From the NCBI GenBank assembly GCA_015179125.1, contig WHVA01000459.1, forward strand, positions 28,503 to 92,502: 64,000 bases of DNA, read 5' to 3'. The DNA is from Gautieria morchelliformis (lineage: Eukaryota > Basidiomycota > Agaricomycetes > Gomphales > Gomphaceae). The position numbers and the translations under genes are program-made. Of this stretch, positions 1 to 64,000 are shown one piece after another. Each line of letters begins with the position of its first letter. Position 1 is the first letter of the stretch. The notes under the pieces are model-generated. The model was given only the letters and a program-made list of their open reading frames with translations, made no database searches and was not told where the DNA came from.

Positions 1-908
1 TGCTTTTCTCATTTCGTGAGAACCTTCCGCAGCTACCAAGCGCGCCCGCACAAGACGCTAGCAGTAGGGCAACCAGAGCTCCAAGCGTCAGCCATATTGC
101 ATTCCCGTATTGGGCGGATGTGTTGCCAACGGCTTGGGCGACTTGAGATTGAGCGACTGCCGAACGAATACTATTACGGAAGATGCTCCACAGGACCTGT
201 CGGAAGGCAGATGTTATAGAAAAATGTCAAGAAAAGGGGGAAAGTGTATGCAAGGTTAACACTGACCATATCGATTATCCAAGCAACTAGCGTTACGGTG
301 GTCGCCAATGAAGCAGCGAAGGCCATAAATATCGTTCCGGCTCTGGAATAGGCAGCTCCACAGAGACCGAATAAGACGGCAAGCGCCGACAGGCCTGCGG
401 CTAAAAGGACGTTAAATAGAAACATCAGGGTAGGAGGGCCAAGGTACTAGTACCAATAGGATGGAGAATAAGCACGAATGTTAGGCTGTGTATCACATTA
501 TTGACATTATTGTCCAGAGTCGTACTCCTGCATGGGGCGGGGATGGTTTCAGCCTTCCGAGACATTTGGAGAGAGAGAGTATACGTACGGTAAGCCAAAC
601 ACAGTAGGGTCGATGCGGTACCCTACGCTGCGCCCAGAACCTGTAAACCCGAGCACGCCAAAGTGTGTGGTACGTCCGCCAACGGTAACGTCAAGGAATG
701 ATATTTTCTCCCAAGTCGGTGCTGAGACCTGGATAATGCATTTGAGTATCAGAGGAAGGAGTAGGGGAGGCCGAATGCACGTACAGACACCTAAAGCGCG
801 CAGAGAGGTTAGTTTTGGTGACAACTCACATGATACAAAACGTACAAATATAAGAAGGACCATCGCCGCGAAGCATAGCAGGAGACCAGGGAATGCAGGA
901 GAAGCCAT
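1..908 (-). CDS. SUR7/PalI (Rim9)-family four-helix membrane protein, C-terminus cut by window edge
   Basis: Four exons can be joined on the minus strand: 846-908, 585-728, 267-446 and 1-196, all in phase 0. The start at 908 gives MASPAFPGLL followed at once by a hydrophobic helix (signal-anchor-like). Exon 2 is an extracellular-type loop with VSAPTWEKISFLDV and a GVLGFTGSG stretch. Exon 3 has two hydrophobic helices around LLAAGLSALAVLFGLCGAA, and exon 4 runs from VLWSIFRNSIR through a polar loop to a fourth helix (WLTLGALVALLLASCAG). This order (TM1, loop with a glycine/cysteine-type motif, TM2, TM3, basic turn, long loop, TM4) is that of the SUR7/PalI family, plasma-membrane proteins of eisosomes or of the Rim pH-sensing complex. 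The splice donor of exon 2 (GTATAC) and of exon 3 (GTCAGT) are weak, so those borders are tentative. Which subfamily it belongs to cannot be told because the C-terminal tail lies outside the window. Confidence 0.72.
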
Positions 909-1444
909 TATGCAGTTGTTTTGTGTCACAGCAGTTGGCTTGTCCGCTTGTCCGTGCTATGGTACAACCGACGCTATGGAGTGGATAAGGGGCTTGAACG
1001 CGGCCTTGCCTGCATGGCCAGTTTTTGTAACGCGGCTGGAGAGCGATGACATACTGCGCGGATTTTGCAATTGGATCGATCCATGCGCTTGTCTCATTGC
1101 GCACCGGGTCACGTGATATAAAGCTGTGTGACTGTGGAACTGCGCATACGTCTGTTACGACACGGCTACCGGCCACATGGCCGATCCCCGCACCAAAAAC
1201 AGTGCTCTTGGCGGACCTGCGGCGTCACGTCCGCGCAGTCCCGCGCAGCTGTACACCCAACAACGGGATATGATATGTGGGCGGTGAGTATAAATGGTGT
1301 AAAAGGACCTGTAACTCCTATATTTGGATTTTTTATGGAATTTTTTTGTATACATTTCTTGTTTCGTCTGGCGCACGAAGAGGGCCGACCATTCACGACC
1401 CTCCCCTCCCTCGCTGCGCTTGGGGGGTCCCCCGATCCGGCTGT
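909..1444. other. Intergenic interval between PalI-type gene and kinase-like gene
   Basis: I see no coding exon supported by both a protein family and splice sites here. It must hold the promoter of the minus-strand PalI-type gene and the 3' end of the minus-strand kinase-like gene. Open frames on the plus strand across 530-1740 are antisense to these genes. Confidence 0.5.
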
Positions 1445-4102
1445 TCAGGTGGGCCCACTAAATGATACGTGCTTAGTTCTGTCAGACCAGCGCGGCCATT
1501 TGAAACACGTTTTTCTTGTGCCATCGGCTCTTGTGGGAACATTGCTAAATTCAGCAAGTTTCCTTCGGAACGCTACTATATTTGGACGCTCTTGTGGGCG
1601 GACACTCCAGCAGATTGTCAAGAAATACCAGAAGGGATCGTTTGGCGAGTATTTGATCTTCATTGATGGTCTCGCGAGGACATTTCCGTCGACTAGAACA
1701 TGTTTCAGAACCTGTGGATCGCTGAGACCTTGGTAAGGCTCTTCGAGAAGTATTAACTTGGAGAAAGTCATTGACTGAGAGCCGATGAATTTTATAGATG
1801 CCACGATGTTACCTACCTCGATGCAGGTGCTCGCAAATGCATATACATCGCTTTTTTCACTTTTTGATTGAACTGGTGAGTCAGCGATCAAGGTCTCAGG
1901 TGCCGACCAGCGAATGGAAGAGGGAAGGCTGGTGGTGATAGAACCTGTTTTTGCCATAATTAAGCCGACTACTTGGAAAAGGCCATAATTTATAAGCCTC
2001 GGCGTTCCCGTATCGGTGACCATAATATGTGCCTATAGGCTTCGTTTTGCGTGGGTTGTGCGTGACTTTGTAAACGACTCACGCATCTAATGTCCCCATG
2101 AACTATTCCTTTGGCGTGAAGATATAAAACTCCATCCGCGATCTCCTGAAGCTTGAGACAACGATAAATGAAGGTGCAGTCGTAAATGATCTGGAAGGTC
2201 ATACCATGTGTAGAGTGTTGATGTCATTATGCGCCTTGACATATTCCAGCACAGTCCCATTGTGGTATAAGGGCCAGGCCATGCCTACGGCGCTGTGCTC
2301 CAAGACTAACCCGTAGAATGGGCTGATATTCTTGTGAGACAGCGCCTGCCACCGTAGAAACTCGCGATAAAGAGGCTGGTTGGCTATGGGTCGGCGATAA
2401 AACTAGCTGGAGTTGAAAATATATCGTACTTTCACAAATAGATCATATGGTTTGCCTGGTGTTCGCAAGAATCTGATCACAACCTGCAGTCTGGCGTAAA
2501 TTGTTTCCATTCTGGATAAAACATACACTCACTTGAATTTCACCGGTCTTCGTGTTATATACGCCCTCCACATCAGAGTTTAAGTTATCTGCGAGGGACA
2601 GACTACCCGTCTTGAGCACAGCACTCGAAATATCTACACTTGGCTCCGAATTATCTTTTTGCCCAGGAGTCTCGCGAATGGCTTCCGGGTATGCTGACGT
2701 TGTCGACAAAGGTATGAGTGGATCTCGACTTAGTTTTTCTTCTTGAGATGGTGACATCTCGTTTAATAATTTGAAGATTTCATAGGCATGTCCGCGGACA
2801 TTTGGGTTCTGGTGTTGGCGTAGTAGGTCGAATATTGTCTTCTTCTTGATACAAAGCTCGACGAATGGTGCGGACCCCCAGTAAAAACAGTGGATGATAC
2901 GTTTCAATACCTATGTCAAGTACGTATGCACATCGTAATGCCTTGGAAATATCACACCTGGAACTCACCTTGACACTCTCGTCATAATTTTTCCGCAACG
3001 ATGACGTGGGGCTGATTAAGTCATCTACAGCATTCAATATCGAGCCCAGTCCGTCATTTCCACTGGATAAATCACGATGTCGTCAATGATGAAAGTTGTT
3101 TAGATCAGGAGAGTCACCTATGAAACGTCATCATAGCCACCTCTTCTTTCTCTCGAAGAAGTATAGATTTAGATTGCTCATGTTTACTCTCATGTTCGTG
3201 TTTGCTCTCAGGCTGGTCTTCGCTAAGCAAGGCAATGAGATTGGTCCTTAGTAAGTCAAATATTACTCACTGCAAGGATTCTTTTATGGTCGACAACCTT
3301 GTTTTCTTATGGTTTACGCTAAGCAAGGCAATGAGATTGGTCCTTAGTAACTCAAATATTACTCACTGCAAGGCTTTTATGTTCTGACGTTTCTGTTTCC
3401 TCTGTTCTGGCCTAGGCAAGGCAATGAGATTGGTCCTTAGTAACTCAAATATTACTCACTTCAAGCTTTCTTTTCTGTTCTCCCGTCTCAGGAGTAGCTC
3501 GGGGGTGAATAGTTCCGGAATGATCACAGGAGCTGGCCGCTCCTGCAAGGAATCTGGAAAAATAACAGATCTGGATACTGTTGATGAAGAGCCCGCTTTG
3601 TGTGTCCCAGATGGTTGAACAGAATTAATCAGGACCCGAGATAGAGAGCGTGCGTCGGACGAGATCTCGCGTGCGACAGGATTTCCGCCACCTTCATATT
3701 GCTCTAAGCTGCCTAGAAATTGCGCCTGCGACGCACAGAAGATTTTGAATTCAGAGGATACATGCGAAAGACAACTCTTCATCAATTTAAGAGTCTAATG
3801 CGATAAGTGTGTTATTATCATTGGTTTGTTTATAAGGCACTGGCAGAACTTACATGCAAAATTTCGAGGGGTTCATATGAATATGGGTGCCTAAGTCGTC
3901 GGACCATTACCCTTTGTATTTCCTTCCGCGCCTCCCTGACAACAAAGTAAGACTCAGCTTTGACCGGGCGTGGGTGAGATGCATTTACTAACTCGATGTA
4001 TGTTAGCCTAGATATCTCGGCCACCTGAGTGGAGTCTGGTGGCTTTGCTGGATCGATTGCAGCACGTACGAGCAGTTTTATCGCCTCGATATCAACAAGC
4101 AT
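1445..4102 (-). CDS. Tyrosine-kinase-like (TKL) kinase-domain protein, probable pseudokinase
   Basis: A many-exon minus-strand gene starting at 4102 (MLVDIEAIKLLVRA). The N-terminal half is helical and unrecognised. A central low-complexity basic part is encoded by tiny exons between three almost identical introns. The C-terminal half is a kinase domain: DLFVK (near 2420), FLRWQALSHKNISPFYGL (about 2310-2360), EIADGVLYLHAKGIVHGDIR (about 2080-2150), an activation segment ending SSIRWSAPETL (about 1880-1920), KSDVYAFASTCIE and a final WSVRPQERPNI block (about 1575-1620). This is the fungal TKL pattern (HGD in place of HRD). After removal of the intron following HGDIRC, the catalytic-loop Asn position reads His and the DFG triplet reads NYG, so both metal-binding positions are changed. 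I infer a pseudokinase or a decaying kinase. The exon borders in 2360-2460 are not resolved. The gene ends in a short tail after the domain. Confidence 0.65.
3223..3270 (-). repeat. 48-bp intron, copy 1 of a three-copy intron repeat
   Basis: On the minus strand this is a canonical intron: GTGAGTAATATTTGACTTAC at the start, TTACTAAG as branch region, TTGCTTAG at the end. It differs from copy 2 at one base. It lies in phase 2; if retained, the codon after the junction becomes TGA, so splicing is needed for the frame to continue. Confidence 0.8.
3319..3366 (-). repeat. 48-bp intron, copy 2 of a three-copy intron repeat
   Basis: Same 48-bp GT-AG intron, phase 2, one base different from copy 1 (G for C in the TTGAGTTAC stretch) and one base different from copy 3 (TTGCTTAG against TTGCCTAG). 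A 48-nt exon (3271-3318) separates it from copy 1. Confidence 0.8.
3412..3459 (-). repeat. 48-bp intron, copy 3 of a three-copy intron repeat
   Basis: Same 48-bp intron, phase 2, ending TTGCCTAG. A 45-nt exon (3367-3411) separates it from copy 2. The short exons end in related sequences (CATAAAAGCCTTGCA and CATAAAAGAATCCTTGCA), so the repeat reaches a little into the coding sequence. Confidence 0.8.
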
Positions 4103-4724
4103 ACCGAAGGAGACGGATGCACGTTCGATATACAGATGTTAGTTTATATAGGCGTAGAAGCCTGAGAATAGTGGGTAATGTGTGGCAGTGCACATGTGCT
4201 TCTCTGCCTAGAATGTCTGAAGATCATGCCTGGATCGCAAGCGCCGGTACTATATATATGCTATTGCAAGCACTCTGGGTACTGTAACCTTAGATAGGGC
4301 CGTGCACTGGATAACGTGACGCTTCGGATCGACAGCCTCATGGCAAATCTGGCAGATGAACTTTCCTCAAGCGATACCGAGCTCCGTGTTTCGGGTTCTC
4401 TCTTGGAGTTACTTAGCTTGTATGTAATGGTCGCCGGCAAAGTTTACGATGAACAAGTCGTTCGATTTCAAGGACCCTCAATTGCCCAGGATATAATGCC
4501 CACAGCATACTTTATCAAGTACCTGTTCTGGCGATAATGATAGATTATTCACCTAACGTATTCGAAATGATTTTTTTGCAAGTGCGCCCAGCACTAGCTC
4601 ACGGGACAGAGCTGCGCCTCGCCACCGCAGCGATATACGGTAATCCTCCGTACCGGTGTCGCGACGCGCAACTTCCCGCATGATATGCCTGAGTCAGTCA
4701 CGCACGCCACCACCCATACGCCGC
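4103..4724. other. Interval between kinase-like gene and SEC61
   Basis: Both neighbours are on the minus strand, so this holds the kinase-like promoter and the SEC61 3' region. An open frame at 4316-4537 on the plus strand has no recognisable domain or splice support. I see nothing else. Confidence 0.4.
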
Positions 4725-6539
4725 CTACATCAGATCACCCAGCCCGGCAAATTCTGGCCCACCAGATTCCTATTCAAACGAGATAAGTAAACGTGTATCA
4801 CATCGTAACGACACAGTGCAGTTAGGCTACTCACGCGCACACCAATTTCCCAATCTAGAAGATGAACTAAGGCGTTAGCAAAGTGGCCATATTGATGGTG
4901 ACGTCACTCACAGCTGTAAATTGTGGTAACGGCCATCAGTATACCCGTACCGCTACCGAGGGCGCCGATCAGGTCAGCAGCCACGGAGAGCGCGCCGAGG
5001 ATCGCGCCACCGAACGCTGCAGCTGTGGGGATGACCCGCTTAAGCTCCTTGTACATACTGCCCTCACGATGCCCCGCCATGACCTATTGAGGAGGACTAA
5101 GTGTCCGGAGGAAAGTATGGTACTAATGAGCTGCATACCATCTGCTGCTCCTTTAGCTGTTTCGCAACTTCTCTCGGTCCACTTCCAGATACCTCGATCC
5201 ACGTCTTCGAGAACAGTGCGCACGCGGAAAGCATGAACGTAATGTAGATGAGCGCGTGCACGGGGTCGAGGAGAGCGGCGGTCAGCGTATGAGGGGGCGA
5301 CATGTAGTACGCGATACCGGACGTTGCAGACAGTTGTGCGCTGTCTTCTAAGGGCTACAGCGAGTTCAGTCAACACCCTATCAACGGTATGCAACACATA
5401 CATACCTCCCACACGCCCAGAAGTCGGACGAAGAAGTTGTCCGGGAAGCGGTGGCTCAACATCTGTGAGATGATGAAAACATTGCTCGTCAGGGCACTCT
5501 CGAGCATGATGGGCATGTTCGAGGTATAGAAGAGCTTGACGGGGTAACTGCCACGCTGGCCACGGAACCGGTTGCTCTTGACCGGAATCTCGATGCGGAA
5601 GCCTTGAAGGTAAATGACGATGGCGAAAACGAGACCCGTGGCGACAAGATTCATGACGTTGGGGAGACGATCGCGGTAGAATGCCTCCTTGAGCGCACGG
5701 CTCTTGTCGTTCCATGTGAAAAGAAGATGGAAAAGCGCAACGATCGCGCCTTCGAACTCTGGCCCACGGCCGGTATTGACGGTTGTTGGGCTAAAGGCTT
5801 TCCAAACTATCGATTCACAGATGTTGGTCGCGATGAAAAGAGAAATGCCGGAACCTAGGCCGTAGCCCTTTTGGAGCAGCTCGTCCAGTAATATCACAAT
5901 GAGAGCCGCCGCGACCAGTTGAAGGATCAGAAGGAGACAAACGCCAGCTCCGATATCAGAGGGCTGGCCGTATAGGCCCGTGAGAACGTACACAGTGGAT
6001 TGACCGAGCGCAATGATGAGTGCGAAGACTGACATGCGTGTTAAAAGCGACACCAGGGAGCATGGCAAGTGTACGCACGCTTTTGGGCACCACCAAAGAG
6101 CGCCCGGTCCTCTTTGAGAGCGAAGTCGACTTCGATAAGATTCGCGCCAGCGAGAAGTTGCATTATCATGCCTGACGTGACAATGGGCGTGATTCCCAAT
6201 TCCATGAGAGTACCACGGTTTGATGCTAGGATGACTCGCATCCAGTAGAGCGGGTCAGACGAGTCGGAAGACATGATTCCATAGAGTGGGACTTGGGAGC
6301 AGACGAGGAAAATAAGAAGTGTGACGGACGTCCATAATACTTTTTGGTTAAACGGGACCTACAGATGACCTGTCAGATCATAAGGTATAGAGATTTACGT
6401 GCATCATTGTACTTTTCGTTCTGGGGAAGAAACTTCTGGGAGGATAGGCAGGAACGGCCGGACAAGGTTGAGGAATCGGACTACAGAAAGTGTGTCAATA
6501 CGCTGGGATATATTAGGACTACTTGTACTCACAGCTCAT
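4725..6539 (-). CDS. SEC61: Protein transport protein SEC61 subunit alpha (ER translocon channel)
   Basis: The channel-forming subunit of the ER translocon, with ten membrane helices. The start codon is the ATG at 6537-6539 (MS, then a splice to [17 protein letters not shown]). Following exons give [20 protein letters not shown], the [18 protein letters not shown] plug region, [18 protein letters not shown], the long exon 5400-6035 ([19 protein letters not shown] through [20 protein letters not shown] and MLSHRF), [20 protein letters not shown], then [19 protein letters not shown], and a last pair of small exons giving SYWEIGVR and [14 protein letters not shown] before the TAG at 4725. At least eight exons join in frame with standard GT-AG borders (for example donor GTGCGTAC near 6080). 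Length (about 475 residues) matches the family. I see no lesion; this is a housekeeping gene and the best-supported gene in the window. Confidence 0.93.
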
Positions 6540-6637
6540 GCTGGTGAGCTTGGGATGGAAACGAGCGGGGTAACAGCGTTGGCAGCAGACGTGGCGTTGA
6601 GCCTGGGAAAGCGACAAGCAACACCAAATTCCAGCTT
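6540..6637. promoter_or_regulatory. Short divergent promoter, SEC61 / unknown protein
   Basis: About 98 bp separate the SEC61 start (6539, minus) from the start of the plus-strand gene (6638), so both promoters and 5' leaders must share or overlap this interval, unless the plus-strand gene starts elsewhere. I see no clear TATA box. Confidence 0.45.
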
Positions 6638-7291
6638 ATGCGCCCAAGCTTTGTGCTGCTCGAGCCGCTGAAGCAATGGCTCAACGTTGCGACACCACCA
6701 GCGCGCCGTATCGTGCGGCAAATAATCAAAGACTCTCCTGAGCCTCTCCACACGCAGGAGATATTTCTGCGGTCTCAACGTGACTTTCCTTTGCAGCAGC
6801 CGGAGGAAGCAGCACAAACTTCAATACATGAAAAGCTCCTTCTCCGAAGAGGGCCACCGTTACCTCCGAATCCTATTCATCATATCCGAAGTATAAAGTA
6901 TGTGCTTTACTTGCACTTGTTGCGTACGTCTCACATTTTGTAGGTACCTCAAAGCGTTGTTCTCCCTGACCTCGAAAAGCGGGACGAGATCGTGAAAGTA
7001 TACCACACACGTCCCCCAACGCCCGAGGAGCGCGAGATCGCAGCCGCACTCAAACCCCCCACCCGTTCGCAACGTAAACGGCGTGGAGCAGTCGGACCGG
7101 GGAAACAGCCTACACGTCTCAACAGCAGTGGAGGAGTCAACGAGTGGGTCTGGCGTGTAAAAACTCAAGAGGACCATGAGCGGGAAGCTTTCTATAGAGA
7201 GAGGGCCGCGCAGAGGAAAGCGCACGCTGAGCGACAGCGTGCGGAGGCGCGCCAGAATCGTCCCGCACGGCGCAGGCCATTGCGGAAGTAG
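6638..7291 (+). CDS. Conserved-looking protein of unknown function, two exons
   Basis: Exon 1 starts MRPSFVLLEPLKQWLNVATP and includes RIVRQIIKDSPEPLHTQEIF, ending near HHIRSIK at the donor GTATGT (about 6899). Exon 2 runs from about 6960 to the TAG at 7289-7291: VVLPDLEKRDEIVKVYHTR, then a basic, Arg/Ala/Glu-rich tail with RSQRKRRG and RERAAQRKAHAERQRAEARQ, probably helical. The acceptor at CTCAAAG near 6958 keeps the frame; the TTTTGTAG acceptor just upstream does not. No secretion signal or membrane helix. The short, basic, helix-rich make-up would suit a mitochondrial ribosomal or RNA-binding protein, but I do not recognise the family and offer this only as a guess. It converges on the helicase gene, leaving about 125 bp between stop codons. 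Confidence 0.6.
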
Positions 7292-7416
7292 CAACCGATG
7301 GGAGAATGAATAGAACAGAAATTCCCTGGTCCCTCGAGGGAGTAACAGGGAACTCTAGAAATGACACAGTCTAGTATAGCTACGGTGCATGCGTCTACGT
7401 TGCATCTATATCAACC

Positions 7417-9636
7417 TTATTTTCCGCCCTTTCCCCTCCCCCTCTGGACGCCTTCTTTCCCCGGCAGTTCTCTCACAACATTCAAGCCCATTACCTTTCC
7501 TCCCTTCAGTCCCATCTTGCCCACTGTTTTACTCATGATAGGCGGAGGCCTCCATTTCGGTGGGTTTGCGGCGCCTGTGGACTCGACCACAAATCCGTCA
7601 CGCCTCTCAGCATCAGCTCCCTTGTAGCGTAGTACATCATGAGCGTACGCCGCCGCCTCATCGATTAGTCGCTGTTCTGTCCAGCCGAGGTCTCGAAGTG
7701 AGCCTTTATATAACCCGAGCCAGGCCTGATCCGGAGACATGATTCAAAATATCGTAAGACGATGCCATGTAGAGAACGCACCTGATAGGCTTGTTCTTTG
7801 GGTTCTTTTTCCACCCTGTCCATCGCGTCCTCCACTCTTTGACGCCAGTATGCTGGCTCCGCTTCTGTGTTACAACGATATAAGAGAGAAACCCACGGGT
7901 TTCTTGTGTTGAAAGAGAACACAAACCTGCCGCTACATCCTCCCACGGCTCTAAATTTAACTCCTTGATTCCTTTCGACCGGAGGAAGAAGTCCTCGTAC
8001 GGCGCGAGGATAAGCAGCCCGGTGCCTGTCTGTCCCGCACGTGCCGTCCGACCAAGGCGATGGATATCTGTGCAAACGACATCTGAGTCTCATCGTCATA
8101 CGGATGGATCGGCATATACGCGCATTGTTCAACGCTACTGGGTATTCCGACCTGCACGACGTGGGTAACCCCTGGTACATCTATGCCTCGTGCGGTCACA
8201 TCACTTGTGAATAACACGGCACTCTGAGCGCCAGTGAAGCCGGCCGTGGCGCGTGTGCGAGCGGGCTGCGAGAGCCGTGAGTGGATCGTGAACAAAGGGA
8301 CACCTAGGGATGGATTCAGTTCTCCAAACTACGAGACGGGTCAGAGATTAGTGTGAATTACAGGTGACAAATGCGAGAGGAATGCTGGACATACCACTTG
8401 TGCCGTGATACCCGTGGCACGAGCGGTATTTGAGAAAACCATGATCTTAGCTCGAGGATCTGCCCTCGTCCATTGCGCAAGGAGTCGGGCGAGGGCTGGA
8501 AACCCTTCGGTAGGTGGAACGACGAGCGCATGCTGCTTCACGTGTGCGTGTGTCGCAGTGTCGGTCTCAGAAAGTGTAGAGATATGCTTGTGAGTAGGCA
8601 GGAGCGCCATTTGGGCGATCTTGTGCACATCGGGCGGGATAGTTGCAGAAAATAAGAGGGTCTGTCTTTGCGAGCAGCATTGTGAGTTCAATTCATCAGC
8701 GTAAGGGAATGTGCGGACCGAGGTGTGGCCGCCCTGTTGGGAAGGCTTTGGATGATGCGCTCAATTTCGCGCTTGAAACCTGCATCTAAAAGACGATCCG
8801 CCTCATCGAGTACCAGGAACTTGACACTTCCTAATTTGGTATTAAGGCCATGATTTTCGAGGAGATCTATCAACCGCCCAGGTGTCTAGTGGCACATGAA
8901 TCAGCCAGATGATGCGAAAGCCAGCATGGAACTCACCGCAACCAGGATATCGGATCTAGCTTCACGCATACGTCTCACGTCCCCGTTCACGTTCGTTCCA
9001 CCGACAACACATTGCACCCCCAAGCGGCTTGTCAATCCTGACCCCTGGAGGAGAATACGGGCTTCCTTTTCGATCTGCTGTGCCAACTCCCGAGTTGGAG
9101 AGAGTACGAGCGCAGAGATATGTTGCAGAGGAGGAAGGCGGAAGCTAGGTGATGCTAACTGTTGGATCACCGGTATAAGAAAGGCGAGCGTCTTGCCCGT
9201 TCCCGTCTTTGCACGCGCAAGGCTGCCATAGAACAGACAGAAATCAACACCTGAATCACGCTAAAGGCGGTGCTGACATACACATCGGTTCCCTGTAGTA
9301 CAACGTCCAGAGTCGCGGCCTGTACAAGCGTGCAAAACTCAAACGGAATGCCCTTAAGAACTTGATCGCTGATTTGCCCACGAGCTGCAAAGTCGCGGAA
9401 CCGAACCGAAGAGAAGTTGCTCGCCATCGCTACAGGAGACGTTGAGCGCGTTACGGGATAGAAGAAGCGGGGGTAGGTGGAAGGAGAGGTGGTGCCGGCT
9501 TAGCATACGGTGCAGCGGCACTAGCATGACGGCGAGGGTGGCGGTGGTGATGAGGACGTGCGCGCGATGGAGTAGACGAAGACATGAAGCTGGTAAGAGA
9601 GCGGATAAGCTGTTGTGGCCTTGTAGGACCCAACAT
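7417..9636 (-). CDS. DEAD-box ATP-dependent RNA helicase, probably mitochondrial (MSS116-like)
   Basis: Unwinds RNA in an ATP-dependent way. On the minus strand the motifs appear in order across several exons: [20 protein letters not shown] and Q-motif region (9300-9420), [13 protein letters not shown] Walker A (about 9180-9215), SPTRELAQQ (about 9090), [14 protein letters not shown] (about 8860-8885), [13 protein letters not shown] (about 8785-8820), LLFSAT (about 8650), [10 protein letters not shown] (about 8420), [19 protein letters not shown] (about 8165-8215), [15 protein letters not shown] (about 8020-8065). The C-terminal extension with [19 protein letters not shown] ends at the stop at 7417. 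The 5' end is uncertain: a frame starting at 9636 ([14 protein letters not shown]) is rich in Arg/Ser/Ala and looks like a mitochondrial presequence, but the splice to the core was not settled; a start at 9427 ([10 protein letters not shown]) is the alternative. No lesions seen in the core. Confidence 0.85.
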
Positions 9637-9745
9637 CAACTGTCTTTTGCCGAAAATACTCGGTGACTTGAAGCCCCGACGTGGGTGGGCATGGGCGCGT
9701 AAACTAACCACCAAGCGCCTATACTTCAACCCTGCTCCCGAAACA
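9637..9745. promoter_or_regulatory. Divergent promoter between helicase and ISA2
   Basis: If the helicase starts at 9636, only about 109 bp separate it from the ISA2 start at 9746, so two genes for mitochondrial proteins would share one short promoter. If the helicase starts at 9427 the gap is about 320 bp. Confidence 0.4.
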
Positions 9746-10598
9746 ATGTCCTTCCACCGAACAGCACGATTGCAGCATTTCATAACGGCTCAGACATGTA
9801 GATACCGTCGCTACTCGACTCATCTTTCCGGAGAGAACCATGTTCTCCGCCCTCAAACGACAATGCACGCACAGAATCTTAGTATTCGAGAGGTGCATCC
9901 GCAGCGAATAGCTACACCCATCTGGGCGGTTCAGAGTTCACCTTCACCATGGTTTAGATGTTCGTTTTCATCACATATAACTACTCGATGCTTCGCCACA
10001 GCAGCGGATCATGCAGAGCCTGGCACCAGTCGGACAGCCACGTTGCTCGTCGCCACACCGAAGCGTGAGGAGATGGATCCAGAAGAAGATATCGAGCTCC
10101 TGAGTCCTGATGAAGCACAAGTGCTTCTTACTGAGCGCGCGGCAGAGGTGGGAGCCCTGTATGGACGTTGTTGTTCGATCTGAACAATGAGTTGTATCAC
10201 TTCTCAGAAGCTACGTGCTATTTCAACCAGCGAGAACGACCCGTCATTGTCTTTGCGTATCGCGGTCGAGTCAGGGGGGTGTCATGGGTATCAGTATAAG
10301 ATGGAACTGACATCTCAGCGGGCACCAGACGACTAGTACGTCCCTTTACATCGTCTCTGTCCCACTTACTATCTCATTATATTCGCTCCCATTCACATTG
10401 ATCTGTTTCAGTCAATTCATTCACCGCACTCATCGATCTGCATCCATTGTAATTGACGCAGTGTCCGTCGACCTTCTCAAGGGCTCAACAATCGATTACG
10501 CCACCGAGCTCATCGGTAGCAGCTTCAGGATCATTGACAACCCTCAAGCGAAGGGAAGTGGGTGTGGATGTGGTGTTAGCTGGGAAGCAAAGTTTTAG
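9746..10598 (+). CDS. ISA2: ISA2-type mitochondrial iron-sulfur cluster assembly protein (A-type)
   Basis: Three exons, 9746-10147, 10208-10335 and 10412-10598, join in frame (phases 0 and 2) to about 238 residues. The first 100 or so residues form an Arg/Ser/Thr-rich presequence (MSFHRTARLQHF...). The A-type domain starts near LSPDEAQVLLTERAAE and continues LRIAVESGGCHGYQYKMEL, VIDAVSVDLLKGSTIDYATEL and ends GSGCGCGVSWEAKF. The three conserved cysteines that bind iron in this family are present: one in the GGCHGYQY segment and two in the C-terminal CGC. Within the ISA family the CHGYQY wording and the mitochondrial presequence favour ISA2, which acts with ISA1 in making 4Fe-4S clusters for aconitase-type and radical-SAM enzymes. 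The exon from 9937 onward is duplicated at 27.8 kb as a pseudogene. Confidence 0.88.
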
Positions 10599-10935
10599 TG
10601 TGGTGAGACGGTGGCCCGAAGGATTCTGTGAATTTGTGCTTCAGCTACTAGAGTGGATTACACGGATTATGAGTAAATTAGATGCAGATAGGTTTGTACC
10701 TGCGCGTACGACCAATCAGTACGTGGTTCGAAGTACGTAGCATAGTTTTTGTGCCAGCTTCGCGAATGCTTGATGCCCATCTTTAATATCAAGCTAAAGA
10801 TCAGTGGCTCAACTTCAACGTCGCATCGTCTAGAGCATAGACGGCGTCCTGGGATGAAAGGAAGAGAGGGAAGGCACAGCCATGCATAGTCCTAGCCTCC
10901 AACCCACCCCTCCCGGACACTTTAGATAAGATTGG

Positions 10936-12760
10936 GTTCCCTTGTCGAAGGCAAGGGCTTCTAACCCCGGGAAATATAGATCCGACATCGCGGTTCTTTG
11001 TATTTGATGTTATGTATGGGGGATTTGTATGCCGTATAAAGAAAGAAAATCGTATTTGATAATTGGTTTTCTATCGAATAGAAATAGCCGTTGTAATTGT
11101 AAGCCGCTTTGTCAACATTGTAGACATTTACTGCGTCTATCTTATCTCGTGCTATATTGGGTATCCATGCGGTTGACCGGTTTAGCCCTGACGAATTCGA
11201 TTACGTGACTGTGTAGTTTCGCACTTTTCTTCCTCTGCATATAAATTTCCTTGAGTCGTTGCTCAACAATCCTTCAGAAACCTAAGAATTATGTCGTGCT
11301 AACGACCTCTGCCACTAGTCTATCGACTTTGCGTGACGATGCCCTCTCTCCCTGCCTTGTCGTCGTCATTTACTTGAAACTGCATCTCCCGAACATCACA
11401 TCGTCGCCGTGGTTTTCGACAAAAGGTTATGCCCTATCCCTTCCCGTTGTCTACCTGCAAAATATTAAACCCAGACTGTCTTTATCTCTAGACTGCTCCT
11501 GTCCTTCCGTACCTGTATCTTGAAGATCTCACCGGCAAGAAAAGGTATCTCTACCCTACTCCTCCCTATGAATTTACTAAACCGGCCCTTTAAACTGCAA
11601 ATGCTGATACAGCTTCCTCTCAACCCTCCATGGACGACGATACGACGAACTTTCCCGTCTCTAATGATTTCAAACACTGTTTTGATCAAATCAAATGTGA
11701 TTACTCAGTAAACCTCCTCCCCATCGATTCCTGTGCTCACTTTGTCCAACCGGAACGTACTCTGGATTTATGAAACGGTGAGTTGGCCGAAATCCACTTG
11801 TCGTTAACCCACAATCATATCAACAAAGCGGGAAAGTCCTTCCACTTGTTTAACGGGCATATACGACAAATTGTCGTTCACGCACCAGGTTCTGGCACAC
11901 CCATCTCACCTTATAAGACAAAAAACGTTCGAGAGCACCCTCTCAGACCATCTCCGGAGGCAGAGCCAAAGATTTCATTACGTAGGCTCTTGTGGTCAGA
12001 TTCCGTGTCCACAAACTTAGTAAGGTATATTCGACAGAGGTGTTCGATGGCCTTTTCCTGGAGTGGACCGATCATATACTTGCTTGACGTGCGGATTCAC
12101 TACTTCGCGCTTTACCTTTCCGCGGCTGGATACTGCAACTTCTAACATACTGTTCCTTCCCGTAGTAGAGCACCAACGCAGAAGGTTCCTTGGTGGGATA
12201 CATTGTGCATCTTAGCAAAGAATACTCTCGAGCTTGAAGATAGTTGACTCACGCAAACGAAAAACGGTCGAAAAACCGTCCGTCCTCCCTCCACAACGTT
12301 CGAAGTTTGCGTTCCCATTTGCTTTTTGCATTCCGCCTTGTCTCGGCCAAGTTGTAGGACGGACTCACGTACATAACGACTTTCAACGTCTTCCGGGACA
12401 GGTCATCGTCTTTCCCCTTTTTATGACGTCTTCGTCCGCGGTTGTTCGTCAATGAAGGTTGGGTAGAACTGGCGATCGGATTTGGTTGAAAGTTGTTTGT
12501 CGGCGAGTAATCAATTTCGCGCACAGATTCTTGTACTGTACGACAAAGTATCTGAAAATAAAGCATTCTAGTGACTCCGATGTCCTCGACCAAGGGCCGC
12601 GCCGGAGGTAACTCCGTTACCTTTCACCAGACAAAAAACAAAGAGGCTTCTTTTGAAAAGTAGTCTACATAATTGATTTAAAAAATAAAATATAAAAGAG
12701 CCTGGTCAAACATCTCTGACGTCTTCGACAAGGGCCACGCCGGCGACGCCGGCCTCTAGT
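10936..12760. mobile_element. Copy-A-specific insertion of unknown kind with short inverted repeats
   Basis: Compared with copy B, about 1.8 kb is added between TTTAGATAAGATTGG and GTGACGGCGTCATGGGATC. Near its ends are the 12-bp inverted repeats CCCTTGTCGAAG (10939-10950) and CTTCGACAAGGG (12723-12734). I find no transposase or other domain; the open frames inside are short. A non-autonomous DNA transposon or a nested remnant would fit. Confidence 0.4.
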
Positions 12761-12914
12761 GTGACGGCGTCATGGGATCGTGTGACAGAGTTGAAGATCG
12801 TGTGACAGAGTTGAGCGTGGCAACTTGAAGAAGATTACCGGAATATTGCCGCGGCAGTGCCATGTGGCGCCTTTGTCGTAACCTAACCACCTCCAACACC
12901 GCGAACGATGGACA

Positions 12915-15900
12915 ATGAGGGCGCAGTGCCGTAAGTCCATGATAACTTCTCTAGTAAGCCAATCCTTGACTCTCCGCCCCGAAGTATTCCTGCAGCAATA
13001 AGCAGGGTAAAAGTTGCAGGGAGGACTCTTTCGTTTTGCGCCGTCCATCGTATACTGACTCTTGACCGTCGACCACAGGCTTGAAATGTAATCACCATCC
13101 CAATATCGGACTGTTCGGCCAACGTCCTGGCAAATACTACGTGAAACTTTTTGTCGATGAGGATGTCAAGAAGACTGCGGTAGCCGCGAGAGGCAATGCT
13201 ACCTCGTGGAATGACTCATTCTATTTGTTCGTTTAATTCCAGTTTTATTATCCTCGCATGATCTTAAATCCATGCCCAGCAACGACTTGCATGGGGGTTC
13301 CGTGTTAGAAATGGAAGTCTACAGGCATCATAGAATTAGTAGTGATGAGTACATTGGCGGTGCGAAGGAAAGGATCGAGTTGCTGCTGGCAGAAGGAGCA
13401 AGTGGAGGTCAGTCCTTTTCGTTTAACGACCGAATGCACGCGTAATCATCGAACACAGCGGCTGTTCCTCGCAAACTGCGTAAATGCGATGAGGCAGGGA
13501 ACATGCATGATGTTCAGACTGACCTGGAGTTTACCATCACGTCTGTCACGACGTCCGATGATGCGCTGGAAGGCGAGTTGAACGAAGCAGTCAGCGAAAC
13601 GAAAGTGGTCCAAAATATAAATCCCGCGCCGTCCCGAATTATTGATGCAGGGAATGTGATCGACGGCATTATTTCCACCACCAATAATACTGTCATCCCG
13701 ACAATGGACGTTTGGGATCCACTCCTGGACAAGATCAAGCTGTTTACCGATATCGTGGATGGGATCACCGAGGTATGGTTCAAACGTCGAAGGTCTCCGA
13801 GGCCGTCTCATGTACACGGTTTGCTTCATTCTAGATCCATCCTTACGCCAAAATGGCATGGTCTATCCTGTCCATTGCGCACAAGGTAAACCTACGACAT
13901 GCATCAGCTCGATAAACATATCTGACGTCTGGCCAGACGATCATTGCTCAGAAGGAGCGGGACGATAGCATCAATGAGCTGGCGAAGACCATTGGAGACA
14001 CCTATGGGTTCGTCCACCTGGCAGAGCCGTTGAAGAAAATTGAATCGCAAAGGCCAATTATCTTAGCCTTGGCGCAACAGACGTTAGAGTGTAGTTACTT
14101 TATCCGCGACTATGCCAAAAACAAGAACTTCTGTATGTTGGACCCATTGTGTCAGGTGGCCATGGCTGATGATCTTTATTCAGGGAAAAGAACCGCGAAG
14201 AACCTAGTGTCGGATGTCGACAGCAAGGTCAAACAATACCAGGACACATTCAACAAAATCAAGTTGGCGTTACAGGAGCATGCTGTTATTCATACTGAAA
14301 TCACTGTCCTACGTGTTCTGGATGTCGTCGGCGATCTCTGTGAGTTTCTGATTTGGGGCCTTTCCCGAGGCTGATACACCTTGCAACCAGCCGGGGAAAT
14401 TCACCTTAATGATATGCCCTACGCAGCGGGAGCTAGTTGCGATCCTAAGCAAGGCTGTCTGCTGGGTACTCGGGAGAAAGTTGTTGGGGAGATCTGCGAT
14501 TGGGTCAACGAGGATAGCGACGACACCCCGCGGATATTTTTCTTGAACGATGTCGCGGGTGCCGGGAAATCTGCGATTGCTCACGAGGTCGCTCGACGAT
14601 TTGGCAGGCTCAGACGTCTCGAATCGTCATACTGTTTTGACCGCGCTCATCAGGCAGAACGCTCCCCCAAAAATGTGTTTAGCACAATCGCTCGTGGTCT
14701 GGCTGATCTGGATCCGGAACGCAAAGCATCGTTATTGAAAGTGGTTCGGGAGCAGCGAGACCTTCGGACCACATTCGTGCCTAGTTTGCAGTTCGAGAAG
14801 TTCATTCTAGCTCCCGCTCAGGGTCTAACCGCCGTTGGGCCGACGGTGATGGTTATTGATGCATTGGATGAGAGCGGGGACAGGGAAGCTCGTGAGGGTC
14901 TCTTGTCTGTCCTTGGCAATGAAGCAGCAAAACTGCCCTCTAACCTCCGTCTTCTTATCACCTCGCGGGGCGAAGAAGTCATACGAGACGCCCTTCTTAG
15001 GAAGAAGCATGTACTGTCCAGGTCCATAAGGGATATTGACCCCAACCCTACCGATGACCTCTCTCGCTTTGTGAAAGTCCAGCTAGGTCACCTTACGGCC
15101 CTCGAGCACAAATGGCCCAATAAGGGCTGGTGTCGATTATTGGTCGAGAAATCTGAAGGCCACTTTCAATGGGCGTCCACGGCTTGTCGATTTGTCAAAG
15201 GAGATGGGAAAGGGGGTCGGGATCCTGTTCAGCAACTGGAGAAACTTTTGGTCAAGAACCTGCGTGGGTTGAATCCGCTATACCTCGGTATTCTCAAGCA
15301 GATATTTGAGGATGACGATGACTTGACGGATGATGACGATTTCCAGCGTCGCTTTCGTTTGGTGATGGGATACATCCTGACTGCCAGAGAACCGCTCTCG
15401 ATGTCTGCCCTGCAGAGGCTGTGCAGTGGAGACGGGTCGGGTACCGAGGTTCATGCAATAGTTGGATACATGGGGGCTCTGTTGAGCCTTCCTACTCAAG
15501 GCTCTGGCCCAATCAGCCTGCTGCACACCTCTTTTCGTGACTTCTTGACAGATCGCAAATGGAGTGGATCATACTACATCGACACATCTTTACACCACGA
15601 CGGCCTTGCGCTCTCATGCTTGCGCGTGATGAAGGATGAACTTGACTTCAACATTTGTCAGCTTGAAACTTCACATCTGCGCAACGATGATATTGTCGAC
15701 TTGCCGGCACGGATCAAGAAGTACATATCATCACAACTTTCCTACTCTTGCCGTTTCTGGGCGGACCACGTTTCCGTGACGACATTTATTCCTGAGATAG
15801 GTGCAGAAGTCAGGGAGTTCTTCGAGACTAAGCTACTCTACTGGCTAGAAGTTTTGAGTTTGCTCAAGAAGGTATCCATCGTATCGGCAGCGCTCTCCTC

Positions 15901-18319
15901 AATAGGTGTATGGACCCAGGTAAGCGCCATGCCCAGTGCTATGGCTTTGATAGACGAGTTCTGACATGAGTCAATGAATTCCAGGATAATGATACTACAG
16001 CATTCGTGACAGATACCCGCAATTTTCTAGCTGCATTTGGGAATACAATCTCTCAGAGTGCTCCCCATCTCTATTTTCGGCACTCCCGTTTGCACCTGAA
16101 AGGTCGAAAGTATCTGAGACTTACCTCCCACGATTTCCACGACTACTGAGCATCGAGACCGGGAAAGCGACGAACTGGCCACCAATTCAATCCGTTCTGG
16201 AAGGCCACACCGGCGTGGTCACGTCGGTGGCATTCTCGCATGACGGCAAGCGCATCGTCTCCGGGTCTGGTGACAAGACGATCCGTGTGTGGAATGCAGA
16301 GACCGGGGAGGCCATTTCAGCACCATTCGAAGGCCACACCGCCGGGGTTACGTCGGTGGCATTCTCGCAGGACGGCAAGCGCATCTTCTCTGAGTCTGAT
16401 GACAAGACGATCCGTGTGTGGAATGCAGACACCGGGGAGCTCATTTCAGCACCATTCGAAGCCCACGCCGGCTCATTCAAGTGTGTGGCGTGCTCGCACG
16501 ATGGCAAGCGCATCGTCTCCGTATCTGATGACCAGACGTTCCGTGTGTGGAATGCAGAGACCGGGGAGCTCATTTCAGCACCATTCGAAGGCCAAGCCGA
16601 CAGCGTCTTGTCGGTGGCGTTCTCGCACGATGGCAAGCGCATTGTCTCCGGGTTTTCAGGGTACACGATCTGTGTGTGGAATGCAGACACCGGGGAGCTC
16701 GTTTCAGAATTATTCGGAGGCCACACCGACTGGGTCTGGTCGGTGGCGTTCTCGCATGACGGCAAGCACATCGTCTCGGGGTCTCGTGACAAGACGATCT
16801 GTGTGTGGAATGCAGACACCGGGGAGCTCATTTCAGCACCATTCAAAGGCCACACCAGCAGGGTCAGCTCGGTGGCGTTCTCGCATGACGGCAAGCGCAT
16901 CGTCTCCGGGTCTTTTGACAAGACGATCCGTTTGTGGAATGCAGACACCGGGGAGCTCATTTCAGCACCATTCGAAGGCCACACCGAATTGGTCATTTCG
17001 GTGGCGTTCTCGCACGACGGCAAGCGTATCGTCTCCGGGTCTTTAGACAAGACGATCCGTATATGGAATGCAGACACCGCGGAGGTCATTTCAGCACCAT
17101 TCGAAGGCCATGCCTCCTGGGTCACGTCGGTGGCGTTCTCGTACGATGGCAAGCGCATCGTCTCCGGGTCTGAAGACAAGGCGATCCGTGTGTGGAATGC
17201 AGACACCGGGGAGCTCATTTCAGCACCATTCGGAGGCGACATCGACTGGAACAGGATGATGACGTTCTCACCTGAAAGCCACTCCTCCTGGGTCAGGTGG
17301 GTGGCGTTCTCACATGATGGTAAGCGCATCGTCTCCGGCTCTGAAGACAAGGCGATCCTTGTGTGGAATGCAGACACCGGGGAGCTCATTTCAGCACCAT
17401 TCGAAGGCCACACCGAATTGGTCATCTCGGTGGCGTTCTCGCACGACGACAAGCGCATCGTCTCCGGGTCTGAAGACAAGACGATCCGTGTGTGGAATGC
17501 AGACACGGGGGAGGTCGTTTCAGGACCATTCGAAGGCCACACCGACGGGGTCAAGTCGGTGGCATTCTCGCTGGACGGCAAGCGCATCGTCTCTGGGTCT
17601 GAAGACACCACGATCCGTGTGTGGAATGCAGACACCGGGGAGCTCATTTCAGCACCATTTGAAGGCCACACCTCTTGGGTCAGGTCGGTGGTGTTCTCGC
17701 AGGACGGCAAGCGCATCGTCTCCGGGTCTGATGACAAGACGATCCGTGTGTGGGATGCACACACCGGGGAGCTAATTTCAGCACCATTCGAAGGCCACAC
17801 CTCCTGGGTCAGCTCGGTGGCGTTCTCGCATGACGGCAAGCGCATCGTCTCCGGGTCTGGAGACCAAACGATTCGTTTGTGGAATGCAGACACCCGGGAG
17901 CTCATTTCAACACCATTTGAAGGCCACACCGGCGAGGTCATGTCGGTGGCGTTCTCGCACGACGGCAAGCGCATCGTCTCAGGGTCTGAAGACCACACCG
18001 TCCGTGTGTGGAATGCAGACACCGGACCATTCGCAGGTCAGGCACCTAGTCAGTAGCTGTTGCCTTAATTTGTTGGAACATGACGAAACCTGCTAATATC
18101 CTTTGCACAGCTACAGGGCCTTTTCGACATGACTCACGGCTAGAAAATGGCTGGTTACTTAACTCGCCCTCAGAGCTTTTATTCTGGGTTCCACCCTGGT
18201 CTCAGCCAGGTTTGTGGTGGCCGGCGAATACCGCCGTTATCGTGAAGGGGTCCACAAAGGTTGATATGAGCCGGTTTGAGCATGGGACTTCGTGGACACA
18301 ATGCAGAGGGGCAGCCTGA
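12915..18319 (+). pseudogene. C2-NACHT-WD40 STAND (NLR-like, HET-E type) gene, copy A, with one frameshift
   Basis: Start ATG at 12915 (16-nt exon MRAQC), then exons 13079-13226 and 13280 onward form a C2-like domain (GKYYVKLFV, VYRHHRISSDEYIGG). A helical N-terminal module follows (about 13500-14330; NNTVIPTMDVWDPLLDKI, ECSYFIRDYAKNKNF). The NACHT NTPase is in the 14381-15964 exon: P-loop DVAGAGKSAIA (Asp at the usual first Gly), Walker B MVIDALDES, LRLLITSR. Then a helical linker, 14 WD40 repeats (16203-18045) and, after an intron with TGCTAATATCC, a C-terminal module (ENGWLLNSPSELLFWVPPWS) ending at 18319. Such proteins are cytosolic signal-transducing NTPases; in Podospora the relatives HET-E and HET-D trigger incompatibility. 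Against copy B, one base is missing at about 16072-16080, moving the linker out of frame with the WD40 array, so the gene as read encodes the NACHT part and the WD40 part separately. It could be a true null allele, a sequencing slip, or an unrecognised intron. Confidence 0.8.
16203..18045 (+). repeat. WD40 array A: 14 near-identical 129-bp repeats
   Basis: Each unit encodes 43 residues on the pattern [15 protein letters not shown]-x-D-x-TIRVWNADTG, then [11 protein letters not shown]-x-x-V-x. Fourteen units can be counted; the eighth is lengthened by about 14 residues (an extra segment around 17232-17290 with NRMMTFSPESHSS). Differences between units are concentrated at a few loop positions. 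Because 129 is a multiple of three, two other frames and one antisense frame also stay open over long stretches. Confidence 0.92.
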
Positions 18320-20031
18320 GTTTCCCAGGGCACTCATTGAACTCATTGACACACAGACATTGCCATCTCTTGCTATCATAGTGATTTGACTTCCTATTGT
18401 ACACCCAATAGGCCTGTAATAGTCTGTCTTGCACACAGCTCACAGTATGTCCTATAGCACATCTACTGTGTAATCTAACAATTCACACAAGTTCATCATA
18501 ATGGGTGGCAGGGCTTATTATGTGGAATACAGTCTATGCTCTCTTCTGACCCAGATTAGCTGCACAGTGGCACTAGCAGCATGGTGCTCTTTCTAATCAT
18601 GCAGTGTGACTGGGTCAATATAAGGTCAACATTCAACACCAAACATCTCTTGTAGACATATTGCTAACTACTCAACAATGCTTTTATGATGATGAGCTAT
18701 GTGCACTGAGCAATTTTTACAGCCAACAATATCTGCACATGAGCCACCTAACACGCGTCTGCCACTGTGAGCCGACAAGGAGCAAGTCAACCCTTATACC
18801 AATTCCAACACGGACAAGATCATCAACAAGCAGAACGGTCGCCGTGACGCCCAGTCCCGTTCAAATATTTTCATGTCCACCTACCTTGCCAACTCTGTGA
18901 CAGATTCCTGAACCCTCACTGCGGTTTATACCATTACTGTGATGTAGTTGGCCGAGCTCTGACTAGATCACCTCAACCTCTATGCTGGACCCACTCAATA
19001 ACATTGCGGCCACCCAAACTTTGACACACCTTTCACTTGCATGAGTTCATGTCTTCAGCCTAGACATGTGTGATCACAGCGGCACAGACCTTGATGTACC
19101 TTGCTATAAATAGGCACAAAATGATGCACTACTCTTGCACCTCTCAAGGGGCCCAGAACAGCAGATGATGAGAATCATTGCACTGCAGTAACTCGGAGCA
19201 CTTAATATAAGTACATTACGCACCAAATTTTCAGTGCCCAAGTTACTGATAATAAGTAACCGGGGAGCGGATTTTTGACGCTTCCTCTCGATAAGCTGCG
19301 TACCGAAATCTAGTAGCTAGAATGTCCGCTTTCAGTGTCCTAGAACACTGGTTTTCCGCTCCTAAGTTACTTATAAATAGTACTCTAGAACACAATAAAA
19401 CAGTACTTTCTATTACTGAAAAAGCACTTAGAGATACATTGATTGAAAGCTAGTGTGAACAATGAAATGGACACATGCAGTTACAAACCATCATAGAAGA
19501 GACAAGAGCTGACGGCCGGTAGAGACAGGTGCGAGAGCGGAAGCGATATATTGGGAGAGTGAGAGCAGCCGAGGGAACATATTGCGAGAGCGAGAGCTTG
19601 AGTGTAAGAGCAAGATCAAGTTTGAGCACGAGCAGAGCGAGGGCAGGAGCAGTCTATTGTGGGAGTGAGGGCAGCCGAGGGGACATATTGTGAGAGCTGG
19701 TGCGGCTTGCGCAAGAACATGGGTCTATCTGTATTTTACGTAGTCAGTGTGGGGCAGATACAATGAAAAATGGCCTACGCAGGTACCAAGTAATAGAAGA
19801 GGGGGAGGGTTCGAGAGCATCATGGGTTGGCACCACGAGCTCTAGCAGACGGGATCGACTATGTCTCCATCAGCATAGCGCAACGGCATCGAATACACTT
19901 ACTTACCTTGCGCTGGGACTTCCTGGCTCCATCAGCAGTGGCTGCAGATGTAGATGGTGCCGGCGGAACCACCTGTGCGATATCAGCATAGTTTGACATC
20001 CGGGAGCATAATAATAGGCATACCTTTACTT
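18320..20031. other. Non-coding 3' flank of copy A and low-complexity DNA
   Basis: 18320-19177 is shared with copy C (41183-42053) and in part with copy B; no coding exon seen. At 19530-19700 two imperfect copies of a purine-rich stretch (GTGAGAGCAGCCGAGGGAAC and GTGAGGGCAGCCGAGGGGAC) lie about 115 bp apart. No gene is supported. Confidence 0.5.
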
Positions 20032-20752
20032 CTATGGTCTTCTTTGGGACTGAATCGACCGTTTTATAGCGTTTGGACTATATATAAATGTATCAAAATA
20101 TGTAATTGAAGGAATGACAGACTTACCGGGCCAATTGAACACCATCCTCAACACTGTCTTCAATGATTTTCCTCTTGGCTTTCTTGATAGAGTTTGTTGC
20201 ACTCTTCTTTGAGACATTGACGGCAGAAGGGACAGGGAGAGGTGCTTGCTTCTGTTTACCTTTCGTTTTTTTAACCCCTAGGGTCTCGAGATCGAGATTG
20301 ATGTCGTGGTTGTCAGGTGATTTGTAGTTAGGCCTGGCAACGTCACCTGGGTGAATAAATGACGGCTCTTCGTCCTCAGACATGTCCCCAGAATTGCTGT
20401 CATTATCCATGGACTCAGGTTGATGGCTGTGTTTCGGGTCATAGTGGGAGGGAGGGGGTGTAAGTTCAGATCTGCCTGAGTCGCTGTCTTCAGGGTCGTT
20501 GTCCACAGGAGGAGAAGTGGCGGCTATGACATAGCATCAATATCAGTGCATTACATGCGAGTCGTATTCACTTGAAATGAGACATACCATTAGGAATTGA
20601 ATGAAACACTGTCTTGGGGTCCAATCCTTCAGATATCATCTGTTCGATGAGCCCTTTGGCACATGCGTGTAAGGGTGTTGAGCAGGGATTGATCGCGCGA
20701 TAACATCACAAATATGAGACTCACTTTGCATTTTCCTCGTGGAACGCTCCAT
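20032..20752 (-). CDS. Small acidic/basic protein of unknown function, probably nuclear
   Basis: Four exons splice cleanly on the minus strand. Exon 1 starts at 20752 (MERSTRKMQ, donor GTGAGTC). Exon 2 reads LIEQMISEGLDPKTVFHSIPN (donor GTATGTC). Exon 3 (about 20125-20525) starts SPPVDNDPEDSDSGRSELTP, is Asp/Ser/Pro-rich, and ends with basic clusters KKTKGKQKQ and KKAKRK (donor GTAAGTC). The last exon ends SIQSQRRP at the stop at 20032. All borders are GT-AG and keep the frame. The charged, disordered make-up with lysine clusters suggests a nuclear protein; I do not recognise a family. It lies among repeats, so it may be a part of a transposable element rather than a host gene. Confidence 0.5.
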
Positions 20753-21222
20753 TATGCCAAGTTATTGAGAATGGACACGACTAAAATTGATGAAAACGTG
20801 TTGAAGCCTCTTTTCTGTTAGTCGGGGTGGAGGTCGGGAGAAAGGAGTTAGAATTCCTATTGCATCGGAGATTCAATCACTTGGAGAAATTTTGGACTAC
20901 GCACATAGCATACTGCCAGACACCCGCCCATGTCTGTGTATTCCTACATGCACAAAACCTATCAGCAGTCGCCAACGTCGACGACACCGACACCTTCTAA
21001 AAAAAGCTAGAGCGCTTGACCCCTCAGAATCCGGATCAGACAGTGGAGCCGACAGGGTAAGGTAAGAATAGCTAATGGTGGCGACAAGATACGCGCTGCA
21101 TGTGCCGTCAGCCAGGCCCAAGCTGAAACTACACGCGACTCTTCCTTTGTCCGCGTGTGTTACTTCTCACCCTGCTAAGTTTCCATATCTGTGACTAATC
21201 TCGTGAGTAGTACACGCTCCTT
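20753..21222. other. Intergenic, nothing recognised
   Basis: Upstream region of the small unknown gene; short open frames only. I see no domain, RNA gene or clear repeat. Confidence 0.35.
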
Positions 21223-21576
21223 GTGCAAAATCACCGTCGTGGACGCGACTCGGAACCAGAGCAAATACGTCAGATATTCTATGGACAACTAGAAAGCATC
21301 ATCGATGTTGTCCTACCTCGCGCACCACGTATCAACATCGCGATGCCGAAACGTCACCTCCTCGCCCTGGTGATGCCTTGTTCGACAGGCGGTCGGGGTG
21401 CAACCAAAGTTGTAACCACTTACTCTTTGACCACGGCGCCGATCGTGATTGATTTACGCACAGTTGAGTGTGTGGTAGGACGAGTCAGGCGAGGCAACGA
21501 GTGGGGAATCGTGGACAGGAGTGGAGACTATGCACGCACAGTCTTCGTGGATCCCGTGCAGCAAGAGGAGCAATAG
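21223..21576 (+). pseudogene. Fragment of a transposon-associated protein (C-terminal part)
   Basis: The frame contains YGQLESIIDVVLPRAPRINI, VIDLRTVECVVGRVRRG and EWGIVDRSGDYARTVFVD. This ending (VDL-T-xC-xVGRV, then W-xIxDRSG-xARxxxxD) is one I know from the C-terminus of repeat-associated proteins in mushroom genomes, next to transposase-like domains. Only this end is present, so I call it a remnant. A related scrap (WWGIIDQSGDYVRSL) lies just right of the Copia element at 58680-58740. Confidence 0.45.
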
Positions 21577-22491
21577 AGGAATCTGGTGCGTATATCTGGC
21601 ATTTATGTACATTAACTCGTACGTCACTAACCTACGACGCACAATCACTGCAGCCTGTCTATCTAAGGCCAGCCAACTGCACACTGAGTTCCTCCCCGAG
21701 GCACCCCCGACTGACCCACGGCTGCGACTTTTCCAATTTCAAATTGATACCTTCACCCGCGAGCATCTCTCCACCATGGTCAATTCCATCGCCGTCCACG
21801 CACCATCCGATTCCAGCAAACAGTTCAACGGCCAATACTTTCCGGATTCATCGGCCCTATGGCGCATGATCACTCGGCTTGCACGATATACAACCTCTGT
21901 GGATGGATGTCTAAGTGGGGCTATGACGGCCGAGTGAAGAGGGCGATCGCGTTTCAAAAAATTTTTTTCACATACTTGCATGTTTTTTAGTATCTGAAAT
22001 TCAGTGCTCCAAAGCACTTATTTTTGGTGCTCATTTAATGATATTTTTGAGCACTGATTTGTCAGTGCTCAAAGGTACTGAATATTACCGTTTGTGTAAA
22101 AGGTACCGAAATCTAATGTCGGAGTTTTCTCCAGTGATTGAGAGAATTACATCGGGCTTATGTAATATCTTGGTTTTTTCAAGCGAGGTGAATAGGAGCA
22201 GGCGAGACGTATTCCTGAGCTGTCAACGCACGAGCTAGTGGCTAGGCAACCGCGGACGGTTCACGAAGAGAGAGAGGTGAGCGCATGCTGCTGGCAGAGT
22301 TGACTGCTGGCAGAGTTGATTAGACGCGTGAACTTGAAAATCAAATATTTGCATTATGTCAGCTCGCGGTGATTATTATAGGCACAGTTATGTAACATTC
22401 ATGCTGCCGAGTAACTGAGGCAGAAGGAAGGCTCAGCGCTCAGGCACTGACAGCAGCCTATAAGATATGTAACAAGGTATGGCGCTTCGCC
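21577..22491. other. Repeat-derived interval upstream of the GT90 gene
   Basis: An open stretch at about 21650-21937 (QLHTEFLPEAPPTDPRLRLF...) has no recognised domain. At 22135-22160 the sequence ATTGAGAGAATTACAT recurs at 42048-42066, which points to a shared repeat. The last 200 bp probably hold the GT90 promoter. Confidence 0.35.
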
Positions 22492-24831
22492 ATGGCTAAC
22501 TTTACTCTGCGTTCCAAGGCTGTCCAGTTGTCCTTGACCGTCGTCGTGCTATTGGCTGTGCACATCTGGTTCCAAAGTTTCAGAGAATCGTACAAGACGC
22601 CCTCGATATATGGTTATTTTGCATATGTTAAGAGCAGCTTCTTCCCTGAAAATCTATGGACGGGGCATACTGTCAGGGAAGATGGCCTGTTGGAAACCGA
22701 CATGGCGAGTCGTCATCCGCTCTACGACCTGATTGAGGACGCAGAGAGGCGATGGGACGACATGAATGCTAGGTGTGTGATGAGTTATGGTCAAGTTTCG
22801 TGAGGCCTAACACACCTTAAGACAAAGCAAGACGCTCACGGCTGCTGTAGCCGAGTATGTCAGACGGAATGGATATCAACCTCCAGCTGGTTTCGATTTG
22901 TGGTGTGTAGTAGGACAGTGGTACACACCTCAGGCGTCTTAAGTTAGTTGCACCTAGGTGGTCTTACACTCAGAAGCACGATGTCAAGCTAGTGGATGAG
23001 GTCTGTCACCAGCCATATTCTGTGTACTCTCAGTGCACTGATGCTGCTGCCTTGCGTTATAGTTTGACCAGATCAACTATGATATCACGCCCTTTCTTGC
23101 ACTTTCTCCTCGCATGTTCCGTTCACGTGTGGATGCTATCTCCGACCCAAGTCATGCATTCCATATCAATGTCACAAATGGCCACACAAACCGGTACGGC
23201 CCTTTGTGGTGGGATGGAGACCAGCGCGCGTTGTCAACTATGCTCATGAGATTTTCACGTACATTGCCCGACCTTGTGATACACGGCCATGATAACCTCC
23301 GTGCCGATTCGTGGATCGGGGACGATCTGCGGCAGGAGGCTAGTGCCAAGGTTCGACGTGGCGAATGTTCGTTATCACACCAACACCAGCTTACAACAAC
23401 TAACTTTTTGAGATAGATTTCACAGAAGAAGAGCTCCAGCACTTTGAAAGCATCGAGCGAAATTCGCACCGCAACCTCACAAATGTTTGCCTGCCTGACG
23501 ATCCGATTTTCAATGTATCCCTACCTTCTGACGCACGTGAGCTTCTGTTTCGCCGAGGTATATAAAGTCGAGCTAACCATCTGTTGGGTCAAGCCAAATT
23601 TGTAGCATCACATCTTACTTACATGTCGCCCTGCTCTAGCCTTGGTGTTCATCACGCCTCACCCCTGCTTTTCACTCCAGAAGCTAGGCCGCTGAAATTG
23701 GACCCACATTTTGTATTTTCGAAGCACCGCCCTGACTCAGGTTTTCTTCTTCCCACAAACACTTGGGATTTTTTTGATACCCTTCTCGTCACACCTCATG
23801 AATGGGCAGAGCGTCAGGATGAAGGTGCGAATAAGCTTTACTGGCGAGGACCAGTAACTGGCTGGAATTGGTACCGGGCAATGGCCCCTCCCGAGTCGGG
23901 CATTACGTGGCGAGATGGTGCTCGCGCGAAGTTGGCATTGTCCTTCAGCACACATCTAGATCCTGGAGAAGAGGTCAAGGTACTCTTGGAAGGCGGCGAC
24001 CCCGATAAGGGTTTAGTGACTAAGGTGTATAAGCGAGAATGGCTCAATGCGAGGTGGATGGACGTGGGTTTGACAGGGTCGCCTATACAGTGTAATGTGG
24101 AAGAAGGGACTTGCGACGATATGCAGAATGCGCCGATGTGGAAAGAGCCTTACCCTAGGCATAAGGAGAGCCGGAAGAAGTATACTGTCGATGTCGGTAC
24201 GTTCTGACCTGCTGCTTGTCCCATGTATCAGAGTCGCCTGACCTTAGTGGCTAGATTCGAATGAATGGAGTAAGGAGTTTCAGCGTAAACTTAGCGCCGG
24301 CCTGTAAGTGGTACTTGGTGAGCCTCCCGGGTGACGCTTGGGTGACAATAAAACGTACTTCAGGATCGTCTTCAAATCGACAACCTATCCTGAATGGTAT
24401 ACACAACGGTGACTACCTGCTACATGCCTTTTAAATGTTGCGCTTATTCTGGCTCCTTGACACGATGACAAGGATTATGCCATATTATCATTATATAGTG
24501 CGTCGCGGGCTCTCATCTTTATGAAAGCCCTGTTTGAAATGTGACACAGCCCATACAATCGGACTACTCCGATGTGTACAATATTATGGCTTTCTTTTTA
24601 GGAGACCCAGAAACAGGCATAGGCGGACACGAAGAGTTTGCGGAGAAGATCAGCCGTCACGCCGGCGAATATGCACGCAAGTATTGGCGATGGGAAGATA
24701 TGCAAGCATACGTGAGTCCACCCGAAGCCTCGTCCTCGATGGTGCTGACGGACCTCAAGTTTTATCGATTAGTACTGGAGTATGCTAGGTTGGCAAGCGA
24801 GGACAGAGAGGCGGCAAGTTTTCGACTGTGA
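22492..24831 (+). CDS. CAP10-type glycosyltransferase, family GT90, type II membrane protein
   Basis: Start ATG at 22492; residues 8-27 (AVQLSLTVVVLLAVHIWF) form a signal anchor, so the enzyme should face the Golgi lumen. At least eight exons follow. Key parts: AAVAEYVRRNGYQPPAGFDLW, WWSYTQKHDVKLVDE, FDQINYDITPFLALSP, the catalytic domain exon 23600-24190 with FSKHRPDSGFLLPTNTWD, NKLYWRGPVTGW, WRDGARAKL and WLNARWMDVGLTG, then short exons with LSAG and IVFKSTTYPEW, and a last part with DVYNIMAFFLGDPETG and YARKYWRWEDMQAY, ending LEYARLASEDREAASF. This is the family order, close to Cryptococcus CAP10 and xylosyltransferase-like proteins of wall or capsule polysaccharide synthesis. I find no frameshift that splicing cannot explain. 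The stretch 24390-24540 is hard to splice and the exact borders there are open. Confidence 0.82.
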
Positions 24832-25712
24832 AGCCTGAGTGCGCTATCGATTCCTGTTCCTGTAATATAGTGTACACTCTCACCGCGAAGTTTTGCGAGG
24901 TCGTTCAGTTGGGTGGAATTGGTCGAATACATTGTATGGTTTCACAGTTACCATTGATATCAACTTGCCAAAATAATAAATAATAATAATAATAAAAATT
25001 GCGGCTGATCTGTGCCGATTTATATCTCTCTCAAAGTGCAGTGCAGTCCCCGTCCTTGTATATATTAGTATACTGATGCTGAAGCTGAGCCCCCTACGGC
25101 TGCATGACACATCTATTAAATATGTGTCTACAATTTTATATTCCTATATACCTACAATAATACTATTTACAGTAATGCCTAACGCATTGAAGGCATGTAC
25201 TGATTGTGTCCGCGAATTCAGAATCAGCCACCACGAGTCAGCATTTATAAGTCATCGAATGCATGCACGTCCTGCAGCCTGTAGGAAGAACCGGGCAGTG
25301 ATTATTTGTTTGTTGGTCATTAGGCGCTGCAAAGTCAGTTAAAAAAGGCCTGAAGATCAGTTCAAATGGGCTCACAGCCTATTGTACTCGAAGCTTACAA
25401 CACGCGCGCTCTACTAAAGTAGAATAACAAGAAAGAAAGGAAATAAGTATACTGTTTTCCATCCATCAAGTCTATGTATGGGTTGGCGACCGATCGATCG
25501 AGATCGTGTTTTCCTATCACGTGACCTACCCAAGTGTGTTCAAATCCCAGAGACGCAAACACTGACTTCCCTCCAATCATCATGGTACCACCATTCCAAC
25601 ACAACCATTTGCAGCCCTTTGCCGTTTCTAACCCAACCGGCCCTCTCGTGTGTGTATACGTCTCTTATGGTCTTAGCTACCCTGCCGCTTCCCCATGTCG
25701 AGCTGCACGTCC
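24832..25712. other. AT-rich interval 3' of GT90, nothing recognised
   Basis: Contains an AATAATAATAAT run near 24980 and short open frames only. The plus-strand frame that opens at 25478 continues into the D1 duplication but its first part has no counterpart in D2. Confidence 0.35.
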
Positions 25713-27780
25713 CCTCCATCCCTCAGGACTATTCTACAGAGCATCTATCGTTAGCGTTCTCCAAACTCGCGGTACCTTCACTGGGAGCTGCGACCCATCA
25801 CATCAACTCTCATTCCAGTCATCACACTGATAGTATTGTAACGGAGTCCGAAGCCTACGCGTCTGTATTTTGCCGTGCTCTTGACAGCACAGCACCGAGT
25901 TCCTTGGGTCACCGTCCCATTTACCCCTACGTCAAGCCACTGCTCCCACCATGTCCGGATAATTCAGCGTGGCTTCGGAAGGAGGCTGTCAGACTTCTTG
26001 GCAACTTCGGAGACAGGGAAAGATGTGCGTAAGGGAGGGCCACTGGTGTGCTACTGTCAGTGGGTATATGCGTTACATGTGCTAGGCGCAGAGCTTAGAG
26101 TGTGGTTCTCATCAGTCGATTTGGCCATACAAGTCGACCGCTGTCCATGGATATTCACCTCGAGTTGCCTCGGAAGAGCGACTTACAGAACCAAATGAGA
26201 TATTATGTAAGTGCAACGCTCAGCCATATCTGCGAAAGCTGCTTTGAGTTTAGCTCACTATGAAGTGGTGATATGCGTTCCCTCACTGGGGCTATGATCC
26301 GCACTCCTGATGTTGTTTTGTATGTATATGCATCAGAGCGCTGACTGCCCCTTCCCTCTGTTTCTGCCACCGCCCTCCACCTCCCGCATATAAGGTCTTT
26401 GTCTTCAGGAAGGATGTCGATCAAGGAGCAGCCGATCCTGAATGGGCGAGCCCGTGTCATGATAACAAAGCCCTCAGTGAGTATTGCGCAACTTCGAGCT
26501 CGATCCCAAATGGTCGCTGTTACTCGATCTCAAGCTCAATTCTACTCCTGATGAAGTTGTACAGAGTGTTGATTAATACTACAAAGACCAACGCAGTAAC
26601 AATCGCCCATGTAAATACGCGCAGATGTCATCTACCCTCTCCAACGCTTCTTTTCGTTGTAGACCAAGAGTCTCAGCTAAATCGGCAGCATGGTTTGGGG
26701 TTGTCTTCAAATTGTCATTACAGTCAGTATCCTCGCTTGTCCACTCCATTTGACATTGATTTCTGTGGAACAGGTTGTTATGACTTCGCTGGATACCTTG
26801 AAAAGATTGTGGACGAATTGGAGCGGTTCGCCGACGGCTTCCACTACGGTTATAGCACTGAGGTAGGAATAAGCACGCTTCTGCAATGTCTGTGTACGAC
26901 CCCATAGCCCTCTGGTGCTCACTTGCTGAGTGGACCCATCATAGCCTGATACAGTGGCAGCATCGCGCATATACCGATATGCCGTCTCAACAGTACATCA
27001 CCTGGCATCTGACTGTTCGCACCCTGTTGCATTGGATCGTCTGTTCCTCCGAGTCTCGGGAGTTGTCCCGTTGTGTCCTGTACCCCGAAGTATCACACAT
27101 GTATCTGTCCGATCCCACCCTCACAGTGCTCACACTCATGCGAAGTTGTCTCCCCCGTGCCCAATCTCTCCCCTCGCGCTCGGGGGTTCCAACAATGGAT
27201 CATATCCCCACGTTGTCGCCATTCCTAACCACCACTCCTAGTTCCATTTGCATCACCTTGCCACGTGTCCTTGAGCCCAATGCCTGATCCTGGTGAGTGC
27301 TGATTCATATCGTGTCACCTTATGTAACAGCAAGTTGCAGATGACCGCCACCGTCGTCATCTTCACCAGCCCCCATGCCGCCGCACCTGGGATCGTGAAA
27401 TTGCCTGGGGTGTGGGCTGTTTGATAGGTGATATTCTTTGGTTTTCACGCGCTGTTTCATAGGTATTTTGCCTTATACATTTTCCTGATGACTTGTAAAC
27501 AATGCAACTTGCATGTAGTTGAATTTCAACAAGAATGCAAGCCAAAATCCACGGAAAAGTCGGACTCTCAACGGCTACCGCGGTGCGGGTTCGTCAGTGA
27601 TTATCTTACCAGAAACCAGTGGCCCTCGGAACACCTCGCTGGCACCATTGGTATTCCGTGGTAGGTGTCGTGAATCCCAGTATGTACCACCTGATGAAAT
27701 GGTCCTTGTTCCACTAAGGCCGATTCCCTGATTTTCACTGGATTATATGAGTTTTTAGTTACAACAATTTATGTAATGAA
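25713..27780. repeat. Duplicated segment D1 (pair of D2)
   Basis: From ATCCCTCAGGACTATTC on, this segment is alignable by eye with 47187-49240, with many substitutions and small indels. It ends at AATTTATGTAATGAAA, only about 10 bp before copy B of the other duplication begins (27791). An open plus-strand frame (VPSLGAA-HHINSHSSHH, ESEAYASVFCRALDS) is shared by both copies, but D2 has an extra base that shifts it. Confidence 0.75.
26520..26970 (-). CDS. Putative membrane protein, ending in a transmembrane helix (D1 copy)
   Basis: On the minus strand a reading frame containing SAITVVEAVGEPLQFVHNLF (about 26800-26850) is followed by possible introns and by a last stretch TWAIVTALVFVVLINTLYNF, then RSRIELEIE and a stop at 26520. 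The final stretch is a clear hydrophobic helix with a basic flank, and the same ending with conservative changes is kept in D2 (stop at 47962), which argues for past coding use. I do not recognise a family, and I could not settle the splicing between the two parts. Confidence 0.35.
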
Positions 27781-27790
27781 AACGGTTCAG

Positions 27791-28440
27791 TGTTCACCTT
27801 AACCATGGTTTAGCTGCTCCTTTTCATCACATATAACTACTCGACGCTTCGCCACAACAGCGGATCGTGCAGAGCCTGGCACCAGTCGGGCAGCCACGTT
27901 GCTCGTCGCCATACCTAAGCGTGGATGAGGAGACGGACCCAGAAGACGATATCGAGCTCCTGAGTCCTGATGAAACGCAAGTGCTTCTTACTGAGCGCGC
28001 GACAGAAGTGGGAGCCCTGTATGGACGTGGTGGTTCGATCTGACCATTGAGTTGTATCACTTCTCAGAAGCTACGTGCTATTTCAACCAGCGAGAACGAC
28101 CCATCATTGCGTATTGCGGTTGAGTCAGGGGGGTGTCATGGGTATCAGTATAAGATGGAACTGACATCTCAGCGGGCACCAGACGACTAGTATTTGTACA
28201 TCGTCTCTTTCCCACTTACTATCTCATTATATTCGCTCCCATTCACATTGATCTGTTTCAGTCAATTCATTCACCGCACTCATCGATCTGCATCCATTGT
28301 AATTGACGCAGTGTCCGTCGACCTTCTCAAGGGCTCAACAGTCAATTACGCCACCGAGCTCATCGGTAGCAGCTTCAGGATCATTGACAACCCTCAAGCG
28401 AAGGGAAGTGGGTGTGGAAGTGGTGTTAGCCGGGAGCAAA
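27791..28440 (+). pseudogene. ISA2 pseudogene in copy B
   Basis: Duplicate of ISA2 that begins inside exon 1, so it lacks the start codon and the first part of the presequence. Lesions against the 9.7-kb gene: four extra bases after AAGCGTGG (about 27922) shift the frame, six bases are missing near 28108, the C-terminal CGC motif reads Cys-Gly-Ser (TGT GGA AGT), and one base is missing near 28432, which removes the normal end. Introns are kept at the same places, so this is a DNA-level copy and not a retrocopy. Confidence 0.85.
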
Positions 28441-28689
28441 GTTTTAGTGTGGTGGGACGGTGGCCCGAAGGATTCTGTGAATTTGTGCATCAGAAGCAGA
28501 GTGGATTACACGGATTATGAGTGAATTAGATGCAGATAGGTTTGTACCTGCGCGTACGACCAATCAGTACGGTGGTTCGAAGTACATGGCATAGTTTTCT
28601 GCCAGCTTCGCGAATGCTTGATGCCCATCTTATCAAGCTAAAGATGAGTGGCCCAACTTCAACGTTAAAAACATTTCTAGGCAGGAACA

Positions 28690-29326
28690 AATAAGAGTGG
28701 TACCTGTCATAGAAGGATCAGGTAATTAGTTAGTTTGGAAGTGCCAGAGCACATCTTACCGAGAAGTTTGCCATAGGCTTCAGAGCATACGTGACAAACG
28801 ACAGCACCGTCGGACAACGTAGTGGACGAGCATGTGCTTTCGCTATAAATAGCATCAAAGATCTGCCAGTGACGAAAACGTTAGGACGCTATAATGATCT
28901 TCAGAGATAATAGAAGCATAATTTGCAGTAGACAGCGTCGAGAAACTAGTGGCAACAACTACTGAACGTCACTTAAGCGCCAATACAGACACCAAACCAA
29001 AATTATTCTTACCTGATATTAGACCAGTCCCAACAAAGTGCCTTAGGCGGCGCATTTGCACCAGATGAGGATCCATGTAGTTGCGTTAGATGCACCAATA
29101 TAACCTAGAGGAGGTGCCACCCACCACTCCCTATCAATGATGCCGAGACCAGGTACGCTGATGTTGCAAGATGCAAATTTAGAGAACTTGCGAAGGTGAT
29201 AGGTGGTGTGACAAGACCTGCACCAATGTTATATCTGACCTGGTCAGCTCTCGATAAACTTACCAGCAAGCATGGCGAGACTCATGTCGCAAGCCTGAAG
29301 GAACTGCAAGTACTAAAGGCAACATC
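28690..29326 (-). pseudogene. Fragment of a xanthine/uracil (NAT/UapA-type) permease gene
   Basis: Minus-strand exons with standard splice sites read MSLAMLA, GLVTPPITFASSLNLHLATS, YLVSASLI, RHFVGTGLIS and IFDAIYSESTC...SEAYGKLL. This matches in order the second to fourth helix region of the nucleobase-ascorbate transporter family (TPP, SASLI, GTGLISV, F-A-Y-NGTC, YG-LLGT), integral plasma-membrane purine carriers. Only about a fifth of a full permease is present and I find no rest nearby. It lies exactly in the piece that copy B has and copy A lacks. Confidence 0.65.
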
Positions 29327-29604
29327 GTCTAGAGCATAGAAAGGCGGCGTCCTGAGGTGGGGAAGGCACAGCCATGCATAGCCATAGCCTCCAACCTACC
29401 CTCCCGTTTTAGATAAGATTGGCCCGCGGTGACGGCGTCATGGGATCCTGTGACAGAGTTGAGCGTGACAAGACCGTCATCATTTTCTTCGTTTTCTTCC
29501 CGGAATGCGGCAGTGCCATGTCTTCCTGATAGGTCCGAAATATGGCAATGCCATGGGCGCCTTTGTCGTAACCTACCCACCTTCAACACTGCGAACGATG
29601 AACA

Positions 29605-32600
29605 ATGACTCGGAGGGCGCAGTGCCGTAAGTCAACGATAACTTCTCTAGTAAGCCAATCCTTGACTCTCAGCCCCAAAGTATTCCTGCAGCAATAAGCG
29701 GGGTCAAAGTTGCAGGGAGGACTCTTTCGTTTGCCCCTTCCATCTTATACTGACTCTTGACCGTCGACCACAGACTTGAAATGCAATCACCATCCCAACA
29801 TTGGACTGTTCGGCAAACGTCCCGGCAAATATTACGTGAAACTCTTTGTCAATGAGAATGTCAAGAAGACTGTCGTAGCCGCGAGAGGCAATGCTGCCTC
29901 GTGGAATGAGTCATTCTATTTGTTCGTTTAATTCCAGTGTTATTATCCTCACTCGATCTTAAATCCATGTCCAGCAACGAATTGCATGGGGGTTCCTTAT
30001 TAGGAATCGAAGTCTACAGGCATCATAGAATTGGTAGTGATGAGTACATTGGCGGTGCGATGGAAAGGATCGAGTTGCTGCTTGCAGAAGGAGCAACCGG
30101 AGGTCAGTCCTTTGCGCTCATCGATGGAATGCGCGTGTAATCACCGAAGACAGCAGCCGTTGCTCGCAAACTGCAAAAATCAGATAAGGCAGGGAAGATG
30201 CATGAGGTTCGGACTGTTCTAGAGTTCACCATTTCGTCTTTCGCGACGTCCGACGGGGCGCAGGAAGCCCAGTTGGGCGAAGCTGTCGGCGGAACGAAAG
30301 TGGTCGAAAATATGAAGCCCGCGCCGTCCCGAATTATTGATGCGGGGAATGTGGTCGACGGCATCATTTCCACCACCAATAATACTGTCATCCCGACAAT
30401 GGCGGCTTGGGATCCACTCCTGGACAAGATCAAGCTGTTTACCGAGATCGTGGATGGGATCTCCGAAGTATGGTTCAAACGTCGGCGGTCTCGGAGGTCA
30501 TCTCATGTACACGGTTTGCTTCATTCTAGGTCCATCCTTACGCTAAAATGGCATGGTCTATCCTGTCTATTGCACACAAGGTAGGCGTATCACATACACC
30601 AGCTTGATAGATATATCTGACGTCTGGCCAGGCGATCATTGCTCAGAAGGACCGGGACGATAGCGTCAACGAGCTGGTGAAGACCATTGGAGACGCCTAT
30701 GCGTTCGTCCACCTGGCAGAGCCGCTGAAGAAAGTTGAATCGCAAAAGCCAATTATCATATCCTTGACAAACCAGACAGTAGAGTGTAGTTACTTTATCC
30801 GGGACTATACCAAAAACAAGAACTTCTGTATGTTGGACTCATTGTGTCGGGTGGCCATGGCTGATGATCTTTATTCAGGGAAAAGAACAGCGAAGAACCT
30901 AGTGTCGGATGTCGACAGCAAGGTCAAACAATACCAGGACACATTCAGCAAACTCAGGTTGGTGTTGCAGGAACATGCCGTTATTCATACTGAAATCACT
31001 GTCCGACGTGTTCTGGATGTCGGCGATCTCTGTGAGTTTCTGGTTTGGGGCATTTCCTGAGACTAATACACCTTGCAACCAGCCGGGGAAGTTCTGCTTA
31101 ATGACATGCCCTACGCAGCGGGAGCTGGTTGCGATCCTAAGAAAGGCTGTCTGCCTGGTACTCGGGAGAAAGTTCTTGGGGAGATCTGCGACTGGGTCAA
31201 TCGGGATAGCGACGACACCCCGCGGATATTTTTCCTGAACGATGTCGCGGGTGCCGGCAAATCTGCGATTGCTCACGAGGTCGCTCGACGATATGGCAAG
31301 CTCAAACGTCTCGGATCGTCATACTGTTTTGACCGCGCTCATCAGGCAGAACGCTCCCCCAAAAATGTCTTTAGCACAATTGCTCGTGGTCTGGCTGATC
31401 TGGATCCGGGACGCAAAGCATCATTATTGAAAGTGGTTCGGGAGCAGCGCGAACTTCGGACCACATTCGTGCCTAGTTTGCAGTTCGAGAAGTTCATTCT
31501 AGCTCCCGCTCAGGGTCTAACGGCCGTTGGACCGACGGTGATGGTTATTGATGCATTGGATGAGAGTGGAGACCAGGAAGCTCGCAAAGGTCTCTTGTCT
31601 GTCCTTGGTGACGAAGCAGCAAAACTGCCGTCTAATATCCGTCTTCTTATCACTTCGCGTACCGAAAAAGACATCCAAGATGCCCTCCTTAGGAAGAAGC
31701 ATGTGCTGTCCAGGTCCATAAAGGATATTGATCCCAACCCTGCCGATGATGTCTCTCGCTTTGTGAAAGACCAAATAGGTCACATTACTGCCCTCGAGCG
31801 TAAATGGCCCAACAATGGCTGGTGTCAATTATTAGTCGAGAAATCTGAAGGTCACTTTCAATGGGCATCCACGGCTTGTCGATTTGTCAAAGGAGATGGG
31901 AAGTATGGTCGGGATCCTGTGAATCAGCTGCAGAGACTTCTGGTCAAGAATCTCAGTGGGCTGGATCAGCTATACCTCAGTGTTCTCAAGCAGATATTTG
32001 GGGATGACGATGACTTGATGGATGATGACGATTTCAGGGATCGCTTTCACTTGGTGATGGGCTGCATGCTGGCCGCCAGAGAACCGCTATCGATGTCTGC
32101 CCTGCAGAAATTGTGCAATGAAGACGAGTCGGGGACGGAGGTTTATGATATAGTAGGACCCATGGGCGCTCTGTTGAGGCTTCCTTCTCAAGAATCTGGC
32201 CCAATTAGTCTGCTACACACCTCTTTTCGTGACTTCTTGACAGATCGCAGCCGGAGTGGACTGTACTACATCGACACATCTTTACACCATGACGGCCTTG
32301 CGCTGTCATCCTTGCGCGTGATGAGGTGAACTTTGTTTCAACATTTGTCAGCTTGAAACTTCACATCTGCGCAACGATGATATTGTCGACTTGCCGGCCC
32401 GGATCAAGAAGTACATATCATCACAACTGTCCTACTCTTGCCGTTTCTGGGCGGACCATGTTTCCGTCACGACTTTTATTCCTGAGATAGGTGCAGAAGT
32501 CAGGGAGTTCTTCGAGACTAAGCTACTCTACTGGCTAGAAGTTTTGAGTTTGCTCAAGAAGGTACCCATCGTATCGGCAGCGCTCTCATCAATAGGTGTA

Positions 32601-34342
32601 TGGAGCCAGGTAAGCGCCACGCCCAAGTGCTATGGCTTTCGTAGACGAGTTCTGACATGACTCTAATGAACTTTAGAATATTGATACTACAGCATTTGTG
32701 ACGGATACCCGCAATTTTCTAGCTGCATTTGGGAATGTACTCTCTCAGAGTGCTCCCCATCTCTATTTGTCGGCATTGCCGTTTGCCCCTGAAAGGTCGA
32801 AACTATCTGAGACTTACCTCCCACGATTTCCACGACTACTCAGCATCGAGACAGGGAAAGCGACGAACTGGCCCCCAATTCAATCCGTTCTGGAAGGTCA
32901 CACCGACGGGGTCACTTCGGTGGCATTCTCGCAGGACGGCAAGCGCATCGTCTCCGGGTCTCGCGACAAGACGATCCGTGTGTGGAATGCAGACACCGGG
33001 GAGGTCATTTCAGCACCATTTGAAGGCCACACTGGCGAGGTCATGTCGGTGGCATTCTCGCATGACGGCAAGCGCATCATCTCAGGGTCTGATGACAAGA
33101 CAATCCGTGTGTGGAATGCAGACACCGGGGAGGTAAATTCCGCACCATTCGAAGGTCACACCGACGAAGTCACGTCCGTGGCATTCTCGCATGATGGCAA
33201 GCGCATCATCTCCGGGTCTTATGACACCACGATCGGTATGTGGAATGCAGACACCGGGGAGGTCATTTCAGCACCATTCGAAGGCCATACCGACAAGGTC
33301 ACGTCGGTGGCGTTCTCGCACGACGGCAAGCGGATCGTCTCCGGGTTTGTTGACAAGACGATCCGTGTGTGGAATGCAGACACCGGGGAGGTCATTTCAG
33401 CACCATTTGAAGGCCACACTTGCCGGGTCACGTCGGTGGCGTTCTCGCATGACGGCAAGCGCATTGTCTCCGGGTCTGCAGACAACACGATCCGTGTGTG
33501 GAATGCAGGCACTGGGGAGGTCATTTCAGCACCATTCGAAGGCCACACCGAATGGGTCACGTCGGTGGCGTTCTCGCATGACGGCAAGCGCATCGTATCG
33601 GGGTGTTATGACAGGATGATCCGTGTGTGGAATGCAGACACCGGAGAGGTCATTTCAGCACCATTTGAAGGCCACGCCTACGGCGTCACGTCGGTAGCGT
33701 TCTCGCACAACGGCAAGCGCATTGTCTCCGGGTCTGCGGACAACACGATCCGCGTGTGGAATGCAGACACCAGGGAGGTCATTCCAGCGCCATTCGAAGG
33801 CCACACCGAATCGGTCAGGTCGGTGGCATTCTCCCACGATGGCAAGCGTGTCGTCTCCGGGTCTTTTGACAACACGATCCGTGTCTGGAATGCAGAGACC
33901 GGGGAGCTCATTTCAGCACCATTTGAAGGCCACACCCACTGGGTCACGTCGGTGGCATTCTCGCACGATGGCAAGCGCATTGTCTCCGGGTCTTATGACA
34001 ACACGATCCGCGTGTGGAATGGAGACACCGGGGAGGTCATTTCAGCACCATTCGCAGGTCAGGCACCCAGTCAGTAGCTGTTACCTTGATTTGTGTGAAC
34101 ATTATGAACCTGCTAATATCCTTTGCACGGCTACAGGGCCTGAGTTTCGACATGACTCACGGCTAGAAAATGGCTGGTTACTCAACTCGCCCTCAGAACT
34201 TTTATTCTGGGTTCCACCCTGGTCTCAGGTAGGTTTGTGGTGGCCGGCAAATACCACTGTTATTGCAAAGAGGTCCACAAAGCTTGATCTCAGCCGGTTT
34301 GAGCATGGGACTTCATGGATGCAATGCAGAGGGGTGGCATGA
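29605..34342 (+). pseudogene. C2-NACHT-WD40 STAND (NLR-like) gene, copy B, with one frameshift
   Basis: Same architecture and intron positions as the 12.9-kb copy: exon 1 MTRRAQC (29605), C2-like domain (PGKYYVKLFVNE, VYRHHRIGSDEYIGG), helical N-module, NACHT in 31073-32329 (DVAGAGKSAIAHEVARRY, MVIDALDES, IRLLITSR), linker 32391-32600, WD40 array 32895-34060, C-terminal module to 34342 (ENGWLLNSPSELLFWVPPWS). Here the lesion is different: two bases are missing at about 32321-32340 just after LSSLRVMR, giving an immediate TGA, while the linker-WD40 junction that is broken in copy A is intact. The C-terminal linker plus WD40 plus end module forms one long frame from 32698. Could be a pseudogene or could make only a WD40 product. 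Confidence 0.8.
32895..34060 (+). repeat. WD40 array B: nine near-identical 129-bp repeats
   Basis: Nine 43-residue units on the same pattern as array A. Variable residues sit at the same places (the residue after SGS: R, D, Y, V in a GF context, A, Y in a GC context, A, F, Y; the residue two further on: K, K, T, K, N, R, N, N, N). Most units carry [11 protein letters not shown], whereas array A mostly has [11 protein letters not shown]. Confidence 0.9.
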
Positions 34343-35691
34343 GTTTCCCAGTGGAAACACTCATTGACACATGAATGTTGCATCTCCAGCTATCATAGTG
34401 ATTTGACTTCCCATATTGTACATGCAGTAATCCTCCAATAGTCTATCTTGGACACAGTCTGTCCTGTAGTGCATCTACCATAGCTAACAATACACACAAG
34501 GTCATCATAAATGGGTAACAGGGTTTGGTATGTAGAGTACAAACTATGCTCTCCTCTGACCCAGATTAGCTGCATGGCACTCATCATGATGGTGTGATCC
34601 ATGAGTTCATGTGTCGGCCTGTAGCAAAGTGAATTCTAATCATGTGTGTAGCTGGGTTGATGTAATTAAACTAAGGTCACTGTTGAACTCTGAGCATCTC
34701 TTGTAGACATATTGCTAACTACTCAACTACGCTGAGGTTGACATATCTGATGATGAGCCATATGCACTGAGCAAATCTTACAGCCATCAATATCTCCACA
34801 TCAACCAGCTAACACACGTCTGCAGGTGTGAGCCAATGAGGAGCAAGTCAACCCTTGGATCAATTCCAACAAGGACAAGATCATGTTGCAGGTCCCGGAG
34901 GGTGTGCAACCCACAACATTCTCCCACCATGATGTGATTGTGTCAGATGTGTCAGAGGCTGAGAAGCCTTGAGCACAAGGACATGGCATGCTATATACCA
35001 CCACCCATGAATCCGATGCTTTAGCAGCGGACTATGAGGAGGTTAATCAAAAAGGTCATGTGATGCAGCATATATAAGTATGTAATATATATTATAAGAG
35101 TATTAATAACAACATATAGGAATATATAGTAGTATTTATAAGGAGAATACATGTTAAGAAGATTTTGTATATATTTAAACATCTTGGATATATATATATA
35201 TATATGAGAGAGTATTAGACTACAAGATAGAGTAATAGATACTTGGACAGATACTTCTAACAGATATGAGTAGGAGTATTAGTATGAATAGTTATAATGA
35301 GAGAGTATTAGACTACAATATGAAGTAATAGTACTTGGATAGATATTTGCAATATATATGAGAAGGAGTATTAATATGAATAGGTATAATGATATAGTGT
35401 ATATTAAAAGTTGGTAGAAAAAATAAGAAGACACATAAAAATAAGAAGGGGTGTTCTCGTCGGTGGAGCCACCACTCGGGAGGGACAAAAGTAGGATTAT
35501 TTATATCCCAATAAAATTGCCATATACTTTCAGGGTCTTCTTTTCTATAATCTGAGAATAAAATGAGTGAAGCTACATGTAATAAAACATTGTGAGCATC
35601 TGTCTTAGTATGCCTGACAGTAATCGTGACCCCCTAATGGGATGTGTACAGTGCAGATGTAAGTAGCAATGGAATAAATTCATATTAAGCC
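34343..35691. other. Non-coding, AT-rich, with a 93-bp tandem duplication
   Basis: First 540 bp are the 3' flank shared with copies A and C. From 35040 on the sequence is very AT-rich with a TATATATATATA run near 35195. Two 93-bp units, 35206-35298 and 35299-35390, start GAGAGAGTATTAGACTACAA and are tandem copies. No gene seen. Confidence 0.6.
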
Positions 35692-35695
35692 ATTC

Positions 35696-36235
35696 ATGGA
35701 CAGGCACATGCACATTGACCTTGAGTGGTGGAAGGACATGCTCCACACCCCAAACCTCTCCTGCTCACTGCTCCCGTGCGCCACCATAGACATCGACCTC
35801 TGGGTCAATGCATTGATGTCCTGGGGTGTGGGCCTCACAGTTGGTGATGGCTGGGCCACCTGGTGTCTCACCCCATGCTGAAACAGGGATGGGCAAGACA
35901 TCGGTTGGGCAGAGACGGTAGCTGTTGTGATCGCTGCCCTCTGGATCCATGTGCAAGGCATTACTGACTCACATCTACACGTGAACAGTGACAACACAGG
36001 TGTCATATTTGCCCTGGTGAAAGGTCACTCCCATAACCCACAGTGCAACACCTCTATCCGCCGCATCTTCATCCTCCTCACCCCAACCAATGTCACTATC
36101 AACATGAGATGTGTTCCGTCTGTGGAGAACAGGGCAGACCTCATCTCTTGTGATGAGATGGGTCCACCTGACATGCGTCTCCAAGTCCCATTTACCCTTC
36201 CCAGGGAACTCACACCCTACCTTGCCCATGCTTAG
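35696..36235 (+). pseudogene. DIRS-like retroelement fragment: RNase H region
   Basis: Two open pieces (35696-35881 and 35927-36235) in different frames give LEWWKDMLHTPN, LWVNALMSWGVGL, VIAALWIHVQGI, HLHVNSDNTGVIFALVKGHS and CVPSVENRADLIS. This order (W-x-D-L, then DA-S-WG-G, E/A-A-L, SDN-GV, N-ADxxSR) is the RNase H part of DIRS-type reverse transcriptase proteins common in mushroom genomes. A stop and frame change around 35881 and a Cys where Arg is usual after LIS show decay. Reverse transcriptase and recombinase parts are not present here. Confidence 0.55.
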
Positions 36236-36775
36236 GAGACAAGAGATCTCGGCTGCACACTGTGCCAACCAATCATGGTCAGGAGGGGGGATGACTGACA
36301 ACACTCCCTTACTGCAACCTGCCTGCTGAGGCAAGCCACAAGTGTCGTGTGACCCCAACAATTTTCTTGCATCATCCCAATTCTGCCCCCACATTCTTGC
36401 TGCTGATCAGGCCACATCATGGCGAACTCCTTACTCTATCAAATGAAGTTTAATTTCTCACTCTTTTTTCCCACCTGAATGCATGAAATAGAGAGAAAAC
36501 TTCTCACTCTCTTACCATCACCATTGACAAGAGTGTGTAGGCACACATCCAAATACATCTTGTAATATGTAGTATAGACATCTCTCGGGCTCTCACAGCT
36601 TTGTTTCATCGCCGCCTCTCAGATGTCAAATACCGCAGTGAACAGTGGGGAAAAGAGCCATGTCACCCCTGCTGCCAAACTGGTGGCAACCACATTGAAC
36701 CTCGCTCAGGCCAAACTCGGCAATCAGGGGTGAATCCTCCCAACTGAACCAGCAACCAGACAGTCGCATTCTGTA

Positions 36776-37483
36776 GTGCCACCTGCCACAAAGGGAAGGT
36801 CAGGCAGGCCCGGAATGTGGGTCAAGACAGCCATGCCTGAACCCCTCTCCCGCGACGAGATAGTGGCACTCCCGGGCCAGGAAATCATCGATGCTGCAGG
36901 AGGTAAGCAATACCTCAAACAGACACTACTAACAGTTCCCAGTGAGCCCTGGACTATCGAGGCCCTATCAACCGCCCTGCCCCAAGTCACACAACTGCCC
37001 AATGTCCCCCTCCAAGTCAACAATGCTCTGAGATCAGTTGCCCTTGTCCTTATGCACCTTGATACAGACATGAAATGTGAGAAGATTGTGACCGTAATTG
37101 ATACCCACATAGCTGATTGGACTGTGACCCTGCTGGCCATGGTGCGGGACACTACCGCCCACATTGTCGCTGAGACAGTGGCAGCCCTCTCAAAGTCCAT
37201 TGCAGAGGTAACCACAACTGCCGTTCGGGAAATAGCTGCTGCCGCAGACTCAGTAACATCCACGACTACCAGCCTGATGGAAACCACCTCAACATACAAA
37301 GATGCGCTGCACAAAATGGCGTCCCTCCCCCCTCCCATTGCGAGAGCACCTCCCCATCCCACCATCCTTGATGCCTGGGTTCAGGCAAGGGAAGAGATCA
37401 AAGGTAGGCAGGTTCTGGTAGATGCAGTGATGCCAGGCGGCTGGCTTCTGGATGGGATGGACAACACTATAAGAGTTATATAA
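36776..37483 (+). CDS. Gag-like protein of a retroelement, 235 residues
   Basis: One uninterrupted frame: MPPATKGRSGRPGMWV, then LSRDEIVALPGQEIIDAAGG, a long Ala/Thr/Val-rich helical stretch (likely coiled coil, AETVAALSKSIAEVTTTAVR), a spacer YKDALHKMASLPP and the ending QAREEIKGRQVLVDAVMPGG. Proteins with this build (helical middle, Y-DAL, then A-AR-RQVL-D) precede reverse transcriptase frames in mushroom retroelements, which suits the DIRS-like RNase H piece just upstream. No zinc knuckle is seen. It may be a remnant of the same element. Confidence 0.45.
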   Translation: MPPATKGRSGRPGMWVKTAMPEPLSRDEIVALPGQEIIDAAGGKQYLKQTLLTVPSEPWTIEALSTALPQVTQLPNVPLQVNNALRSVALVLMHLDTDMKCEKIVTVIDTHIADWTVTLLAMVRDTTAHIVAETVAALSKSIAEVTTTAVREIAAAADSVTSTTTSLMETTSTYKDALHKMASLPPPIARAPPHPTILDAWVQAREEIKGRQVLVDAVMPGGWLLDGMDNTIRVI

Positions 37484-38480
37484 ACTATATGAGTATATCT
37501 CAGTATATGCTCAAGTGCAAGAGACTAAATATGGTTACCTATACGAGTATATCTACAGAAGTGTATGGATAAGTAAGGATGAATATAAGAAAGAGAATGA
37601 GTGTCTTACCTCAGTATGTGCTTGAATGCAAGATACTGAGGAAGAGGGACTTCTAGCTATCTACTTTATAGTCTAAAGAGAACAATGGTGGAATAAAACA
37701 ATAGACTGTGCATAAACTATCTATAGTGATGAACAATGGAGCCCTGAGACAACAATGGCACCCTAAGTGATTTGTCACATGGTGAGACATGGGGTGATGC
37801 GGTTTGCTCTCAGCTTATGTGTTCACTCCTACACTTCCCCTCAAACTGTAGTCAGCCCGAGTTCAACCGCGAAGTGCTTTACCTTCGCAGATGGCAATGC
37901 TTTGGTAAGCGTGTCTGTGACCATGTCATCGGTCGGGCAATAGGCCAATTGAATCACCCCCTTTTCGATGATCCAACGGATAAAATGGTACCATACATCA
38001 ATATGTTTCATTCGAGCGTGATATTGATGATCTTTGGCAAGCGTGATAGCAGACTGATTGTCGGAGAACATAGTGGTGGGGAACATTTTTTTGTTGAAGA
38101 GTTGTTCGATGAGTGACCGAAGCCATAAGGCTTCTTTTGCGGTGTGAGCAGCAGCTACGTACTCGCTCTCCGTCGTAGATAGGGATATAATGGACTGATG
38201 TTTTGTGCTCCAGGATATGGCTCCGCCATTGATGATAAACACATATCCGGAGACGGCATGTCTATCCTCAGCGGTGCTGCGGTCTGCATCGGCATATCCT
38301 ATCATCTATGCCTGGGGCTGCCCGTAAGTCAGCCATAGCTCTTTTGTACCCTTCAAATAGCTGAAAACCCTCTTGACGGCGTTCCAATGTGTAGGTCCAA
38401 ACTTAGTCGAGTATTTTGGGAGGAGCAACGGTTGTCCGATCTTTCAACCGGTGGGCTGCATCATGGCTCTTGACTTGTTG
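37484..38480 (-). mobile_element. Copia-type retrotransposon remnant: 3' end of pol and LTR
   Basis: On the minus strand, 38305-37841 reads GYADADRSTAEDRHAVSGYV, WSTKHQSIISLSTTESEYVA, LFSDNQSA-type TMFSDNQSAITLA, HIDVWYHFIR and DMVTDTLTKALPSAKV: the RNase H domain of Copia. Upstream up to 38480 is HWNAVKRVFSYLKGTKE, interrupted by a stop just before GYADAD. After the stop comes a purine-rich tract (GAGGGGAAG, about 37840) and then TGTAGGAGTG, the likely start of an LTR that runs down to about 37480. The 5' part of the element is missing. Confidence 0.65.
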
Positions 38481-38935
38481 TGACGTCCGGTCGATGCTGA
38501 GCCTTCATCATTGCTGATGGGTGATCTGGCTCCACACTTGCCCTTGTCATGAGGCAGGAGTGAGCAGGATGGGGATAGTGACTTGTCCCCGTCCTGTTCT
38601 TCCACTTCGTCCACGCTCAGAGACATGTGGTAGATGGTGTCCGCATCCTCTGGTCCTAGGATGGGTGCAGCCAGGTCTATGACTTTGCTGTCTTCTACTG
38701 CCTTGGGCCCTGAGCCCAATGTAGCATCAGGCTCAGCCATGGTGCCACTAGGCTGCACTGGGGTTTTGTTCGCGAACTTCTTGATCGCGTCGTTTGACTG
38801 AGCGGGTACATCGCAGGCACACAGCCGATTGTAGTATGTTGTACCACATTCATTTTCTGACAATTTTCCAATCGTAAGCACAGCGATCTTGTTTAAGATG
38901 CTGCAGGAACCACTCTTCAACTGTTTGCTGGGCAA
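38444..38935 (-). other. Open frame of unknown function next to the Copia remnant
   Basis: 163 residues, MPSKQLKSGSCSILNKIAVL..., Ser/Asp-rich in the second half, running into the Copia remnant. It is not a Copia domain that I recognise and may be a chance or hybrid frame at the broken end of the element. Confidence 0.2.
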
Positions 38936-39866
38936 ACAGCTGTTGGAAGTTCAAAAAAGTGTAAGAGATGTGGCTTAGAACTTGTGGTATCACAAGGAAG
39001 TAGAACTTGACCAAACAGTGGTGATTCTAATACGACGTAGTGACTGTTACAAGTAAAGTAAAGATTGTAAAGAATAAGAGTGTCTAGGAGTGATGTTGAC
39101 TAGAAGTATGATTCAGACTTCAAAGTGAAGTTGGATCAAGTGTATGGTTTGTTTTGATGGAAATAGATTGCGTAGGATTTATGCGCAGTGATACAAATGT
39201 AGCGTAGGCAAATGTATCTCGAAGTGAAAACTTATATGTGTAACGGTTGAGTTCGATTGACTGGTGAGTACAATACATAGCGCCACTATTTATCTGTCGT
39301 GTGGAATGAACTATGATATAAAGGGAATGGGTACATAGGTGAACATGTGTGTGTGGCTCGGGGGTCGGTGCGCTGGGTGCTGCGGTGGGTACGTGTTATG
39401 CCGATTGGAAAGGAGTGTGGTTTGATTAAAAGCATCAGATGTGAAATGATTGGAAAGGGGTGTGTGTGTGATTAAAGACATCAGAACTTAGGTATATTTT
39501 TTCGAAAGAAAATGGAGAATGAAAGAAGAAGGAAGGGAAGGATATGCGTGATGGGCTAGCCATCGAGTTGCTCCACGGATCGACGTGTTTCAGGATCGGG
39601 CTCTGTCTCGGTTCAGGGGTGGATCTGCAGATTGCCGAGTCAGCTGCATGTCTGCAGGTTGATGGGATGTTGTGGTGGGTCATGTGTGTGTGTATGTGAT
39701 TGAGGGAGAAGCTAAGGATTAGTGGCATGGACGTGTTGCAGGTAGAAAGGGTTTGATGAAGTGAAGTGACACTCCCCCTCAAACCCGACGCATCCTAGCA
39801 TCTCCAGGATGTGGAGGTGTTTGCGTGGTGATAGTGGCTTCGTTAGGACATCGGCAGGGTTCTCGA
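38936..39866 (-). mobile_element. Second Copia remnant: end of RNase H, polypurine tract and probable LTR
   Basis: At 39866-39775 the minus strand reads [31 protein letters not shown]: the conserved end of Copia pol. It is followed by the tract GAGGGGGAG and TGTCACTTCACTTC, a typical LTR start. The LTR-like region, with CA-rich runs, probably extends to about 39000. The pol piece is cut exactly where WD40 copy C begins, so this junction truncates that gene. The far LTR boundary is not certain. Confidence 0.55.
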
Positions 39867-41182
39867 CACGCGCATCGTCTCCGGGTCTTATGACAAGACG
39901 ATCCGTGTGTGGAATGCAGAGACCGGGGAGGTCGCTTCAGCACCATTCGAAGGCCACACCCACTTGGTTATGTCAGTGGCGTTCTCGCACGGTGGCAAGC
40001 GCATCGTCTCAGGCTCTGAAGACAAGATGATCTGTGTGTGGAATGCAGACATCGAGGAGCTCATTTCAGCACCATTCCAAGGTGACACCTCCTTGGTCAG
40101 GACGGTGATGGTCGCACGTGAAGGCCACAGCTCTCCTTGGTCAGGCCGGTGGCGTTCTCGCATGACGGCAAGCGGATCGTCTCTGGGTCTCATGACGACA
40201 CGGTCCATGTGTGGAATGTAGACACTGGAGAGCTCAGTTTGGCACCATTCGAAGGTCACACCTCCTGGGTTACGTTGGTGGCGTTCTTGCATGATGACAA
40301 GCGCATTGTCTCCGGGTCTCATGACAAGACGATCCGTGTGTGGAATGCAGAGGTCGGGGAGCTTGTTTCAGGACCATTCGAAGGCCACACCGGCGATGTC
40401 ACGTCGGTGGCGTTCTCGCAGGATGGCAAGCGCATCGTCTCCGGGTCTGCAGACAAGATGATCCGTGTGTGGAATGCAGAGACCGGGGAGCTCGTTTCAG
40501 CACCATTTGAAGGCCACACCGACTGGGTCATGTCGGTGGTGTTCTCACAGGATGGCAAGCGCATTGTCTCCGGGTCTGATGACAAGACGATCCATGTGTG
40601 GAATGCAGGCACCGGGGAGCTAATTTCACCACCATTCGAAGGCCACACCTCCTGGGTCAGCTCAGTGGCGTTCTCGCATGACGGCAAGTGCATCGTCCCC
40701 GGGTCTGGAGACCAAACGATTCGTGTGTGGAATGCAGACACCGGGGAGCTCATTTCAACAGCATTTGAAGGCCACACCGGCGAGGTCATGTCGGTGGCGT
40801 TCTCACACGACGGCAAGCGCATTGTCTCCGGGTCTGAAGACAAGACGATCCGTGTGTGGAATGCAGACACCAGGGAGGTCATTTCAGCACCATTCGCAGG
40901 TCAGGCACCTAGTCAGTAGCTGTTGCCTTAATTTGTCGGAACATGATGAAACCTGCTAATATCCTTTGCACAGCTACAGGGCCTTTTCGACATGACTCAC
41001 GGCTAGAAAATGGCTGGATACTCAACTCGCCCTCAGAGCTTTTATTCTGGGTTCCACCCTGGTCTCAGGTAGGTTTGTGGCGGCCTGCAAATACTGCTGT
41101 TATCACAAAGGGGTCCACAAAGCTTGATCTCAGCCGGTTTGAGCATGGGACTTTGTGGACACAATGCAGAGGGGCAGCCTGA
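39867..41182 (+). pseudogene. WD40 and C-terminal part of a third NACHT-WD40 gene (copy C), 5' truncated
   Basis: Begins inside a WD40 unit ([18 protein letters not shown]) directly at the Copia remnant. Nine units or parts of units can be read; the second and third are separated by an extended segment ([18 protein letters not shown]) like the one in unit eight of array A, and a missing base near 40136 shifts the frame there. The last six units run in frame to 40919, then the same 3' intron and C-terminal module as in the other copies (ENGWILNSPSELLFWVPPWS) end at 41182. No C2, NACHT or linker parts are present. Confidence 0.8.
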
Positions 41183-42053
41183 GTTTCCCAGGGCACTCAT
41201 TGAACTCATTGACACACAGAGATTGGATCTCTTGCTATCATAGTGATTTGACTTCCTATATTGTACACCCAATAGCCCTGTACTTGTCTGTCTTGAATAC
41301 AGCTAACAGTTTGTCCTCTAGCACATCTACTGTGTAATCTCACAATTCACACAAGTTCATCATAATGGGTGGCAGGGCTTATTATGTGGAATACAGTCTA
41401 TGCTCTCTTCTGACCCAGATTAGCTGCACAGTGGCACTAGCAGCATGGTGCTCTTTCTAATCATGCAGTGTCAGGTCAAAAGTAAGGTCAACATTCAACT
41501 CCAAGCATCTCTTGTAGACATATCGCTAACTACTCAACAATGCTTACATGATGATGAGCTATGCGCACTGAGCAATTCTTACAGCCATCAATATCTGCAT
41601 ACGAGCCACCTAACACATGTCTGCCAGTGTGAGCCAACAAGGAGCAAGTCAACCCTTGTACCAATTCCACCAAGGACAAGATCATCAGCAAGCAGAAGGG
41701 TTGCCGTGACGCCAAGTCCCATTAAAATATTTTCACGTCCACCTACCTTGCCAACTCCGTGACAGATTCCTGAACCCCCACTGCAGTTTATACCATTACT
41801 GTGATGTAGTTGGCTGAGCTCTGACTAGATCACCTCAACCTCTATGCTGGACCCACTCATTACCATTGTGGCCACCTGAACTTTGACCCACCTTTCGCTT
41901 GATGAGTTCATGTCTTCAGCCTAGACATGTGTAATCACAGCGGCACAGACCTTGATGTACCTTGCTATAAATAGGCACAAAATGATGCACTACTCTTGCA
42001 CCTCTTTTTTGTAATCTCAAGGGGTCTAGAGAACAGCAGATGATGAGAATCAT
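41183..42053 (+). repeat. 3' flank of copy C, shared with copy A
   Basis: Follows 18320-19177 closely to GATGATGAGAATCATTG (42036-42052). After that, copy C continues into AGAGAATTACATTGGGCTTA, a repeat also seen near 22138. No coding exon. Confidence 0.7.
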
Positions 42054-42114
42054 TGAGAGAATTACATTGGGCTTACAGCTGTTCCGGGTAGATAAGGCGG
42101 AGTCTAAATTTTGA

Positions 42115-42182
42115 GGAATGCTGTGGCTGGGGGATTTCAACAGCGGGTGGTGTCTGTTGAAATCCCCCAGCCACAGCATTCC
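42115..42182. repeat. Perfect hairpin, 29-bp arms and 10-nt loop, in LINE endonuclease sequence
   Basis: Arm 42115-42143 starts GGAATGCTGTGGCTGGGGGA; the loop is CGGGTGGTGT; arm 42154-42182 is its exact reverse complement. The right half, read on the minus strand, codes for MLWLGDFNRHHP, the GDFN motif of a LINE endonuclease; the left half is an inverted piece of the same motif. Confidence 0.9.
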
Positions 42183-43381
42183 CTCTGCTTCCCGAAAGCG
42201 ATCGGCCTGTATGCACCTGGGGCCGTGTAATCTGCTTTCCCTGGTTTTCGCAGGACTTTTGTGATGGAGTCCCTCCATACGGCTGGGTACACTTCGAGGT
42301 CGAATGTTGCTCGGAAGAGGGGGCCTATGTAGGGTAAGAGCACGTTAATACACTGCTTTATAAGTTCATTTGGGATACCGTTTTCCCCTGGCGCTTTGAA
42401 CCTATTGAGCTTGTCTACTGCTCTCCGTATCTGTCCATCAGTTACCAGCTGATACTTGAATGCCGGCGTCGGGTACTCGTAATCTGTCGGGATCTGCTCT
42501 GGCGCTTCACTTGTTCTGGGGAAAAATGTGTCGAAGAGCATGTTTGTCTTCTGTTCGTTCGTTTCTGCCACCTCTCTCGTGCCGTTCCTCCTTTGTGCTA
42601 CCATCGTCGGCGCCCTCGCCAGCCTCCCATCTGATGTGCCTGCTGAGGCGTACCTGTGTGCCGTCCACACCGTTTTCTGGTCTATGTTCGCGAGGAAATC
42701 GGCCCAATGTTCCTTCTTCGATTCGTCTATTGCCTCGGCGTAGCTGTTTCTGGCTCGTCTGTGCTCTTCGTGTGAGGGGTGTGTTGGGTCGTTCCTTGCT
42801 GCGTAGGCCCTTCTCCCCAGTCACCTCGTTTCCTTCCTCTTCTGTGTCAGCTGCAGCGACCACCAGCGCTTTACGTATGGCGAAGGTTTGCTCCTCGGTA
42901 TCAGTTCCTCTGTGGTGTCCTGGATCGCTGTGAAGAGCGCTTCTAGGCGAAGGTGAAACTGCGTCTGGTTTGTCAGGATGGGATCTTCTATAAGTTGCTC
43001 TAGTCTTGTTTCCAGCGCTTTGTTGTACGCTTTCCAGTCCACCTGCCTGTAATTGTGCTTCGGGCTGTGTGTGTTGGCTTCGACTGTAAGATCTATTCTG
43101 GTGTCTATGGGATAATGATCGCTTTTTGGCAGATGTTCTTCTGGTACTGTTGTGCAAGTGATTAGCCTCTCTATCAACTGATTTGATGCAAACACGTTAT
43201 CTGTTCTGGTATGGTTCCCCGTGGCCATCGCTTTGAGTGTCGGTATACCCTTGGGTAATGCCATATGCATGTCGTGTTCCGCCATGGCATCCAAGAGTAC
43301 CTGTGCCTCGTCGAGGTTGGCCCTGGTGAACAGATGCGAATTGCAGAGCTTGTCCCACACCAGCTGTTCAGAAAGAAACAT
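42183..43381 (-). mobile_element. Non-LTR retrotransposon (LINE) fragment: endonuclease end and start of reverse transcriptase
   Basis: From 43381 downward on the minus strand: LLDAMAEHDMHMALPKGIPT, TGNHTRTDNVFAS and KSDHYPIDT, the C-terminal motifs of an APE-type endonuclease; then a linker NYRQVDWKAYNKALETRLEQ and KRWWSLQLTQKRKET; after a frameshift near 42825, SYAEAIDESKKEHWADFLAN and the start of the reverse transcriptase, VDKLNRFKAPGENGIPNELI and LRKPGKADYTAPGAYRPIA. Right after PIA (about 42205) the sequence jumps to RFREAEGMLWLGDFNRHHP, an endonuclease piece that belongs upstream, and then into the hairpin. The element is therefore a truncated, rearranged copy. Confidence 0.7.
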
Positions 43382-45200
43382 GTATATCTCTATAACTAGT
43401 TGATAATAAGACCTTATATTTTGTAAGAACTATATATGATATAGTATCTACCATTCAGTACAAAATATATCACTTATTATAAAGATTCTAATATTCGAAA
43501 AAATAGGCTTATATGCACCATTATGATACCAGTATAGTATAAGCAGAGGATGTAGCATTCTCACACTAGAGTAATATACATGTATAAATGTTTGAAAACT
43601 AATGGAATTGTATACTGAATGGTTTAGGGAAGGGGGAGGGCTGCATACTAATTGAGCACCTTTCTGTCATGACACATTTATTCCTCATACTCAGGTGCTC
43701 TGTCCTGCCATTTCTCACCCCATTTTCGTGTTCGTTCCGATCGCCAATGTCATGATTTGGCAACTGACGCTCGCTGATTCGCGCCAATTACCATCGCCAC
43801 GCCGCTAAACGCATGACCGACGGCTTTGGACTAACTTGGCAGTCATCACTGGGTCTACCACCTCCTCTGCTCGACCCTCTTCTGATGGTGTTCTGATAGT
43901 TGGATTGTCATGACCTGTGTATTTCCTGCACCTTGGTTTCCCCATTTCCCCTTTCGCTACTCCTCCTCAGTGTTCGCTCAGCTTCGCCCTCCACCTCAAC
44001 CTCTCCTCCCCTATGTCACCTCTGTTCGCCCTCCCTTGCATTTCGCTGAATGGCTATTCACTGCTCGCATCGTTCGCCAGCAGGCACACCATCAAATACG
44101 ATCGATATCATTCACCCGGCATGATGGTTCATCATTAACCCCATCGTCTTCTTAAATCCAACCCCATTGGGCATTCGTATGGTCAAAATGTGTTCGCAGG
44201 GCATCTCTTCCATAGGTCGTGCGGAATCAACCTAGTAGACCAAGAGTCCGTGCAGGGTAGCATGTATGCGGGTCCCAAGACATGGTTTTGTCCATAACCT
44301 TCGCCACCTTTACTCTCCGTCGTTTCATGTTCTCCCTCTTCTCACATTCTATTGTATGTTTATTTCATCTATGTTGTATCATGACTGCGCACCCCTATCC
44401 AACCCTGACTCGTGACGGCCTCTTTCCTATTCGCTGATACCTTACGAGCATTCGATATAAGTAGTTTACATTCGCATGTATATTCCCCAGTTCAATTATC
44501 ATACGTCGTTCATCTTGTGCAGCTTTGACCTCGCCGTGGTCATCGTCTTAAGCCTTCTCTTGGAGATTCCCATCTTCGACTAGCAAAGGACTTAGGCATC
44601 ACTGGTGAGTTCTCATACTTCATCTTCGTTACCTTAGCCTTCGAACCATTTTCTGTGCTGTTGGCGAAGGGATTGTCGAGACTTAGACAGCCCTTCTGTG
44701 AGACCTTGCACGTTACATCGTCAAGAGTCACGGGCTATTTCGCTACGACTGTAGATAGGGTGAGCACCGTTTAGGCAAACCCTCTTACCTTGTGAACATT
44801 CATTGGTTCACCTATTCGCCGAACGGCATACTTATTCGCACAAGTTATTCGGGCATTCGCTGTGTTCACTAATACACGATATTAACGCCTGAAAACCAAT
44901 CTTGACACTTTCCAGCCTTTTAGCTTTCAACAAGGCCATAAATGCTGATTGTAACCATCTAAACTATGGTATATAATGTATATTTGCAATAAATACATGT
45001 AGTATATTTTTTCAGGCTTACCTTGACTTCATAACCCTGCTGGCAGCAATGCGGCACTTGTGACATCACACAATGTAGTGCGATTAGGTCACATGACTGC
45101 ACGAAGCCTCGTGCTGCAACCTGGCCTTGCGTGGCCTTCCTCTTACTTCTCGTTTTCCCCACCCATTGTTTCTCTGCTCAGCTTTTATCAGAGCGCTTTT
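43382..45200. other. Long interval with no supported gene
   Basis: 43390-43600 is AT-rich. 43640-44900 is pyrimidine-rich on the plus strand and resembles LTR or untranslated DNA, but I could not find matching ends. No domain is seen in any frame. Some short frames exist and I leave them out. Confidence 0.35.
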
Positions 45201-45207
45201 TTCTGTC

Positions 45208-47085
45208 TAATGGCCCGTCAAAAGGGCAAAGTAACCACCAAACCACCCAGGGAGCCGCCTCCCAGCAAACTGAAAGCCCATCAGCAGGATGTGGTAGATT
45301 CCTCACATAGTTGAGGGACGTTGATCCAGGACCCCTTCCAGTCGCCTACTCCAGTCAAGTGATGCAAAACCAGTCTCCAAGCCGGCGACTGGCTCAGAGA
45401 CAGCGAGGACTATAGCTGTACCATCTCAGCCCCCCCCAGTTCATCCCTATACTGCTCCCAAGGCTGCGACTGCTGCCCCTGCCCCTGCCCCTGACATCCA
45501 GGCTGCCACCGCTGAGCCTGGCCCTGTTACTACTGCGGCACTCAGTACAATTCTAGAGGAACAGGAGTCCCAAATTGAAACCAATCAAGAGATTGATGTG
45601 GACGATGAGGATCTTTACGTGGACCACCCCTCAGTGAGCAGTGAGGAAGATATCTTTTCAGGCCTTGAACCCTTGGACATCAAACTCCCGGCTCCATCTG
45701 ACCAGATGTCAAAGGCTAGAGTGGTGAGAAAGGTTGGCAAAGGAGCAAGCAAGGCAGCATTTGCCTTGCCTCACAGTATGCTTATTATTCTCACTTTTTT
45801 TTGCACACTAACAATGTATATACAGCTATTAAGTTTAGTATCCCCTCCCGTTTCGGACTCAAACAGCTCATATAGCGTACACACCATGTCGAGCCAAAAA
45901 CGACATAGCCAACCTGAAGGAGACCATTCACCTCATCCTCAGCCTGGATGCAATACCAGCTGTGAAACACCCTCCCCTTGTTACACATATCAAACATGAT
46001 CCGGCCAAACTTTGTTTCGCTCTCGACACTGACGAGGACTGGGAGGCCCTCAAGGACGAATAGAGGAGGTGTTGAGTCTGAGTCAGTGGCAAAGCTAGGT
46101 GCAGCTGATATGGCAAGGTCAGCGCGATTCCAGGAGGAACTCAGGAAGCTGAGGGAAGCTGTCGAGGGCCGCCAGCCCAGTCGTGTCACGTCCGCGCTCC
46201 CGTCCCTCTACCAGCTGCCGTTTGGGCTGGTATCCCCCATGTCCCCTGCGTGGAGTCCCCCAGGTGTCAAGGTGTGTCGACGCCCCTGCACCCTGCTAAC
46301 CATATGCCCAGTCTCCTCACGATGAGCTCCGTGTCGTCTGTGCTGCAATGGCCCCCGCAGCAGCATGCCCACTGTGCCCCACACGCCGCTCCCACTGTCG
46401 CCATGTCTACCACACCCCGCACGTCCCCCCTGACCCCGTATGACACTCCACTGGCACCCACACTCGCCACCGCCTGCTCCCCCAGCCCCACCACCCCATC
46501 CTCCTACACCAGCTCGCCCACCCCAGCACCTCCGCGCCCCTCACCCTGCTGCATAGGTGTGTGCCCCCATGTCCTTCCGCACCCGCACTCGCACCTGCAC
46601 CCGCACCTGCACTCGCACCTGCACCCGCACCTGCACCCATACCTGTCCCTGCACCTGCACCTGCACCTGTACCTGCACCCACACCTGCACCCGCCGCCGC
46701 CCGCTCCCCCACCACCCCGTCCTCCTACACCAGCTTGCCCACCCCAGCACCTCCGCGCCCCTCACCCCACCGCATATGCATGCACCCCCACGGTTTCCAA
46801 GCTCAAGAACATGTAAGGATCGGCCAAGTTGCCTTATGGTGCATTGGCACTCAGTGCAGAAGGGATCAAAGATGCTATTACGAACTTTGATGGTGGGTAT
46901 GTTCCACGTTATATGATCCCTCATATTTTTGGGGTTTATGCTACACAGGAGGAAATCCAACATTGAGAATGAACGCCTAGCGCCAGATCTCATTGATCCA
47001 CTGTCAGAAGAAGCTAAGCCCTTCCTCTCCAATCCTACAACACCCTCTTCTGGAGATCCTCCTGTAGTGGGTTCTCACCATTAGT
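45208..47085 (+). pseudogene. Repeat-associated gag-like protein with a proline-rich minisatellite, decayed
   Basis: Coding pieces on the plus strand: ARQKGKVTTKPPREPPPSKL (45212), an Ala/Pro stretch, IETNQEIDVDDEDLYVDHPS (about 45570-45630), RKVGKGASKAAFALPH, an intron (donor GTATGC, acceptor ATATACAG near 45825), FSIPSRFGLKQ-like and ETIHLILSLDAIPAVKHPPL, ALDTDEDWEALKDE, then a TAG where Trp is expected (about 46061), ESESVAKLGAADMARSARFQ, a Pro/Ala repeat and AITNFDGGYVPRYMIPHIFG with an end near 47085. This order is familiar from repeat-linked genes in mushroom fungi, but I cannot name the element. One internal stop and frame changes indicate decay. Confidence 0.4.
46556..46710 (+). repeat. 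Six-bp minisatellite (CACCTG / CACCCG type)
   Basis: About 25 tandem six-base units such as CACCTG, CACCCG and CACTCG. In the likely coding frame they give a Pro-Ala repeat (PAPAPALAPAPAPAPIPVPA). Similar proline-rich sequence continues on both sides. Confidence 0.85.
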
Positions 47086-47186
47086 ACAAAGTAGCAAACA
47101 AAATTAAAACCTGCATTGAACTACATACAGTAAGCTAAGCTTGACATTGTTCCCCCCTCAGCACCCAAAATGCAAAATAAAAAATG

Positions 47187-49240
47187 CTCCATCCCTCAGG
47201 ACTATTCGACACAGCATCTATCGTTAGTGTTCTCCAAACTCGCGGTACCTTCACTGGGAGCTGCGATCCATCACATCAACTCTCATTCCAGTCATCACAC
47301 TGATAATATTGTAACGGAGTCCGAAGCCTATGCGTCTGTATTTTGCCGTGCTCTAGACAGCGCCGCACCGAGTTCCTTGGGTCACCGTCCTACTTACCCC
47401 TACGCCAACCCATTGCTCCTCACCATGTCCGGATAATTCAGCGTGGCTTCCGAAGGAGGCTGTCTTGGCAACTTCGGAGACAGGGAAAGATGTGCCTAAG
47501 GGGGGACCACTGGTGTGCTACTGTCCAGTGGGTATATGCGTTACGTGCGCTGGGAGCAAAGCTTAGAGGGTGCTTCTCACAAGTCGACTTGGCCACACAA
47601 ATAGACCGCTGTCCATGGATATTCACCTCGAGTTGCCTCGGAAGAGCGACTTACCGAACCAATTTGGATATTAGGTAAATGCAACGCTCAGCAACAAGCC
47701 GAGTTTAGCTCACTTTGAACAAGTGATATGCGTTCCCTCACTGGGGCTACGATCCGGACTCCTGATTTTATTTTGTACGTATATGTATCAGAGCGCTGAC
47801 TGCCCCTTCCCTCTATTTCTGCCACGGCCCTTCACCTCCCGCATATGCCTTGTCTTCAGGAAGGATGTTTGATCGGGGAGCAGCTGACTCGCCCGTGTCA
47901 TGATAACAGAAGCCCTCAGTGAGTGTTGTGCATCTTCGAGCTCAATCCCAAATGGTTGCTGTTACTCGATCTCAAGCTCAAGTCTACTGCTGATGAAGTT
48001 GTACAGAGTGCTGATGAATACTACAAAGACCAGTGCAGTAACAATCGCCCATGTAAATACGCGCAAACGTTTAAGGAGTCATCGACCCCCTCCAAACCTC
48101 CTTTTCGTTTATAGACCAAAGAGTCTCAGCTAAATCGGCAGCATGGTTTGGGGTTGTCTTCAATTTGTCATTACAGTCGGTATCCTCGCTTGTCCACTCC
48201 ATTTGACTACATCATATTTCTGTGGAACAGGTTGTTATGACTTCGCTGGATACCTTGAAAAGATTGTGGACGAATTGGTGTGGTTCGCCGACCGGATTCC
48301 ACTACGGTTATAGCACTGAGGTAGGAATAAGCACGCTTCTGCAATGTCTGTGTACGACCCTATAGCCCTCTGGTGCTCACCTGCTGAGTGGACCTGATAC
48401 ACTGGCAGCATCACGCATATACCTATATGCCGTTTCAATAGTACATCACCTGTTATCTGACTGTTCGCACCCTGTTGCATTGGATCGTCTGGCCCTCCCG
48501 GTCTCGCGGTTTGTCCCGTTGTGTCCTGTACCCCGAAGTATCACACATGTATCTCTCCGATCCCACCCTCACACTCACGCGAAGTTGCCTCCCCCTTGCC
48601 CAATCTCTCCCCTCGCGCTCGGGGGTTCCAACAGTGGATCATATCCCCACGTTCTCGCCATTGCTAACCACCACACCTAGTTCCATTTGCATCACCTTGT
48701 CACGTGGCCTTGAGAGCTCAATTAGCTGCCCGATCCTGGTGAGTCCTGATTCATATCGTGTCACCTTACCAGCAAGTTTCAGATGACCGCCGCCGTCGTC
48801 ATCTTCTCTGGCCGCCATGCCGCCGCATCAGGGATCGTGAAATTGCCTGGGTGTGGGCCGTTCGATAGGTGATATTCTTTGGTTTTCACACGCCGTTTCA
48901 TAGGTATTTTGCCTTATACATTTGGCTGATGACTTGTATACAATGGGAAAAGCAACTTGTACAACAACAATGCTAGCCCCATGGCCCAAACCACGGAAAA
49001 GTCAGACTTTCAACGGCTACTGCGGTGCCAGAACCAGGGGTTCGTCGGTGATTATCTTACCAGAAACCAGTGGCATTCGACTCGGAACAACTCGTTGGCA
49101 CCATTGGTATGCCGTGATAGGTGTCGTGCATCCCAGTATGTACCCCTAATGAAATGAAGCTTGTTCCACTAAAGCCGATTCCCTGATTTTCACTGGATTC
49201 TATGGGTTTTTAGACTGAAGACAGCAATTTATCTAATGAA
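47187..49240. repeat. Duplicated segment D2 (pair of D1), more decayed
   Basis: Collinear with 25713-27780. The minus-strand ending TWAIVTALVFVVFISTLYNF and its stop (47962) are kept, but an extra base near 48295 breaks the upstream frame, and an extra base near 47420 breaks the plus-strand frame. No intact gene. Confidence 0.7.
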
Positions 49241-49471
49241 ACTCCAGTGAGTGCACCCACTGGATTTCAATGGGCTGACTACCCATGCGATGCAGACGTC
49301 AGCCTGCACTTTTTTCGTACGCAATTCTCACCGGGGAGACCCCTTGCAGAGCAAGGGAATTTGAAATACTCACAATGAACCCATGGTCAGACTGTAACGG
49401 GTTGGTCCAACCTGAATATATCTAAATTAAACCAATCACAGCAGAAAAAGCGCAGTAAAATACATTGAGAC

Positions 49472-49887
49472 GTGTGCGTTCAAAGATTAGTTGTGGCACA
49501 CGGTGCCTGTGCACCGTACGTGCATACGGCGGACGGTGCATGGGAACGGTACGTGCAGGGGGCGGTCGGTTCCCGTGCATCGTACGTGCATACGGCGGCG
49601 AGGGGGGGTACGGCTCAAGTGCGCCGTACGTCGGCAGGGCGTACGGTGCCTGTGCACCGTACGTGCATACGGCAGGACGGTGGACGTGAACCGCACGTGG
49701 GGAGGGCGTATGGTTTGAGTGCACCGTACGTGCAGTAGGTGCAGAGGGCATATGGTGCACGTGAACCATATATTTGTATATACAGCCTGGCTACACACGT
49801 ATTTACAACGGGCTGGACGTGTATTTTACAGCGGGCTGTATACATTTGATACCGCGGGCGTCTGTGTGCGTTCAAAGATTAGTTGTG
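49472..49887. repeat. CGTACG-rich minisatellite bounded by 24-bp direct repeats
   Basis: The same 24 bases, starting GTGTGCGTTCAAAGATTAGT, stand at 49472-49495 and 49864-49887. Between them are at least seven irregular copies of motifs like CCGTACGTGCATACGGCG, mixed with ACGTGAACC and GGGCTG blocks. No gene; all frames over it are by-products of the repeat. Confidence 0.7.
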
Positions 49888-50100
49888 ACTTATGCGTTTA
49901 TTAATCCAATGCAACCAGGAATGTAAAAATTAGACATGGTGGGAGTGGGGGAATAAAAATGCATAGATGGATGGATAAACATGTTACGTTTTTAGGGTGG
50001 ATGTCATTAGATGATGGACAAGCTGGCAATGATGTGGCGGACCTCGCCGATGCACTCGTTGATATGCACCATGACGTCTCGAGCATGCCCAAGCAACACT

Positions 50101-50140
50101 GTGGGTAGTCAACCCAATGAATCCTATTGGGTTGACCCAC
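50101..50140. repeat. Hairpin with GTGGGT...CAACCCAAT arms
   Basis: GTGGGTAGTCAACCCAAT, loop GAATCCT, ATTGGGTTGACCCAC: arms pair fully apart from three extra bases. A related palindrome GTGGGTAAACCCAC lies at about 59226-59239 in similar surroundings, so this looks like part of a small repeat family. Confidence 0.65.
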
Positions 50141-50752
50141 TGAGGATTCAGTATATAAAGCACTATAGCTAGTGCAAATACCAATAGAACCCGTTGAAAA
50201 TTCAATGAATCAGTTTCAGTGGAAAAAGTTTCGTTTCAATGAGCTGGGTTCAGGGGTTGACTCATGGGTATTCAGGGTTCCTACAATGGAAGACCAATGG
50301 ATTGAACCAGACATTCCAAGTCAACAACCACTGGGTTCCCATGAGATAGTCACTTACAACCCTGTGGTTCTATCACCACATTTCAGAGATGCAGCAACTG
50401 AATGTCACTGAATTATATGAGGCAAATCACTGAAGATTCATGAAATTTGTAGTGAGTGTTAGGTTGTAAAGCTATGAGTTTTCAATGGTTATTGCCTTGC
50501 ATTCTTGTTCAAAAGCCATGAGATACCAGTTAAACTTTCCCATTGTTTCAAGTAATAAATCAATACATACAAGGGGGATACCAATGAAACATAAGGGAAA
50601 AATAACTGAAATACTGTAGTCTAATCCACGAAACTCACACCAGGCTGCTTCACATACATTGGGGCGGCAGTGCGCTGGGAGCCGAAACCACACCACTGTC
50701 AAGGCTGAGGTTGAACCAACTCACGCAACATGCCCAAGTTCAGAATAATCAA

Positions 50753-52954
50753 CTATAAAGTATACGAGGTCAGCTTCACAGGACGGGATATAAACACAAC
50801 CCCACGCAACGCACCATCGAAAATCAGCCTCTGCGCAATCTCCGTCGCCGCATAGCTCGGCTTCCCGTCGACCTGCCACATGATGTACCTGGCCCCTGCA
50901 TCGTTCGGGTCGCCGAGGTGTTCGAAGCCTGTGTGTGGGGGGGGGCGGGAAGGGGAGGGAAGGGAAGGGAGGGGAGGGGAAGGGTCAGCAACGGATGGGG
51001 AGGCCAAATGGACATGACATGACATGGCTTACCGAAGGACACGAACTCGGTGTGCCTGCATACGCGCGCTCCGGCACGGGCATCAGCGCCAACACTGCCT
51101 GCTGTCTACCAAAACAAACACATCAGCAATCCCTCCACACCCTCACCCCCCCGCCCTCACAACCTGAGCTCCGAGCCGAAAGAAAATTCCGGTGAAAACA
51201 CTCACAACGCACTCCCCCTGATACATATTCTGCCGCGTCAACCCCACATCAAAAAATGACGCCGCCCCCATCCCGTTGGGGGACACATAATCATGCGCAA
51301 AGGGCGCGAACTGCGAGACCTTCCCACCATCGCCGAGCTTGTTCTTCTGCACCTCGAAGACGTTGATCTCGGGGGCGCCACGGCGAACGGAGGGGGAGGG
51401 CCGGGGGTGGGAGGGTGCGGAGGCAGGGCAGGTGCAGGCGCTAAGAGCGGTGAGGGCGAGGTGAGGCGCGAGGGGGCAGGTCAGCATGGGAGGGACGGGG
51501 CAGGGAGCAAGGACTTACGACAGCTGCTGCCCCAGCAACCAGCTCAGCTCAAAGTTATACCGGCTCCTTCCCCAGTCCGTGTGGCAGACTCATGTAGTGT
51601 TGCTGCTCGACCCGGGGAAGGACACGGAGACTGCAGGTGAGGAGCGTGAGCATGTGAGCACCGCGAGGCGAGGGGAGAACGGCGGAGGGGGAAGAGATAC
51701 AGATACACACCCTCAATATACCCGCCTGTGAAGCAGAGCTTGTTCCAGCTCTGGAGCATGCCGGACTTGTAGCTGAGCCCGTGGTTGCTCATGGGATCGG
51801 CCTGCTCGATGAGGATGCGGAGGCTCCCGTTCGTTGTCGTCACCTGCCCTGCGGGAACGTGAGTACAGGCACGTGAATAGTGTTTTCCCGGCCCGGCTTG
51901 GGCTCAAAAGCCCCGGTCACGGCTCGGCCTGAGACGGCTCGGGCTTCACAAAACCCAGGCCGGGCTTTTTTTTACGGCTCAGGCCCGGCTCCGGCTCGGC
52001 TCGGCTTTGGCCCCGGCTCGCTGGAGCATGGCTGCAGGGTGAAAAACCCCCCTTTCGTCCCTCATTTGAACTTTAAGCGCCTTATCTAAGTTTCCCACGT
52101 GTGGTGCCGGCGCGCTGTGCCTGGGTGCCGTCAAGCCGCCTAGGGCGGCTTCACCCATACCATCTAGGCGCTCAAGAGCCGCGGCTTCACGGCTCGGCCC
52201 AGGCTTGCCAAATCCTGAGCCGGGCTTTTTGGGATGGCCTGGAGACGGCTACGGCCCGGCTCGGCTCGGCCTGTAAGGGCTCGGCTCCGGCTTCGTCGCG
52301 GCCTAAGCCGGGCCCAGGAAAACACTACACGTGAAGTACAGGCTCACACGCACCAGGGTCATACCACTCCATGTCCTGCGTCACGTGGTACCACAGATTG
52401 ACGGCCTCCCAGAAGGGGTCGTCGCCTGGGTAAAATGAGCGGCCCTCCGTGTTTGACTCGTCCGAAAACACCAGCTCATACTCCTTCGCATCCCACCCCG
52501 TGTGCGTCTTGACCACGTCTGGGGTGTCCTTGTTGAGCATGACGGGGAAGTGCAGCAAGTCCGCGACCTGGCCCGTCGCGTTGACCTGCATGTTGCTGCC
52601 GATGGCGAGGTTGCGGGCATTGGAGTGGAAGAAGGTGACGATGGGGTACACGGTGAAGAGGCTGATGACGGACGCGACGACGAGCATATTTGCGAGGCCG
52701 CAGGCGTTGAGGTGGGCGACGGCGCGCTCGTCATGAGCGAGAGTCCCTGGGTTGTGGAGGGCGTCATCCGCGTCGGGCGGGCTGGACTGGTCCAAGGTCG
52801 GGTTGTACACGTAGGGCGGGAACACGCCGCCACCGCCGCCCTTCTCGTGAGAGGGCGAGTGGGTAATTGGAGTCGGAGGGGGCGCTGAAGAGGGACGGGG
52901 TGGCGCTGGAGGCAACGCTGGAGTGGGAGAAGGGCATGGGGGGCGGGGGCACAA
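50753..52954 (-). pseudogene. KRE6: KRE6/SKN1-type beta-glucan synthesis protein (GH16), degenerate
   Basis: The minus strand encodes a KRE6-type layout: N-terminal cytosolic part with GVFPPYVYNPTLD, a membrane helix (GLANMLVVASVISLFTVYPI), NATGQVADL, ELVFSDESNTEGRSFYPGDD, WEAVNLWYHVTQDMEWYDP, then [67 protein letters not shown] and YIMWQVDGKPSYAATE. KRE6 proteins help to make beta-1,6-glucan in the secretory pathway. Faults: the N-terminal frame shifts in the G-run near 52835; the segment with the usual GYWPG and MGNL motifs is absent and a TGA stands after GSSSNTT (about 51595); the GH16 active-site box EIDxxE reads EINVFE; and the ending after WQVDG is short. The exon borders are otherwise plausible. 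I call a pseudogene, but splicing not seen by me could rescue part of it. Confidence 0.65.
51878..52327. mobile_element. hAT-type non-autonomous element (MITE), 450 bp
   Basis: Ends TAGTGTTTTCC... and ...GGAAAACACTA are perfect inverted repeats over 11 bp and continue imperfectly to about 25 bp (CGGCCCGGCTTGGG and its counterpart). It is flanked by an exact 8-bp target duplication CACGTGAA (51870-51877 and 52328-52335). TIR start TAGNG and 8-bp duplication are hAT hallmarks. The interior is GC-rich with repeated GGCTCGG. It sits in an intron of the KRE6-like gene. Confidence 0.88.
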
Positions 52955-53039
52955 TTAATAAAAATCATTGGCATCCCACCCTCTTGCGCATACAACTGCA
53001 TCGCTTTGTTCAAAGACTCGAGAGGGCATGCTAATGTAA

Positions 53040-53782
53040 TGCACCGCGTCAGGTAAGCTTAACCCAGCTCAGCTATGCAACCATCTCCAGAACATCCCTA
53101 TTCACATAGCCTGCTCCAGACTCTACTTGCACACTGGCATCGGGATCGCAAGACGGGGCCAATGCTGCCGGGGGCAGGTTAGAGGTGTGATTAGAAGCGG
53201 AACCATATCCCACTCACAAAAAGCTAATCCCACAATGTGGAGATATAAAAGAGACTGATGCAGAAGACGAAGGGCATGGTCGCGCGAGCCTGAAGTGCAC
53301 AAAGCCACCGTCAAGCCACCAATCGGAGATGAGGACACCTGGGGGGTTAGTTAGTGATTTCGAGAGGCCTGTATGTTCAAGCAGGTTAGGCCGCGCATGG
53401 AAGCACAGTTAACAGAACTCGAAGGCAAGTGACTTGCCGGACAGAAGGGGAAAAGCAGTCTCTATTTGTCGGATGTGTACTGATATCCGTTATCAGACAA
53501 TGGTGTCTATTGAGAGATTGCATAGTCTTACAGAGATGGAACACAGGTATACGTGTTCTCTAGAAGATACGTTGTCGTTGCTGGGTGGATGGATGGACGG
53601 GTGATGGGAAGAGCGAAGCCTTTACACGTACACAAGGACCTACTTGAGTAAGTCACGTGACAACAAAAACGCGTAAACAACGCTGCAGGCATTGAATGCG
53701 ACGCGACAACATAAAATGTAATACATATGGAAGGATCTAATGTTTTCTACCCTGAGCGTGTTTTTCCATGGTATTACTACCG
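53040..53782. other. Interval between KRE6-like gene and Copia element
   Basis: No exon is supported. Holds the presumed promoter of the KRE6-like gene and the left flank of the Copia insertion (target-site bases TACCG at 53778-53782). Confidence 0.4.
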
Positions 53783-54099
53783 TGTTGGAGTCAGGGTCGA
53801 TAAGCGGAGAACGCAGGGCCAAGTAGGTTAGGGGAAGGATTTATCATCGTCTAGTAAAATAGTATTACTGGCCTCGGTCAAGTTTGACCAAGGCTCTATA
53901 TCTACTCGCTCCACAATCGCTAACCCCTCAGTGAACTGACCGTTCACTGAGGTACGTGCCCCCATCCCATTATGTATCCTAATGGTATACTTACTATCAT
54001 GTAGGCTTCATTACTATTAGGTAGAGTACTTATATATACTCAGTGAACTGACCGTTCACTGAGGCTTCATTACTATTAGTACTGCGCATAACCGCTACA
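53783..54099 (+). repeat. Copia 5' LTR, 317 bp
   Basis: Begins TGTTGGAGTCAGGGTCGATA and ends GCGCATAACCGCTACA. By eye I find three differences from the right LTR, all transitions. Contains two palindromes with arms CTCAGTGAAC and GTTCACTGAG. Confidence 0.95.
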
Positions 54100-54111
54100 G
54101 GTTATGGGCCC
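54100..54111 (+). promoter_or_regulatory. Probable primer-binding site
   Basis: GGTTATGGGCCC directly follows the 5' LTR. It resembles, with one mismatch, the complement of the anticodon-stem region of initiator tRNA-Met, the half-tRNA primer known from Drosophila copia and some fungal relatives. It overlaps the gag start codon (54104). Confidence 0.45.
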
Positions 54112-57100
54112 CGCAGAGCCCACAACGTCTACCCCCACCTCCAAGTCGTTCGTCGTCCCGAAGCTGGCCAGGGACGGCACGAACTGGGTCACCTAGAAAA
54201 GCCAGACGTTAGCTACGCTGGCGGCGACCCGTGGTGCGAAGCGTCACCTCGAAGGGACCGCTCGGATCCCTCACACGATCCCGACGTACCCTGACGGCTA
54301 TACACTCACAGACAAAGAGGAAGAGGACCTAGAGGAACTCGAGAAACGCTGGGATGACTACAATCAGTGCGAGGCAGCGATAATGGCACAAATATTTACC
54401 ACTGTCCACGATAGTGTCCTCATCGAAGTCCGCAACCTACGTACAGCAAAGGAGGTCTGGGAGGCCGTATGTGCAAAGCATGAGACAAGGGAACTCAGGG
54501 TCAAAGTTGACATGCGACGGCGCATGTACGAGCTGAAATGCGAGGACGAATCGAACGTCCGCACGCACCTGGAGTCCCTCGTAAGAATGCAGGAGCAACT
54601 CGCAGGGATGAACGCGGGACTCACCGATGACGACCTTGTCACCGTCATCCTCGGCTCGCTCCCGAAGTCGTATTGGCCGCTCATCAATGCAATAACGATG
54701 TCAGTGACACACGCAAAGGCAAGACTCGAACCGGACCAGGTAGTCAGCACTCTGATCGACGAGTTCGAGCGATTAGCAATCGAGGAATGACAATTGAAGG
54801 CGAGTGAGAACGCACTCGTGGTGGTCAAGAATCGCGGAAAGCACCAGCCACGCAGCAGTAGTTCCAATACCACGCGGACAGATGTGGAATGTTGGAAGTG
54901 CAGCAAAAAGGGGCACATCAAAGAAGATTGTCGTTCTAAAGGCAAGAAAAAAGAAAAAAAGGATGAGGACAAGAAAGGAGGCGACTCGGCGAACGCAGCA
55001 GTAGAGGGCGAGGATTTTGCCTTTACCACGACGCTCGCTGGGACCGCACTTGCGCTGGGAACGAGTCGGTCAACGGGACGAGCAGTCAACTTTTACGACT
55101 CGGGCACGTCAGGCCATATGTCGCCGAGTAGGCATCGCTTCGTCACGTTCAATGAGATCGCGCCGCGGACGGTCACTGCCGTGGACAAGACAGTCTTCAA
55201 GGCTACCGGGATAGGTAGCATGAAGATCGGGATACCTAATGGTAGAACGACAATGTACATTACCTTGAAGGACGTGCTGTACTGTCCCGATCTCGCGTTT
55301 ACACTCGTCTCCCTAACGCGATGTGACGCGGCTGGCTACACGGTTCTACTCAAGAATCAGAAGTGCTTAATTCGAGACAAGAAAGGGACGTTACTTGGAC
55401 AAATCCCGCTTTCGAATGGTCTGTGTAAAGTAGAACATCAGTCTACTGCAGCGGCAGCGAGTACTACACGAAAAGTACTCACATTGGACGAGTTACACCA
55501 CCGGATGGGACACATCACCCCAGGCCGCCCGCAAGCTCATCCGAGACCGAATCGTCACTGGACTGGATCTGGACATGGCGAGTCAGCTGGGCTTTTGCAC
55601 AGAGTGTGCACAAGCCAAACCTACCCGAAAATCCGTCCCACAAAAACGGGAGGGGCCGCGAGCCACCAAATTCGGCGAAAAGGTGCACTCAGACGTCTGG
55701 GGGCCCGCAAACCCCCAGAGCTACGACGGAAAGGACTATTTCGTCAGTTTCACCGATGACTATAACCGGTGGACTTACCTGGTACTGATGGCTAGGAAGA
55801 GCGACGCGTTCAACTGTTACAAGCAGTATGAGGCGTGGGTCGAGACGCAGTATAATGTGAAAATAAAACGCTTACAGACTGACCACGGGGGAGAATACCT
55901 CTCCGACGCCTTCACGGCCCACCTAAAGTCAAAGGGGACGACCCGGAGCCTCACGGTGCACGATACCCCTGAAGAAAACGGCGTGTCAGAATGTTTAAAC
56001 CGGATGTAGCTAGACCACGCATGTGCAATGCTTCTAGCAGCTGGATTACCGAAGTTTCTGTGGACAGAAGCGGTACAGCACGCGGTCTGGCTGAAAAACC
56101 GGACTTCGACGCGTGCGCTCAATGGCAGAACGCCATATGAGGTCGTACATGGCGCGAAGCCGGATCTCACCGATTTACCAGAATGGGGACCTAGAGTCTA
56201 TGTTCTAAAAGAAAGCAGCAGTAAGCTAGACTCGAAGGCGGATGAAGGAAAGTGGGTGGGGTATAGTGATGAGAGCAAAGGGCACAGGGTCTACTGGCCC
56301 AGGAAACGCCACGTCACAGTGGAAAGGAACGTCACGTTTGATGCCCTTGTCCTCGTGACCCCCAATGACGGTCTGACTGAGGGGGAGTCATCCACCCTAG
56401 GCACTCAGAACGGCATCGGTGGTGTTCCCGCTCCTCACACACCCCACCAGAACCCGCCACTACAACCCCCGGACCCGGAAGCAGACCCTGCAGACACCAG
56501 GCGGATCGACCCCCTCGAGGGAGTCAAGGCCGCGGATCTCCCGGCAGACCCGCCCCAAGGAAGGGGCCACCGCATGCGGAAACCGTCCGCGTACGTGCGG
56601 GGGATCGCGGACGGCGTGGGCAGTAGCACAGGTCGCCCACACGCGCCCGCATACCCCCGAGGTCTGCCGATGCCCACCAACGACTCAGCCCTAGTCGCGC
56701 TGACAGGGGGTGGAGGAGAGATCGCCAGAGCTGAGGGGGAGCCTCGTCATCCTGCTAGGCACACGACTGCTGCCGCAGCGCACAGCCCAGGGCCTGACCC
56801 AACTAACCTCGACGACGCCCGTTCCCGCACTGACTGGCCGCAGTGGGACGCGTCGATCAGGCGGGAGTTGGACCAACACGCGGCGCTACGCACCTGGGAC
56901 CTCGTCGAAGCCCCAGATGGTGCGAACATCGTAGGGAGCAGGCTCGTGTTTCACTACAAGCACAACGCAGAGGGAAAGGTTGTAGATCGAAAAATGAGGC
57001 TCGTCGCGCAAGGATTCTCACAGGCACATGGAATTGACTACAATGAGACCTTCTCCCCCACAGCAAAGCTCTCTGCTATCCGAATAATCGCAGCCATCGC

Positions 57101-58352
57101 AGTCCGGAACGACTGGGAACTCGAACAAACGGATATAGACGGCGCGTACTTAAATGCACCGATCACGGAGACTATATACATGCGACAGGCCAGGGGATAT
57201 GAAGCCCCTGGAAATGAGCATAAGGTCTGCCGGCTCAACCGTGCGATATACGGGCTGAAGCAATCCGGCAGAGAATGGTATGATACGCTGCGCGGGTTCA
57301 TGAACCAATTTGGTTTCACGCGCTGCGAGACGGAACATGCAGTCTTTCACAGATATGCTGGGCAGGACGCGCTTATCGTCGCGGTGGACATCGACGATCT
57401 GACCATGGCCGGAAGCTCGAAGAGCGCGATCCTTGAGTTCAAGAACGAGCTACGTAGGGTCCTCAAAATCAAGGACTTGGGCGATCTGCATTGGCTACTG
57501 GGTATAGAGGTGAAACGGGTGCGCGAGACGCACACAATATCCTTCTCACAACGTGCTTACATCGAGAGAATTCTCGAAAGATTCGGCTTGCAGGATGTGA
57601 ACGCCCTGAGCACGCCGCTCGACCCGCATCACAGGCTATCCCTATCCCAATCGCCCACCACCCCTCGCGAACGCCAAGAAATGCACGCCGTACCGTACAG
57701 GGAAGCTATCGGCTCACTCATGTATGCGGCACTGGGCACGCGCCCTGACATTGCGTTCGCAGTATCGTTCCTGGCCCAGTTCATGCAGGACCCCGGGAGG
57801 CCGCATTGGGAGGCGGTCAAATGCGTTTTTCGTTATTTGAAGGGCACGAAGGACGTGGCCCTAACTATCGGCGGTTCTCACAGGGGACTAGAGGCGTTTT
57901 CTGACGCTGACTGGGCATCACAAGAACACTGACACTTGATCTCGGGGTACGTATTCACGATTGATGGAGGCGCTGTGTCTTGGAGTTCCAAGAAGCAGCC
58001 GATCGTCGCGTTGTCAACAACGGAGGCGGAATACGTCGCAGCGACTCATGCCGCGAAGGAGGCTTTGTGGATACGTGCCTTCCTGGCAGAGATCGCCCGA
58101 CCACTCAGCCAGCCCATCACCATCCACCTCGACAACCTCTCTGCGATATCTATCACAAAGAATGACGAGTATCACCCAAGGACCAAGCATATCGACATAC
58201 GGTATCACTTCATACATCACGCGGTACAGAGACAGCTACTGTACATCGACTACGTACCGACAGATGACATGGCCGCCGACTTATTCACTAAAGCCCTCCC
58301 CCGACACAAGGTTCTACACCTGAACGCCCTACTTGGTCTACGTTCGGCTTAA
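54104..58352 (+). pseudogene. Copia gag-pol, four nonsense codons and one frameshift
   Basis: Starts ATG GGC CCC GCA at 54104. Gag helical domain (KEVWEAVCAKHETRELRVKV), zinc knuckle CWKCSKKGHIKEDC (about 54889-54930), protease DSGTSGHM (about 55097), GAG-pre-integrase LHHRMGHIT, integrase CTECAQAK, SDVWGP, DDYNRW, TDHGGEY, ENGVSE (55600-55990), reverse transcriptase QTDIDGAYLNAPI and AVDIDDL (57120-57400), RNase H GYVFTIDGGAVSW, LSTTEAEYVAA, DMAADLFTKALP to 58352. Stops: TAG 54194, TGA 54788, TAG 56007, TGA 57930; one frame change near 55520-55530. The integrase metal residues (D, D, E) and the DD of the reverse transcriptase box are present. So the copy cannot make full proteins itself but its LTRs are almost identical. 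Confidence 0.9.
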
Positions 58353-58358
58353 GGGGAG

Positions 58359-58675
58359 TGTTGGAGTCAGGGTCGATAAGCGGAGAACGCAGGGCTAAGT
58401 AGGTTAGGGGAAGGATTTATCATCGTCTAGTAAAATAGTATTACTGGCCTCGGTCAAGTTTGACCGAGGCCCTATATCTACTCGCTCCACAATCGCTAAC
58501 CCCTCAGTGAACTGACCGTTCACTGAGGTACGTGCCCCCATCCCATTATGTATCCTAATGGTATACTTACTATCATGTAGGCTTCATTACTATTAGGTAG
58601 AGTACTTATATATACTCAGTGAACTGACCGTTCACTGAGGCTTCATTACTATTAGTACTGCGCATAACCGCTACA
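58359..58675 (+). repeat. Copia 3' LTR, 317 bp
   Basis: Same length and ends as the left LTR. Followed by TACTG and a scrap of a transposon-associated frame (WWGIIDQSGDYVRSL), so the element landed in or near an older repeat. Confidence 0.95.
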
Positions 58676-59494
58676 TACTGGTGGGGCATCATCGATCAAA
58701 GTGGCGACTATGTGCGGAGTCTGCGGACTGTGTTCAAACTTCGAAGATGATCTGGGCAGGGATGGAATGGAGGCGGACTAGCAGTAGGAGACTTTTTACA
58801 CTCAGAGTCTATACTTAGTGCTGTATCTCAAAAGTAGTTGTCACTTGGGGCCACAGTAGCATTCCGGCACTTCAAGCACGGAAATTCATTGATACATATA
58901 TGGAAACTTCCAGTATATTTACCCAGAAATATACATATTAATTCACTGGATTTCACTGAGTGCTCCATGAGCTATCTTGAAAATTTTTAAGTGTGCGAAC
59001 AACGAGAATCCAGGCCTTCGAGCACTGAAATCCTCATGACAATTACGTTAAATATGTAGTTCCTATGGCACAGAAACTAAGTGACAAAGCCACTGAAAAT
59101 TCTACTGATCCAACCACTTAAATAATTTCATTGTTTTTTTCTAGGAAACCCGGTAAGCCCAAATTTCATTGGTTTGTTTCAATGGGGGCTGTTTCAATGA
59201 GGTACCCACTGAAAACAGAAACCCTGTGGGTAAACCCACTAGGTTTCAATGGATTCACTATCCACAGTGGCAAGGGTCGGAGATTCTCTGGTATTAGAGC
59301 TATACGCTGGGGGGACCGCGAGTCGTCCGGTATGGTAGTATGTGGGTTATCTAATGGGAAGCCGAATGTGTACTGCGGACAAGTCGCGAAAGGGAGTTGT
59401 ATCAGAATGGCCAGCACGGGAGGACGACGGCGTGTCTACTAGATTATCTGGGATTGAAGTTATCAGCTGAGGGCTAGATGTGAGTGGGGGTGAC
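58676..59494. other. Interval between Copia and Gypsy elements
   Basis: No gene. 59150-59260 resembles the small repeat near 50.1 kb (AACCCACTAGGTTTCAATGG and the GTGGGTAAACCCAC palindrome). Confidence 0.4.
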
Positions 59495-60136
59495 TGTCAG
59501 GGGACACCCTGTTTTCCATTTCCAGTTCCGACTCCATTTCCGACTCCGCTTCCGGTTCCGATTCCATCTCCGCATCCGCTTTCGGGAACGATTCCGCTTC
59601 TGGGAGAACTTCCACCCGTTCCGTTCGCCTTGCCAGTTCCACTCCAATTTCCGACTTCCGCCCCGGAACAGTGTCGGAAATCAAGCGACTCGCATAATAG
59701 GTGGCATCAAGGGTCGATCAAGGGTCAGGGGGATGCAGGGTTGATGGCGGGTGCCAAGTGTTGTCCCTGGCTGCGCAGCGTAGTATAATACGGACTCGCT
59801 GACATTGGGGGTCCTTAGACTTTTCTCTTTGGATTTCCCCTTGTCAGGTGAGAACCCCCTCTCTTGTATGCTCTGTTCATTTATACATACTTTGGATTTC
59901 CCCTTGTCAGTTGTGTGGTAGTGTGATCTCCACGACTAGCCAGGGTTGCCCTTACAGCAGAAAAGTCTCTCCCCTAGAGGACCGGCGGTCGTACTGCGCG
60001 TTGCATTCGCCAGTTCGGAATCGGAGACAGCGACTCGGAGATCGCAACCTCTTCCGCACATACAGCGTACGACAGCCCCTCCTCTTACGTCGAGCTCCCA
60101 ACCCCGGAAATCCCGTCCCATATTTCTCCGTCCAAC

Positions 60137-61311
60137 ATGGATCCGGACGATCGTCTTCGGAATATGGAGGAGGAATTGACGCGGAACCGGATGAAGACCG
60201 ACGCGATTGAAACAGCCTTACAAGCGATTTTGGCTAAGTTAGATATTCCACAAGGTGGTGGGATTGAAATGCTGGATGATCCGGATTTCGGAAAAGCGGA
60301 ACTAGCGGAAAAGAGGATGTCCGCGAAGTTAGCAAAGGTCAAACCCGCAACTCCGGCGGACTTTGACGGAGATCGGGAGAAGGGACGCGCATTCTTCAAC
60401 ACATGCAGCATCTACTTCGCAATTGTTGGAGACCTCTTTCCGAATGACCAGGCTCGGATTCACTGGACATTGTCCTTTTTCAAATCGGACCGCGCAGCCC
60501 GTTTTGCAAACAAGGTGATCCGACATGAAGCAAAGGGCAAGGGGAACTACTTCCGGGACTGGGACGCGTTCGAGAAACATTTTCCGACCAGTTCTGCCCG
60601 AAAAACGAGCAGCTCACAGCCCTTACAAAGCTCGAGGGGACGAGCTGGTACCAGGCCAAAGATCCGGTCGATGACTACATCGATCGCTTCCAGGAGCTCA
60701 TCGACCTTGCGGAATATGACGACGACAAGACGATCGTCATCAAATTCCGACGAGGACTTGATCCGACACTCCAGAACCAAGTTGCGCTGCTTGGGGATGG
60801 AGCTCCGGATTTTGATGACCCGGAAGGGTGGTACCAAGCTGCCCAGAAGGTTTCTCGGAACAGGGAGGCAAATGAGGCCTTCGTGGAGACGAGTCGGAAC
60901 ACGACACGCAGTTCCGCTCGTCCTACTCCACCTGTGCCAAAACCCGGAAGCACATTCATTCCCACGCGGAAATTATTTCCGATGCTTGCTCCGCCTGCTC
61001 CTATTAGGAACCATAGCCCTCCTCCCTCGAAGAGTGGCCCTGCCCCGATGGATGTTGACCGCATGCGCGGAAAAGGCCACGGAACTATCACCTGCTTCCG
61101 CTGCCGACAACCAGGCCACTATGCTCGCGAGTGCCCCCAAGCCTTTGATATCCGGCTTATGACCACAGAGGAGAAACTCGAGATCCTTCCAGAGTTCCTC
61201 GCACTTGCAGACATAAACGGAGTGCCCACTGCGGAAGAACTTTCCGAAAATGCGGAACATGGTCTACTGGAAGCGGAAGATGCGTCGGATTTTGTGACAC
61301 GCAGCGGGTGA
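60137..61311 (+). pseudogene. Gypsy gag with frameshift
   Basis: Starts MDPDDRLRNMEEELTRNRMK with a coiled-coil-like first part, then the gag capsid domain: TPADFDGDREKGRAFFNTCS, RIHWTLSFFKSDRAARFA, and after a frame change near 60590 LTALTKLEGTSWYQAKDPVD, DYIDRFQELIDLAEY, VIKFRRGLDPTLQNQVALL. A basic linker is followed by the zinc knuckle CFRCRQPGHYARECP (about 61090-61135). The frame ends at 61311. Without the frame change this would be a full gag. Confidence 0.8.
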
Positions 61312-64000
61312 GATGTGTGCCCCTGCTGCCTGTACATAACCGGTTTGCCTGTCTTGAAGTAGAGAATGAAAAGCCCCCACTCCCCTCACTTCGTACAGAC
61401 CCACCGGATAAAGTCACACAAAAACCAAATCTGACACCCCATCCATCCCGCATCCGCCCTTGGGAGAGACGCCTTCCGAAGCGCTATGTTGTTGCTGCCA
61501 CCCCTGGCCCCAAGTCACTAGTCATTAAGGTGGAGATCCAGACGACAGATACGGCGGAAGTCAAATCCGGACCCGCCCTTGTCGATTGCGGGGCCACTGG
61601 TCAGTTTATGGACCGGGACTATGTGGAACGGAACCGACTGACCACGCGGAAGTTGCAACGTGCAATCCCGGTGTTCAATGTGGATGGAAGCCCCAATGAG
61701 GCAGGGTCCATCACGGAGATAGTAGACACAATTCTCCGCTACGATGGACACTCAGAACGCACTTCCTTTGCAGTCACCAGCCTGGGGAAGCAGGACATCA
61801 TCCTCGGGTTTACCTGGCTTCAGGAGCACAACCCGGAGATCAATTGGCAGACTCGGAAGGTACTGATGAGTCGATGTCCAGCCAAGTGTCACATGTGCAG
61901 GTGGAACTGCGGAAGGAGCGCCAGGAGCAGCGGAAGACTGAACGGCTCATACAGACATGTCGTTCTGGCCCCCATCCACTGCTTGCAGAAGAAGACTCGG
62001 AAGCGGAATTAGAACCGGATCCCACTTCCATTCCGATTCCGACGTCATCCGACTCGGCCCGGAAGACATTCTGGCGGAAGGGGAGCGCTTGCTGTACGTA
62101 AACCTTCCGCCGGAAGCGGAACACATCCGCGCCACCGGAAATATTTCGCAACGCCTTGCTGAAGCCTCCAAGAGGCATGATAGAGTAGAGGCGGAAATTC
62201 CGGAGTACCTGCGAGAGTTCGAGGACGTCTTTTCCAAGGAGTCGTTTGATACCCTGCCTCCACGGAAGCTGTGGGACCACGCCATCGAGTTGGAGCCTGG
62301 GTCAAAGCCCACCAACTGCAAGGTCTACCCGCTGTCACCCAAGGAGCAGGTAGAGCTCGATGCGTTCCTTGCGGAAAACCTCCGTACAGGGAGGATCCGC
62401 CCCTCCAAGTCACCCATGGCATCTCCGGTGTTCTTCATCAAGAAGAAGGATGGCTCGCTCAGACTTGTGCAGGACTACGGGCCTTGAATGCGATCACGAT
62501 CAAGAACCGGTACCCCATTCCATCATTTCCGAACTGATCACACAACTCCGCGGGGCGAGGTACTTCACTAAGCTGGATGTCCGCTGGGGCTTCAACAATG
62601 TCCGGATCCGGGAGGGAGACGAGTGGAAGGCCGCATTCCGCACCAATCGAGGACTCTTTGAGCCACAGTCATGTTCTTTGGCCTCACCAACAGTCCGCAC
62701 ATTCCAGACGATGATGAATGACATTTTCCGTGACATGATAGCAGAAGGGGTTGTCTGCGTCTACCTCGATGACATCCTCATTTTCACGAAAACAATGTCC
62801 GAACATCGGGAAGTCGTGCGGAGAGTGCTGGAACGGCTCCGGGAGTACAACCTGTGTCTCAAGCCGGAAAAGTGCGAATTTGAGCGGACGCGGATAGAGT
62901 ATCTTGGGGTGATTGTGTCGGAAGGAAAGGTGGAAATGGACCCAGTCAAAGTTTCCGGTGTATCGGATTGGCCCGTGCCGCGAAACAAGAAGGAGGTCCA
63001 GTCCTTCATTGGGTTTGTCAATTTCTACCGGCGGTTCATCAAGGACTTCTCCTGCCACGCCGTGCCCTCTTCGACTCACCAAGAAGGAGGTTGGATGGCG
63101 GTGGGGAGAGCCGGAACAGACTTCCTTTGACAAACTCAAGGAGCTGATCACTTCCGCCCGGTCCTGATCTTTCCCGACGACTCTCGCCCTTATCGAGTCG
63201 AGGCGGATTCTTCCGACGCAGCTACCGGAGCGGTCTTGTCACAGCAGTCATCGGAAGATGGTGGGGGGTGGCATCCGATTGCCTTTTCTCTAAGAGCCTT
63301 AGTCCGGTCGAGCGGAACTATGAGATCCATGACAAGGAGATGCTGGCAATCATCGAGCGCTGGAGGAGTGGCGACACTTCTCGAGGGTGCTCTATGCCCT
63401 TTTGAGATCTGACAGACCACAAAACCTCGAGTATTTCCGCACATCTAAGAAGCTGAACCGACGACAAGCACGGGTGGTCCCTACACCTGTCCCGGTTCGA
63501 CTTCATGCTCCACCACCGCCCCGGCCGCACCATGGGCAAGCCCGAGCCCTATCCCGCGCCGGATCACGGAAGCGGAAGTGGAGACAACGCGGATATGACA
63601 CTGCTCGCCCAAGTCTCTTTGCAATCCGTGCCCTAGAAGGAGTAACTGCAGTTGGGGCGGAAGCGGAAATGCTCCGGGATATCCGGAGGCAGTACCGGAA
63701 TGGAGAGAAGGAGGAGTCGGTGGTGAAGGCAGTGGAGGAACTCCGGAAAGGGCGGACTCACGGTCTGTACGGGCAGCGGAATGGTCGGAACGTGATGGAC
63801 TGCTCCATTCAGAGGCAAGGTCTATGTTCCGGTGGGCGGACCTCCGCCGTCGCATCGTGTCCCAGCACCATGACACACGGGTCGCTGGCATGCTGGCAGG
63901 TGGAAGACGCTGGAGTTAGTGCTCGGAATTACTGGTGGCCTCAGATGTCCCGCTACATCGGACAGTACGTGAAGACGTGTGACCTTTGTCTCCGAACCAA
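61312..64000 (+). pseudogene. Gypsy pol, several frameshifts
   Basis: Aspartic protease with ALVDCGATGQFMD (about 61575-61615; Cys where Ser/Thr is usual in DSG/DTG) and DIILGFTWLQEHNPEINW. Reverse transcriptase: HAIELEPGSKP, MASPVFFIKKKDGSLRLVQDY, a frame change near 62480, LNAITIKNRYPIP, YFTKLDVRWGFNNVRI, the box VYLDDILIFT (about 62760), LGVIVSEGKVEMDP, FIGFVNFYRRFIKDFS. After another shift near 63060, RNase H: PYRVEADSSDAATGAVLSQ, NYEIHDKEMLAI, then TDHKNLEYF, RWSLYLSRFDFMLHHRPG in changing frames. Integrase zinc-binding part ARNYWWPQMSRYIGQYVKTC, DLCLRT at the edge. Clearly dead, but all domains can be followed in order. Confidence 0.82.

Follow-up and report, generated by a model that had tools for sequence, protein, structure and literature searches.

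How did a gene come to carry what seems to be one tiny 48-base intron three times in succession? Few recent intron gains show how they came about. In the window (the whole stretch of DNA analysed, 64,000 nucleotides), a kinase-like gene contains such an array; with three copies, two single-base steps and a frame-safe unit, it could allow strains or sister species to separate DNA duplication from intron-only copying. Any change in copy number would alter the length of a linker in the kinase-like protein by 15-16 residues per step.

Anatomy of the intron array

The host gene was modelled by hand, and the intron copies were numbered in transcript order on the minus strand. The features, in that order, are as follows.

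1500-4102, minus strand: host gene (hand model), with an N-terminal region, the array linker and a protein kinase domain; its start, 4102, was guessed, and its 3' end lies near or below 1500
3460-3794, minus strand: exon A, a coding exon that precedes the array, third minus frame open
3459-3412, minus strand: putative intron copy 1, 48 bp, phase 2, GTGAGT...CCTAG
3367-3411, minus strand: exon B, 45 nt, coding for PEQRKQKRQNIKAL plus split codons
3366-3319, minus strand: putative intron copy 2, 48 bp, phase 2, GTGAGT...CTTAG
3271-3318, minus strand: exon C, 48 nt, coding for VNHKKTRLSTIKESL plus split codons
3270-3223, minus strand: putative intron copy 3, 48 bp, phase 2, GTGAGT...CTTAG, C at position 16
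3118-3222, minus strand: exon D, on the downstream side of the array; a 55-nt intron comes next (3117-3063)

The initial annotation had described three 48-bp, phase-2 introns with GT-AG borders, neighbouring copies one base apart, and intervening exons divisible by three. We found these coordinates, borders and phases as claimed, with the array on the minus strand; introns 1 and 2, like introns 2 and 3, were identical at 47/48 positions, introns 1 and 3 at 46/48, and the exons of 45 and 48 nt keep the reading frame. TRF, as an independent test, reported the array at 3214-3469 with 2.7 copies of period 93 (85% matches, score 336). Two bases of a split codon precede each intron copy, the donor junctions of introns 1, 2 and 3 read GAA/GT, GCA/GT and GCA/GT, and the corresponding acceptor junctions read TAG/GC, TAG/CG and TAG/CG. 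The immediate TGA predicted for retention of any copy was seen in the third minus frame (as AAG-TGA or CAG-TGA), and no open frame crosses 3214-3469 on either strand; retention would thus stop translation at once, and skipping one unit would keep the frame. ACTAAG occurs in all three copies, and we take its surroundings to be the branch region. The annotation had assigned the same branch region to every copy, which is right for ACTAAG and wrong for strict identity, since one of the two variable intron positions, position 16, falls in this region and is C in intron 3.

Five other hand-placed introns of the host gene are 49-59 nt long with GT...AG ends, and a length of 48 nt is therefore unremarkable in it. 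We infer that the three array segments are spliced introns and expect their splicing to be constitutive, because introns of 48 nt would be recognised by intron definition.

The array lies between conserved blocks of the host gene

The hand-spliced protein matched PF07714 (E=2.4e-24) and PF00069 (E=1e-16), with some junctions in the kinase part misplaced. C579 carries two weak paralogues, with E values of 1.1e-4 and 0.028. The first 59 residues of exon A aligned with one of the two (on stretch L024) with a score of 65, and the exons after exon D aligned with that same paralogue with a score of 102, scores that in each case were reached by 0/1000 shuffles. The array peptide had no counterpart in it (810 and 566 of 1000 shuffles scored at least as high). 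Because both sides match a distant paralogue and the array peptide does not, we place the array in a variable linker that joins two conserved blocks. The likeness of EEVAMMTF in exon D to DEVAKMTF in the paralogue was seen by eye only, as the tested alignment begins further downstream.

The members of the C579 pair (L024 3382-4309 and 5940-6874) stand in tandem, resemble the N-terminal part of the host gene, and sit downstream of what by eye is a Copia-like polyprotein frame; tblastn gave no kinase-domain match in the 9.9-kb C579 stretch. In the host gene itself, kinase motifs could be picked out by eye on the minus strand at window positions 2100-1990 (HGDIRC..HIMV and INYG). The catalytic Asn and the Asp of what we take to be the DFG motif seem to be replaced (NYG for DFG, by eye), and the product of the host gene may therefore be a pseudokinase.

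Full-length copies are confined to the array

A search of the whole genome for the 48-bp intron had been set beforehand as the test between an introner family and a local event. Across 122,073,039 bases in 1,113 contigs, the 48-mer was found with at most 3 mismatches at three places, all in the array, which is the outcome named for local duplication. The 70-bp unit likewise gave three places at E<=10, all in the array, in a DNA similarity search that scores only the best candidates and skips very common words. None of the three full-length copies (0/3) lay outside the host gene, and queries of 281 bp and 2.6 kb each returned a single DNA match genome-wide, with no sign of a second haplotype or a close paralogue. 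Because the full intron was found at one locus only, the introner-like insertion proposed in the initial annotation is unsupported and local duplication is favoured.

Half-length searches gave a slightly different picture. The 3' half of the intron occurred at three places in the genome with at most 3 mismatches, and the 5' half at six, namely the three array copies and one place each on C193, C475 and C970. These last three places match the 5' half exactly over 20 nt (stretches L018, L019 and L020, around 1501-1523) but lack the donor G, and beyond those 20 nt they have nothing obvious in common with the intron. They are alike one another around the match and for this reason probably represent one family. 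The 20-nt match is probably due to chance, with some uncertainty, as the estimate for this is about 1e-3.

Comparison of the flanks of the three introns revealed no target-site duplications (p=0.24, 0.65 and 0.76), and five other introns of the host gene, used as a control, gave flank-repeat p values of 0.23 to 0.97. Strong matches between L2 and R1 and between L3 and R2 were set aside in this test, since each is one exon overlapping itself. The missing flanking repeats say nothing against an introner, because fungal introners reportedly lack target-site duplications (PMC9860276, which gives such duplications for 49 of 130 families scored).

Exon ends appear to differ from introns in a codon-position-dependent manner

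The introns had been described as more alike than the exons, and comparison of each intron pair with its flanks agrees. Introns differed at 1/48 (copies 1 and 2), 2/48 (1 and 3) and 1/48 (2 and 3) positions. The right flanks of the same pairs differed at 14/24, 13/24 and 14/24 positions (Fisher p vs introns 8e-8, 2.5e-6 and 8e-8), and the left flanks at 5/21, 7/24 and 4/21 (p=0.0086, 0.005 and 0.027). For copies 2 and 3, the likeliest block of low divergence ran from donor -21 to acceptor +9, a block from -7 to +2 was almost as likely, and a block of exactly the intron was about 6 log units worse than the best. Because the best block extends into the exons on both sides, exon sequence would have been copied along in this pair, which has the look of a DNA duplication that included part of the exons. 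Pairs with copy 1 gave a near intron-only best block (donor -1 to acceptor -4), with blocks starting at donor -6 or -15 lying within one log unit of the best for copies 1 and 3.

Exon A shares about 22 nt at its 3' end with exons B and C. The shared exon ends noted initially are thus real, at a length closer to 21-22 nt with one 3-nt gap than to the 15-18 nt first given, and the similarity, said to be confined to exon ends and introns, continues in copies 2 and 3 for 2 to 9 nt beyond the acceptor. The 3' ends of the exons were alike beyond shuffles (p=0.001 for A-B; 0/5000 for A-C and for B-C), as were the whole exons for B-C (p=0.0005), C-D (p=0.004) and A-B (p=0.0075). Whole exons fell within the shuffle range for A-C (p=0.0575), A-D (0.16) and B-D (0.10), and the first 24 nt of the exons showed no clear homology (p=0.73 for B-C, 0.70 for B-D and 0.02 for C-D).

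The homologous exon ends comprise seven codons and two bases, with one codon absent from exon B, and the sole indel between the aligned ends is 3 nt. Among the three copies, variable columns numbered 2/48 in the introns, 0/7 at codon position 3 and 7/16 at codon positions 1-2. Positions 1-2 differed from silent sites with p=0.00024 and from position 3 with p=0.057, the latter being a small contrast chosen post hoc, and at face value the silent sites of the exon ends look as young as the introns. A young duplication followed by amino-acid change fits this pattern; therefore, the exons need not predate the introns. The initial argument that diverged exons speak against duplication is correct about the divergence and fails as an exclusion of duplication, because the homologous exon ends vary at codon positions 1-2 and not at position 3. 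In the best codon alignment of whole exons B and C, whose 5' halves could not be aligned with confidence, the contrast was absent, with 6 differences at position 1, 7 at position 2 and 5 at position 3. A coding minisatellite of 23-24 nt underlying the exons, an idea formed by eye, was rejected for want of a lag signal beyond shuffles: lags 23 and 24 were outside the ten best, and the best lag (28, z=2.5) was matched by 41% of shuffles.

Origin of the array

Intron size and gene content point to a fungus, probably a basidiomycete, as the source of the genome, and the closest published precedent is also from a basidiomycete. Intron gain by repeat expansion is described for the single-copy gene CNN00420 of Cryptococcus neoformans, where introns 3-5 are identical and one base from intron 2, and where the longer repeat takes in exon ends and the full intron (Sharpton 2008, PMC2395259). 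Near-identical introns in one gene and a repeat made of exon ends plus a whole intron recur in our array. The two differ in that the CNN00420 unit is about 107 nt, its splicing is backed by ESTs, and its copy number differs among strains, according to the same account, whereas about 70 nt are shared here, the exon bodies are hardly alike, and the array is known from sequence alone. Introners and introner-like elements also yield near-identical introns within one genome (PMC9860276, PMC4457414), but these sit in unrelated genes, and here three copies sit in one gene; similar introns in non-paralogous genes were not found in our search. Introner families are kept only if they have at least four introns (PMC9860276), and introner-like elements run to hundreds of copies (PMC4457414). 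Work cited in PMC4457414 credits such elements with as much as 90% of the recent gains of single introns in Zymoseptoria; the share of all other kinds of intron duplication, tandem duplication within a gene among them, is given as <1%. In the AGGT type of tandem genomic duplication, as outlined in PMC3443670, a new intron forms from exon sequence between two copies of AGGT. Our array resembles this system in that local tandem duplication increases intron number. In contrast to it, an existing intron would have been copied whole, AA or CA precedes GT at the donor junctions, and the introns are not bounded by duplicated AGGT.

We think it probable that the three introns arose by local DNA repeat expansion of a unit of exon end plus intron inside one gene, which is a known, seldom documented route of intron gain. 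We prefer repeat expansion because it needs no mobile element, accounts both for exon ends that are shared and for copies at one locus only, and is closely matched by a published case. Near-identical adjacent introns stand in one gene, with full copies found nowhere else, and the unit covers the exon end and the whole intron, clearly for copies 2 and 3 and more weakly for copy 1. The array peptide, which unlike the sequence to its left and right is unmatched in the paralogue compared, also speaks for this origin. The starting point would have been an ordinary short spliceosomal intron within a single gene. A unit of about 20 nt from the exon end and the entire 48-nt intron would then have been duplicated in tandem, probably twice and with partly different breakpoints, by slippage, unequal exchange or break repair. 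One clean tandem duplication is insufficient, because the exon starts are not clearly homologous and the right flanks differ at 13-14/24 positions. With a donor, a branch region and an acceptor of its own, every new copy could be spliced by intron definition, and each unit would add 15 or 16 amino acids to the linker that joins the N-terminal region to the kinase domain and that in exons B and C is rich in K, R and H by eye. Later, amino-acid changes would have gathered in the exon pieces as silent sites stayed young. The number and order of duplications and selection on the exons are likewise inferred.

Copying of the intron by itself within the gene, whether through conversion, through reverse splicing and recombination (transposition in cis) or through homogenization of old copies by intron-centred conversion, is the main rival, possible but in our view doubtful. 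It accords with the nearly intron-only block for pairs with copy 1 and with introns more identical than both flanks in 3/3 pairs, and a review deems some intron transposition likely genuine (PMC3443670). It sits poorly with the exon sequence shared on both sides by copies 2 and 3, and intron-only conversion does not predict exon-end third positions as conserved as the introns. Reverse splicing, moreover, is described in that review as shown solely under non-physiological conditions and believed very rare (PMC3443670). That one intron was copied precisely into two neighbouring homologous exon sites, by reverse splicing in cis or intron-centred conversion, as an early one-gene introner whose exons diversified under selection, strikes us as unlikely.

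Other readings are less probable than these. The segments might resemble introns by chance and belong to a tandem repeat of a decaying gene or to a non-coding minisatellite; kinase motifs that look degenerate by eye, with NYG for DFG, would suit such a gene, but the donor, branch-like and acceptor signals in 3/3 copies, their common phase, the exon lengths in multiples of three, the paralogue matches to exon A and the downstream exons, the kinase domain readable after hand splicing, and the five other hand-placed GT...AG introns of 49-59 nt make it improbable. Three insertions of an introner or introner-like family would account for the near-identity of the introns and could be linked to the exact 20-nt matches of the 5' half at dispersed places, yet no further full copy was found in 122 Mb, and those places, probably one family, lack the donor G and lose their likeness after 20 nt; we regard this origin as very improbable. 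Equally hard to credit is a constraint that acts on the introns as sequences, such as a functional RNA within every copy: it would explain introns more conserved than exons, but predicted folds differ among the copies and folding z values (0.22, -0.07 and -1.23 for introns 1, 2 and 3) are nothing unusual.

Other tandem repeats

We surveyed 278,404 bases with TRF (the window, the first 200 kb of C193, 9.9 kb of C579 and 4.5 kb of C514; about 0.2% of the genome) and obtained 16 rows of period 55-400, of which nine contained an intron-like string. Four of these nine had no open frame across them, namely the array described here, one row of a WD40 array and two rows on C193. We rejected the WD40-array row as a similar case, as it is one of three overlapping rows of which the other two are open, and the two C193 rows, as they adjoin retroelement-like reading frames by eye. 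Arrays of this kind thus made up 1/16 rows, a count that is partly a visual judgement.

Some of the other repeats are of interest in their own right. WD40-like arrays (by eye) at window positions 16200-18025, 32893-34058 and 40119-40900 consist of 129-bp (43-aa) units with 82-86% matches and an open frame across each, and are candidates for fast repeat exchange. An AT-rich 92-bp tandem repeat at window positions 35199-35392 has 2.1 copies and no open frame across it. On C193, a 109-bp repeat at 51548-51902 (L031 1548-1902) has 3.3 copies with 100% matches and adjoins a frame that is Copia-like by eye.
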